The translations under genes were made by a program, and so were the position numbers. Positions 1-64,000 of a DNA stretch of 64,000 nucleotides are shown piece after piece. The notes below the pieces were generated by a model. The model was given only the letters and a program-made list of their open reading frames with translations, ran no database searches and was not told the origin of the DNA. The stretch is taken from positions 4,968,071 to 5,032,070 of the forward strand of contig NC_087380.1 of assembly GCF_963675165.1 (NCBI RefSeq), in the 5' to 3' direction. The stretch's first letter is position 1. Each line of letters begins with the position of its first letter. This stretch comes from Halichondria panicea. Lineage: Eukaryota; Porifera; Demospongiae; Suberitida; Halichondriidae.

Positions 1-835
1 ATACTGTCGTGCATACCAGACACTCGGGCAGACAGGCATTGAAGGACGAACGAGAAATTTGATTACCTAATAAGTTAACCTTGACCAGCACAGACAATAG
101 ATGTCACTTACATATAGCGGTGGCGTGAAACTGCATAGGGCCTTCAATTTGGTATGAAACTTTATTATAGCTTTACTGGCGGGGGGGCACCACTCATTGA
201 CAATCCATAATTATAGCCTGGTGACTATAAACGTTCAACCAAGCGGTGAAAAATTGAGGAATCTAGACTCTTGGCTAAAAACGACCCCAGTAGACCTCAC
301 TATTCCGGCTCTCTGAAGTACGGCCACCTCGATGGCTATAATTACATATTTACCGCAAAAAACTCGCAGCCACTCGCTATTCCGTATACCGGCCGGATAT
401 GACGTTTTGGGTGTGGTTTGGAAAATTAGAGACACTTAAATAGAGAGCATAAAGATTAATCTCGAGACAGAACTGTAAATTAGTCATTAGATTTGAGGTA
501 GAGTGGTTTTTTAGCCACTGTTATTTTCTGAAATGCAGCCAACTTGCTATAATTGTATTCCAGCCAAGCTGCACTGTCCAAAGGGTGGCTGGATTAACAC
601 GAGTCCACTGTTTATTTGCCAAACCATACTCAAAACATCATAAATGTATTAAACCTAGTTTGGGGCTGCCAGAACTGATCAGTATCAGTTTATATACGGA
701 ATAGCGAGTGGCCCTACTGTATGTTATACGTAAAAGCGAATGTACATGTAACATACATTGTAAAAGCCAGCCAATCTGAGAAAAATTGGGCCTTGAAGAT
801 AACCCACTATACGATATTATTAACCATGCACTTAC
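1..835. other. No gene recognised; intron or 3' flank of UQCRB-like gene
   Basis: I see no exon with homology or good splice sites here. A stretch near 530-590 resembles the inverted element at 36444-36574 (shared words such as ATGCAG and CCAGCCAA). The C-terminal exon of the UQCRB-like gene that begins upstream on the minus strand was searched for here and not found, so it probably lies beyond the left edge. Confidence 0.4.
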
Positions 836-1005
836 GCTTCCAGGTGTAATCCACTGCTCCTTAGGCAACTGGGCACCCTTTATGCTAAGATCTAGGGCAC
901 GCTTGATTCTGTACAGTCTCGCATATGAATCCTCTTCTGGCAGCCGACGAACGGCCTCTTTTACTGCTGGGTCTTCCTCATTTTGAATATCATCAAGTAA
1001 GAGGC
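836..1005 (-). CDS. UQCRB: Cytochrome b-c1 complex subunit 7 (UQCRB), single internal exon
   Basis: One exon of the subunit 7 / 14-kDa subunit of mitochondrial respiratory complex III, which lies on the matrix side. The translated exon has the family core: LLLDD, then an acidic stretch, [22 protein letters not shown] and LPKEQW, aligning with the middle of the ~110-residue animal protein. It is bounded by an acceptor (…tctccag at 1006-1007) and a donor (GT at 834-835), entering in phase 1 and leaving in phase 0. I could not find the N-terminal exon between 1006 and 4160 or a C-terminal exon down to base 1. The C-terminus is probably outside the window. The missing first exon may be short and unrecognised, or this may be a relic exon. 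Family call is strong from motif order; gene completeness is unknown. Confidence 0.72.
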
Positions 1006-1195
1006 CTGGAGAAAAGAGTTTATGGTAGATGAATTCACTACATCGATCATGTATATATGAGACTGTACATACATTTTATGCTATGGCAAAAGTTAGCAAT
1101 ACATGTTAATTAAGGTGCCACCGTAAATAACTTAACAGGTGAAAGGTTATAAGGGAGCTGTTATTTGCACTGTTGAGCACATTTTACTGGTGCTA

Positions 1196-1650
1196 CGTTT
1201 GTAATTACTCGCCCTCACGAGTGATTTTTATGCCTCGGTGCGCATGCGCAAGCGAGGTATACGGTAGTGTGTCTGTGTGTGTGTGTAGACTGCTACAGCA
1301 GCTCAAGGATGAATCAAGTGCAAGTAAGAGTTTCTATAGGCTTCTAGTCATGTTTTCTTGGATTTCAATTCGTGGATTTGCAAAATAATGCTTCGTTCTC
1401 GAGTCATTGCAGCCTTTTCAGAAGAGTGTGTAGCAAAACTTGTTCACTGAGTGTTGCTACTCTACTTAGTAGTTAGCTCTGCACTAGAACGCTAGCTATT
1501 GGTAGCTGCAAGAGTGAGAAGAGAGCTGCAAGGCTCTGCAGACGGCATCCATTAATTTTAGACTTGAACTCGATCGTTTTTACAACAATCATGGTTGATC
1601 ATTACCCACTCTTCGAGTTTCCCTGCGATTCTGGATTCTGCATGCAGCAA
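1196..1650 (+). repeat. Dispersed ~450-bp repeat, copy 1
   Basis: It contains a GCGCATGCGCA core, a TGTGTGTG run, CTTCTAGTCATGTTTTCTTG and AATGCTTCGTTCTCGAGT blocks, GCACTAGAACGCTAGC and a tail near ATCATTACCCACTCTTCGAG. The same ordered blocks recur at 6385-7300 (inverted), 9289-9660 and 36640-36945. No long ORF and no clear terminal inverted repeats were seen; it is probably a non-autonomous interspersed repeat. Confidence 0.7.
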
Positions 1651-2175
1651 AATTCACCATGATAATTATAATCAATGTGTGTATAAAAGCTAGCTATTAG
1701 TAGCTTTATGTTATGTAGCTTTGGCACCTCCACCGAGGCATCAGCACCTGTGGTGCTTTTTACTACTGATTTTTTCCTTTGCATTTTTCAATTATCCACG
1801 AGTATAAATGTTTTAATACCCGTGAAAATATGTCACCTTAGGTATAATTATTAATAATCGATATCCTACTGAGGCCACACCGAACGCATTTGGCAGCAAA
1901 GATGACAGGGGTGGATCTACCACACAGCTGCATTTAGGACCTACAGGCATTGTGGTTACCGCTGGTGGAAAAATAGATGTATTGGCAGTTATCAGACAAG
2001 ATAGATTCTATCTGCATCACTATACACGGTTTTTATTACCTATGAGTGTCAAGATAAGGCATAATGCATAATGTTGTAAAGAGTGGTCATTTGTATAGGT
2101 TTAAAGTACAAACAGATGATTTTCCATTGGTGCACAAATAGAACAAGAATTCCTCATCCTACTATCCACGATAAA
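1651..2175. other. No gene recognised
   Basis: A plus-strand frame without an ATG stays open from about 1863 to 2070 (…GGSTTQLHLGPTG…), but I recognise no family and see no convincing splice boundaries. The opposite strand is also partly open there. Treated as non-genic or a decayed element. Confidence 0.3.
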
Positions 2176-2498
2176 ACCTAGATTGGAAGCCACTCCCCTT
2201 CACTGAGCTCTGGACTGGTAAGCTGCTGTGTTGAGAGTTGTCCCAGTGCGTGAAGAATGTCACGCTCACACAAGAATGCAAACGTCACAAATACTTACGT
2301 GCCACCGCCCACGTGCTAACTATTATATTATCGGCCTCGAGTATAAGTACCACACTGGTGGTCTGTTTTCGAGGCTGAAGCAATATCACCCACGCATTAC
2401 GCATTTTGTTCTAATATTGCATTCCAACGGGACAACTCTCAACATGGCAGCTTGCCAGTCCTCAGAGCGCAGTAAAGGGAGTAGTTTCCAGTCTAGGT
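2176..2498. mobile_element. MITE-like element with ~70-bp terminal inverted repeats
   Basis: The left arm begins ACCTAGATTGGAAGCCACTC and includes TTGAGAGTTGTCCC. The right arm ends with the reverse complement: GGGACAACTCTCAA … GACTGGCAAGC on the other strand … CTAGGT. The arms match imperfectly over about 70 bp. A 106-codon open frame lies across it, but it includes both inverted arms and has no protein features. No clear target duplication was read. Confidence 0.65.
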
Positions 2499-2724
2499 AT
2501 TACTGTGAGATGTTAAATAACGGCGCAAGAAAATTTATATTCATTTAGAACGGCAGCCACAATCAAATTTTATAGGGATAAATTATACCATGAAATACCA
2601 ATGAAAATACAATGTTCCGTTTGACGCTAAGATTTAGAGAGTGGAGCACCTGTATTATACCATAGATAGAGCAAAGAGGGATTGGCAACAAAATCGACCT
2701 CGAATAACCATCCGTGTTGCCCCG

Positions 2725-2776
2725 GCTTTACTCGAGGCTGTCTACTTCAACATAGGAAGACAGCCTCGAGTAAAGC
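2725..2776. repeat. Perfect 19-bp inverted repeat (hairpin)
   Basis: The left arm GCTTTACTCGAGGCTGTCT (2725-2743) is exactly complementary to the right arm at 2758-2776, with a 14-nt loop. No coding role was found. It could be the minimal remnant of a fold-back element, because CTCGAGGCT resembles the ends of the TAGCCTCGAG element at 51935-52219. Confidence 0.8.
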
Positions 2777-2968
2777 CCAGGCTGGGAACGGTTGAGGAGA
2801 CAAATGATTGTCTTACTGTCAGTATAACAATCCTGCTGCTGATTTTAGACTTTATTTCCATGCTTGAGGCTATATGTGACCCAGGACACTACTTAGTTAG
2901 ACAATCTTAGCTATAATTATTCCGAGCAAAGCAAGGCTATAATCGTGCTAGGTCAAATCGAGATCAAC

Positions 2969-2999
2969 GGTGGTAGTGGTGGTAGTGGTGGTGGTGGTT
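2969..2999 (+). repeat. (GGT)n-like microsatellite
   Basis: A run of GGT and AGT triplets (tggtggtagtggtggt…). Short and imperfect. Confidence 0.7.
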
Positions 3000-4160
3000 G
3001 GTCGATTTAAACTAGATCTAGCTACAGTTGCTCTCCAGTCAAGCGGTTTCGTTCTAAACTCAGCACAGGCACTCGATCTACATCAACACAAGACTCTCTG
3101 AACGACTTCTCATCCACAGTGAAGCTCTGCACGGCCGTTAGTGAACTTACTTCAACTATGGTTCTTACCGTGACGATCCGCCACAAAAACTATCATTACA
3201 CAAACATCTCCAGCTAGCTAGATCTAGCTACTTCTCTACCCTACTCTTCTCACAATATGTAGTGTACATCAACACAAGACTCTCTGGCCCACTTTGGATC
3301 TCACAAAGAGGTTCTACACTGTCTTTAATGAATACACAAACCTAGCTTTCTTACGTGCCGATCATTACATTCATCGCAACAAAATAAAATTACGTCATAA
3401 GCCAAGCAAGACTAAATTACGTCATAAGCCAAGTGCTGAGTGAGGATTGCACCATGTGCACCCCTAGTTATAGGTGCTATTGGTCCATAGCCATCAAAAA
3501 ACAGTGAAAAGAGGTGAAAAAAGCACTATGTACTGCTAGCTCTTTCTCAACAATCTAGAAACATTTTTGAGAATTTCCACATAATATACCCATCATCAAG
3601 AAGCATGGAAATCAAGTTTTGGGGGGTCTTAGAAAGCTCTGTGTAACATAAAAAAGTGTTTTGCGGCGTTACGGCGGGGGATAACACGCATAGTTCAAAA
3701 GTCTACGTTTTACCTTCCGTTACCAATCCCTCTCTTCTTTATCTATGATTATACTTTTTTGATATGCCATGGTCTAAGAGAGCTAATTTACAAATTATCA
3801 GGCTTACCAAGCTTCTCATGTCCAGAATGTTTTGGAGCAAACGACCCTAGAGCTTTCATAAGCCTGTGTCCAAGAGAAACTGAACTTCTTGCTGAAAGAG
3901 CCATTTTCACGTCCACAAGTGAACACAGTTTGTGAACTTTGGACCTACCGGTTGTCACCTAGACTTAGCCTCGAGACCTTAGTACTAGTGACTTCATAAA
4001 TAATTATTATACACAATGTATACTATAAATTATGGTGACTTGGTCTTAATTAGTAAATACAGTATAATATGTACCACTCAGTTATAGTTAAAACAGTGAA
4101 ACCATAATCTTAAACATTAGCTAACAACATGTATCCTCTATGATAATCCTGCAACGGTAT
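3000..4160. other. Intergenic; local direct duplications, no gene seen
   Basis: The word ACATCAACACAAGACTCTCT occurs near 3079 and again near 3267, inside two related ~180-bp segments. The word AATTACGTCATAAGCCAAG is duplicated at about 3390 and 3413. No exon or RNA gene could be supported. Confidence 0.5.
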
Positions 4161-5507
4161 CTAAGCATTCGATGTTATGGTGGTGTCTTGTGTTGTGGTC
4201 CTCTCAAACACAGGGTTGTTCAATGAGATCACCAGTTTGTCTTCTGGAGGACGCAAATGAGACTGATGAATAGGATTCTCAATGATGACTTTGACCAGTC
4301 CTCCTATTCCCTCCCCTTCTTTACTGCACAGAAACAGGGTGTCCACGTTTACAAACGGTATCGTATGTCTTTCTCGCAGCCATAAGTCCAGTACTGATAT
4401 CATATTCCTGCACAATAATTGGTACAGTTTAGTATATACAGGGAACCTTATTCTGCATGTACTTTGTTCCTTGATCTAAGTGAAATTGCTCTAAAAGGTG
4501 AGACACTGTCCAGTACTTTCCTCCCCCAGTGGGCACATCTGTACATCGATCAGTCACATGCATGCATAATCATTGTGTTAAAATTATTAAGTTTACCTTC
4601 ATTGGAAACAGGTACAGCGTAGTACAAAGTGAGGTTGTTTCTGCTGGGCGACGCTGTCAACGGGTACGCACTTGATCCTGTTGTAGAACGGAATGCTGCA
4701 ATCAGCTGTACTTATAAATCAACTTACCGTGGAGACCAATCTCTTGTTTTAAACTGTCCAGAACCACTGTTGTAGGGTCCTTGTCTATCCCTGCCTCCCA
4801 TTTCGGCAAAGTGAGAGTTTGCAGGCCTTCGCTATTCATGTAAACCTATGGGGATTATAGCCTAGGTATAATTATATTCTCGTTCACCAATCACTTTATG
4901 GCTTTAATTATGTAAATCTACCAAGCCGGATAATCGAGGTTCCGGATAATGGAGGGCCAGACAATCAAGGTTCTACTGTACATCTATTTCACATAGTACG
5001 TACCTCATATTCCCTACATGAATACTCATTGCTCTTTTTGACCCTTCTTACTGGTGCACAAGATATGTAAAAGCTGAACAAATAATATTATAAACTCAGA
5101 CTAAATTAAGAACACATATATGTACCTGAAACCAGCTCCAATATTAGGCTGACTTCTGTCCATGCTGCCAACCAACTGTGATATGATGGATCAAGATGTG
5201 TTTGTGTTGTAAAGTGCCCCTCCCACTAACATAGGTCAACCAAATTCAAGATGGACATGAATAAAATTATGATGTATGTGAGACATCAAAGTAATTACCG
5301 GGTATACAAATAAATTTGTTTCTCCAGCCAGAACCAAGCGTCTCGCCCTCACATACTAGGTGGCCAAGCGGTTAAAGATCTTTGAACCTATTACAGACCC
5401 TCTCGTTAGCCACAAAGTGAAGGTTATACCAAGAGTACATTAGTACTCCTGGTTATACAAACGTACACGTTCTTGTAGTTTGTCGGGAAGACTCAACGAA
5501 CGACAGG
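4161..5507 (-). CDS. Unrecognised conserved-looking multi-exon gene, 3' part
   Basis: Eight exons chain in frame on the minus strand: 5467-5507, 5299-5355, 5126-5175, 5004-5073, 4728-4845, 4597-4695, 4463-4538 and 4161-4407 (stop at 4161-4163). Every junction is GT-AG and phases agree throughout, giving about 252 codons. Readable stretches include SLSLPDKLQER, RLVLAGETNLFVYPL, LTLPKWEAGIDKDPTTVVLD, PTGGGKYWTVSHLLEQF and LCSKEGEGIGGLVKVIIENP. There is no signal peptide, membrane segment or catalytic motif I can name. The exon at 4597-4695 uses an internal acceptor (…ctgattgcag); the upstream AG would bring in a stop. No first exon with an ATG was found before the Rh gene 3' end at 6021, so the 5' end is missing from my model or lost. 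The continuous phase argues for a real gene; I do not know the family. Confidence 0.6.
4919..4983. mobile_element. Fragment with pogo/Tigger-like end sequence
   Basis: It contains CCGGATAATCGAGGTTCCGG and ends AAGGTTCTACTGTA. The same GGATAATCGAGGTTCTACTG end occurs at 21876-21898. These words resemble terminal repeats of pogo/Tigger-type DNA transposons. It lies in an intron of the unrecognised gene. Confidence 0.45.
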
Positions 5508-6020
5508 CTGTGTTGATATAGACACTTCAAAGTACAGCATTTAATTGATTGGAGAAAACATATGAAGTGATGACTGATGAAGTACATGCATGGGTGCAAA
5601 ATGGTTTGTATTCACGTAAATGTATAGCCAATTAGTGTAATACCCGTCTCACTTATAAAAAGAAATTTGCAAAAAAATGCTTTGTCAATGGTTGGTTATA
5701 GTCTCGCGCGGGCCATACTTTGAACTGATTCAATCGATTTTGATCAGTCTTCAAAGTATGGCCGAGGATACCAGATTATAGTTGCTCCATCGCAAGACAG
5801 CCAAAAATATTTGATTTTATAATATATACCCCCTTGAAATTTTACACATACGATTCCTATAAATCCACTTACTAAAAAAAAGTGTAGAATCATACAAAAA
5901 GAATAACAAAGTAGTAGGGGACAATACAGTACCCCCACGACAAGCTAAATATTTATGTGATGCATGTACGTGTCACTATCAAATTACAGTCTGCATGAGC
6001 TTGCACTGCCTTGATCCTTG
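5508..6020. other. Short intergenic stretch with a hairpin
   Basis: It holds an imperfect fold-back: GGCCATACTTTGAA at 5711-5724 is complementary to TTCAAAGTATGGCC at 5750-5763. No exon was recognised. It separates the unrecognised gene (5' end unclear) from the 3' end of the Rh gene. Confidence 0.5.
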
Positions 6021-9000
6021 TTACACTGTTGACTGCTTCATCTCATCAGGAGCCATAGAGCTTTGGCGACCACGAACCTCCCTCTGTCGCAGTCCTATAG
6101 TAGTCTCATATTGACCATCAGGCTCTTGGTGATCTTGTTGGGAAACCAGCACTGGTAGATAATTGTCAGCATCATCTGGGAGCTACATGGATAAAATAAA
6201 TGAAAGCACTGGTAGGTAGGTAATTGTCAGCATCATCTGGGAGCTACATGGATAAAATAAATGAAAGCACTGGTAGGTAGGTAATTGTCAGCATCATCTG
6301 GGAGTAAAATAAATGAAAGCACCGCGGGTGGTGATGCTAGCTATTTGCTAATACACACGATTATTATAATGCTCTTATAGTAATTTTGCTTGCATGCTAC
6401 AGGGAAACTCAAAGAGTGGGAAATGATCGACCATGATTGATGCTAAAAAGGTAGTCTCATGAATCAGCCGCCGTTCCTTTGGAACACCGTCTGAGCACTC
6501 TTGTCATCGTTTTATGTGCCAAGACGGAATTCCGTCTTGACCAATCAGATTGCAGAAGTCCAGTCAGGTGATGAACTTGGAGGCAGCAAAGAACTGCACT
6601 TTGCTCAACGCATTTGGATAATCATTACGCATGCATTACGCATGGTAAACACTTTGTACATAGAAGCTGCTGCGAAGCATAAGCAAGCCAAGCAGGGTCC
6701 TTGGGCAAGATTTAGCACCACAAGTAAAACACAAATAGAGAGAGATGCCTTCGCTTGAAGATTTGTACATAACAATTAGCAAATACGTGTGGGCGTAAGA
6801 TCCCGAATTTAATTAAATTCCATTGGTTTTGTGAGCAATCAACATTCCATTTTAAATTGACTTCATGACAAGAGTGCTCAGACGGCGTTCCAAAGGAACG
6901 GCGGCTGATTCATGAGACTACTAAAAAGGATGCCAAAACTAAAACTAATGGCTGCTGCATCTGTGCAGTAGAGCCTTGCAGCTCTCTTCTCACTTTTGCA
7001 GCTACCAATAGCTAGCTTTCTAGTGCAGAGCTAACTATTTAGTAGAGTAGCAACACTCCATGGACAAGTTTTGCTACGCACTCTTCTGAAAAGGCTGCAA
7101 TAACATTCCAAACTAGGCATACTCATAAACAAAGCATTATTTTGCAAATCCACGAATTTAAACCAAAGAAAACATGACTAGAAGTCTATAGAAACTCTTA
7201 CTTGAACTTCATTGATCCTTGAGCAGCTGGAGCAGTCTACACAGACACACACAAAACACTACTGTATACCTCGCTTGCGCATGCACACCGAGGCTAAGAA
7301 ATTGATAATTAACACAACCCATTACTTAATTAGTGCTGTAATTTTCATCACCCTACACGACAATCAGTACATAATTATACTGATCGTCCTCAATTACTGT
7401 GGATCTATAGGTAGGTATCGCCAAATTAGGAAATGGATACGAAGACTGCCAAAGTAAGTGTTTGGTTAGTTTCGCCAAGTATTGCTAATAGAGCTCTGCT
7501 CAATGATTAACTGGCTAACTTACCTCCCAGAATTCCTCATCATCATACAAATGCTCATCATCCAGATTATTGAATGCTGGCAGACAATGCACAATAGCAC
7601 CTAAAAACAAAGTATGGTTAAGTTATTATACACAAAAATTGGTTCATGAGAGGTTCGAACCCTCGACCTTCGCGTTATCAGGATGATGCTCCACCGACTG
7701 GGCTAATGAACCAATTGACGACATTCCATGCATTTTTTCACAATTAACCCGAGCCCACCGCGGACAGAGGGGTTGTAGTAAACTAGTCGGTTGATTTGTT
7801 TGTTTGCCTGTTTGTAATTTCTGAGTCTGCTTACCTGGATGCCATAGCGCTGCATTTTACAGCATGGATGCCTTCACACAACAAGTTTTGACAGATTGAA
7901 GTTAAAGTTTAATTTGTTGTCGAATAAAAGCGAGCAAAAGCTAAGAAGCTTGCACGTTGGCTGCATGGCTAGCTAACTACACGCGGCCTTTATTCGAGGT
8001 GCATATCTGCAGCTGTAGTGATCCCGTACCAGGAACAATGGAAAAGGGGCACTCAAGTAGAAAGCTAAAATTATGACTGCGGTTGTTGCTTCTTTGCTTA
8101 TCCTAGCCCAGAACATACCAGAGCCTATTTTCAAGCTTATTTGCTGACTTTGCTGTGATCCTAGTCCACAGTGCCATTCAATGTTTTAGCATGCCTCTAG
8201 CCCACAATACGTTCTGGGTTAGGGTTAGGGGACCAGGAGCCATATTTTCAAGCTTAATTGTTTGCTGACTTTGCTGTGATCTTACATGTAGTCCACAGTG
8301 CCGTTCAAAGTTTAGCATGCCTCTAGTCTACATATTGCACCTGTTACTTGCTACTTAGCCAGCTAGCTTCCATGCTTATACATTCCTCTGGTTTCTATAG
8401 ATCTATATTATTTATCCAACAGCCGAGGGTTAGCAATATTAATTCAGTGCTCTAGTTATTATCTCACCCGTTAGCAATCCTCCCGCTATTGAAATAGTCA
8501 GTGTAGAGGCTAAGAGGGCTAACTGAAAGCCAGCTTGTGTCCCAGCATCTCTCCCTACTGAAGGTGATATCCCAAGACCTGAAAACTCAGTCACGTTGGC
8601 ACTTGGGGTTCGCGCAGGAAATACTAGGTACAGACTGCAGAACACAAATTACTTGTAATACATGCATGCATATAGACGAAAACGTTTGCTAACCTGGGTC
8701 CATAGGCAACCTTTCCATCAGCTGCGGAAATCTCGGCTACGCCTGCTGCAATAGCAGAGGCTATTCCAGAGAATACACCAGGCAATCCATGAAGATTGTG
8801 AACCCCACAAGTGTCTTGAATGTATATCTTCTCAAGGCAGTCCTGTAGAGTTGTCAGCACAACACAACCTTAGTTCAGTAGTCAGTTCATAGATAAGAAG
8901 ACCAAGCAAAAAGCACGACGTATTATAGTAGCTAAAATTAATATGCCACAACAGACTAGTGCTAACTCTATAACAAACAGTGTCGTAATACACCAATGCA

Positions 9001-12000
9001 TTCACTTACACTAAAGAGTCTGTATCCCACCACCGAAATGAAGCCAGCGAGGAACCCGATAAGCAGTGCCCCCCAAGGTTGCAAAACCATGTCTGCCACA
9101 GAGCCAACTGCCACGCCTCCAGCCAAAGAAGCATTCTGGATATGCGTCTGCACAAACAAGAACATGAAGAGACACCATTATGCGACCAAAAGTACATGGA
9201 TGGCTTCATATATTGAACAACACTTCCTGCACTGAACAAACAACACAACTATAATAAATTAATGTCATGCTGTCAGTGGAGCACATTATTATGCCTCGAG
9301 GCGTAGCCGCACAAGGGATACGGTAAAGCTGACTGTGTGTGTGTGTCTGTCTGTGTGTGTATTCCAGCTAAAACTGCTCAACGGTTGCAATGCGACAAAA
9401 ACTAACAGCTTCTATAGGCTTCTAGCCACGTTCTTTTGGATTTTGATTCGTGGATTAGCAAACTAAAGCTTCTTTCTCGAGTTATGGCTAGTTCGACTCA
9501 CATTGAAGGCTGTTGCAAGTCTCTTCAGAATCTGTCATAGCATAATCTGTTCACACAAACTTTCTATTCAACTCATGAGTTAGCCTTGCACTAAAGCGCT
9601 AGCTTTTTGTTAGCTACAAGAGTCAGAAAAGATCTGTTAAAACTATGGCGCTATATTAGTGCCATAATTCAAAGGGGTACCCTAATGAAAAAAGTATACC
9701 CCCTAATAAAAAAAAGTATACCCCCTAATGAAAAAAGTATACCCCTTAATGAAAAAGTATACCCCCCTTGAATTATGGCACTAATATAGCGCCATATAAA
9801 ACAGCTAGCTATAGTAGCCATCGAGCCATTGTGCTCGATCTCTTTGGACACACCCTTTAATTATTCCTGTGGATGCAATGCGCATGCGCGCTCATCCCCA
9901 CATGTTAGAGAATCCAGTGAAAGAATCAACTTCTTTTTCTTGAGGTTCTGGTATACCGGTAAGCCACAAAACAAATGATACCAGATAACAATAAATTCAT
10001 GTACACAAGTCTGGTAACAATAGATACATGTACACAAGTCTTTTCTTCTCAGTATTAATATAGATAGATGACAATCAGTATATACCATAATATAATAAGC
10101 ACATTGCAAATTATTTACCTCTTCTATAACACTCTAATACTTTTGAGCGAAAGCAAAAACATGGCGAGAGGCATTGGTAAGCGCACGCTTGCAACACTCG
10201 TTCTTTAATCATTTATTGCATGCTGTGTAACTCACCATATCAAGCTTTCTCTTATTGTTGAAGAGCATAGAGAAGATGAAAGTGGAGATGACACTGGCGG
10301 TCATGGAGTAGTAAGTGTTGATCACTGCTCTATACTGGGCATTGCCTGACGCTAAAGCTCCGTTAAAACTGGGCCAGAACATCCACAGGAATATTGCACC
10401 TATAATTATGATTGTGTAAGTGATTATGAAAGTGGCACGTCGTGCTGAATCGAATCAGTAAAAACACAAACCATGAAAACTAGCAGGGAATTTAGTATGC
10501 ATCAGTGGTCGTCAATCCAACTAAAGTCACTGTATTGTACTCGTATAAAAATGATATAGGAAGCAGCAAGAATGTCATATGCAGCTGCTACATGTAACCC
10601 TGCACGGATAAGATGACATTACTTTTAGGCATATAAAGGGCTTCACGTGGCACTGAAATGTCTAGGTGTGACTTCTGTTGTTATTGCTAGGTGGGATTTC
10701 TGTTGTTATTGTACTTACATGTGATAATCTAACAAAAATAACCGTGTGTTGACAGTAGGTAAATGTAGATTTTGGAAATACCCACTGAGCAAAATTTTAG
10801 ATGAGTCACACACTTTGTCTCCCTAATACAATAACTTCAGCAAAGATGTCATAAACAATCATACGTATACAATAACACTTACCGATCATGGCGAAGAGGT
10901 CTGAGTGATAAACAGTTGAGTTTTTGGGATGGTTACTAGCCTTCTTTCTGTAGAGCATCACGGAAACACCCAGTCCAAAGTAAGCCCCAAAAGTGTGGAT
11001 GAGCATAGAGCCACCGATGTCTGCAGCTTTGAACACGAAATGGTTAAGAGCTTCATTAGAGGAGTAAAAGATAATCTCAAAGAATGTGATGACAATGAGT
11101 TGGAATGGACTGGCTCGACCCAGAACTGCTCCCATGGTTATCAGTGCAGCTGCAGCTCCAAAGTCAGCAGTTACCATGCTGTATGTTGGTACACGTGCAT
11201 ATATGGAGTATAAAGTATTTCTTGAATCAAAAATCAAAATGAATATGTACCATACAAATGGACCTTTATTGTAAATAATTTATATTCCTTGTGATTATGA
11301 TAATGATTACATAATAGCCTAGGGGCATGGGTAAAGGCAACAATGTTAAGTACATGCAGCAAAACTGTATGCATGATCCCGTATGCCTATTCTCATACAT
11401 GTACACACTATTACATGTAATAGGTACAGATTGATGAAAGTGAGAGTACCAAATCTCTTCCTGATTCACTTACTGATAAAGTTGAGTTTGAAATTACTAA
11501 TCACACTCCCGGCGACTTTAAACAAGCTGTGCGGTCATTACAACCACACTTCTCATGCTGACAAACACAGCTTAGATTGTTTGGGTGCTTAGATATTACA
11601 GTAGTATAATGCCTATACTGTCAAGGGAAACTGAGGACTGAAACTTTGCTTGCTTATTTCCGGGTGAGGGGAGAATCTTAAGTGTGATTATTTACTTCCT
11701 ACCTCTCAATGCTAACATGAATGCTGCAACATGTGTTTGTCTTTGATTGCTCAATGAAGGTGTACACACCGCTGGCAATGGTGTACCACTGGATGGCAAA
11801 AGCAGCCACCAGCATGTTGAACGCAACACTCCCAAACCCATAGCGACGAAGGAAAGTCATCAGAAACCCAAATCCGATGAAGATCATAACGTGGACATCT
11901 TGGAAAACTGCGAAAAATAGAGTTTGTACCTATACACCGTGTATCAGTGATTGTATACACACTAGACCAAACAATTCGTACCAGTACAGTGCACAGTGCA

Positions 12001-12368
12001 CAATATGAAAACGGAGCGATCTACATATATTTTTACTACATCCATGTTAACACAAATTTTTTCAACCATTGTTTTAGCATGCTTCTGCTAGAAACAAGAA
12101 ATCATAGTCTATGATTTCTATGACATAGAGTATGTGGTGTGTGCTTACAGGGGTACGTCTTAACGGTGGAGAGAGAAGACTGGAGGTTGCGAGTGAACTC
12201 GTCAGCAGTGCCACCTGCTTCTACATGCTGTGACACTGCTACCAGGTCTTGATGGGGTGCTCCAGCTTCATCATAGCGAACCAACAAACCGTAGATGACC
12301 AGAAATATGACTTCAAACACAAATAAGAAAATAGGGAAAGTTAGCTTTTCCAAACGACTCAGCTTCAT
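6021..12368 (-). CDS. Rh-type ammonium/CO2 transporter (RhCG/RhBG-like)
   Basis: Rh glycoprotein of the Amt/Mep/Rh family, a trimeric multi-span plasma-membrane channel for NH3/NH4+ (and possibly CO2). Nine exons: 12148-12368, 11703-11907, 10883-11178, 10236-10399, 9010-9147, 8694-8842, 8468-8634, 7524-7602 and 6021-6182. All are GT-AG with matching phases, giving about 526 residues against roughly 480 in vertebrate RhCG. Family signatures in order: [12 protein letters not shown] (TM1), [46 protein letters not shown] (pore histidine region), [47 protein letters not shown] (second conserved histidine) and a C-terminal [15 protein letters not shown] like the acidic DAVYWEMPE tail. Start chosen at MKLSRLEKL. 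It is head-to-head with EIF2B2, 201 bp apart. The introns hold a tRNA-like gene and several repeats. Confidence 0.93.
6149..6318. repeat. Tandem triplication across the last Rh intron/exon boundary
   Basis: Three direct copies (about 6149-6205, 6206-6266 and 6267-6318) start GCACTGGTAG and carry AATTGTCAGCATCATCTGGG and ATAAAATAAATGAAA. The first copy overlaps the 5' end of the last Rh exon. The second and third lie in the intron and repeat the first codons of that exon; the second also repeats its splice acceptor, which the third lacks. Confidence 0.85.
6385..7300 (-). repeat. Dispersed repeat, copy 2 (inverted), split by a MITE
   Basis: This is the reverse complement of copy 1 (1196-1650). 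Its 3' part (cccactctttgagtttccc on the minus strand) lies at 6390-6421 and the rest at 6940-7300. The element at 6452-6920 interrupts it at a point equivalent to copy 1 around 1582. It lies in the last-but-one Rh intron region. Confidence 0.7.
6452..6920. mobile_element. 469-bp MITE, 9-bp TSD, TAGTCTC ends
   Basis: Terminal inverted repeats of about 55 bp: the left begins TAGTCTCATGAATCAGCCGC, and the right end is its reverse complement finishing GAGACTA at 6920. They are flanked by a perfect 9-bp direct repeat, CTAAAAAGG, at 6443-6451 and 6921-6929. An 85-codon open frame inside (6501-6758) has no recognisable transposase motif. A 9-bp duplication suggests Mutator-like (MULE) mobilisation; that class is inference. 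Confidence 0.88.
7640..7712 (-). tRNA. tRNA-Ile(GAT)-like gene with a poorly paired anticodon stem
   Basis: A 73-nt cloverleaf-length sequence: perfect 7-bp acceptor stem (GGTTCAT / ATGAACC) with encoded discriminator A, A box TAGCCCAGTCGGTGG, T stem GAGGG / CTCTC around TTCGAAC, and a 7-nt loop CTGATAA giving anticodon GAT with U33 in place. The anticodon stem TCATC / CGCGA pairs badly (A-C and C-C mismatches). This fits a decaying tRNA copy or the head of a tRNA-derived SINE better than a fully functional tRNA. It lies in a Rh intron on the same strand as that gene. Confidence 0.65.
9289..9660 (+). repeat. Dispersed repeat, copy 3
   Basis: Same block order as copy 1: ATTATGCCTCG, a GTGTGTG run, CTTCTAGCCACGTTCTTTTG, GATTCGTGGATTAGCAAA, CTTCTTTCTCGAGTTA, CACTAAAGCGCTAGC and AGCTACAAGAGTCAGAAAAG. 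It runs into the MITE at 9645-9795. It lies inside a Rh intron. Confidence 0.68.
9645..9795. mobile_element. Fold-back element enclosing a tandem array
   Basis: The end ATGGCGCTATATTAGTGCCA (9645 onward, extended by TAATTCAAAGGGG) is mirrored at 9765-9795. Between the arms lie about four copies of a ~20-bp unit containing AAAAAGTATACCCCCTAATG. No protein-coding capacity. Confidence 0.8.
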
Positions 12369-12569
12369 CTTGCAAACCCAGCACGAACTTACAGTTGTAT
12401 TGAAAAGAGGCTGGCCAGAGATAAAGTAAGGAAATCTATTACTCTATCTCGATCTCTAGGTTAGCAAACAGAAAGCCCAGAGAACTGCGGTTCAACTTCG
12501 CTCAATACCTCATTCAAAGCCAAAGGAACGCCCCTTTCCTTAATTCTGCTGACTTAGCAAAAAGGCAGC
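12369..12569. promoter_or_regulatory. Probable shared divergent promoter, Rh / EIF2B2
   Basis: Only 201 bp separate the two predicted start codons (12368 minus, 12570 plus). Any core promoter and 5' UTR of both genes must overlap here, unless untranslated first exons lie elsewhere. No TATA box was assigned. Confidence 0.5.
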
Positions 12570-15500
12570 ATGGCAAAACCCCAAGAAGAGGAGCTAACAG
12601 AAAAAGTGGATGGCTTTGTCACATACCTCAAACAAAAGAAGTGAGGAGTATTGTTATTCTAACATTAAAAAAATCTATGTTACATACTCTCAGCCGGCTT
12701 CACAGCTCCTACGATGTAGCCAAGCGCACTGTACTTCTCATGAGAGAGATCTGCTCTAAAACCAAATGGGCCAGTGCAGAGTAAGTGAAGTCAGTGCCTT
12801 TGCACACATAGAAACGTGAGATATATATTGTAGCGAACTGATGTATCGAATGAGAGTGGCTGGAAAGAAACTTGTTGAAGCTCAACCCAGTGGTGAGTTC
12901 ATAACACCTGACAAATAAATCTGTATGTGCACACATAATATTCTCTCTCATGCCCTCCCCGTTATCAGAGAATGCTGTAGGTAACATGGTCCGCCGGGGT
13001 AAGTTCTTTATCTTTGTTGTTCTCCGCCATCGATGTTTACGTATTCATAGTGCTTAAGATAACAAGAGAGGAACATGCCAGGTAGATAAAAGATTTGTAC
13101 GCCATGCTATTAAAAATGTGTATCTAGTTGTATTGGTGAGAGTGAAGACTTGGACATAAAGGACTCTCTCCATGTACGTTGGCATATCTGATTCAGATTT
13201 GCTGATATATAGAACTTAAGAATAACGTTGATTTTGATGCTGTTTTGAACAGACTCTACTGCACGGAGAAGTTGATCAAAGTAATTTTTCCAAGCCTGTG
13301 CTCAATCTCAAGGTATTACAATTGTAGTTTTGTTGTTGGTACATGTGTAAATGTATTAAGCAAAAGTCTTGAGGAGGTCGTAACGAGGTATCCTAGCTGT
13401 CTCTTATTTAGTCAATGGGATCCCATTTGTGAGAACAATAATAATAATGATCCTGGTGTAGCTAAGATGTTGTGTTCTTTGCCCCAGGGTAGCGTGATAG
13501 AGACCATGAATGAGCTCTTGGATGAGCTGGAAGGAGGGTAAGGCAATAATTATAGGATAACAATCATGTTGGTAATGACCTCACTACAAAAGTTGAAGAT
13601 TTATCCGTATGTCAGGAGTGGCAATTTGACATAAGGATTTCAGTGTACTTTAATAATGGCATGCACCATGCACTACGACCTAATTGCCCTTCCTAACTTT
13701 AGTCTTTCCTGGGTTTTCCACCGGAGAGTTGTAAGACCGGGAAATGAGTTGTTTGTGCCCATCTACATGTACCTCAATCATTATCACTTTGTCACCTCCA
13801 CTTTGAAATTTAAAATGTACATGTACATGCAGACCAGTCTGTAATATAGATTACCAATCAACGGACTACAGAAAAGATACGACTAATCGTATGATGTGCT
13901 ATTAGTGCACTGGAATTTGTACAGCAATTAATCTCGTATCAGAGTAATTGTAAATTGCACAGAGGCTTGTTTTCGAATAACGGCCGCCCCCGAACATTTT
14001 GTTAAAACTGCAAAGAACTGCATCATAACAACAAATTAATTTCACATCTTATAATGTAGAAAGATATACATCAATTAATAGATCTGTACTGTAAGCACTA
14101 GCCACTAGGTAGGCATGGAGAAGTATTTTTCTTTTTCGGCACTAGAGGATTATATTTAAATGCTACATGTACCTCAGGTATAGCCTCGTTCCCGGGCCGA
14201 TTTTAAACGAAGTTGAAAAATACTAGCTAGAAACAACGAGGCTGGGAACGAGGCTACCTCAGGTAGCTTAGTGCTGTCAATACAACTACAAATAAATTGT
14301 CTTTTCATTGATGTCTTTAAATTGGAATAATGGGTACACCAAACAGGCTGACTTTTTGAGAATAGTCAAAAAGAATAATAGGGTAAAATAAAAAGTAAAT
14401 TTGCCAAGGCCTACTTGCGCCCCCCCCCCCCCCACCCATTAAAATGAGTTGTCTCATCCCACCAAGAATTCTAGTTGCCTTTTTGCTGTTTCACACTGTC
14501 AATTTATTTTAGGTACAGATCAGATACCGTATAGTGGGTAATTTTGTCGTCCAACTTTTCATATGAACTATCAATATTAATATTTCAAATTGTATTCGTA
14601 CAGCTCAGAATGGTGACGGTGAACCTATTGCGCATTAATAATTTCGTAGTTTTAATTTTCTTGTGTCCACCATACGACCTACATAACCTGCTATTAAATA
14701 CGGTATGCTACAAGCACTCCTTTAGAGACATTCAAAGAACTTAAGTTCACCACCTCACCTCTAACACTCCAGTGCCTCCAACATAGCCTCACAGGCTCTA
14801 GACCACATCCACTCCAGTGAGGTCATCATGACTGCAGGCTACTCAAAAACAGTAGAGGCCTTCCTCAAGGTGATACCATGCAACTCTGTGTGTGCATGTG
14901 TATGAATTAATGAACATGTTAATTAATGAACATGTACATGTATGTGTATAACAATTACTCTTGGTATAATGTATACAACGTAGTACGTGTGAGCCTACGA
15001 CTACGAATTGACTCTTGCTGTAATACATTGTACATGTATATGTAGGAAGGTACTGATTATTATCTTTCATCAATACAACACCCTTTACTTTCCTGAGCCA
15101 ATTAAACTTCACTATAAAAAAATTATGCATGTACATGGTTTTACAGTCTCTACGAGTAACCGATATTCTAAAAAAAGCAAATTAGGCTACTAGTTTAATA
15201 CCTTCAATCAAGTTCTTAGTACAATATCAACTGCCATATACTAAGTCCATGAGCACCCAAGTTAAAATAGCGATTACAAGAAGTCATGTACTGTACTGTA
15301 TGTTTCTACACAGGCTGCTGCAAGGAAGAGGAAATTTGAGGTGATAGTTGCCGAGTCAGCACCGTCATATCAGGGCCAGGAACTAGCCACTAAACTAGCC
15401 CAGGACGGTATTCAAACCACGGTCATTACCGACTCAGCTGTCTTCGCTATCATGTCACGAGTCAACAAGGTACTCCTACATGTACATGCATATATATACA

Positions 15501-17621
15501 AGATATTGTTGCAGTAGTTATCTCAAATCAGCCGTACATGCTAAATTTCCCGCAAAACACTCAGCAGTTATTGTGTTCATTGTATTAGCCTCGATTCCAG
15601 GCTGCTGAGAATCGAGACTATCAATGTATACACATGTAGGCCTATTCAGACGATTCTTCATGAGTATAATGCTTGAGCTGTACTGCAATCAGATTGTGGA
15701 TTCTTTGCTATTGTCATAACGTAACTTTTAGTGCATAAATAGCGGTTACTCGATCCACAATGTTAGTCATGTCATGTTTCTATCTCTGTAGGTTATCATA
15801 GGTACACACACAGTTATGGCTGATGGAGGGTGAGTGTGTAAAATGTCATGACATTTACTAAATGGAATGACTTTCTGCAGACTGAAAGCCTTGAATGGTG
15901 CTCATCAACTGGCTCTAGCTGCCAAGCACCATTCTATACCAGTGAGTTGTAATTATTGCCGAGCGGGAAGTGAGACGAATAATTGCACTACCTGATTTTG
16001 ACCCATGTAGATAATATGTGTCTGTAATAGATGTGGGTTGGGCTCCCGGGGGGGGAGCTTTGAGACAATAAAAGTACTTGCCTAGCTCTCTGTGCAGCGT
16101 AGCAGAACGGGAGGGACAGAAGAGCCAGAGCTAATAGTTCAGGCAGATCAGCAGAGGGGTCAGCTTTTATATTCTAATTTACTGTAAACTCTATAGTCTA
16201 TGCCTGACATTTTAGTGTACTTCCTACAGACCATGATATAAAAAGAGAAAGTATGCATGCACAACAAACGTGGATCTAATTACTAGATGTAGCACTACAC
16301 ATCACACTTCCAACAGGACAAGTCAACTTCCTTACCATCTAACTTGAATACGTGCACATATCTATTATGTAATTCCTACAGATGATATAAAAGAGGAAGT
16401 AAATGTATGCATAATTATAAGCTCACAACAAACGTGGATCTGATTACTAACGCTACACACCACACTTTCAACAGGATCAGACATGTCGACTGTCTGATCC
16501 TATTAATCGGCCAGTTATTTTCTCTTAATTTTTTGACCTCTTTCATTTAGCTATTATTAGCATAAACAAATGCAAATCAGAGCTTCCCGCGAGGCGCCTG
16601 CATATCATATATACGTGTACTCCAGCAATTATAATTATTATATGTGTATAGGTTCTAGTTTGTGCGGCATTGTTCAAGTTCTCTCCGGAGTATCTCTGCT
16701 CTTATGACCAAGTAAGACCCTATAAGGGGGTATGATATAATACCATTGTGACCTTGGGATAAATCATTATAATTGTTACTGAATTACACATGATTTTGAC
16801 GATTTGTATGTGGCACAAATTTGACAACAAAATCATGTACTTTTGATTCAGTGTCATTCGACACCAATCTCGAAAGTAAATGAAAACTAGGCCTCATGTT
16901 ACTGACACGTCCGTGTACATCCTGCATTGTACATAATTATTGTTTACAATGTAGTTGACTATGCTATACCTCCTTGCAACAGGACACCTTTAACAAGATT
17001 GTGGCACCACATGATGTCCTCAGTTTCACCGATGGCGAGTTCGTTTCAAAGGTGCACGTCCAGAACCCTGTGTTCGACTTTGTCCCTCCTGACCTCATCA
17101 CACTCTTTATATCAAACATGTGAGTGCACAATAAGAATTATTATGCATGCATGTACATGTACAGTGGAATAATTATAAGGCAAGGCACCTAGGTATACCA
17201 AATGTGAACGCAAATCATTCCCTCAATGAAGATTACACCTTAATTTGTGTAGTAGATAACCACAACCCCATTCCCCAAGGCTGGCTGGCATCTGGTGTTT
17301 GTTGACTATTTTATTTTTCTGCTAAATAATATGTCTTCCGGCCCCTCTGCATGACCTGATCTGGTCCATGCACTTATTTTTCTGCTATAATTATTTTTAT
17401 ATACATGTACCTCTGTATCTACAATTACTTTACATTCAGTTTCATGGCTGCACACACTCTGCTGTACATATTACATGCTCTATACCAACCCAGTATATAT
17501 TCTATCTTCTCCTGTTATTAAACTCATACACACACAATGATATTATAGTGGTGGGAGTGCTCCTTCGTACATCTACCGACTCATCAGTGATTTGTACCAT
17601 GCCGATGACAAAGACTTGTGA
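12570..17621 (+). CDS. EIF2B2: Translation initiation factor eIF2B subunit beta
   Basis: Regulatory subunit of eIF2B, the guanine-nucleotide exchange factor for eIF2 in the cytosol. Thirteen exons: 12570-12640, 12694-12780, 12834-12892, 12969-12998, 13051-13081, 13253-13537, 14773-14869, 15314-15469, 15792-15829, 15881-15941, 16652-16711, 16983-17119 and 17549-17621. All are GT-AG with consistent phase; about 394 codons. Landmarks: [146 protein letters not shown] and [17 protein letters not shown]. The sixth exon is about 40 residues longer than expected and asparagine-rich. A GT-AG intron inside it (donor at …ATCAAA|gtaat, acceptor …tttgccccag|GGT) would be in phase, so that segment may be intronic. 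Confidence 0.95.
14181..14256. mobile_element. 76-bp mini-MITE, 9-bp TSD, TAGCCTCG ends
   Basis: Ends TAGCCTCGTTCCC and GGGAACGAGGCTA are exact reverse complements. They are flanked by the perfect 9-bp direct repeat CCTCAGGTA at 14172-14180 and 14257-14265. It lies in an EIF2B2 intron. Confidence 0.88.
15586..15620. mobile_element. 35-bp TAGCCTCG micro-element with near-perfect 9-bp TSD
   Basis: It starts TAGCCTCGATTC and ends GAATCGAGACTA, an imperfect inverted repeat. Flanks are TCATTGTAT (15577-15585) and TCAATGTAT (15621-15629), matching 8 of 9. It lies in an EIF2B2 intron. It could be a deletion relic of the same family as 14181-14256. Confidence 0.65.
16225..16485. repeat. Imperfect ~100-bp direct duplication in an EIF2B2 intron
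   Basis: The block TTCCTACAGA … ACAACAAACGTGGATCT … CACACTTCCAACAGGA recurs about 150 bp downstream with scattered changes. It ends at a related palindrome, GATCAGACATGTCGACTGTCTGATC, near 16475-16500. No coding role. Confidence 0.65.
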
Positions 17622-18044
17622 TTAGTGCTTCTACATATACAGGTATCAACTAGTTTGTGAAATGAAACATTGTCTATCTGTTATACATGCATGCATTTTG
17701 CATATCAATATTGTTTGTACAGATTGAGGTCAAAGGTATATTGTACAGTAATCCACTGGTCGGATGTACCAGGTGTACTACTTTGCGCTCTTCTTTTGTA
17801 CCAAAATAATTATGGTCTCAAAAATTGCATGCGAGGTGGCTCTTAAATTATGTCGCCACTTTATAGTTACGGCTCATTCAAAATAATATATATACATTCA
17901 AAAGTTGGTAATAAATTAATGGAGTATTAATTGAGAGCAATTGCAACAATGAAGATACTGAAGTGCATAATAACGGTGTGAGGCAGCCAGAGTATGGAGC
18001 AAATCAACAATAAATAAATATGCAGTGGTGTTTCAGACTACTAA
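17622..18044. other. Convergent 3' intergenic region
   Basis: It separates the 3' ends of EIF2B2 (plus) and the ROR-like gene (minus). AT-rich; both UTRs probably lie here. No exon, RNA gene or clear repeat was seen. Confidence 0.5.
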
Positions 18045-20410
18045 TTAATTGTCAGGAGTAAAAGTAACTGAGCTACTGGGTCTCCTAAGATCGGGTGTGG
18101 AAGGGAGCCCACCAAAAGCTTTTTTCTCCTCAATACTCATATTTTGGGGAGTATCAGAAATTTCTTTCGAAAGTACACTAAACCATGGTCTCTTCGACGG
18201 CTGTTTAGACCAGCATTTAATCATGAGGTCATACACACCATCAGGGCATTGATCAGGCTTTGGAAGATACTTTCCTTTCAGTACGTGCTGGACCACCTGA
18301 GCATTGGTGAGCTTGTCATACGGCCGAGCTCCAAATGTGAATACCTCCCACATCACAACACCGTATGACCATATGTCAGAGTAAACAGAGAATTTGCTGT
18401 GACGAATGGTTTCTGGGGCTAGCCAACGAAGAGGTAGTGGGGTGCTCTTTGCTGAACTCGAGCTTAGGCAGCAGTAATCTTTTGACTGCTGATCATAGCT
18501 TAGACCGAAGTTGGCTATCTTCACGCTCAGCCCATTCCCAACCTATATACATAAATGATGCTAGATTTAGTTATTGCAAAATGTAATAGCATAAATTTGT
18601 AGGTCTTAAAAACTTACCTGACAATTCCTAGCAGCAAGGTCTTTCATCACGAATGCTTTCTTGCTCAAGTAATCCATTCCATCAGCAATCTGGTGAGAAA
18701 TGTTACAAAGATCATCTATTCCGAGTGGCGAAGCATTTGTAGAAGGGCAGTTGCTTGCAGTTTCATTTAACACCTCATCGAAATTAAACCAGGCTGAGTT
18801 CAGTGACTGTAGAAAGTCTTTTAGTGAGCCGTACTCCAGGTACTCGTAAATCATGAACATTGGTTCTTCACGGCAGACCCCCAAGAGTGTTATCACATTG
18901 CGATGGTTAAATCCTGATGCCCAGGTCATCTCAATCAAGAACTGCTGCCTGACTTTAGCAGATGCCCTCTCTTTGAGAGATTTTATGAAAATGGTCGTAG
19001 ATACAACATTCTCTTCTAAACCTGTCGCCTCGCCTTGATATGTCATACCAAAATTGGTTTCCCAGAGGTCTTTAAGCAAACAAATATTAATATGAGGAAA
19101 CTCCAATTCGTTTAATCTCTGTTTAGGAGTCATATTGAGGTACTCTTTGTTAGTCAAGCGTTTAGCTAATGTGCTAGATCTTGGTGACATATTAACAAAC
19201 AGGGCATTCTGATAAGCAGATTTTCGCAGCATTAGTGTTCCTCTTTTTCCAGACTCGGGATCGCTAATTGGGCCAGTGTCCGGAATATCAAGCTTAAATT
19301 CAATAGCCTCTTCTAACGGATTTACACTACCGTTTTTCTCATGATACTGTGGTATACTGTCTCTTCTCTTTGGCTTTCTCATTTGGCAGCAGCAAAATAT
19401 GATCAGGAAAACAAAAACTGAGAAGGAGATTACTGGAATGCCGACACCCAAACAGACGGCAGCAATAAGAGTAGTGTTTGGATCATTGTTGTTGCTTGGA
19501 GGGTCTGTTGTGGGTGGCTGGGTAGGTACACAGCTGTCAGTTAGGGGCGGGCCTGTACACAATAATATTAGTTTATAATTCAGTGAATATCAGCGATACT
19601 AAGTACACGTAAGACAAAACATTTGGTTACAGTGTACATCTACATAATAATATACAATGGTTTAGTCTGGACATGTTATCAAGCTCTCTTAGACTCTTAC
19701 CAGTATTGATAGAGATACAGTTTGTTGTCATGGCAAGCGAGCTGTTACAGTCACTCTCTTGCTGTAGACTCGGTAACTTAATACTTTTAATTCTACGAAG
19801 CTCATTGATAATGTTTGTGAAAATCCTCCAATGCTGAACAGAACAATCAGTTCCAATAACACCCACACAATCTTCTACACACAATGTTGAATTGACTGGT
19901 ACGTATTCAGTAGTTTCTACCGTCAATTCCGCATGTTCACACACTGAGAAGACTTCATGACAATACAGGTTAACAAATCCTGTGAAACATGATTGTGGTA
20001 TCTCGCCAGCTTGAACGCTTAGCTGAGCCAAATCGAAGACTGATTCAAGCTCACCCTCTGCGTCAGCTAGCGAAAGTTGTTGAACAGCAAGGACATGGTC
20101 ACAAGATGTGAAGACGCTCTTACAGTGTAGAGACAAACCACCTGCTTGTGTGTAATATTGCACACAAGATGGCTGTGCTTGTGTAGAGGCAGTGAGCAAC
20201 CTATGAAGAATAACAAATGACAACAATAAGCTAGATACAACCCCATGATAATTAGTTAATAATTATTGTCAACGTTAGGTCCTTTAGCTTGGGTGTATAG
20301 ATCTATAATTATAGCCTCAAATTATTGATAGTGAGTTTGACAATACATTGGCAATAAAGTGGATGGAGAACTCACACGAATTCAAATAGAATTACTAATA
20401 GGACACTCAT
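18045..20410 (-). CDS. ROR-like receptor with frizzled-type CRD and predicted pseudokinase
   Basis: Single-pass receptor of about 655 residues from four exons: 20376-20410, 19701-20200, 18618-19552 and 18045-18542. Order: signal peptide MSVLLVILFEF (1-20); cysteine-rich domain (25-170) with the frizzled-CRD pattern (SCVQYY, IPQSCFTGFVNLYC, NSTLCVEDC, CSVQHW); Thr/Pro linker; TM VISFSVFVFLIIFCC (~208-233); juxtamembrane; kinase-like domain (~335-620). The kinase most resembles ROR/MuSK/Trk: IYEYLEYGSLKDFL, GMDYLSKKAFVMKDLAARNC, LRWLAPETI, SDIWSYGVVMWEVFTFG and LMIKCW. Oddities: HRD is MKD and the metal-binding DFG is NFG. The glycine loop (ETNFGMTYQG) lacks its first glycines, and the activation-loop tyrosine pair reads YC. 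The VAIK-type lysine (FIKSLK) and catalytic-loop D and N remain. No Ig or kringle domain as in vertebrate ROR. Wnt-type ligands are possible by analogy only. Confidence 0.88.
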
Positions 20411-20675
20411 TTTTTGAACTTGTTATTCTGTGCAACACTCAAACCAAATGACTGGCTTCCAGTTAGAGCTATATCTTTGTTGGAGCTATCTTTAATTGTT
20501 ACAACTGCAGCTAATTTTTAGTGTTGGCTAAGAAAGTGGGTGGGGCTCATATGACTTCAAGCAGACATTCCACTGCACAAACATTGGTCAGCACATGCAC
20601 TTCATGAATAATAATTTATGACATGTGTCTAGTATTCAGCTATGAATTTCCAAAAACAAAATCAAGTGCTGTCCT
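20411..20675. other. Upstream region of ROR-like gene / 3' flank of DSCC1
   Basis: It holds the presumed promoter and 5' UTR of the ROR-like gene (minus) and the 3' end of DSCC1 (minus), 265 bp in all. No element was identified. Confidence 0.4.
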
Positions 20676-23600
20676 TTATCTGGTTGGTACACCAATCTTT
20701 GAGTTGTACAGTTTCTCCCCAGCACTGTTCTTGGATGCTCTCGTGTGCTTGAGAAGGAGAGCCTTGATCGAAAGTGTTGGCGTTTCCAGATCACTGCAGA
20801 GAGATAAGTCAATGCAGATAACGGTTTTTAGCATAAAAAGTAGTATAGAATGATATACCGTATACCGGGGGTAATTTTTGAGGGTCAAGCTGCGAAAATT
20901 TCAACTGCGAAAATGCATGTTCAGTATTAAAGTCCGCTAAAAAAACTGCTATATTTATCCTCGCACAAAAATAGAGACTATTGAAAATTATCCACTACAT
21001 GTATATGGTATTATAAATTATTTTTATCTACAAGAAAAACGGCCCTTTTTTGACGAGGCTAATACACCTAGTCTGGGGGGCCAATCAAGTAGAGCTATAG
21101 GATTAGGTCTGGAGACTTAGTATTGCCTTTGGATAGAGCGAGAGTATTGCTACATCTACTCCTTCTTTGAACCTCCAATGTCCAAGTGTTTATAGTCTCT
21201 AACTAATGGACATTCCAAGAGTACACAGAAATATGCTGCAAGAGTCTCCACACCTTTTCTCCCTTCTTTCCCTTCCCCCTGAGTGGCCGGCCCCCAGACT
21301 AGCTAATACCACAGTAGACTACAATGAGGCTGTTACATGCATTGAGCTTATTAGGTGGCATGAAAAGGACAAGTTAGTATACAAGCTAGATCGAATCATT
21401 ACCATAATTAGCAATAGAGCTATATATATACGATCATGAAAAAGAAGATTTGTGTACCTGATGTACGGTTCAATCTCTTTATGTGTCCATCTTTCTCGTA
21501 CCTCAAAAATTGATTTAAATCTGTGTGTGAAGGAATAATCAGCAAGCATACATGACGTAGCATTAAAATCCCGACATTTTCATGAGAAACCACACAACAC
21601 AGCATGCAGCCAGCATGAATTATAGGGGAGGGGGGAGCTAGCATTGTGACAGAGACAAACAAGAACCTTAATTTATCCGGAACCTCAATTAAACGGCTCG
21701 AACATTTTCTCAGAAAACAGGCATGTCCCTTAATGCGCATGCGCAATTAAGAGCTGTTACCATGGACACAGGCATGTTTATCTTCTGCGCATGCACAGCA
21801 CGTGCACTGCTGTTTATTAATTAAGTGCCTGGATCAAGGCAGCGTGATTATCCAGTTACTCTGGAACCATGGTGTCCGGATAATCGAGGTTCTACTGTAA
21901 CCTGAAGTCCCTCATAATTATGTTTCACATCCATCACACAATTATGTGGCAGTACCTTGAGGTGGGATCGTGTGGGAGGTTGCTGACAGGGAAGTGCCAA
22001 ATGACAGGAGGAGCAGATGTCATGTCAGCGAGTGCAAGACCCTGTGCAATGTGTATATAATAAATTATATGCCACATAATATAATCTGGTTTGATCATCC
22101 CTGTACACATTCTCCCCCTGGACACACTCAGTGTCAATGCACTTGCAGTTATGGACTTGGTGAAATTGTTACAGGTTACTGCTGTATGCATGCAGCAAAG
22201 TCTCCTGGCCATGCAACGTAAGAATGAACCAAAAAATGTTTGCATGGGATTATATGGCTGATTGGTACTTCCAACACTACACAAAAATCTGGCTCACGAT
22301 ACGTACATTCTTTTGTTCCATATGGCCAGTGAGACTGGGTTTACGTAACTATTGCGAAAAAAAAAAAGCATAACACAATCCTCGGCCTCGGCCTACACCC
22401 CAGAGTAGAGTATTGCAACTGAAAGTATATGTGGGCCCGTGTTTCCATTCACACACCTCCAGTTGGTCGAGGCTAGTGTCCATACCATCAGGAACACTCT
22501 GCCGCCAGGATGACATGAACTCATGGTAATTAAACTGCACAGAGAAAGTGCAATAACATTCATGGAACACTGCTGGGATTCATGACTTCATGGCTTCAGA
22601 AAGGATGACCAATAAAACACCTAAAGCCACAACATTTAAAAGTATGCCATACAAGCACCACTATATCGTAACTGACTACAGGATAAGGATAATTCAGGAG
22701 ACCAATCTCTGAGACCACATCCTCTGGAGCATACAAATACATGTAACATATACAACGTACATGTATACATAACACATACAGCACACATTTGACACTACAC
22801 ATTCGGTGCCAACCTTTCCAGCTGGTCGCAGCAACAACTCTGCATAAAACTGGCAGACCTTCAACTCAGATAGCTCATAGCAAACACGGCCTGAAAAACA
22901 TATTTAAAACATAAACAGCCCTAGGAGCAGACTGGCTTATACCCGTATGGTATTACATGTATGTGCATTATATACATCCTGTACGCTGAATGATTGTGCG
23001 TCCATGAACCGTACACATACCAGAGTCATCTTGTTGTCTACATCCGTAACAGTTTAGGCAGTGCTCGAGTGCGAAGCTGCATTCGTTAAAGATAATGGGG
23101 ATAATGGGGATATGTATTAAATTTCACCATAATTATGTACATGTATGGTAATTAATTAAACTACATTATACATATTCCCCCTACACATGTGACTGTAAAG
23201 CTGTTGTCAAAACCTCAGCTTTTTATCCCACAGTATACACTATGGGGGATTATACTCAATCAAAACAGGTGCGTGATTTCATACTAAACCAGGAAATTAG
23301 CAAAAGGAGAAACTGCTCATATCCCAATTATGTCCAACGCTGAGAATAAGTACATGAGGTGGTGGATACGTGCAACACCTCACCGTGGTTCCAATTCCTC
23401 TAGTTTTGAGATGGTTTGCTCAAGGGGGACCTGTTTGTAGCTCCAGTCCTCCTCCTCCAATAGTGTGAGAATGTACTGACACACTCGGTCTCTGTAGTCA
23501 GCATCAAACACACGCCAGTAACCTATAGGGAGGAAGTGTATTTGTACTGTGGACATAAGTGATGATCGAAAGTTCAACAGAGAGAGAATGTTCACTTCCT

Positions 23601-25121
23601 TTACAATAGCGGATGTTAATTAGCATTTATGGACAGGCTGGATGCATTGGAAGACTTCCATCCTTCTTTTGCGAGAAACACAAGGGTTATTCTGTTACAT
23701 TTAATATGTATTATGTATGTACATGGGATGATAGCTAGAGCACCCTTTTACAATTAATGTACCTGTTATTGGGCAAGCCTGCAGCTTCTCCAGGGCCTCT
23801 ATTAGTTCTCTCTCACTCGCTTGTACTCTACACAGCAGCTCCTCAAACGTGTACTGTAAGTACAACGAGAAGTAAAAGCAGCCTGACTATGCAACTGATG
23901 CCTTTGATTAAAGTAATGGACTCAAGTAATCCTACATGTAGTTGTTGCAAAGCAGTTAATCTTCCGTGCAGTGGATGATGTGTACCTTTGCTGGACCTCT
24001 ACTCTTTTTTGACGATCTCTGCTCGCTGACCTGTAACTCCTTACCGACGTCCTCTTCATACTCTTGACCTCGGTAGGGGACCTCAGAGAGCAGTTGCTTC
24101 AGTTTCTCAGTTCTAGGGCGAATTGGTCGCAATTCCAGATAGCTGGACAAACTGCCAGTTACCTACAAGTAGTGGGGAGGATATAAATAGAGAGCCATAT
24201 TCAACAGGGATGCTGAGATCGAGTCGTGTAGGTGAGCATTTAGGGTGGTGACATCATCCTTTTTACTGTAGAAGGACATATGTATGTAGTACACTACTCA
24301 CCTCTACATTAAGAATGGAGCCTTCTTCAGTATCACTGAAATCTGTGATAATATATTTTGAATTCCCACATTATCAGTACATGAATAACACTACCATTGA
24401 GACACTGAATTAAGAGTTCGTAGAGCGTGTAAGTGATATCAATGGGGAACTATAGCATGTATCAGGAGTGCATGCGCAGGCATGTATGTAAAATAGTCAA
24501 TAAGAAATTCAGCAGCTTCTACACAACTAATTGTGCAGCAGATTTGATCGCACCATTGTCTCCACGGAGGCGAAGAGAGGGAGTGAGGAGGAGCATGTTG
24601 GATGTGTCAGCTGCCCTTAGTTCAAATGTCTGGTCCTCAGTACACAGGACGGCATCATCACTAGCCTCACCACGAATCACAACACTGCAAGTGAATTAAT
24701 GTGTATACATGTAAATACAGGGTACAAGTAGCCTTGTTCATCCTAAATAAATGCTCTAATGATTGAACTACTACTAATTGTGACAGATGGTAGCCAACTT
24801 GGCTTGTGAGAAGCCTTAGATACTAACCAGTTGTACGAACAGATATATACGGTTTATAGTATCAAATGCACCCACACACCTTTTTCCATTGCTGAGAGAA
24901 GAGAGGACTTGTGGTGGCACCTCGAGCAATTTGTAGTCTTCAGTGTTGAGCATTGGGCTGAACCTGAGCAGCTGCACTGGTCCCTGTGTACTAGTGAGGC
25001 CGGCCGCTTGGGCTGCACCCCTCACCTGTTCCGCAGTACGTGTAAGAGAGGTAGAGGGGGTGGAAGTGGGGGACGTTAAACTTGTGGGTGTGAGGAAACT
25101 CTCCATCAGAGATCTGTGCAT
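20676..25121 (-). CDS. DSCC1: Sister chromatid cohesion protein DCC1
   Basis: Component of the alternative clamp loader CTF18-RFC (with CHTF18 and CHTF8), which acts on PCNA at replication forks and helps set up cohesion in the nucleus. Twelve exons: 24880-25121, 24554-24684, 24302-24342, 23986-24162, 23763-23853, 23384-23522, 23021-23076, 22814-22890, 22457-22534, 21956-22041, 21458-21520 and 20676-20793. About 432 residues, phases agree. Matches in order: LLRFSP, VVIRGEASDDAVLCTED, ADTSNMLLLTPS, RPRTEKLKQLL, YTFEELLCRVQASE, GYWRVFDADYR, WSYKQVPLEQT, FALEHCLNCYG, WRQSVPDGMDTSLDQLEGLAL, FKSIFEVRERWTHKEIEPYI and a C-terminus KLYNSKIGVPTR (winged-helix region contacting CTF18 in the family). 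Start may be the first Met at 25121 or MESFL at 25106; the N-terminal ~30 residues are Ser/Thr-rich and unlike vertebrates. Confidence 0.93.
21655..21898. mobile_element. Pogo-like MITE remnant in a DSCC1 intron
   Basis: The right end GGATAATCGAGGTTCTACTG (to 21898) is partly mirrored on the left by AGAACCTTAATTTATCCGG and GAACCTCAATTAAACGG near 21663-21690. The centre holds two copies of GCGCATGC-type words. The ends resemble the fragment at 4919-4983. Confidence 0.5.
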
Positions 25122-27560
25122 GCGAGAAGACAGCTGGGTAAATTTAATGGCCTGATTTTTTCACAACAGATCACATGAAAATGAAGACGTACCTGCGTAC
25201 TAAGCTAGCTGGTTTAAAATATAGGAGATGAGTAAAATCAGGAGTTCAAATAAACTCCTGGTAAAATGGATGTATGTCACAATAAGATACCTTCTAGGCG
25301 AGTTCATACAGCTGTTGTGGTCAGAACCGTATGTACACATACACCCATTTGTTGTTGATGGGGAAACATTTGTATGGGGTTAGGGCACGTTGCGTATACC
25401 GTCGTGATGCAACTTGTTTGCTGCTAGATTTTAGTGCCATATACATGTATACTAATAGCAACCGTCAAATATGGATAAGAGCTCCTACAACGTGAGCTGA
25501 GCTGGCTCTGCAGTGTGTTGATGCAGTAGAACCCTGTCACACTGTCAGCCAAATCACCCACCACATTAATTTTATAATTATAGCTGCACCACCTGTGGGG
25601 GATTTTTTGACCAATTCATTTGCCTTGATCAAACGTACAATCTAGTTTTTTTACAGATGAACGTTTACTGGTAACGTCTCGTGAATTGTGGGGCAGTGTC
25701 AAATACATGACCAGGCTTCCTACTAATCTTACACTACGATTACACTATGAATACAAAGATAAAATGACCATGAAAGTCAATCTCAACAAAACATTGGATT
25801 AATTACTTGGGGAAATTTGACGAATAAAGTAAATGATTTTTAATGGATAACATCAGGAATATCATGCACTCCTGATAACATGCACAGGCTCTGGAAGCCA
25901 AACCCTAATAGACACTAACATTCATTTGTAATGACTGGAACAACAAACCATGGCAACATTTCCATACATATATACCAAGAATTAATACAAGCTATCAATC
26001 AACATGCAGAGTCTGTATAAGCATACAGTCAAGGAAATGCATCCTCCCATTTGACACTTGGTACTGTGTACACTACCTAAACAACATTAACCATAGCAAC
26101 TAAAGGGTGTATTATTATTGTTTATACACGTATAGTTAACAACCTAGTATTTACAAGCCACATACGTACCTGCATGTGCATGCACCCTAATTAGTAGGGA
26201 CACACAATGTGATTAAGCAAGGTGTTCTCAAGGAGATTAAGTTTATACATGTCAAGTGATATACTACGGGGAGCGTTTTAATGGCTAGGCATTTTGTACA
26301 TATAGCTATGACCACCAGGTGTAGGGAACACTTCTAAGGTGGGAGAAACACAGTGCATTACGTCATTTAACACCAAAGTTATTTTAGTATGGTAGTACAT
26401 GGTAGCACACCATAATTATTCCAGGGTCTCTGATAAGTAATCAGAGTCATACAGAGTCATACAAAGGTAAACTTGCTGTGGTTACAGTACATTGTTAGCT
26501 AAGAGGTTGGTAAGGTGAGTACTTCCTGAACCGTAGACGAAGCCTTACCAATGCACTCATTGTATTTATAGGGTTTACACTAGCACTTGAGAGCATTCTC
26601 TTGCACGGAGTATTGCACAAGTACAACACCAAGCTAGTACAATCAGTGCTCTAATAGCTAATACAAGTTTCAAGCAACACTTTGATCTGAGCAGAGCTTA
26701 GGTTACAAATTGTTTGCCTCATCAGTTGGAGGACTATATAGCTACCATCATCAAAACCTGAGGTCAGTGCTAGCAGGGTAAGTGCATGCTGTATGCTGTA
26801 GCATAGCAATTCAATACCAGTAGAGACAGGACAGAGTATGCTCCTGGTTGGTTTAATGATAACTTGTGCTTAGCTGCATGGGTAATAATTAAGCAGTGGC
26901 ACTATGAATAGCATAACTTACATCACATACATAGACTAGCAGGGAGAGTTGTTACATCATGCTCAGCCTTCCTTGGTTTGAAACGTTTAGTACAAGAAAC
27001 AGGCAAACCTAAAGCGCTATAGTGTTAGTACATCCCTAATTTGAACGTGCTAGCAAGGCTCGCAGCTGCAAATGAGCTAACAACACCTTTCTTTGTAGTC
27101 TCGTGGTCCGGACTCCATTGGACTAGTTTACGCACATTAGCACTAGAGACTATAATTATGCTATAACATAAGTTTGTTGTTCACTAGGGATATAGGAAGA
27201 ATCAACACTGGAAACGTGCGTAGGCTCAAAACAGAAGCATACTTCAGATGATTTAGATATGAGCACAATACTCATCCTGACCGTTTATAGTGATAATACC
27301 ACTCATCGTCTTCACGTGAATAAGATGGTCACAGAACTACATTATCTACAAGTCTTAACTTACAACAATGTATCTATAGCAATTGTAACTATAGTTATAA
27401 GAGTTATTGTACGTACAAAGTAACAATTGTAGCAAGCCCTGGGCATGCGCTTAATTTAGAAACCACTGTAAAAACAGCTCACAACAATGTAAATAAAATT
27501 ACATGTGCATGCATGTACTAACTCCAAAATTCTTTATTATCAGACTATACATGTAGATCG
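25122..27560. other. Long intergenic stretch, no gene recognised
   Basis: No exon with homology or convincing coding chain was found on either strand. At 27096-27166 a TAGTCTCG … GAGACTA pair resembles the TAGYCTC element ends elsewhere, but no 9-bp duplication was read. It may hold distal regulatory DNA for DSCC1 or DEPTOR (inference). Confidence 0.4.
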
Positions 27561-27566
27561 GTATGA

Positions 27567-27823
27567 TACGGTGGCCCTGAGTTGTACTCCTAGTTGATAG
27601 TCATACTTGATAGTTCAAACGCGTAGTTGGTAGTTTCGCAGTTGCTACTAGATAGTTCAAACGCGTAGTTCGCAGTTGCTACGTACTTGATAGTTCAAAC
27701 GCGTAGTTGCTACTTCGCAGTTGCTACTTGATAGTTCAAACGTGTAGTTGCTACTTCACAGTTGCTACTTGATAGTTCAAAACTGCCAACTACCAACTAG
27801 GAGTAGCACTCAGGGCCACCGTA
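27567..27823. mobile_element. 257-bp fold-back element with internal tandem repeats, 6-bp TSD
   Basis: Ends TACGGTGGCCCTGAGT… and …ACTCAGGGCCACCGTA form ~30-bp inverted repeats with two mismatches. Flanking GTATGA occurs at 27561-27566 and 27824-27829. The inside is four to five copies of a ~45-bp unit built from TTGATAGTTCAAACGCGTAG and TTCGCAGTTGCTAC. No ORF. Non-autonomous; superfamily not assigned. Confidence 0.85.
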
Positions 27824-27829
27824 GTATGA

Positions 27830-29570
27830 CGTATACATACATGCACAAATTATAAGAGTGTGTCCAAGTTTGATATCAAGCATCTTAAGGTGGGTGAAAT
27901 TGGCAAGAGAGCTACGTCAAAATAAGTGATATCACAGTGCACAGTATGGTTTCTGTTGTAAGCTAGGTATATACTCTATTACTAACCCTTTGAAAAGGAT
28001 TATACCGGTATTATCGTTTAGTAGCAAACAGATCAGATACTAATTTCCTGCTCTTTTATATTCACAAACATGTGACAGCAAGGTGTCTATATATCTCATC
28101 CACCATTCTGGAGCCAAGTACACTTAGCTAACAAATGCTATATTTAGGCTCAAGGTCATGCTGAAACAGGAAGGGAATGTAGGGAAGTTTGGCCAGTTCC
28201 TGTCACAAGTCCCCCTCCGGCATGTCTGGATTTAAAAAGAAACGCAATAACATCATTAACTTTTGCGCATGCGCACACACTGTTCCATAAGCTTCACACC
28301 TACTTACAACTTTGCAAGCAAACCTAAACTTAATTATTATCGTGTTAACATTCGTCATATTCGCACCACACGCCCACATGGTAATATAGAAGCTGTATGT
28401 AGGATGGGAAACAACTACCGTATAGCTCCACATTTGTGGGAATTGGCCGTGAACAGAATTAATGGATGGCCAAAAATCTTCTTGAGAAACCTGTGAAGTG
28501 TTTGGTCCACAAAAATTTGCCGCCGGTATGCAATTACTAGTGGCCTGAAAAGGTTTAACTGAAGTTTCTCCAGTACACACAAGTGGAACCATATATAAGT
28601 TGTTAAACAGAGCAAAGTAATCGTTTATTATATAATTATACTTACATAGAGAATACTAGCTACCGTAAATTACAGTGCCACAAAATAAATGATTTTCCCG
28701 TGGCACAAATAGAAGAAGAAAAAGTTGGCGCTTAGCGATAGAACGTACAGTAATACCGTAATTGATGTAATTACAGCGCCAGAAATTAATTCCACTTCTG
28801 AGTGGCGCATCTTTTAGACCACAAAATATTGCGTTCAGCACAACTGGCGCTATGTTCTACAGCTAGTAAGAATTTGTAGAGAAAATGGGCATGGTCTAGC
28901 TCAGTTTCACTTGCTAGCTGCACCACCGTTGAGAGCTGAATGACTCATGACGTTTATTGACTGTAGTAGACAACTGTTTAGAAGTGTGAAGGGTCAACGA
29001 TGCAGAAAGATTGTCTTGATGTCTCAAACAAGCCTTTTTATAAGTGCCAGAAAAAATAATTCTAGCAACGGTTGGCCCATTTTTAGGACCGAAAAATTAT
29101 GCTGATGCTGACATGGCGCTGTAATTACATCAATTACGGCAGTAGCAACCGTTCCATGACGTTGAGCAATCAGACGTATACTCAATTTCAGACAGGCTGC
29201 GTTCACTATAATTTACCTAAGTGCCAGCAATATAGCGCTTTTCTATTAGGGTGGTGCTGTAATTAGAAGAAAGGTACTGCCATGCCCACAGTGTTAAGAG
29301 TTTTATGTTCAGTTGGTAAAGGGTCATTAGATCTTTGTGTTAATAACAAGTTGTAGCTCAACAAATTTTATAGAGGTGCTCATTTGTGATGCATTTTTAA
29401 TTTGCACTTACAGATTTGTGATCCTCTCAGCTAGATAGCTACCTCAGACCCCTATATGCTCAGAGGCTAGACTGTGCACACCGGCACCATGCACATCATA
29501 CAGTCCATCCTCTTTATCTTTACAGGAGACTCCCCAAAGTGAAACCTGTCTAATTAAAGGAAATTACGTC
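27830..29570. other. Intergenic upstream of DEPTOR; decayed inverted-repeat elements
   Basis: CCGTAATTGATGTAATTACA followed by GCGCC near 28756-28781 is inverted as GGCGCTGTAATTACATCAAT at about 29114-29140. Variants with GTGCCA and GGCGC occur near 28663, 28850, 29043 and 29220. These look like overlapping copies of one MITE family. Open frames at 28203-28592 on both strands show no family features. The 5' UTR of DEPTOR probably lies near 29520-29570. Confidence 0.5.
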
Positions 29571-32500
29571 ATGAGCATGATCGCCCAACCCGTGTTCAGT
29601 AAAAGTCCTCGAACTTCGGTGACTTCAGTCAACTCAATCAAGCTATACTCGAACTCGAACTCTAGCTCTTCTGCAGCTGAAGGGCTCGGCAACTCAGCGT
29701 CCAAATATACTTACACTTCGTACAGTGACTACACAGCTTCGCTTAAGAGAGACAAAGCTCAACCCAGTCAAAGCATGACCGATGCCGTTCGCCAGTCAAA
29801 CAAGGCAGCCATCTTGGCTGTTGGAGAGGAGCTACGCATTTTGCTGCACGAAGAAGACCCACCAATGATAAAGGACCGACGATTCCACCTGCGCTCCTAC
29901 CCGCAGTCTTTTGTTGGCTCAGAAATGGTGGATTGGTTGCTCAAGAAGGGGGAAGTGGAGACCAGGGCAGAGGCTGTCCAGATGATGCAGAAACTGGTGG
30001 ACTATGGAGTAATGCATCATGGTGAGGCTCAAGTAGCACAGTGTCTGTGTATTGTATAAATAAGGTAAAGTAAAGTGAGTACCTGGAGCCATAGTTTTAT
30101 TTTATACAGTATTGAAAGGCTAATAGTGAATTACATGAAAGCATGAAAGAGTCAAGTGTTGATCGATTCCCTTTGGTAGTCTGTCACATGAGTGCTTTGA
30201 CGTTCATAAAATTTGCATCAGCAATGCTTTTAGACTGCGTGTTTGGTTTCACATAGATAATAGTGATGCCTTGGCAGTTAATTGTGGTGGGTTGCTCAGT
30301 ATATTTACAGGTGTTAAGTTAGTGTTAATCAACTTATTGATTAGAACCTTGCCGAGCCTGCCAATGTTTCTCCTTGTGCTATTAACCCCAATCTAATAAG
30401 GGATTTGCTATAATACCAAAACAACCTATTTACATGATTGGCTGTTGCATAATTTGCGAGCTGGTTTGATCTGTTTGTTGATCAGCAGTGTCAATGATTT
30501 TTGAAATTGCCTGTTCCCATTTCTCTTGGTGTTAGCTACATCCACAGGGTATACCTTGGTAGCTCTTCTGCATGCATAAGTTTTGTTATGGGAAATTGGG
30601 GTATGTTAGGGTGCAAACAAGAATAATTTTTGGGTTCCTGTGTTTCTTGACCTTTGCATTCTCCAGACCAGTTGTCTAAATATGTTCGTATTTGCTAGTG
30701 GGATGGTGTGATGCTGACCCACCTTAGCCTGTGGGTCATGCACGTATAGTTTGTTAGCAAACAAGGAGTTTTTTGGCTGCCCTCTACTCCCTTATGCCTT
30801 TGCTAGGTTTGGAATCAACATGCAAAGACTTCCTAAACTTGTGTAGCTGACACTTCCTGCCATTAGCATCGGAAACAGAACATACAAAATCCTCTCCTGG
30901 AATAATATTTGCAAACGTAATTCCAGCTATTCCCGGGTGGCCCTGTGTGCTGCTTTGTAGTTTTGGCATCACTTCCTAAAGTACATGTAACTACCACTTC
31001 CTAAAGCACGTAGCTATGAATAAAAAATAACTAACACTATTTTCAATGCAGTGTGTGATGACCATTTGTACAAAGATGATTTCCTGTTCTATCGATTTCG
31101 AAGAGATGATGGCTCTTACAAGGAGGCTGCAGACACTGCTATTCTCGCCAAGGGGCAACGTCTGTACAGCAGGTATGTGGGAGCCATATACGATAGTAGT
31201 GAGTCATCTTTGAGTAGACTGCATATGGTGTCTATAGTGTGTGCGGTATGCCATTTGTGTTTCATGCATTAAATTAATGTTAGCTGTTAACTGGTGATAA
31301 TTATAATGAATCGTTAAGTTTTTCAACACTAGTTGATAGATCTACATGGGAAGTACATGTAAACTTGTACATGGGAAAAGTGCCTCAGAGCAGGTATACT
31401 AGGGACTGAGTACACCTGCTTATTTCGTTGTCAAGTAATTGTATTGTAGTCAAGCCTTGAGGGCAAAGTTTGCTCATGCGCACTAGTATCTAAATGAGTT
31501 AGACACTGTTTTGTCGGAGTCCATGTGATTTAGAAGCCCTCAGCCACTTGTAGTATCCTCGCTACGCTCGGGATACTAAATCAGTGCCTTTGGGCTTCTA
31601 AATCCCTACACATATCCAATAATTTATACATATAAAACAAATTAACTGGTTTTCACTGTATAAGTGTGCACAGTTTACACTACTTTTGTACACGAGGTGT
31701 TACATTTACAATCATTAGTCCCTGACTAGCATACTGGCGTTTGTAGTAATTAATGTACACTTACTGTGTGTTTACATACAGGCTACAGAGTGATGGCAGC
31801 AATTTGATCCAAGATCGCAAGTATCACCTCAAATCGTACAAGCGGTGTTTTGTAGCAAAAGATTTTGTGGACTGGCTCGTTGGTAGGGGCGAAGCTACTA
31901 ATAGGCTGGATGCTGTGGACCTGGGCAAGCAGCTTGTCGATGCAGAGGTCATCAGTCATGGTGAGTTTTTGGCTGAAATATAAAACATGTATTGTACATC
32001 TATTCTGCCGTTCCTAAAATTACTTACGATGTCACCTCTTAGAGCAGTGGCAGTAAAGATACTAACTAATTAAGATGAGCTTTTTCGTCTTTCCCCCAGT
32101 TGTTGGAGACCACCACTTCAAGGATGAGTTCCTATTCTTTCGCTTCAAGCACGATGAGAAGAACAAGAAGTTTCGCGAGCGTCTCCGCTCTCGCACTGCG
32201 TCCAACTCCTTCACAGCGTCCAAGAGGTCAACAAGGTCAGAAGATGACACTGGAAGTGGTGGGAGCAGTGTGGGTAACCGTGGGTCTGGAAGCAGTTGGG
32301 GGTCACGGGGGGAATCCCCTCAGAGCGCCACACCAGAACTTGATGAGTAAGTGCTCATACGTACTGTATTCACATTTTTTGTAATGTGCTTTTAAGCCTC
32401 TATACACATAAATTTATAGTGCACAATCATGTAACCAGCCTACACTTTGCTATCCACAGGTACGTGCAGATGCAAAGTCATCAGTTGGGCCTTAAGCAGC

Positions 32501-33445
32501 CCAGTCCTAGTTCTTCTCGCTTCACTCCCTCTCCACAGCCTCCCAACTCTACACCTCCACCTCCTTCGGCAAATGTACGCTCTAATGGGGTGGCCCCTGC
32601 TGCGACCTCCACTCAGGCTGCCAGACCAGCTGCCGAAGATCTGGCTAATTTGGACAAGTACAGCAGGAGAAAAGTGGATGTAAGTTATGACTCTATGTGT
32701 ACATAGTTCTACAACAGTTGAGTTTTCTAAGGCTTTAAGCTTCTTTAGTTTGTTATAGGATATTGCAAAGTGTATATGTAGTGGAAAGCCTGTGCATATA
32801 ATCAGTTTATTTTATGACTTTTTATGACTTATGATTGACAGTGAAGTGTTGATTTTCATTTACTCTGCAAATCCGTTACAGGTTGTCAGTGATCCTGTTG
32901 GCTATGGATTCGTAATCCGAGGCTCTCGACCAGTTTATGTTCACAGTGTGGATCCTAATGGACCTGCAGCTGCTGCTGGTCTTAAGGTGAGGTTCTACAA
33001 TATTCTACAATCTGTTGAATTAAGTGTGTATGCTTGTGCTCGTGGATGTTGTTTGTGTCTTTCAATTAAGGTAGAGTACCATTTCCTTTTTAACAAATGG
33101 AATTCCTAGTTCTGCCTTCACTTTGATCCTAAGTGCTTACAGTACATATATGTACATCCTCAATCTGCATACACCCTCGAACCCACACGATCCTAAGTGC
33201 ATGCTGTGATATGTACATGCAGTTACATGTATGTAAATCCTCAATCTGCATACGTCTTGGACCACACAACACTACTCATATCATGTGTCTATACTGTTTC
33301 GTTTTCCCTACAGGAGGGAGAATATCTGTTCTCTGTAAATGATCAGTCTGTGCTTCAAGCCTCACACACTGACGCTGCTCGTATCATTCTCATGGGCTCC
33401 AGCACGGCATTCCTCGTTACTCTAGTACCCAAAGACATTCAATAG
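29571..33445 (+). CDS. DEPTOR: DEP domain-containing mTOR-interacting protein
   Basis: Inhibitory partner of mTOR complexes. Seven exons: 29571-30021, 31052-31172, 31782-31960, 32100-32346, 32460-32679, 32882-32986 and 33314-33445; about 484 residues, phases agree. Order: Ser-rich N-terminus (1-80); DEP1 (~85-180: RILLHEEDPPMIKDRRFHLRS, FVGSEMVDWLLKKGEV, YGVMHHVCDDH, DDFLFYRFRRDDG); DEP2 (~195-290: LIQDRKYHLKSYKRCFVAKD, FVDWLVGRGEAT, DEFLFFRFKHDE); Ser/Pro-rich linker; C-terminal PDZ (~400-484: DPVGYGFVIRGSRPVYVHSV, DPNGPAAAAGLKEGEYLFSV). Domain order and both ends match vertebrate DEPTOR (~410 residues). The linker lacks an SSGYFS-type beta-TrCP degron that I can see. Start Met follows directly on a splice-free leader; an alternative upstream start was not found. 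Confidence 0.93.
31498..31625. mobile_element. MITE in a DEPTOR intron (AGACACTGTTT family)
   Basis: AGACACTGTTTTGTCGGAG, then GATTTAGAAGCCCTCAG, then a CTCGCTACGCTCGGGATACTA centre and mirrored CTTTGGGCTTCTAAATC. Same structure as 60005-60141, with a weaker right end. Confidence 0.65.
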
Positions 33446-33754
33446 TCAATTTATTATTAGTTTTGTGTTTATGTATGTGTCGCGATTCCATTTTTGTACA
33501 CATGTATCATTTTTTTTCGTTGTGTGACGTTATGTTATTGTATGACGTATAATAATGAACAACATATCGTGCAAATCTGAAGCCTCAGGACCACGCCTTT
33601 CCAGCTTCGATCACGTGCGAGCAATGACCACACCCAGTTAATTAATAATTGCTGATTACTTGATAATTCTATTACAAGCTCACCAAAGCACATCTCTTTA
33701 CTTTGTCAAGAACATACTTGTTGTCTGAAAGCTGATTAATTCTGACTAACAGAG
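33446..33754. other. Intergenic, DEPTOR 3' / COPE 5'
   Basis: A 309-bp gap between two plus-strand genes, holding the DEPTOR 3' UTR and the COPE promoter and leader. No distinct motif assigned. Confidence 0.45.
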
Positions 33755-35740
33755 ATGGCATCAGGGGAAGTAGATGTACTGTTCGAAGTCAGGAACTCCT
33801 TTTTCCTTGGTAACTACCAGCACTGTATAACAGAGGCACAAAAAGTCAAGGTACTTTATTTAATAAAAGTAAAGTATTTAAACGACTCACTAAATAGTGC
33901 TGACCTACTTACACACAGCCTTCGACAGCAGCTGTTGCCATGGAGAGAGACGTTCTTATGTACAGATCATACATTTCCCAGGTATTTACTAAGTCGAGGT
34001 CTCGCGTTTATATACCGCACCGTATAGCACGAGGGTATAAATGTTTGCGGTTTTCGCTATACCCACAAATTTAATATCGCATGCAGCAGCAGAAAGGCTG
34101 CTATTCCGCGAAAATGTATACCCTCGAAATATACCCGCTATACGGTAACTACATGTACAATGCTGAAAAGCTATAAATAAACTGTGTTGTACTGTGTAGA
34201 AAAAATTTGCTGTTGTATTGGATGAGGTGACGAGCTCATCGTCAGCTGAGCTGCAGGCAGTCAAGATGTTAGCTGGGTACCTGCAAGGCCCGTCAAAGAG
34301 GTTTGTCGTAATCACGTTGTAGCTCCCTCCAGTGTGTTATGTACATTTGCACTGCATTTGATGTGGATTGTAAGGCCAATTGTATATAGTTACACTTTAT
34401 GCTCGGTCTTAACGCACGTCTCATGATCTGGTGAGTTGGATACATGTCCTCACTGATTACGTATTGTGCAGGGATGGCATATTGAAGCAATTAGAAACCA
34501 AACTGACCAGCGGTGTAGACAATGATGTATTCATTCTCATGGCAGCCTCAATCTACTACAATGAACAAGTAAAGAGACATTTAACTTGCAGGAAATTATC
34601 AGTTTACGTGTGCATTTATTAATCTCACATTATGCTAGGCATTGTATATTCCTTCAACACAGAATTACGAGTCTGCTCTGCGATGTTTGAACCAGAGTGA
34701 CAGTCTAGAGGGAGCCTCAATGAGAGTGCAGATATACCTGGCCATGCACAGAGTTGACCTGGCCAAGTAAGCATACATGTAGCAGATAATTATTTTGCTT
34801 GGTCTCAGAGGTTTGTATATAATTACACTCTGAAAAGATGCATTTGACCTGAGCTGTGCTAATTAATATGTATGGATAAACACTCAGGAAAGAGCTCAAG
34901 ACAATGCAAGAGAAAGATGATGATGCAACTCTCACTCAGCTCTCCCTCGCCTGGTTCAACCTGGCAGTAGGTGGAGACAAGTATCAGGATGCTTACTACA
35001 TTTTCCAGGAAATGGCTGACAAGACCACATCTACTTCCTTGCTCATTAACGGTCAGGCTGCTAGCTACATGGCCCAGGGAAAGTTTGACGAAGCGGAGGG
35101 ATTGTTGCAGGAGGCGCTCACGAAGGACAGTAACAATTCTGAGACACTTATTAATCTTATTGTAGTCTCTCAACATCTTGGGAAACCTTCAGAGGTAGAG
35201 TAAAAAGTGTTGCATATATTCAGTAATAAGATAAATTTGGTTTCAGGTTGCTAAGAGGTATTTGTCTCAGCTCAAGGACGGGCATGCAAACCACCCATTT
35301 GTTCAGGAGTATACAAAGAAGGTATAGTCATGCTTGCTATTTTGATGGGAATTATCGTAAGTAAATCTGTTTCGCCCAGTGTAAAGTTCAAACAGGGTGG
35401 CCACTGGCCAGACTATGGCGAAGGGGAGGGGCAGTATTATGTACACATGTTTCTTGCTATTATTTGGATCAATGTCCTCAAACACATGCCCTATATATAG
35501 CTGACAGGTACAATAATTATATAACCACAATAGAGGGAATCTGTACAGCCCTTGACTTTCCCTAGCTATAGCAGCTCAATTACCTAATCCCCGCCCTATT
35601 CTTTACTGTGTAGAGGAAACACTGGTAAATTGTATATACTCTGGGCTGTAAGTGTAATTATGTACTTTGGTGCTTAACAAATGCAGGAAGAAAACTTCGA
35701 CCACCTGGCAGCTCAATATTCAGCTTCAGTTTCACGTTAG
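33755..35740 (+). CDS. COPE: Coatomer subunit epsilon (epsilon-COP)
   Basis: Subunit of the COPI coat for Golgi-to-ER and intra-Golgi vesicle traffic; pairs with alpha-COP. Eight exons: 33755-33850, 33919-33981, 34200-34300, 34472-34568, 34663-34766, 34888-35194, 35247-35321 and 35687-35740; 298 residues against ~308 in vertebrates, phases agree. The whole protein is a TPR-like superhelix. Diagnostic stretches: [118 protein letters not shown] and the C-terminal [21 protein letters not shown] lies in the second intron. Confidence 0.96.
34014..34147. mobile_element. MITE of the TACCGTATAGCGGGTA family, copy a
   Basis: The left arm is degenerate (ACCGCACCGTATAGCACGAG … GGGTATAAATGTTTGCGG). The right arm is CCGCGAAAATGTATACCCTC … TATACCCGCTATACGGTA. 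It lies in the COPE intron between 33981 and 34200. Confidence 0.75.
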
Positions 35741-36443
35741 TTTACAATCCTTTTATTGATTATTTGATTTCTTGACCACGTGCTATAAGTAAGTACTACA
35801 TCTTTTTTGATCAGAGATGGCCTAGCTTTTTCCATGTGTACTTTTGAAATAACCTGTGAACTGACTGTTGTACATGTATTACGATTGCATTGATCATTAA
35901 ATACATGTCGCATATGTAACTGTGAAAATTAACCGTATGTAATGTTAATTTGGCTAACATTTTAGTTTTGGTCGGTAACATGTTCAGGATTGCACAATAG
36001 TCAGATACAGGAATCTTCTGTAAAACCCTGTGTAGGTTTGTAGGTTTTGCCAAGGGCGTCGATCGCCCTTGGTATTACTTGTACCTGAGGACCTGCACCA
36101 AATGCACCGTAAATTGTAATTGTGTGCGCAAGTCCTCTTTGTACTGCTACTGCTCTGCTTTAGTACTATAGTGTGTAGGACACAATCATTGATTCCGTCA
36201 TTAATTTTGTTTTACAAGTCCACGGTGGGAAGTTGTCATTTAACAAATGCTGGCATGTTTACCTGTAGCCAAGATTTTAGTTTCAATTACAACTTCTGAA
36301 CTAAGTAAACAAAAGGCGCCGGCACGATAGCACCAGAATGTTTTCAAAACGTTAAAGTATACATCACAGAATAATTTGTGCACCTCCGTGCACACACTTA
36401 ATCATTCGTTGTGCTGTGGGCTCTCATTAATCCGGTCACCCTT

Positions 36444-36574
36444 GAAAAAATGCAGTTTGGCTGGAATAGCGAAGTAGCTGCGGCTAAAAAGTGCTCTCTA
36501 CCTCGAATGTAATGACTAATTTGCGGTTCTGTCTCCGCAGCCACTTCGCTAATTCCAGCCAAACTGCATTTTTC
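36444..36574. mobile_element. 131-bp inverted-repeat element
   Basis: The left arm ATGCAGTTTGGCTGGAATAG … GCTGCGG is mirrored by CCGCAGCC … CTAATTCCAGCCAAACTGCAT. The arms are ~38 bp, separated by ~50 bp. A relic with similar words is at about 530-590. Confidence 0.75.
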
Positions 36575-36639
36575 CAAGTCATTAAAATAATGATTCTTTA
36601 TTTACATTATGTAAGTGTAATCTATGCCAAACCACACCC

Positions 36640-36945
36640 AAAGCGTCATAGGCCTTTTAGGCATGTTTTCTTGGATTTCAATTTGTGGTTTTGCAAAATA
36701 ATGCTTCGTTCTCAAGTTACGGCTACTGAAGGTCATTTGCAGTCACTTCAGACTTGTGTGTAGCAAAGTCTGTTGGTATAACTTAGCTATTCTACATAGG
36801 AGTTAACTCTGCACCAAAACGCTAGCTGAGAAAAGAGCTGCAAAGCGGCACTGTTCAGCAGCCATTAATAAACTTTTGGCATCCTTTTTAGCAACAATCA
36901 TTACCCAACTCTGTTGCACCATTCCCTTGCATGCAAATGTAAGAA
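36640..36945 (+). repeat. Dispersed repeat, copy 4 (5'-truncated)
   Basis: Starts near GGCATGTTTTCTTGGATTTC and continues through AATAATGCTTCGTTCTCAAG, GTGTGTAGCAAAGTCTG and GCACCAAAACGCTAGC to AACAATCATTACCCAACTCT, matching copy 1 without its GCATGCGC / TGTGTG part. Confidence 0.68.
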
Positions 36946-38033
36946 AGTTAGTATTTTGTATTTTAATAGCTAAATCCAGCTTTGCGCCTAATGGCTGACT
37001 TCACCACACTAGAACCACAAAAATATTGGAGAAAACATAAGTCAACCAGTACAGTGGTTTTCCTTACCTTTGCAGGCTATACTGCAAGAGCACTGCAACC
37101 ACAATGTAGTAAATATAGTATTTTGGTTGGCTTCTGTTATGATTGTTAGTAACAAGCCAACAAAATTACAATTACTTGCTATGGCCTGCAAAATGCAAAC
37201 TGTAACTGGTTTTAATTTGGCAATTTCAAAACTGCCAAATTAATGGACCTAATTGCTGTAGTAGCCTAAGATGTCAAATTAAAAATCGCCAAATTCTAAT
37301 AGCTCACTCGCCAAATAATTATAATAGCCGCTAAATGTTTCAAGTGTCTCATATTTTGTCTGACTGAAGTGATGGTAGCTCAGCTAACTTGTTGCTTGGT
37401 TCATTGTGGCAAAATGATATGAGCTAAAACTTGTATGTATAGCTATAGGGAGCGGAGGGCCTATATTTACTTAGCCTCGATCCCAGACCGCACTTCCCAG
37501 AAGGATTGCTGTGAAAGTAGAGTAGTAACCCCTTGAGTTGTGTGAAAAGTCTGCAATAGCCAGTATTTTACCCATCATTGATTTTTGTGATGTGTGGGTG
37601 GACTAAAATAACACAAACAGGTAATCACTACATTGTGGTTACAGTGCTCTTGGAGTATAGCCTGCAAAGGTATGGAAAACCACTGTACAGTGTACACAGC
37701 TAGTGGACATTAGTGTCTGCATGTACACTATTATATCACTTGAGGTGGATTAGTTTACACTAGCACTTCCCTGTGTGTATTTGAAAATAAGAAGTGACTG
37801 TGATGAAATAGAGGATTTCTGTTTTGTAACTCAATTGTTGTTGTGTTCGCATGCATCCAAAAACCCACACCGTGTATCAGATCTGTTCTATATGTTGCTA
37901 ATACAGGACTTAGTCGACGTTACAATATGGTGGACCTTTCGATGTAAGTGGGCTTGATACTTGTAGCATAGCTTGTAACATCATAGCTGAGTATATAGTT
38001 TGTGTAGCATATAGCTTAGCATAGCTTGTAGCA

Positions 38034-38195
38034 TACCGTGTGTGGCGGGTATATTTCGAGGGTATAAATGTTCATGGTTTTTGCTGATCAAGCATCTACC
38101 GCGAACATTATACGTATACCTATGAATTTAATATCGCATGCATGCATGCTGCAGAAAGGCTGCTATTCCGCGAAAATTTATACAGTATAGCTTAG
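38034..38195. mobile_element. MITE of the TACCGTATAGCGGGTA family, copy b
   Basis: TACCGTGTGTGGCGGGTATA and TTTCGAGGGTATAAATGTTC on the left. On the right ATTCCGCGAAAATTTATACA then GTATAGC, a degraded end. The inner part shares ATTTAATATCGCATGC and GCAGAAAGGCTGCTATTCCG with copy a. Confidence 0.65.
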
Positions 38196-39522
38196 CATAA
38201 CTTAGTAAAACTTAAAAAGCCGTGGATTTGGCAGGCTCGATGCAGGCTCTCCTTTTCACTCCTGAGATCCTCGCTTTTATGCATTCATGGCACACACTCC
38301 CACACCCACAATGCGCTGAGGAATAGTGACATCTCAATTGAGTTGGCTCCTAGTGAGAGCCACCTATACAATAATATATAATACTTACATACATGTTTCA
38401 TTATTATATTTTTTATACAAGTCAACCTATATACATGCTTGCAAAAAATGGATTTGGCAGGCTGTTTATGTATCGTATAGCGGGTATACTCGGAGAGGAA
38501 AATATTTTGGCAAATCTAGGGCTACCTGATGTCATCGTTTGCATGTTCATTATTTCTATTAAAACCAATAATGAACTAGAGCACTACAGTGCAAACCCTC
38601 AGCTGGTGACATGATTATAAAGAAACCAGAAGAGTGATCGATATAATTATGACTGAGCTGTCTGTCTAGCACAGCAACTCAGGAGCAATAAAACTAAACC
38701 AGACTGGAGGCATACTGAAACATTTGAGAACAGAGTTTTAGTGGTATACATAGATTATGCACTGTCGACTAGGATCACAGCAAGGAGTAGGAACCTAGAG
38801 TCAGCAACAAACCAGTTACAATTCTAGCTTTCTATTGTAGTGACCCTTTTCCATTGTTCCTGGTACAGAATCATGTAAAATTAATATGAACCTCGAGAAA
38901 AGGACGCATGTAGAAGCTAGAGGCCAACGTGTAACTTCAAGCTTCTTTTTAGCTTTTGCTTGCTTTTATATGACAACGAAGCTTTAACATCGAAATCTGC
39001 CATTGTTAACTTGTTGTGTGAAGGCTATCCATGCTGTAACCGTAGTGCTATTGGCATCCAGGTAAGCAGACTCATAAATTACAAACAGACAAACAAACAA
39101 ACAAACCATACCCACTGGCCGCATAATAATAACCGCCTGCCCTCATCCCGTCTTAATAGGAAGTGGATGAGAAACTAATCATTGAATTTGTGTGGCCTAG
39201 TGAGGGTCGCCGAAACTATAATTCGCCAATTACACCAATCTCATATACGTCATCAATAGCCATGAAACATGTTAAAATTGTCAAACCTCATTCGCCAAAT
39301 ATACCCGCTGTACGGTATTTAGAAGCTCAAACTGTACTGTTTACATATAATTATTATAAAACAACTGTTTTCGAATCATTGTGCATGGGGGGACAGACTT
39401 TCCAGAAAAATGTGGACTATGTAGTGCAAAAGTACATGAGCCCTAATTTTTCTTCACTCTTAGACTAATACGTGGTACACCTATTCGTATGAGGAACAGA
39501 CAGTGAAATCAATACATTAATA
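38196..39522. other. Intergenic, no gene recognised
   Basis: Fragments of the TACCGTATAGCGGGTA family occur near 38472 (CGTATAGCGGGTATACTCGG) and 39300 (ATACCCGCTGTACGGTA). Some words near 38760-39010 and 7900-8060 look alike in inverted orientation (AGCTTGCACGTTGGC / GCCAACGTGTAACTTCAAGC), suggesting another dispersed repeat. No exon supported. Confidence 0.4.
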
Positions 39523-39856
39523 TACCGTATAGCGAGTATATTTCGAGGGTATAAATTTTCGCGGATGGACCATTACAAAGGATTTCGCGGATTTTATTTT
39601 CGTGGTCTGAGTTCCAGCCTTTTGGCGCATGCGCACATCAACATGCAGCTGTTACCACACACCGTTAGCCTCGAATCCAGGCCTAGCCTATAACGGTGAG
39701 GCACCTCTTATTGTCGATAGGTGTGGTCAATAATACTGAACACGCCTACTATTCAATAAAGATATAAATTTTCGTGGGTATAAATTTTCGCGGTAGAGGC
39801 TCAATCCGCGAAAACCGCGAACATTTATACCCTCGAAATATACCCGCTATACGGTA
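39523..39856. mobile_element. MITE of the TACCGTATAGCGGGTA family, copy c
   Basis: Full left end TACCGTATAGCGAGTATATT … CGAGGGTATAAATTTTCGCG; full right end CGCGAACATTTATACCCTCG … AATATACCCGCTATACGGTA. 334 bp with a near-TA flank on both sides. The interior includes a second GTATAAATTTTCGCGG copy and a TAGCCTCGAATCC word near 39666. Confidence 0.8.
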
Positions 39857-41479
39857 ACCTTCCATCAGATTTAACCCAACAATGAATCATTATCACTATA
39901 ATTGAAAATTGAAGGCCTCCGTTAAAGAAGGGATTGCTGCACTAACTTACCTGCGTAGATCAAAGAAGCCCCAGCTACAATATGGACAGTCGAAAGCAAC
40001 TAGTTAGAGACTTTGCGCTCACTCTTAACAAAGGTTAAAGGTAGCAATCAATCATTGATTTCAATCATGGAGAACTTTTACCTCCGTTTTCTTAAATATA
40101 CGAAATGTGACCCACTGAGCTAGGGCTGTAATGCTGACCCTACAGTTGAACACTCATCTACCTTGGTTAATATTATAGTATCAATGATAGTATCACTGAT
40201 AGTCATTTTCATATACTACATCACAACGCCTCTCAAGCCAAGATTATAGATTATGACAAAGAGTATAGAATGCAGAATGCAAACTACTGCATGGACCACC
40301 ACTTGTGTCATCACAACACAGGTAAATATTTGAAGCTCAAGCATGCAAACCAAGACTAAACAGTCTTGTTTTGACACACACTATGCATGCAAAAACATTT
40401 TCTGCCCTGGTGATTAATCATGTTACAATTATGGGATAAAGTGTTTGAATACCACAGTCAGAAGGTCACAATATTTAAATTACAGTAACTGTATTCTTAT
40501 TACAACAACCCCCCTTGGCCCTTGGCCAAATAGGGGTCAACACCTTGCTATCGTAAACACACTACTTTTATTGTGTGATCTGCTAGCCACAACTGCTTAA
40601 TGATATGGTTTCCACATGTCTCCCTTTGGAAAAGACCCCATGCATCAACTGTCCTATAACCATGTTTGGGCATCAGTTATGGATATTATTTATATACTAA
40701 GCTTACTCAAATTTACACTGATATACCTACCATGCACACGAACAAATCTCGAACTATTAAATGTAGCTATTATAGCTAGAAAGGCAACAAGTAGACTGTG
40801 CAATTACTAATACGATGTAGTAAGGCTAAGAGTGCAATATGAGATATGGCACGAGCAACAAGCAATGGCATGGATACTAATTGCACGAGGGTGTAGTCGA
40901 GTGCTATTAACCTTGCCAGTGCTTGTTATGAGTGCTATTAATCCACGAGTAACCATACTATTGATTTCTAATCGTGTATGATGAAGTTCTCTGCAGTTTT
41001 TAATAAAAATTTCGGCCACGGCCGTCGAAAACAATACATTGTCATTGACAGTGTGCAATTTCTTGACAGGTAATTGCACGCTGTCAATGACGACGTGCAA
41101 TTACTGAACCGGATGTGATACGGGATTAATTGCTATACACTCTCCTGTCGCTAATACTGAACACATCATACGATTATACCGGTAATGAAATACATCTGTT
41201 ATTTCTGGCCTTGTATTTTAATACCTAGGATCTGTGTGGGTGGCTTCCACCAATGATATCTATTCACCCACTGTAAATGAAGGTTTATAAACAACAGCCA
41301 AATAAAGTCATAACAGGTCTACTATTTTTATCACAAATTACACCTATAATGTGACTTCTTTGCTGACACATCTCAGTCAAACAAAGTATAGTGAAACAAA
41401 ATATTGTGTGTGGAACTCCAGGAATCAGAAGGTAAGTATTAGCTAACTGCAATGGCACACTCAAGGTGGTGTAGTTTAT
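39857..41479. other. Intergenic upstream of the beta-helix gene
   Basis: No exon recognised. The TTGACAGTGTGCAATTTC / GCACGCTGTCAATGAC words near 41044-41090 form an imperfect inverted repeat. An untranslated first exon for the 41480-46084 gene could end near 41492, because ATGATG there is preceded by …cttgtacag. Confidence 0.4.
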
Positions 41480-44400
41480 TTGAATCTTGTACAGATGATG
41501 TATCGATCTACATTGAAGGCCTCCATGACAATGAATCAATGCAACGTGGTGATACTGATTGTACTTAATCTCATAACAGTGGTGAGCCCAACTATATCTG
41601 AAATTGTAGAGTCTTTTGATGATTGTGAGACAAATGCATGCAATTCACTACTGCATCACAACTTCAGTAACAAACCGAGTGTAATTTTGCATCTACTTCC
41701 CGGAACGCAATATGTGCCCCAACACATTTCAATCACTAACATTGGTACCGTAGAAATCGTTGGAAATGAAACGAACCTACTATTTGAAGAATTAGGTGCT
41801 CTCGTCTTCAAAAATATCACCAAGTTAATTATGAGGAATTTGAAACTACTAGAGCAAGTTGCAGTTGATATCACCATGGTTAAGGATATACTGCTTGAAA
41901 ATTGTTATGTGAATGGAAAAGGATTGAAGAGTGCGCTTTATATCGCCAATGCTCACACGGTATCCATTGCCGACTGTCACTACACAACATCTCGAGGTGG
42001 GGCTTTGTCGGTGAAGGATGTAATTCATCTGTCGATTAAAGAGAGCTCGTTCAAACACAATAAAACTTCTAATTTTGTACTGAATGGGACAATTGTTCTA
42101 GAAAATATTCAAACAGCCATTATAGATAACTGTACTATGATCAACAACAGTGTTAACTGCCGTACAAAAGGTTGTAAAGGTGGAGCAATTACATCAATCA
42201 ACACACACCAACTACGAATTTTGAACTCTATATTTAAATGGAACACAGCATATGGTGTTAATGCCGTTCATGGCATAGGTGGAGCTATCTACTCCGAAGC
42301 AGATCAACTAGAAATAACCAACTGTCAGTTTGAAAAAAACAGTGCTAATTTTGGTGGATCTGTCTACATTAGTCAAGGCTCTTTAAGCAGCTCCTTCAAT
42401 ACATATAAACTGAACCAAGCTACAGGTGCTGGTGGAGCAATTTACATTCAAGGACACATTTCCACATCAATGGATCACTTCAACTCTAATAGTGCAAACT
42501 ATGGGGGTGCAATTTGGGCTCTTACCAGCAACGCTACCAGTTTTGACAACCATTTCACAGAGAACAATGCATCGTATAGTGGAGGGGCATTTTTCTTTAG
42601 TCTTGCCATGAATGGATTTTTTAAGAGCTCCCAGAATCGGTTTAGTAAAAACAAAGCTATTTCTGAAAGGGGAGGAGCTATATACATGCTGTTAACTACA
42701 ACTTCTGCTACAACCCATTGCTTAGAGCAGCACCAACGCTGTACCGATCTTGCTGGTATTTATCAAGGTGAAAAACTTTTTTCAGGCGTAGGCGTATTCT
42801 CTAGCTTCAATGATACCTATACGATGAATACAGCAAACAGAGGGAGTGGTGGGGCTATCTATGCTGTGACTATCACTAGCTATATTAAATCGGCTAGATT
42901 TATCAGAAATCAAGCATGGCAACAGGGTGCTGCAATTTCTCACGTCGGAAACTCACTTGAAAGTATTGATACTGAGTTCTCTTACAACAATGCTTGCGAC
43001 AATAGTACACTATACATCAATTCCGCCACTCTTGTGAGCAAAGATTGCAGATTTGTTAGCAACAATGGATCACTCTTTGTTGTGAATAGCGTCATTGAAA
43101 TTGATGGGGTTACTCTATTTGCGAACAACCTTGGTATTACAGGAGGGGCAATAACGAGTATCCAAAGTCTCATTTCTTTTGTGGGTAGTGGAAATGTAGC
43201 TATCACAGGGAACAAGGCGGAGCACGGAGGAGGAATATCATTGTTTGAAAGTCAATTAAATGTTTCATGCTCAGTAAATATTTCAAAGAATGTTGCAACA
43301 CATACTGGAGGGGGGATTTATGCATATCGAAGTTCTATCTCATTTCAGGCACGAAAAGAAGTTATCTCAATGGAACTCACCAAAAACACTGCTTTGTTTG
43401 GGGGCGGATCCTATCTCTTTGCTTCAACAATAAAAATATTTCAAGACGAATTTATGTTAATGAGTCGCTCAAGACTAATCTATTACAATAATAGTGCAGT
43501 GCTTGGAGGAGCACTGTACCTAGATCAGACATCAAAAATATATTTCTACAGAGTGCTGTCTGCTCCTGAAAACATTTTTGACATAGAGTTTTGTCAGAAC
43601 ATTGCAAACTATGGAGGTGCTGTTTACATATCAGACGATACAGCATCGAGTCAGCTGTGTGAAAACACAAAGAAAAGAAATTCTGACCACTCTGAAGCCG
43701 ACTGCTTTATTCAGATACTTCAATTAGGAACTGTTGCAGTAGAAAATCCACCGAGCAAGCAGCAATACCAGCAGCACGACTACACAATCTCTTTAAAAGA
43801 CAATGTAGCAAATGTGAAAGGGAGTGCATTGTTTGGAGGATTATTTGACCGATGTTCTTTGAACTATATTGCAGAAGACGTAACTACCACTACTGAACCA
43901 AATTATTACCAGGCAATCTACATGATGACATTCTGGGACAACAAAAATCTGAGTAGCCTCATAGCATCAAATCCTGCACAAGTGTGTTTCTGTACCAATG
44001 TACTAAACAACACATATAACTGTACTACAACAAAATTGATTCTATCGATGAGAAGAGGTGAAACATTTAAAGTTGGGATAACAGCTATTGATCACATTCA
44101 AACTCAACTCGCAGCAACAATAGCAGCTACATTTAGTTCAAATGGTGGTGTCGGGGTATTTAAGAACGGGCAGACACGTCAAACTATTGAGAAAACCTGC
44201 ACAGAAGTGGAGTACAATGTTTACTCAAGAGAAACAGAGGTGCAGTTAGACATCTATGCTGATGGCCCTTGCAGCAATAAAGGGCTCTCAAAGAAGATAT
44301 TAGAAGTGACATTCCAGCCATGTGAGTGCCCAATCGGATTTAAGCCAACAGAAACTAAAACTGAATGTGTGTGCGACTGTGATAAAGAATTGTATGGGAA

Positions 44401-46084
44401 TGTACACAACTGCTCCGTTGCTGATGAGACTCTACTACTATCAATGAATACCTGGATTGGATATGTCAATGATACAAACAACAACACAGGATTTATCATG
44501 CAGACTTGTCCATACGATTACTGCTTGGTGAGACCCATCAACATATCGTTTACCGCTCCAAACGGTATGGACATGCAGTGTGCTTTTAATCGAGCAAATT
44601 TACTCTGTGGAGAATGTGAAGAAGGGTTTAGTCTAGTTCTTGGCTCATCAAGATGTATGATATGCACAAATAAGTTTTTGTCGCTTATGATTCTATTTGC
44701 TTTTCTTGGTGTACTGCTTGTAGTGTTCATCTTGATCCTGAACATGACTGTTGCAGTGGGAGCAATACACGGATTGATTTTTTACGCAAACTTCATAGGG
44801 ACCTCCCAATCAATTTTCTTTGCAAATCACGAAACTGACGTTCTGAAAGTTTTTATCTCATGGCTGAATCTTGACTTTGGTATCGAGACATGTTTCTACA
44901 ATGGAATGGATGCGTATGCAAAGATTCTATTACAATTGACATTTCCATCATACTTAATCCTGCTAACAATCACAATAATCATTTTATGTGAACATTCTCA
45001 ACGTTTTGCGAGGCTTCTAGGTAGCAGAAATCCAGTAGCAACTCTCTGCACACTTATTCTATTATCTTACTCCAAACTGCTAAATACAATCATTGGAGCC
45101 TTGCAGTTCACATATATTCATTACCCGAATGGAACCTATGAGACTGTTTGGTTGAACGATGCCAATGTTCTCTACTTTGAAACTAGTCACATTCCCAGAT
45201 TTGTAGTAGCCTCTATCGTTCTATTACTTGGAGCGATCTGTACCATACTGTTATTTTTTGGACAATGGCTGCCGCGATTTTCAAACTGGAGAATATTACG
45301 ATGGTCTAAACATCCAAAATACAATGCGTTCATTGATGCATACCATGCTCCTTTCACTCCAAAGCATCGCTATTGGGTAGGACTGCTGTTGCTTGTTAGA
45401 ATTGTGTACAATTTAGTAGTGTCACTCAAAGCTGATGACTCAGTTGCTCTACTATCGACAGCTGCTGCTGCACTGTTTCTCATTCTACTAAAAATGCTAC
45501 ATACAAAGACATATAAAAATTGGGCTGTGGACTTCATAGAAAACACATTTCTTATCAACCTCATAATTTTATCACTAGGTACATTTTACATCAGAGAGTC
45601 TAGCAACAAGGAAGTACCCCTCATTGCTATTTCAGTAGCGATCACTTTCTTGGAATTTTTAGCTATTTTCTTCTATCACTTGTACCAGCATCTCCTTCGA
45701 GAGTCCAAGGTTTGGAAAAAACTGAAGGTGTTAGTACCTGTAAGAAGAGCTAATCCCAACATTATTTTGGCCGATTATCAACTACCACAGATACTGAGAG
45801 AGAGTGATCAAGACGATACAGATGAGAGTGATGATGAACCAGATCAATGTCCTGACTATACACAAACCGAAGATAGTTCAGCCACAAATTCAGTGAGCGA
45901 TCGCCGCTATGACCCACCAATCATCCAGTCTGCTCTGAACTTGAGCGAGTTACGATTTCCTTACATGGACATCCTAGACCCTGTAACCCCTGAGCACTAC
46001 AAGGGTACCATGAAGAAGAAAAAAAGTCCAACCACTCCTAAACCTGTAACAACCACTTTTGTACACGGACCAAGGCAAAACTAA
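41480..46084 (+). CDS. Giant beta-helix (Pmp-like repeat) multi-pass membrane protein
   Basis: An intronless 1534-codon frame; no named gene recognised. Order: hydrophobic signal (NVVILIVLNLITVV, residues ~22-35; the real start may be Met16 or Met18); parallel beta-helix region (~60-830) with about 15 GGA(I/L/V)-type turns from ~173 to ~712 (GGAIYSE, GGAIYIQ, GGAIWAL, GGAIYML, GGGIYAY, GGALYLD) alternating with F-x-x-N strands, like Pmp / pectin-lyase-fold repeats; a cysteine-rich stalk (~945-1065: CECPIGF, CVCDCD, CGECEEGF, CMIC); then eight or nine hydrophobic segments (~1067-1400); and an acidic Ser/Pro cytoplasmic tail ending in a KKKKSP patch. Many N-x-S/T sites in the ectodomain suggest a surface glycoprotein. 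The fold is inferred from repeats. The membrane part is channel- or receptor-like, but I cannot name it. AATAAA lies just after the stop (~46127). Confidence 0.85.
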   Translation: MNLVQMMYRSTLKASMTMNQCNVVILIVLNLITVVSPTISEIVESFDDCETNACNSLLHHNFSNKPSVILHLLPGTQYVPQHISITNIGTVEIVGNETNLLFEELGALVFKNITKLIMRNLKLLEQVAVDITMVKDILLENCYVNGKGLKSALYIANAHTVSIADCHYTTSRGGALSVKDVIHLSIKESSFKHNKTSNFVLNGTIVLENIQTAIIDNCTMINNSVNCRTKGCKGGAITSINTHQLRILNSIFKWNTAYGVNAVHGIGGAIYSEADQLEITNCQFEKNSANFGGSVYISQGSLSSSFNTYKLNQATGAGGAIYIQGHISTSMDHFNSNSANYGGAIWALTSNATSFDNHFTENNASYSGGAFFFSLAMNGFFKSSQNRFSKNKAISERGGAIYMLLTTTSATTHCLEQHQRCTDLAGIYQGEKLFSGVGVFSSFNDTYTMNTANRGSGGAIYAVTITSYIKSARFIRNQAWQQGAAISHVGNSLESIDTEFSYNNACDNSTLYINSATLVSKDCRFVSNNGSLFVVNSVIEIDGVTLFANNLGITGGAITSIQSLISFVGSGNVAITGNKAEHGGGISLFESQLNVSCSVNISKNVATHTGGGIYAYRSSISFQARKEVISMELTKNTALFGGGSYLFASTIKIFQDEFMLMSRSRLIYYNNSAVLGGALYLDQTSKIYFYRVLSAPENIFDIEFCQNIANYGGAVYISDDTASSQLCENTKKRNSDHSEADCFIQILQLGTVAVENPPSKQQYQQHDYTISLKDNVANVKGSALFGGLFDRCSLNYIAEDVTTTTEPNYYQAIYMMTFWDNKNLSSLIASNPAQVCFCTNVLNNTYNCTTTKLILSMRRGETFKVGITAIDHIQTQLAATIAATFSSNGGVGVFKNGQTRQTIEKTCTEVEYNVYSRETEVQLDIYADGPCSNKGLSKKILEVTFQPCECPIGFKPTETKTECVCDCDKELYGNVHNCSVADETLLLSMNTWIGYVNDTNNNTGFIMQTCPYDYCLVRPINISFTAPNGMDMQCAFNRANLLCGECEEGFSLVLGSSRCMICTNKFLSLMILFAFLGVLLVVFILILNMTVAVGAIHGLIFYANFIGTSQSIFFANHETDVLKVFISWLNLDFGIETCFYNGMDAYAKILLQLTFPSYLILLTITIIILCEHSQRFARLLGSRNPVATLCTLILLSYSKLLNTIIGALQFTYIHYPNGTYETVWLNDANVLYFETSHIPRFVVASIVLLLGAICTILLFFGQWLPRFSNWRILRWSKHPKYNAFIDAYHAPFTPKHRYWVGLLLLVRIVYNLVVSLKADDSVALLSTAAAALFLILLKMLHTKTYKNWAVDFIENTFLINLIILSLGTFYIRESSNKEVPLIAISVAITFLEFLAIFFYHLYQHLLRESKVWKKLKVLVPVRRANPNIILADYQLPQILRESDQDDTDESDDEPDQCPDYTQTEDSSATNSVSDRRYDPPIIQSALNLSELRFPYMDILDPVTPEHYKGTMKKKKSPTTPKPVTTTFVHGPRQN

Positions 46085-48125
46085 AAACCAATGTATATAT
46101 ATTAGTGATACAAAGTTGAAGTGTATAATAAAGTTGTCTAAGCGATACAAAGTTGAAGTGTCTGTAAACGAAGTATGTAGTTAATTATTATTACATACTT
46201 CGTTTACAGACAAATTATTAACTACATACTTCGTTTACAGACAATTTTGTCTGCATGTAATCACAATGATGATAATGATGGAGCCTGCAGGATTGGTCAG
46301 GCACCAGAAACGTGGAAACAATTAGAAAGCAGGAGAGTGTCGTCCATCACAAAGTCATGAACATGCACACACGTACAGGCCAATTTAACAATGCAAATGA
46401 TTTTCATATTTCGAATAAAAGAATTAGTGTTTCGCTGACACCAGTCCTCACGATATACCATGCATACATATAATGATCCAGTAACTAGACCTCTGAATAT
46501 AGCTTGAATAAAATAATGACTATAAATGTTCACGTCTTAGTTAAAACTTCCTAATACAGTCATCATCATTAATATTGCAGTGATCCAGACATAAGTAGAA
46601 AGTCCAAAATTTCGTATGTTTTCTCAGTAAGATTGGATTGACACACAGCTTTTTGGTACTTTCCCTGTTTAAATAAAAATATTACTGAGGTCTTATACTC
46701 CACATTATACACATTTCAAATGTTTTTCCAGTTGCGTGTATGTATGCATACATACTGCACACTCGGAGTGTACAGTATTTATGGTGTATGTCATAATTAT
46801 GGAGGTAATAAATGCAAGCAGAATAATTGAGGGGCACAGTGCTCAAATAGTATCAACCACAATCACAGGCCCTCAGCTATAGAGCCACTTTTACTAAATA
46901 TGCATAGATCTACATGCATAGGAAGTTAACACCCCTAATGTGCATTTTTCTGGCTTAACATTGATCCTCAGGATGAAGGGATATGAGCATAGATCTATGC
47001 TGTGAGGCAATGTAATTTCTACTTAGAATGTACACTGCCTACAGCATCCTATTGGTAAGTTGTTTTTTATGAGTGTAACTGCACATGTATACATACAGAG
47101 CATGTATATCCATGTAACGATAAAATAGTAAAGATATGCTGTATTTTAAGTATGTAAAAGCAATTTGTCTCATCGTAATAAATTTGAGTTGTTGATTTTT
47201 TTTTTGAAAATTGGGTATACCGGGGGAGGGGGCAGAAGTAATCTCAAAAATAAGTGATTTTAGAGGAATATCTATGTGTTAAAACAGTTGCCAGTGGCCT
47301 CTGTAAGTCGGTCTCAGCACTCGTAAGCACCGACAAAACAGGGTTCTCTTAAAGAAGAGAAATTGCTGTAAAATTCTGTTGCCTTGGGAACACGGAGAGG
47401 CTGGAACCACTTAAACTTGTTTAACCGAAACTTCTAGCTGGCTACTATATCTAGTTTTGGTGTCTGTAAACTTTAAAGAGGTGATTAAATTTTCATGGTC
47501 TTACCTAGAGGCTAGCACAAGAGCACTGATTGATATTATCTCTGCTTCTGAGCACTACGCTAGAAGTATTCTGCACAAGTGTTTTAAAAAGCCACTATCA
47601 GTGCTAAGTGGTTCCAGTTTCCTCTATGTCGTGAAATGTACGTTCATTTCATAAGGGTTCCAGTTTCCTCTATGTCGTGAAATGTACATTCATTTCCATA
47701 AGAGAGCAGTAACTACTTTTTGCTGTTGTACAAGTGATGGTTGATGCTTATTGTTGTATAAAAAAAGAACTCCAAGTAACACAGTTGTGTGAAGCAATAG
47801 CGTGTAAGTGTCAGCAACACCCTCCTCACATAACAAAAAAAAAATTCACTACATGCATGGCACAGTTGTATTCCGTATCTCCAGGAGCATGTATTGACAG
47901 TTGTATTCCGTATCTCCAGGAGCATGTATTGGACATTTGAGATTGTACATGTATCAAATTCCTTGAAGGTATCTATCTGATATCTGGTGGCATCTAACAT
48001 ACTGTGTGGAGTGTGGGTGTGATGTATGCACCATCTATAAAAGGGCTATACTCTGGCTATATCAATATAGCTGAATCTGAGTTTACTTAGTTCTGAAGGA
48101 CCAAAATTGACTGACTGCCTTTAGC
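46085..48125. other. Intergenic with hairpins and short tandem duplications
   Basis: GATACAAAGTTGAAGTGT is duplicated (~46107 and ~46144). TGTCTGTAAACGAAGTATGT (46159) is followed by two inverted copies ending at 46212 and 46243. A ~47-bp duplication (GTTCCAGTTTCCTCTATGTC) is at about 47610-47702, and GTTGTATTCCGTATCTCCAG is duplicated at about 47865-47935. No gene recognised; small open frames lack features. Confidence 0.6.
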
Positions 48126-51100
48126 ATGCTGCTTATGGTGAGTGCTATTCTCGTTCTGGGACTGCATTCAGTGGCAGCTGCACCAGGTAAGACTCTTAAT
48201 GTACGGGTCTGTATGTACGTAGGATCCAACCCAGAGTTTATAATGTGTATAATAATTATGGATAGATTTGAATGATCCTCCACACAGTCTGAGAAAAGTG
48301 ATTTGTATGCCGTGATTTATATTAATCTACTCTGCAGGTGTACCTACGTTCGTACAAACACTAAGCAATGTTGAAGTTGCTGAGGGAATGTCTGCTACTT
48401 TTGTGTGTGAAGCCAGGTCCTCAGGAAACACAGCTGTTACAATATGTTGGTTCAAAGTAGCTCTGAACAGTTCTACTCAGATTGCAATTGACAGCACTGA
48501 TTCAAGACTGTTCACTATCCAACAACAAAATAAAAAGGTTTTAAGTACCTTCACTTTGAACAATGTGTCCGTGTCGGATGCTACCACATATCTTTGTAAT
48601 GCCAAGACAGATACTGAAACTATTACAAGTTCCGCAAATTTAACTATTGTGACATCGATGAGTCCACATTCAATCTCAGCCACCACATCAATAGAGCTTA
48701 TATCGACTACAACGCTTATTGGACTGTTCGACAGTGAATCTTTTAATACAGTAATTACACTTGAAGCCACGTCAACATTTGTTGCAGTATCAAGCACACA
48801 ATCCAACAGCTACAGTCGTGCTTATGCTGATTCATCAATTCTAAGCAGTACACCATCAATCAAGGACACACAAACTGTATCCAGTACACACACTCCGGGG
48901 TCTTCACTAGTTCCAACATCAACTGTTCATTCACTAATCTCTGATACACAAAATATTCGTCCGACTATCACACAATCTAGTACTTCATCGGCCGTAGAAA
49001 TACCAAATGTTAGTGCATCACAAGTGATTAGCACTGATGTACTAACTATGAGTACACAAGGCTTTGAGTTGCCCAGTGCCCAACCCTCAATTTCTCCAAC
49101 ACTAACTGTTCATTCACTAATCTCTGATACACAAGACATCCGTACGACTATCACACAATCTAGTACTTCATCAGCCGTAGAAATACCAAATGTTAGTGCA
49201 TCACAAACAATGATTTATAGTCAATCTTTGAGCACTGATGTACTAACAACAAGTACACGGATCTCCACTCAAACCAGTCAACTCTCAAATGCTTTGATTT
49301 CATCAGTTTTCTCCACACCTCTTCTAACTAAGAGTACTCAAAGCATAGCTACGATGGCAATGAGTCAATCCTTTAGCTTGGTTTCTCCAACATCAACTCC
49401 GTTAATGATGCAACCTGTTCTAACGTCGAATGGAAAATACTCTATCACAACTATACCTACTTTGTACACAACATTGTCAAGTACGCATTTGTTTTCCTCG
49501 GGTATGCCAGCTACAACAACCCACATCACACAAGAACATTCTATCACCACCAACGTCCCAACTTCCACTATAACAGTAGTGCCAGGTACAGTTTCGTCAA
49601 CAATTGCATATCAGTAATAATTAATATTTTTTTAGGTCAACTTCATTGTCTATCTGATCAAGATGAAGTGTGGGGAATTGATTGGCCCACCACTGGAACA
49701 AACACATGGAGTTTAAGGAATTGTTCACATCAATCAGGTGGATCGGATTCAATCACAGGTTAGAACACCTCCATAGTTTCACATCTCCTATCTTTAAAGT
49801 TGCAGGACAAGCAAGACGCTATTGTTCTTTCAGAGGCATGTGGGACGAACCTGATGTCAGTAGATGCCGAAATAGGGAATTTACTAACATTTTAACTCAG
49901 GTTAGATATAGCTTAAAGCAATTTTCAGCAAGTATGGTATAACTTGATGTAGGCATCGGAGTTTGACAGGAATACGGAACTGGTTGAGCAAGTAACTACA
50001 GTGATATCTCAGCTTGCTGCTGCAACTATCTCAAACGGTTCTCTTCTTCTACCTTCCTCTCTTGATGCTACCAATAAAGTTCTGAAATCTGCCATAGATG
50101 CTCTAGACGAAGTGGAAAACGTCACGATAATCCTTTCTGAGGTGGGATGAAAATGTAGTATTTATCAGTTCTATCATTCATGTATGTAGTTCCTAGCTGA
50201 TGTGCTAAGCCGTGCTTTGGAAAGCACCAACGGTCAGAGCTGGATGGCTTTGGAATCTAATAGTGTAAGTTATTCATATGTATCATATATACCCGACACA
50301 CTAGCTTAAATTATACTTGTGTGTAGGTGTAGATGAATCAGGTGGAATTTTTCTCAGTATTATATACGTATACATTACTACACACCCTATTGAATATCTA
50401 GTGAATCAGATCAGGTAGAAAATTAGTGAATTCTTCTCGGGTCATAATCTGCCAGCTAGTTTTTCCTATGATACAGAAGAATGCAGGCAGCCAGTTACTG
50501 TTGAGTAATATTGAAAGAGTCGGAGAGCTGCTTGCTCGGGCACAGGGAAACAGTGGATCGACAAAACCAATTCAAATAGTTCGAGCCAACATTGGTACAG
50601 CCTTTGTGTAGATAATTCATTGTGTACTAACTACTCGTGTCAATGTGTCTTCTTTCACAGCAATTTCAGCGAAACAGTATGATGGTTCCTCAATTGTTGA
50701 CTCAGATGAATTAATGTTTCCTAAAGAAGAAGACTTTACATCTGATTTCCCAGTAATGCAAGCTCAAATTCAAATACCTCCTAACCTTGTGAAAGAAAGA
50801 CTGAGCCAACAAAGTCCAAAATATGGTAAAGTCTGACAACACGACATACAATGTAATTTTGCTTTTGCATTTTTATAGGAGCTGTGACTGTGCCAGTGGT
50901 GATGATGCTCATTCAGAACATAGTGTCTTTTCTCCCTTCCACTGCCCCTGGTCTCAACAACACTCGAGGGGCGTCGGCTCTCCTCACCGCTCAAGTTGGG
51001 GCACGAGAAAACAATGATATATCATCTGATCCCGTATCACTTACCTTTGGCGTTGATAGTGTAAGTATTCATGACTAAAGGCCCCCGATAATTATATACA

Positions 51101-53852
51101 AGCATGTATCAATGAGTTGTAACATTATGCGCGTGAGAGGGAGCAATCTTAATTTTACACATCCTCAGATAAATTAGCTTATGCGTTCACAATGTTTTCA
51201 CAATGTCCTACATATTATGTTGTAGAATGAAAACATTTCCAGTTATCACTGTGTATTCTGGAATTTTTCAAATCCGTAAGGCACCGTTCAACATTTCAGA
51301 GCAGTGTAAATGTAAATATTACTCTTCTAATTCTGATAGAATTGGAAGTGGTAGCTGGAGCGTTAAAGGACTTGAAACAGATGGAGTGACTTCAAAGGGG
51401 TCAATGACTACTGTAAGGTGTAGCAGCACCCATCTCACTAGCTTTGCAGTGCTCGTCAGTGTAGGTACAACAAGGGAGGTACGTAATTTAGGGAAAGGCA
51501 TGTATGTACGTGTACATCACAACAACCGTTTACTTTTTTTTGTAGAACACTGCTTTACAAGTTGTCTCCTACATTGGCTGTATCATCTCCATACTCTGTC
51601 TTCTTGTTACAATCATTTTCTTCCTGTCACATAGGTACCTACGTTAGTTTTATTGTCATCTTAACATAAAGATTTTCTTCTTTCTCCATAGGAGAGAGCT
51701 ACTTACTACCAAAATCCACTACTTCATTCACTTGAATCTCTCCCTTTCTCTTCTGTTGGGGTACATTGTCTTCATTACGGGTGTTGAAACTGCAATTGGA
51801 AGTAAAGTATGTTAATTTACATAATACTTTCTGACTTTATATACCGTATATATAGCGGGTAATTTTCGTGGGGTAAATATTCATGGTTTTCGTGGTTGAA
51901 GCTTTAATCACGAATATTTTACCCACGAATGAAGTAGCCTCGAGACCAGCCGTTCGTTATCTGAAAGAACGCCTGGTCAAGTTCTAATGTAGAACACTTG
52001 TAATTGGTCCAGGAATTCTTGGACTGGTAATTGCCGGTAATTGCCCGCAACAACCATACTTGCCCGCGAATATCATTATGATGCTTACAGTAACGTGCAG
52101 CTAGCTATAGTATTGTTGTGTTTGCGGTTACCGCAATCGTGCATGTTCACAACTACTCAAGCCTAACCACTCACTGACCAGGCGTTCTTTCAGATAACAA
52201 ACAGCTGATCTCGAGGCTACGAATGAAGCGACCTTGCCTACCTTTGCCTGCAGTGCTAATCCACAAAGTGACTAAATATTGCTCAACCACGAATGTTTTG
52301 CCTCCCGAAAATTACCCGCTATACGGTATACGTACATGCATATATATGAATGCTACTTACTCCATGCAGGGTGGTTGTGCATTTGTGGCTGCTGTCTTGC
52401 ACTACTTGTTCCTGGCATCTTTCTGTTGGATGCTTTGTGAAGGGGTGATGCTCTACCTCATGTTGGTACTTGTTTTCACTCAGCTGAAAGATAAATGGTG
52501 GTTTTTCTTGCTTCTTGGTTACTGTAAGTTATTAAATTGTCCTGGTAACTTGAATTTGTTTTACTCCAAAATGTATAGTGCCTCCCTTGGTGATAGTAGT
52601 TGTTAGTGTGGCAATTCGGTGGGAAGACTATGGAGTGAAAGATGACGAAGAAAATTTAAAATTGTTGGTTGAAATATTTTAAAACTATTATGTTTGTCAT
52701 AATAATAATTTTACAGTTGCTGGTTGTCGACAAACAATGGGACAATTGCGGCCTTTATAGCTCCAATGTTGCTGATAATTGGGGTATGTTATTCTTTTGT
52801 GCACATAAATTTATATATAATTATATATACATAATTTCATTCCGACCACATAGATCAACATTGTGTTTATGGGCTTTGCATTACGTGTCATTTGGAAGAG
52901 TAAAAAGGGTGTTTTGAAGAGAACAGTGCAAAATGACAAAGAAAAGAACTCTTCACTGAAATTAGTGAAGTAATTGAAGCATGCATGTATTAATCCACCT
53001 ACTACTGTACGTCATCTCTATGCAGATCACTGCTGATAGGAGCTGTTGTTTTCCTTCCTCTTCTTGGAATGACGTGGGTGTTTGGAGTGCTTGCTGTCAA
53101 CCAGAACACAGCGTTTTTTGCCTGGATTTTCACTATACTCAATTCTCTGCAGGTAGCTACATGACGTATAGACTCTATTGTGCATGCATCTATGGGGACA
53201 CTTCTTGTACATTATTGACAATTCCAAGAGCACTTCCACTGTTTTCAGCCAATTTACAGAGTATATAGAGTCTCTAAAATAGTTGTTTTTATGCAGTCAT
53301 CAAATCTACATTGTACACTTTTTACATTATCCATTATCACTACAGGGAGCATTTTTCTTCTTCTTTCATGTCATTAGAACCGATAAGGTGAGTGTCTCAC
53401 TACCACCGCAATAGTATGTTGTTTTCACTGAAGATTTCACTTACAGGTGTTGCAGAAAATCAAGGCATTCTTGCATATTAAAACGGTATTAAAGTTTAAC
53501 CCTCTTCCAACGTGTACACAGATTTTTACTATATACTCACTTTCCAGGGTTTGAGTTTTGCTTCCATGAAAAATCAATACACGTTGAGATCTGGTAATGA
53601 ATAAAATATTTTCTTATCGCTGCAAATAATTATAGTTTTTTCCTCCCAATAGGTTCAAGTACCATTAAAAGTACGCTATCACGTGCTGGAGATTCGAGCA
53701 CCATTAAAAGTACCCTATCATATGCCGGGACAATGCAGTTGCATTGTAATCCTAGCAACGAGGATTTAGAGATGAGTAATGATCACGAGAAAGACATATA
53801 TGGGTCCGAGGAGAAAGTTTCTACTACTTCACTGTCCAACACGTACTCGTAA
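48126..53852 (+). CDS. Adhesion GPCR with Ig, mucin-like, HRM and GAIN/GPS domains
   Basis: Family B2 receptor of about 1167 residues in 22 exons: 48126-48186, 48338-49585, 49636-49737, 49806-49900, 49953-50141, 50190-50264, 50477-50594, 50661-50825, 50879-51060, 51226-51275, 51340-51478, 51546-51634, 51692-51806, 52370-52523, 52579-52663, 52717-52783, 52854-52969, 53026-53152, 53346-53387, 53447-53485, 53548-53593 and 53653-53852. Order: signal peptide (MLLMVSAILVLGLHS), one Ig-like domain (FVCEA…ICWF…TTYLCNA), a ~330-residue Ser/Thr mucin stalk with a duplicated TVHSLISDTQ segment, HRM domain (LHCLS…RNCSH…YCSFRG…SRC), GAIN helices, GPS (CVFWNF, GSWS, VRCSSTHLTSFAVL; HL|T site present, GC and one further Cys missing), seven TMs (FCWLSTNNG, GMTWVFGVLAVN), and a tail with a duplicated SSTIKSTLS unit. 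The donor of the fifteenth exon (TT|gttggt) is weak but is the only one keeping phase. Ligand unknown. Confidence 0.92.
51842..52329. mobile_element. MITE of the TACCGTATAGCGGGTA family, copy d, host of a nested MITE
   Basis: Left end TACCGTATATATAGCGGGTA then AATTTTCGTGG; right end CCCGAAAATTACCCGCTATA then CGGTA. It sits in a TA-rich flank, consistent with a TA target. It lies in the GPCR intron between the TM2 and TM3 exons and is interrupted by the element at 51935-52219. Confidence 0.82.
51935..52219. mobile_element. 285-bp MITE, 9-bp TSD, TAGCCTCGAG ends, nested
   Basis: ~46-bp inverted repeats: TAGCCTCGAGACCAGCCGTT … TTATCTGAAAGAACGCCTGG on the left, and the mirrored copy ending CTCGAGGCTA at 52219, with a few transitions. 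A perfect 9-bp direct repeat, CGAATGAAG, is at 51926-51934 and 52220-52228. Removing the insert restores the host MITE. Confidence 0.9.
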
Positions 53853-54075
53853 AAGTCTTGATTGCTCAATGAAGCTTTGTAATACTTTAGAATGACTTTC
53901 ACTAAACACATTAATTCATTGCTCTTAATTAATTGTAATTACAATTCCTATTATCCAGTTATCAGTGGTATGGTTTTGCGTTATTTATTTTCTCTGTAAT
54001 AATTATTAGATACATGTATCATATAATTTGATTAAAGAAAATTAAATGCAAGTGGCACTTCGAATTTTAGAACCT
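53853..54075. other. Convergent 3' region, adhesion GPCR / SGTA
   Basis: 223 bp between the two stop codons, AT-rich, presumably holding both polyadenylation regions. Nothing else seen. Confidence 0.45.
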
Positions 54076-56087
54076 CTATTGTTCTTTAGCATCTGAGTCT
54101 TTTGTGTTGTCACCAGGAGGTAGTTCGCCCTCAGGAGAAAACTGAGTGGCTTGCTGCCGAAGGGTCTCAAACATTTCAGGATTTTCCTCTTGCATTTGCC
54201 GAGCAGCTTGAACCATTTCTGGCCTGAACAATCCATATTATGTTTGTAAGTGAAATAATAAACAGAAACACGAAGTGCATGCTTACATCATTTCTGTCAT
54301 ATTTTGTGGGGCTGCTCTTCCCTGCTGCATCATACGACCTGCCATGTTTTGGAAAGCTGGGTTCTGCATCATTGATGTTGCCTGAAAGTAGTGAAAAACT
54401 AAAATAATGCAGCAGTGTCTTCTATGGGGTGGCCAAATTAATTAATGGTGAGTTGGGGGTCCAAGATTATTTTTAAACCTTAACGCCACTACAACTGTTA
54501 ATGGGAAGTACAGTAACATACAGTGAGGTAGTAAATAAACAAAAACATTTCAGGTTAGGGGGGGGGGGGGGGAGCTCCTTAGAATGGATGCCTACCATAT
54601 TCATGAATCCAGGATTCTGGAATAGATTTGCTAAGCCACCTCCTCCGAGCATGCCTGCAGAACAAAGAGTTTTTGTTGTTGTTCCCATTTACAATATTTA
54701 TATTTAGATAATAATAATTCTGTAATAATTCTGTATGTGATTAATTTACCTCCGAGACCAGGCGGCATTACCGGTATCCCACTGCCCGGAGCATCTCCCA
54801 TTCCAGGTACGGCCCCACCTCCTTGTGACTGTTCAGAGGCTTTCAACTGCTCTTGCACAGCATCTAGGTTGCCTTTGTAACTCCCATTGGAGGGATCCAA
54901 ATGAATGGCCTAGTGAAACAAAAAAATCAACAGCTGTATTATTGGGGAGAACGTGGGAACAGAAAAGAACATTTTAGGGAGCTTAAAGGTATTCCTTATA
55001 TCAATCTTACTGCTATGGGGGTTGTTACTTTATATAGTTTTAAGCTACTCAAAAGCACTAATTAATTAAATTCAGGAAAACTACATACGTGTTGCTACTA
55101 TATTTATAATTACAGTATCTACAGTAACCATACCTTTGCAAAACTCTCTTTAGCTTCTGGGAATTTATTTATCACGCTGTAAATATACCTAAAAGAACAG
55201 AAAAGTAATAACGTCACTACAGTTTTCTGTTGAAAAATCACTTACCCCATCCTGCCATGTGCTCTTGCATACTCAGGGTCTATCTCTATAGCTTTTTTGC
55301 AGTCTGCAAGTGCATTTTGATAATCCTCTAGTTTTATATATGCTGCAGCCCTGTGTGAAAACAATATTATAAAATAAATAGATGCGTGAGCAGTACCTGT
55401 TGCAGTAAAACGTTGCATTGTTAGAGTCAATCTCTATTGCATCAGAATACAGAGAGACTGCCCCCTGAAAGTTGTTCAATTTCAACTGTACATTACCTAT
55501 GGCAAAACGTGTTTAAAGGGACACACATTTTTTAAAAACGAGTGCTTACCCTCCTGTTTAATTGCATCCGCCTTAGCCTTGTCTTCATCAGTGAGTACCT
55601 TCAAGTCTCCAAAAAGTTCCTGCATTAAGTTAAAAATTGTAAGACAGTTAGAAACACTGTCACACCTATATCTATACTAATAATATTGAATATTAGGAAT
55701 TTCTTGACTAGGCACAAATGTCTACTGATGATGGAGTGCGTTGCTACCCCAAATATCAATTCAGGGCCTAGACACAGAAATAATAAGTCTGGCCAGTTTA
55801 CATCGTACATGTCCTGGTGAATAATTGTACGCACTTCTAGCAACATAGAATGTGATAACTTCACCTACATGACTGTTAATGTCACACGAATTTACCTCCA
55901 GCGTCTTACTCCCTTGGTACTTTTGGTTCTTGTCACCTAGTTCCACCCCGTACGCCTCACTCAAACATTGTATAGCCACAGAGACTCCCTCATTCTGCTC
56001 ATCACGTAGCCTCTGGGAGTCGACCTGACTTTGGAGGTGAAGCACAATCGCATATGCTATCTCCCTGTCTTTGTCCGTTAGAGACAT
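54076..56087 (-). CDS. SGTA: Small glutamine-rich TPR co-chaperone alpha
   Basis: Cytosolic co-chaperone that hands tail-anchored and mislocalised membrane proteins to the BAG6/GET pathway and binds Hsp70/Hsp90 through its TPRs. Nine exons: 55896-56087, 55550-55619, 55397-55496, 55246-55350, 55134-55188, 54750-54909, 54596-54654, 54287-54381 and 54076-54223; 327 residues (human 313), phases agree. Order: N-terminal dimerisation region (DREIAYAIVLHLQSQ, VSVAIQCLSEAYGV); three TPRs (~85-200: NVQLKLNNFQGAVSLYSDAI, FYCNRAAAYIKLEDYQNALA, AIEIDPEYARAHGRMG, FPEAKESFAKAIHLDP); Gly-rich stretch with LANLFQNPGFMNM and TSMMQNPAFQNM; C-terminal Gln/Met-rich MVQAARQMQEENPEMFETLR, the hydrophobic-client-binding part in the family. 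Start at MSLTDKD; the Met at 56111 follows an AG and is less likely. Confidence 0.95.
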
Positions 56088-56351
56088 CTTCTGTAGCTCT
56101 GTACTGTACACAAAGAGTATCAGGTGTATTTATATAATGGACTACACCTGTCAAATACATGTACCTGCAAATAGCTCTGGATATTGATTTCTCTTAGCAG
56201 TACACTAACAGGTCCTAGATCTCCTATTGACAGACTTCTACACTGTGCACCTTTTGAAGCCAGTTAAAGGTCAAAGATCAAAATCAATGTAGAATAGCGA
56301 AAAACTGTGCTCAATAATAATATTAAAAACAGGGATCAACAAACATAAAAC
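56088..56351. promoter_or_regulatory. Divergent promoter, SGTA / TRIR-like
   Basis: 264 bp separate the opposing start codons of two housekeeping genes. The arrangement implies a shared bidirectional promoter; no core element was assigned. Confidence 0.5.
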
Positions 56352-57318
56352 ATGGCTGAAGAAGAAACCTCTAGTAGCAACACTTTTGCTAATGATGGAA
56401 GCTTCATGGAACTATTCAAAAAGAAAATGGAACAGCAAAAGGGTATTCAAAAAAGTAACCTCCTCGAAAAACCTGTGACCGAGAGTACCCGGGTCATTGA
56501 ATGTGTACGGACTGACACTGACTGTCCATTGACTGACTCTAGTGAAGCAACAACTTCCGAGCTGAACAGAGAACCAACGCCTGTTCATAAACCTTATCAG
56601 GTTGTGCTATGATCCACTCACTACTGTCATAAGGCATACACAGCCTAGACACCCACTATCTGTTTCTCTGATATTATGCCAGAGTTCCCATTCTTTAGGC
56701 GATAGTTGGGAAAAGAAAGGCAATGATGAAGAGTATTGAGCTCAGGGAGAAACGCAAGAAAAGGAGAGAGGAATTGGAGGTTGTTTGTAGGGCCTTTCAT
56801 TTTAGCATTGCAAAGATTGTCCAATGTATTACCATAGTCATAGATGTTATTACCTGTCTCTACTATTATGACTACCAAATTAGTATATAGCCTATAGATT
56901 TGTCAAGTAACAGAGGTATCGTTGTGTGATGTTATACAGTGTGCAGAATGTGTTTATGGTTTGAGCTCAGCTACATGCAATAAAATGACTTCTTCATGTA
57001 CAATATCTCAGCTATAATAATAATAACAGGAGTGTACGTGTGTAAATATTCATGCACTCTTGTTAATAGATATAATTATAATACTCACCTAGATGTTGAA
57101 CCTGTGGTATTTATTATAAAATTGCACTGCTGTGCTTTAACTGGGAAACCTCTTTCATTTACATTTTGTGACCCACTGACGAACCTCAGGAACAGCAAAG
57201 TGCAGAGGACCAGGACAACAAAAGTAGTGCGTGGAAGTCGTACATGGCTGAGGTGAAGTCGTATGAAGCCAAGAATTGTTCTGACACTGATGGCTTGAAG
57301 AGACCTCTAGTGAAATAG
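56352..57318 (+). CDS. TRIR: Telomerase RNA component-interacting RNase-like protein (TRIR)
   Basis: Small basic nuclear protein; the human homologue (C19orf43) is described as an RNase acting on telomerase RNA. Three exons: 56352-56600, 56699-56779 and 57190-57318; 152 residues, phases agree. Two conserved ends identify it: the N-terminal SNTFANDGSFMELFKKKMEQ (human FANDGSFLELFKRKMEE) and the C-terminal SSAWKSYMAEVKSYEAKNCS … RPLVK. Between them is a variable Ser/Thr/Glu-rich linker and a Lys/Arg-rich exon beginning AIVGKRKAM (family: FVGKR). No folded catalytic domain is evident. Nuclease function here is inference from the human protein. Confidence 0.88.
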
Positions 57319-57591
57319 TTTGTGTATTATATTGCTAACAGCTATGTACTGAATCATAATGAATATTAATTTTTTATTTGTGACTACTATGCTCTGACTA
57401 TGCTCTGTTCATGTACAAAAAAGTTAACTGGGCGGAGCCCCAAAAGTTACTGTTACGTAATCACGGTTACCCATGAATGTTATTAAAATTCCGCACTGTG
57501 ACTGGTTTAGCTCAAAATGTCTACAAGTTTTACCAGTATAATAATTTATATAGCTAGCTAGAGAGAAGATCAAGCAAGCCTAGCCAGCAAT

Positions 57592-64000
<6,409 letters not shown>

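What the first reader, a model, noticed from the sequence alone, without database searches (positions are those of the whole stretch)
41480..46084. Intronless 1534-codon beta-helix protein joined to an 8-9 TM module
A Pmp/pectin-lyase-type repeat ectodomain (about 15 GGAI-class turns), a Cys-rich stalk and a polytopic membrane domain with a charged tail make an unusual combination that I cannot assign to a named animal family. Being intronless in a region of heavily spliced genes suggests retroposition, lateral origin, or a family that spreads as single-exon copies. A surface sensor, adhesion molecule or channel are all possible.
Basis: partly seen in the sequence, partly recalled or inferred. 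Interest (0 to 1): 0.85.

Follow-up and report, generated by a model that had tools for sequence, protein, structure and literature searches.

The report
Large family of beta-helix membrane proteins
The gene is one of a large group of related genes in this animal genome that encode an outward-facing, repeat-built rod joined to a nine-pass membrane module; it looks like an undescribed set of cell-surface recognition receptors whose function has not been tested.

Summary
Window 41495-46084 (+) is one long coding exon: signal peptide, Pmp-type repeat ectodomain (16 GG motifs; shuffled mean 1.0, maximum 5 of 2000), Cys-rich stalk, a membrane module that fits nine crossings (N out, C in) and a charged tail. 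It is not a lone oddity: three searches of the same genome give 178 loci with this membrane module, 130 of them with open frames of 1000 aa or more and no stop in the match; 122 of 178 lie within 25 kb of another (random mean 12). These are lower bounds. A C-terminal motif (LREPLLD type; LRFPYMD here) recurs in 22 of 25 tails, 9 of the 12 diverged ones. A strong candidate 63-nt intron ends at the window gene's ATG, and copies are clustered, so retroposition is unlikely. The repeats match many prokaryotic proteins weakly; the membrane module matched none in prokaryotic or viral collections. Best explanation: a lineage-expanded family of surface recognition receptors with a faster-evolving rod and a conserved membrane module. 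Ligand, signalling and surface location are inferred. Single-sequence structure predictions failed. The nearest named family, DUF7630, covers only the Cys junction, and the window protein scores below its cut-off.

The parts
41432..41494 (+). candidate 5' UTR intron, 63 nt, ending directly before ATG 41495
   Evidence: AAG|GTAAGT ... CTTGTACAG|; score 17.5, null mean 6.7, 0 of 100 shuffles reach it; no RNA evidence
41495..46084 (+). coding sequence in a single exon, from the first ATG to the stop
   Evidence: open frame
41525..41596 (+). signal peptide (residues 16-39)
   Evidence: hydropathy peak at residues 21-39; no dedicated predictor was run
41597..43849 (+). ectodomain, residues 40-790, with 16 Pmp-type GG motifs between residues 173 and 712
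   Evidence: profile match to Rhombotarget A
43862..44314 (+). conserved block, residues 795-945, read as beta-rich by eye
   Evidence: alignment; fold not tested
44321..44665 (+). Cys-rich stalk, residues 948-1062
   Evidence: invariant Cys
44576..44665 (+). DUF7630-like junction, residues 1033-1062 (CGxC and CxxC)
   Evidence: E 0.027, 15.0 bits against a cut-off of 27
44678..45679 (+). membrane module, residues 1067-1400, about nine crossings
   Evidence: hydropathy and loop charges; alignments
45680..46081 (+). cytosolic charged tail, residues 1401-1534
   Evidence: placed inside by charge
45950..45970 (+). tail motif LRFPYMD (residues 1491-1497), LREPLLD type in relatives
   Evidence: 22 of 25 tails match the pattern
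46127..46132 (+). AATAAA, possible polyadenylation signal 43 nt after the stop

Best explanation
The protein belongs to a lineage-expanded family of cell-surface recognition receptors. Supported by the sequence: a hydrophobic signal peptide and a Pmp-type repeat ectodomain precede a Cys-rich stalk, a membrane module that fits nine crossings, and a tail that the charge pattern places inside the cell; in close paralogues the ectodomain changes faster than the membrane module, which is under purifying selection; the genes are clustered and keep the coding part in one exon. Inferred: the repeat rod binds ligands such as microbial or cell-surface glycans or proteins, the stalk passes binding to the membrane module, and the tail motif engages a common cytosolic partner for trafficking or signalling, so that different copies would recognise different ligands through one shared output.
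For: repeats; topology; 178 TM-supported loci, 130 with frames of 1000 aa or more and no stop in the match, clustering; dN/dS in the 14 closest pairs: ectodomain 0.45-0.68, stalk 0.20-0.45, TM 0.17-0.38; tail motif in 22 of 25 tails; 14 invariant columns in 15 members.
Against: No ligand, expression, localisation or signalling evidence. Ectodomain dN/dS stays below 1, so positive selection is not shown, and the tail is about as free (0.22-0.71). Ectodomain swapping was tested and is inconclusive. The membrane module matches no known receptor in Pfam or PDB sequences. Fast ectodomain change and tandem expansion also fit adhesion or structural proteins. The fold of both halves is unproven.
Confidence: 0.5

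Rival explanations
1. Adhesion or extracellular-matrix anchor: the rod holds cells to each other, to the matrix or to a coat, and the membrane module is mainly an anchor. Copy number reflects dosage or tissue variety, not recognition of many ligands.
For: Long repeat ectodomain and Cys-rich stalk; ectodomain under overall purifying selection.
Against: A simple anchor needs one helix, whereas the membrane module is the better conserved half with 14 invariant columns over diverged members, and a tail motif recurs.
Confidence: 0.22
2. Ligand- or force-gated channel, or a transporter: the nine-pass module forms a pore or carrier and the rod with its stalk gates it.
For: Multi-pass module with many conserved aromatic, Gly and some charged positions.
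Against: No Pfam ion-channel or transporter match at E up to 10 and no PDB sequence match. A fold comparison was not possible.
Confidence: 0.15
3. Retroposed or laterally acquired gene: the single exon reflects reverse transcription or a bacterial donor.
For: Single coding exon; Pmp-type repeats shared with bacteria.
Against: Candidate 5' UTR intron; clustering; no relative of the membrane module in prokaryotic or viral collections; prokaryotic matches of the repeats are weak and scattered. The intron is strong in only 3 of 22 tested genes.
Confidence: 0.05
4. A largely decaying family, in which most copies, perhaps this one, are no longer used.
For: 5 of 106 TM matches contain stops and 33 of 106 lie in frames under 1000 aa; L018, L025 and L026 are broken.
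Against: The window frame is intact; dN/dS well below 1 in all 14 closest pairs; 130 of 178 loci have long frames without a stop in the match.
Confidence: 0.04

Closest known systems
DUF7630 (Pfam PF24633)
   Same: The Cys junction before the first membrane helix matches weakly in 13 of 13 close members and in 7 of 7 diverged members scanned (these had been chosen through that match). 9 of 150 scored places in the genome pass the Pfam cut-off.
   Different: The model has 45 positions and covers neither ectodomain nor membrane module. The window protein is below the cut-off (15.0 against 27 bits), and its place is not among the 150 scored.
Chlamydia Pmp / POMP repeat proteins (PF02415, TIGR01376)
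   Same: GG-type repeats above both curated cut-offs.
   Different: No autotransporter barrel match; helical membrane module, Cys-rich stalk and tail instead.
Rhombotarget A (PDB 9cdu)
   Same: A profile of 13 family members matches it at E 2.7e-6 over profile positions 278-483, in the repeats.
   Different: The match is limited to the repeats.
Adhesion GPCRs
   Same: Long outward ectodomain, multi-pass module, cytosolic tail (works-like resemblance; family features recalled).
   Different: No GPS or 7tm match in Pfam; nine rather than seven crossings fit best.

Membership tests
Pmp / autotransporter | GG-type Pmp repeats | tested here: met
Pmp / autotransporter | C-terminal autotransporter beta-barrel | tested here: not met
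   no such Pfam match at E up to 10; hydrophobic helices instead
DUF7630 (PF24633) | score above the curated cut-off | tested here: not met
   window 15.0 against 27 bits; 9 of 150 scored places elsewhere in the genome pass
Adhesion GPCR | GPS motif and 7tm domain | tested here: not met
   no match at E up to 10
TRP / PKD channels | recognisable channel domain by sequence | tested here: not met
   no Pfam match at E up to 10; no PDB sequence match to stalk+TM profile at E up to 10
TRP / PKD channels | channel fold | tested here: inconclusive
   single-sequence model of mean pLDDT 49.0, not searched
Processed retrocopy | no intron in the transcribed region | tested here: inconclusive
   strong candidate 5' UTR intron argues against it, but there is no RNA evidence
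Right-handed parallel beta-helix | solenoid in a confident structure | tested here: inconclusive
   mean pLDDT 33.9; repeat families and the Rhombotarget A match only
Cell-surface receptor | surface location, ligand and signal | not testable with these tools
   topology inferred only

The most novel reading that the evidence does not exclude
This is an undescribed class of animal recognition receptor: a repertoire of well over 150 mostly single-exon genes that pairs a diversifying beta-helix rod with a conserved nine-pass module and a shared tail motif, used to tell microbes or self from non-self.
Probability: 0.25. Interest if true: 0.88.

Novelty: new variant of a known kind. Interest (0 to 1): 0.6.

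Why it matters
How early-branching animals recognise microbes and kin is an open question, usually approached through NLR and similar families (recalled; an NLR study of a sponge, PMC12909245, was seen in passages). A second repertoire of this size, facing outwards, with a diversifying rod and a shared output module, would give concrete genes to test. It would also attach a function to a membrane module that no Pfam model covers.

Tried and rejected
Structure: two AlphaFold2 jobs on the window protein alone gave mean pLDDT 33.9 and 49.0. No fold search was run on them, because a low-confidence model gives meaningless matches.

Retroposition and lateral origin were weighed and put at low probability. 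The collection scans rely on two short peptide patterns each, so they can miss distant relatives; the stalk was scanned in viral contigs only.

Ectodomain swapping between paralogues: the nearest relative changes from block to block. The TM data reject the group L002+L005+L009+L011 (p-AU 3e-54), which the ectodomain tree shows with weak support only (43/74), and the group was named after seeing trees. The ectodomain data do not clearly reject the TM pair L004+L010 (p-AU 0.066), nor do the N-terminal data (0.34). Inconclusive.

5' UTR intron in the family: of 22 genes tested, 6 have p <= 0.05 (window, L004, L008, L011, L014, L016) and 3 beat all 100 shuffles (window, L014, L016); 16 do not stand out. 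L009 gave no usable start; L017, L018, L025 and L026 were left out beforehand. The automatic start choice was evidently wrong for L013 and L015.

Tail motif: the pattern was written after looking at the tails, and 13 of the 25 are close relatives. Of the 12 diverged tails 9 match; L024 (YREPLLDD) misses the pattern, L013 and L019 lack it.

Host: only a COX1-like nuclear fragment and no mitochondrial contig were found; the ATP-synthase c search did not help.

PF02415 searched against the genome gave no match at E <= 0.001; the model has 19 positions, so I do not read this as absence.

Literature: (open-access library; titles and abstract starts of the listed rows only; one search listed 12 of 24 papers, 12 of 1,246) showed no description of this family. 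One search was a listing only. PMC3386278 (passages) has a table row of 18 segments with 2 pectin-lyase-like ones in a study whose test set was a sponge proteome; whether this is the same family cannot be told. PMC12909245 (passages) has no 'pectin'; PMC12716839 (passages) has no 'pectin' or 'beta helix'.
Full report
What is there. The frame 41447-46084 (+) is open for 1545 codons, 1534 counted from TTG 41480; its first ATG is 41495. Residues below count from TTG 41480. A hydrophobic stretch (21-39) reads as a signal peptide. The ectodomain has Pmp-type repeats: Chlam_PMP E 1.6e-8 with 5 stretches, POMP_repeat E 1.3e-9, and 16 GG-type motifs, 12 of 15 spacings 24-36 residues, against a shuffled mean of 1.03 and a maximum of 5 in 2000. 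A profile of the window protein and 12 paralogues matches Rhombotarget A (9cdu) at E 2.7e-6 over the repeats. I call it beta-helix-type from the repeat families, not from a structure: AlphaFold2 on the single sequence failed (mean pLDDT 33.9). Behind it come a conserved block (795-945, beta-rich by eye, not tested) and a Cys-rich block ending in CGxC...CxxC at 1043-1062. That junction matches DUF7630 weakly in 13 of 13 members (best E 4e-4; window E 0.027 and 15.0 bits against a cut-off of 27).

Membrane module. Hydropathy averaged over 15 members gives nine peaks of 1.3 or more, the second near residue 1130; the window sequence alone also shows a weakly hydrophobic stretch at 1089-1107. Loop charges alternate: K+R/D+E are 1.9/0.1 (TM3-4), 6.7/1.7 (TM5-6), 2.0/0.3 (TM7-8) and 4.5/0.8 (tail) on the inferred inside, and 1.3/3.8 (TM2-3), 1.8/2.5 (TM4-5), 0.3/0.8 (TM6-7) and 1.1/0.9 (TM8-9) on the outside. 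With a secreted N-terminus this fits nine crossings, with one of the two candidates between TM1 and TM3 (1089-1107 or 1121-1139) not crossing. I set the segment borders by hand. Beyond weak single matches no Pfam family covers the module, and a stalk-plus-TM profile finds no PDB chain at E up to 10.

A large family. The full-length search scored 30 of 595 candidates, all 30 in open frames of 1464-2847 aa. The TM-module search scored 106 of 392, weakest E about 1e-99, so more are to be expected; a diverged member's module scored 105 of 437; DUF7630 scored 150 of 349. Merging places on one strand closer than 2.2 kb gives 229 loci, 178 of them with a TM-module match; 131 of the 178 have open frames of 1000 aa or more, 130 without a stop in the match. 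122 of 178 have a neighbour within 25 kb, 104 of these on the same strand, against a mean of 11.8 and a maximum of 26 in 200 random placements. One contig, C6, holds 83 of 178. Of the 106 TM matches, 5 contain stops and 33 lie in frames under 1000 aa, so broken or shorter copies exist; L018 has one in-frame stop, and L025 and L026 are split between frames.

Diverged members share the plan. I chose 12 places from the DUF7630 search (L013-L024, 12 of 150). All 12 have the CGxC junction, for which they were chosen, and a multi-pass module; 10 of 12 also have a long ectodomain in the same frame, L017 is 695 aa and L018 is interrupted. Fourteen columns are invariant in the 15-row TM alignment. A motif of type LREPLLD near the C-terminus is found in 22 of 25 tails, against a mean of 0.08 in shuffled tails; in the window protein it reads LRFPYMD. 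The pattern was drawn after looking and 13 tails are close relatives, but 9 of 12 diverged ones match. That it binds a shared cytosolic partner is inference.

How the genes arose. A processed retrocopy would lack introns, the 5' UTR included. The window gene has AAG|GTAAGT (GT at 41432), a CTAAC branch-like sequence and CTTGTACAG ending at 41494, directly before ATG: 63 nt, score 17.5 against a null mean of 6.7, reached by 0 of 100 shuffles. A neighbouring kinase gene has a 75-nt intron. L014 and L016 have candidates as strong; of 22 genes tested 6 have p <= 0.05 and 16 do not, so the intron is not shown for the family. Clustering points to tandem duplication. The membrane-module profile found no relative in viral contigs or prokaryotic genomes, the stalk profile none in viral contigs. 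The repeat profile found 120 prokaryotic relatives, of which the best 80 were listed at 24-40% identity over many phyla: a generic repeat, pointing to no donor.

Selection. In the 14 closest pairs (NG86), dN/dS is 0.45-0.68 in the ectodomain, 0.20-0.45 in the stalk, 0.17-0.38 in the TM module and 0.22-0.71 in the tail. The alignment over repeats is uncertain, so the ectodomain values are rough. Pairs with the window gene are mostly saturated at synonymous sites. Positive selection is not shown.

How it most likely works. I take it as a surface recognition receptor: rod outside, stalk as lever, membrane module as output, tail motif as link to the cytosol. The layout, family size and rate pattern rest on the calls above; ligand binding, signalling and surface location are inferred. 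Adhesion and channel remain possible.

Comparison. By the tests done it is not an autotransporter, not an adhesion GPCR and not a channel recognisable by sequence. It shares the DUF7630 junction with an unnamed group. From memory only, similar long uncharacterised proteins occur in other invertebrates; no other animal genome was available to check this. Eight literature searches listed no description (open-access library, listed rows only). I rate it a new variant of a known kind, an expanded family of surface proteins with a solenoid ectodomain, rather than categorically new.

Noticed in passing
window, about 48.1-51.6 kb: Downstream lie an Ig-domain frame (48316-49614, E 6.8e-11) and a frame with a GPS motif (51173-51631, E 1.5e-7); if one gene, an Ig-type adhesion-GPCR-like candidate. 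That they are one gene was not shown.
   Followed up: partly
G000, mainly C13, C14 and C7: At least 102 NACHT matches (102 of 265 candidates scored), a large NLR-type repertoire: 33 on C13, 23 on C14, 17 on C7, 8 on C6.
   Followed up: partly
window 7639-7713: ARAGORN reports a tRNA-Ile with anticodon GAT on the minus strand, unusual for a eukaryotic nuclear genome (recalled); it may be a false positive.
   Followed up: no
window about 39524-39860: A stretch of about 335 bp with inverted ends, read by eye, looks like a small MITE-type element; a similar-looking stretch follows paralogue L006.
   Followed up: no
G000 C1:5280527-5280718: A COX1-like fragment with 2 TGA codons, a likely nuclear copy of mitochondrial DNA; the only COX1 match found.
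   Followed up: no
L012, C-terminal tail: L012 carries the LREPALD form of the tail motif while its close relatives mostly carry LRLSYMD; possible gene conversion.
   Followed up: no
G000 C17:3882281-3986671: A separate same-strand cluster of 9 DUF7630 matches in frames of 595-1322 aa; the one fetched, L013, lacks the tail motif.
   Followed up: partly
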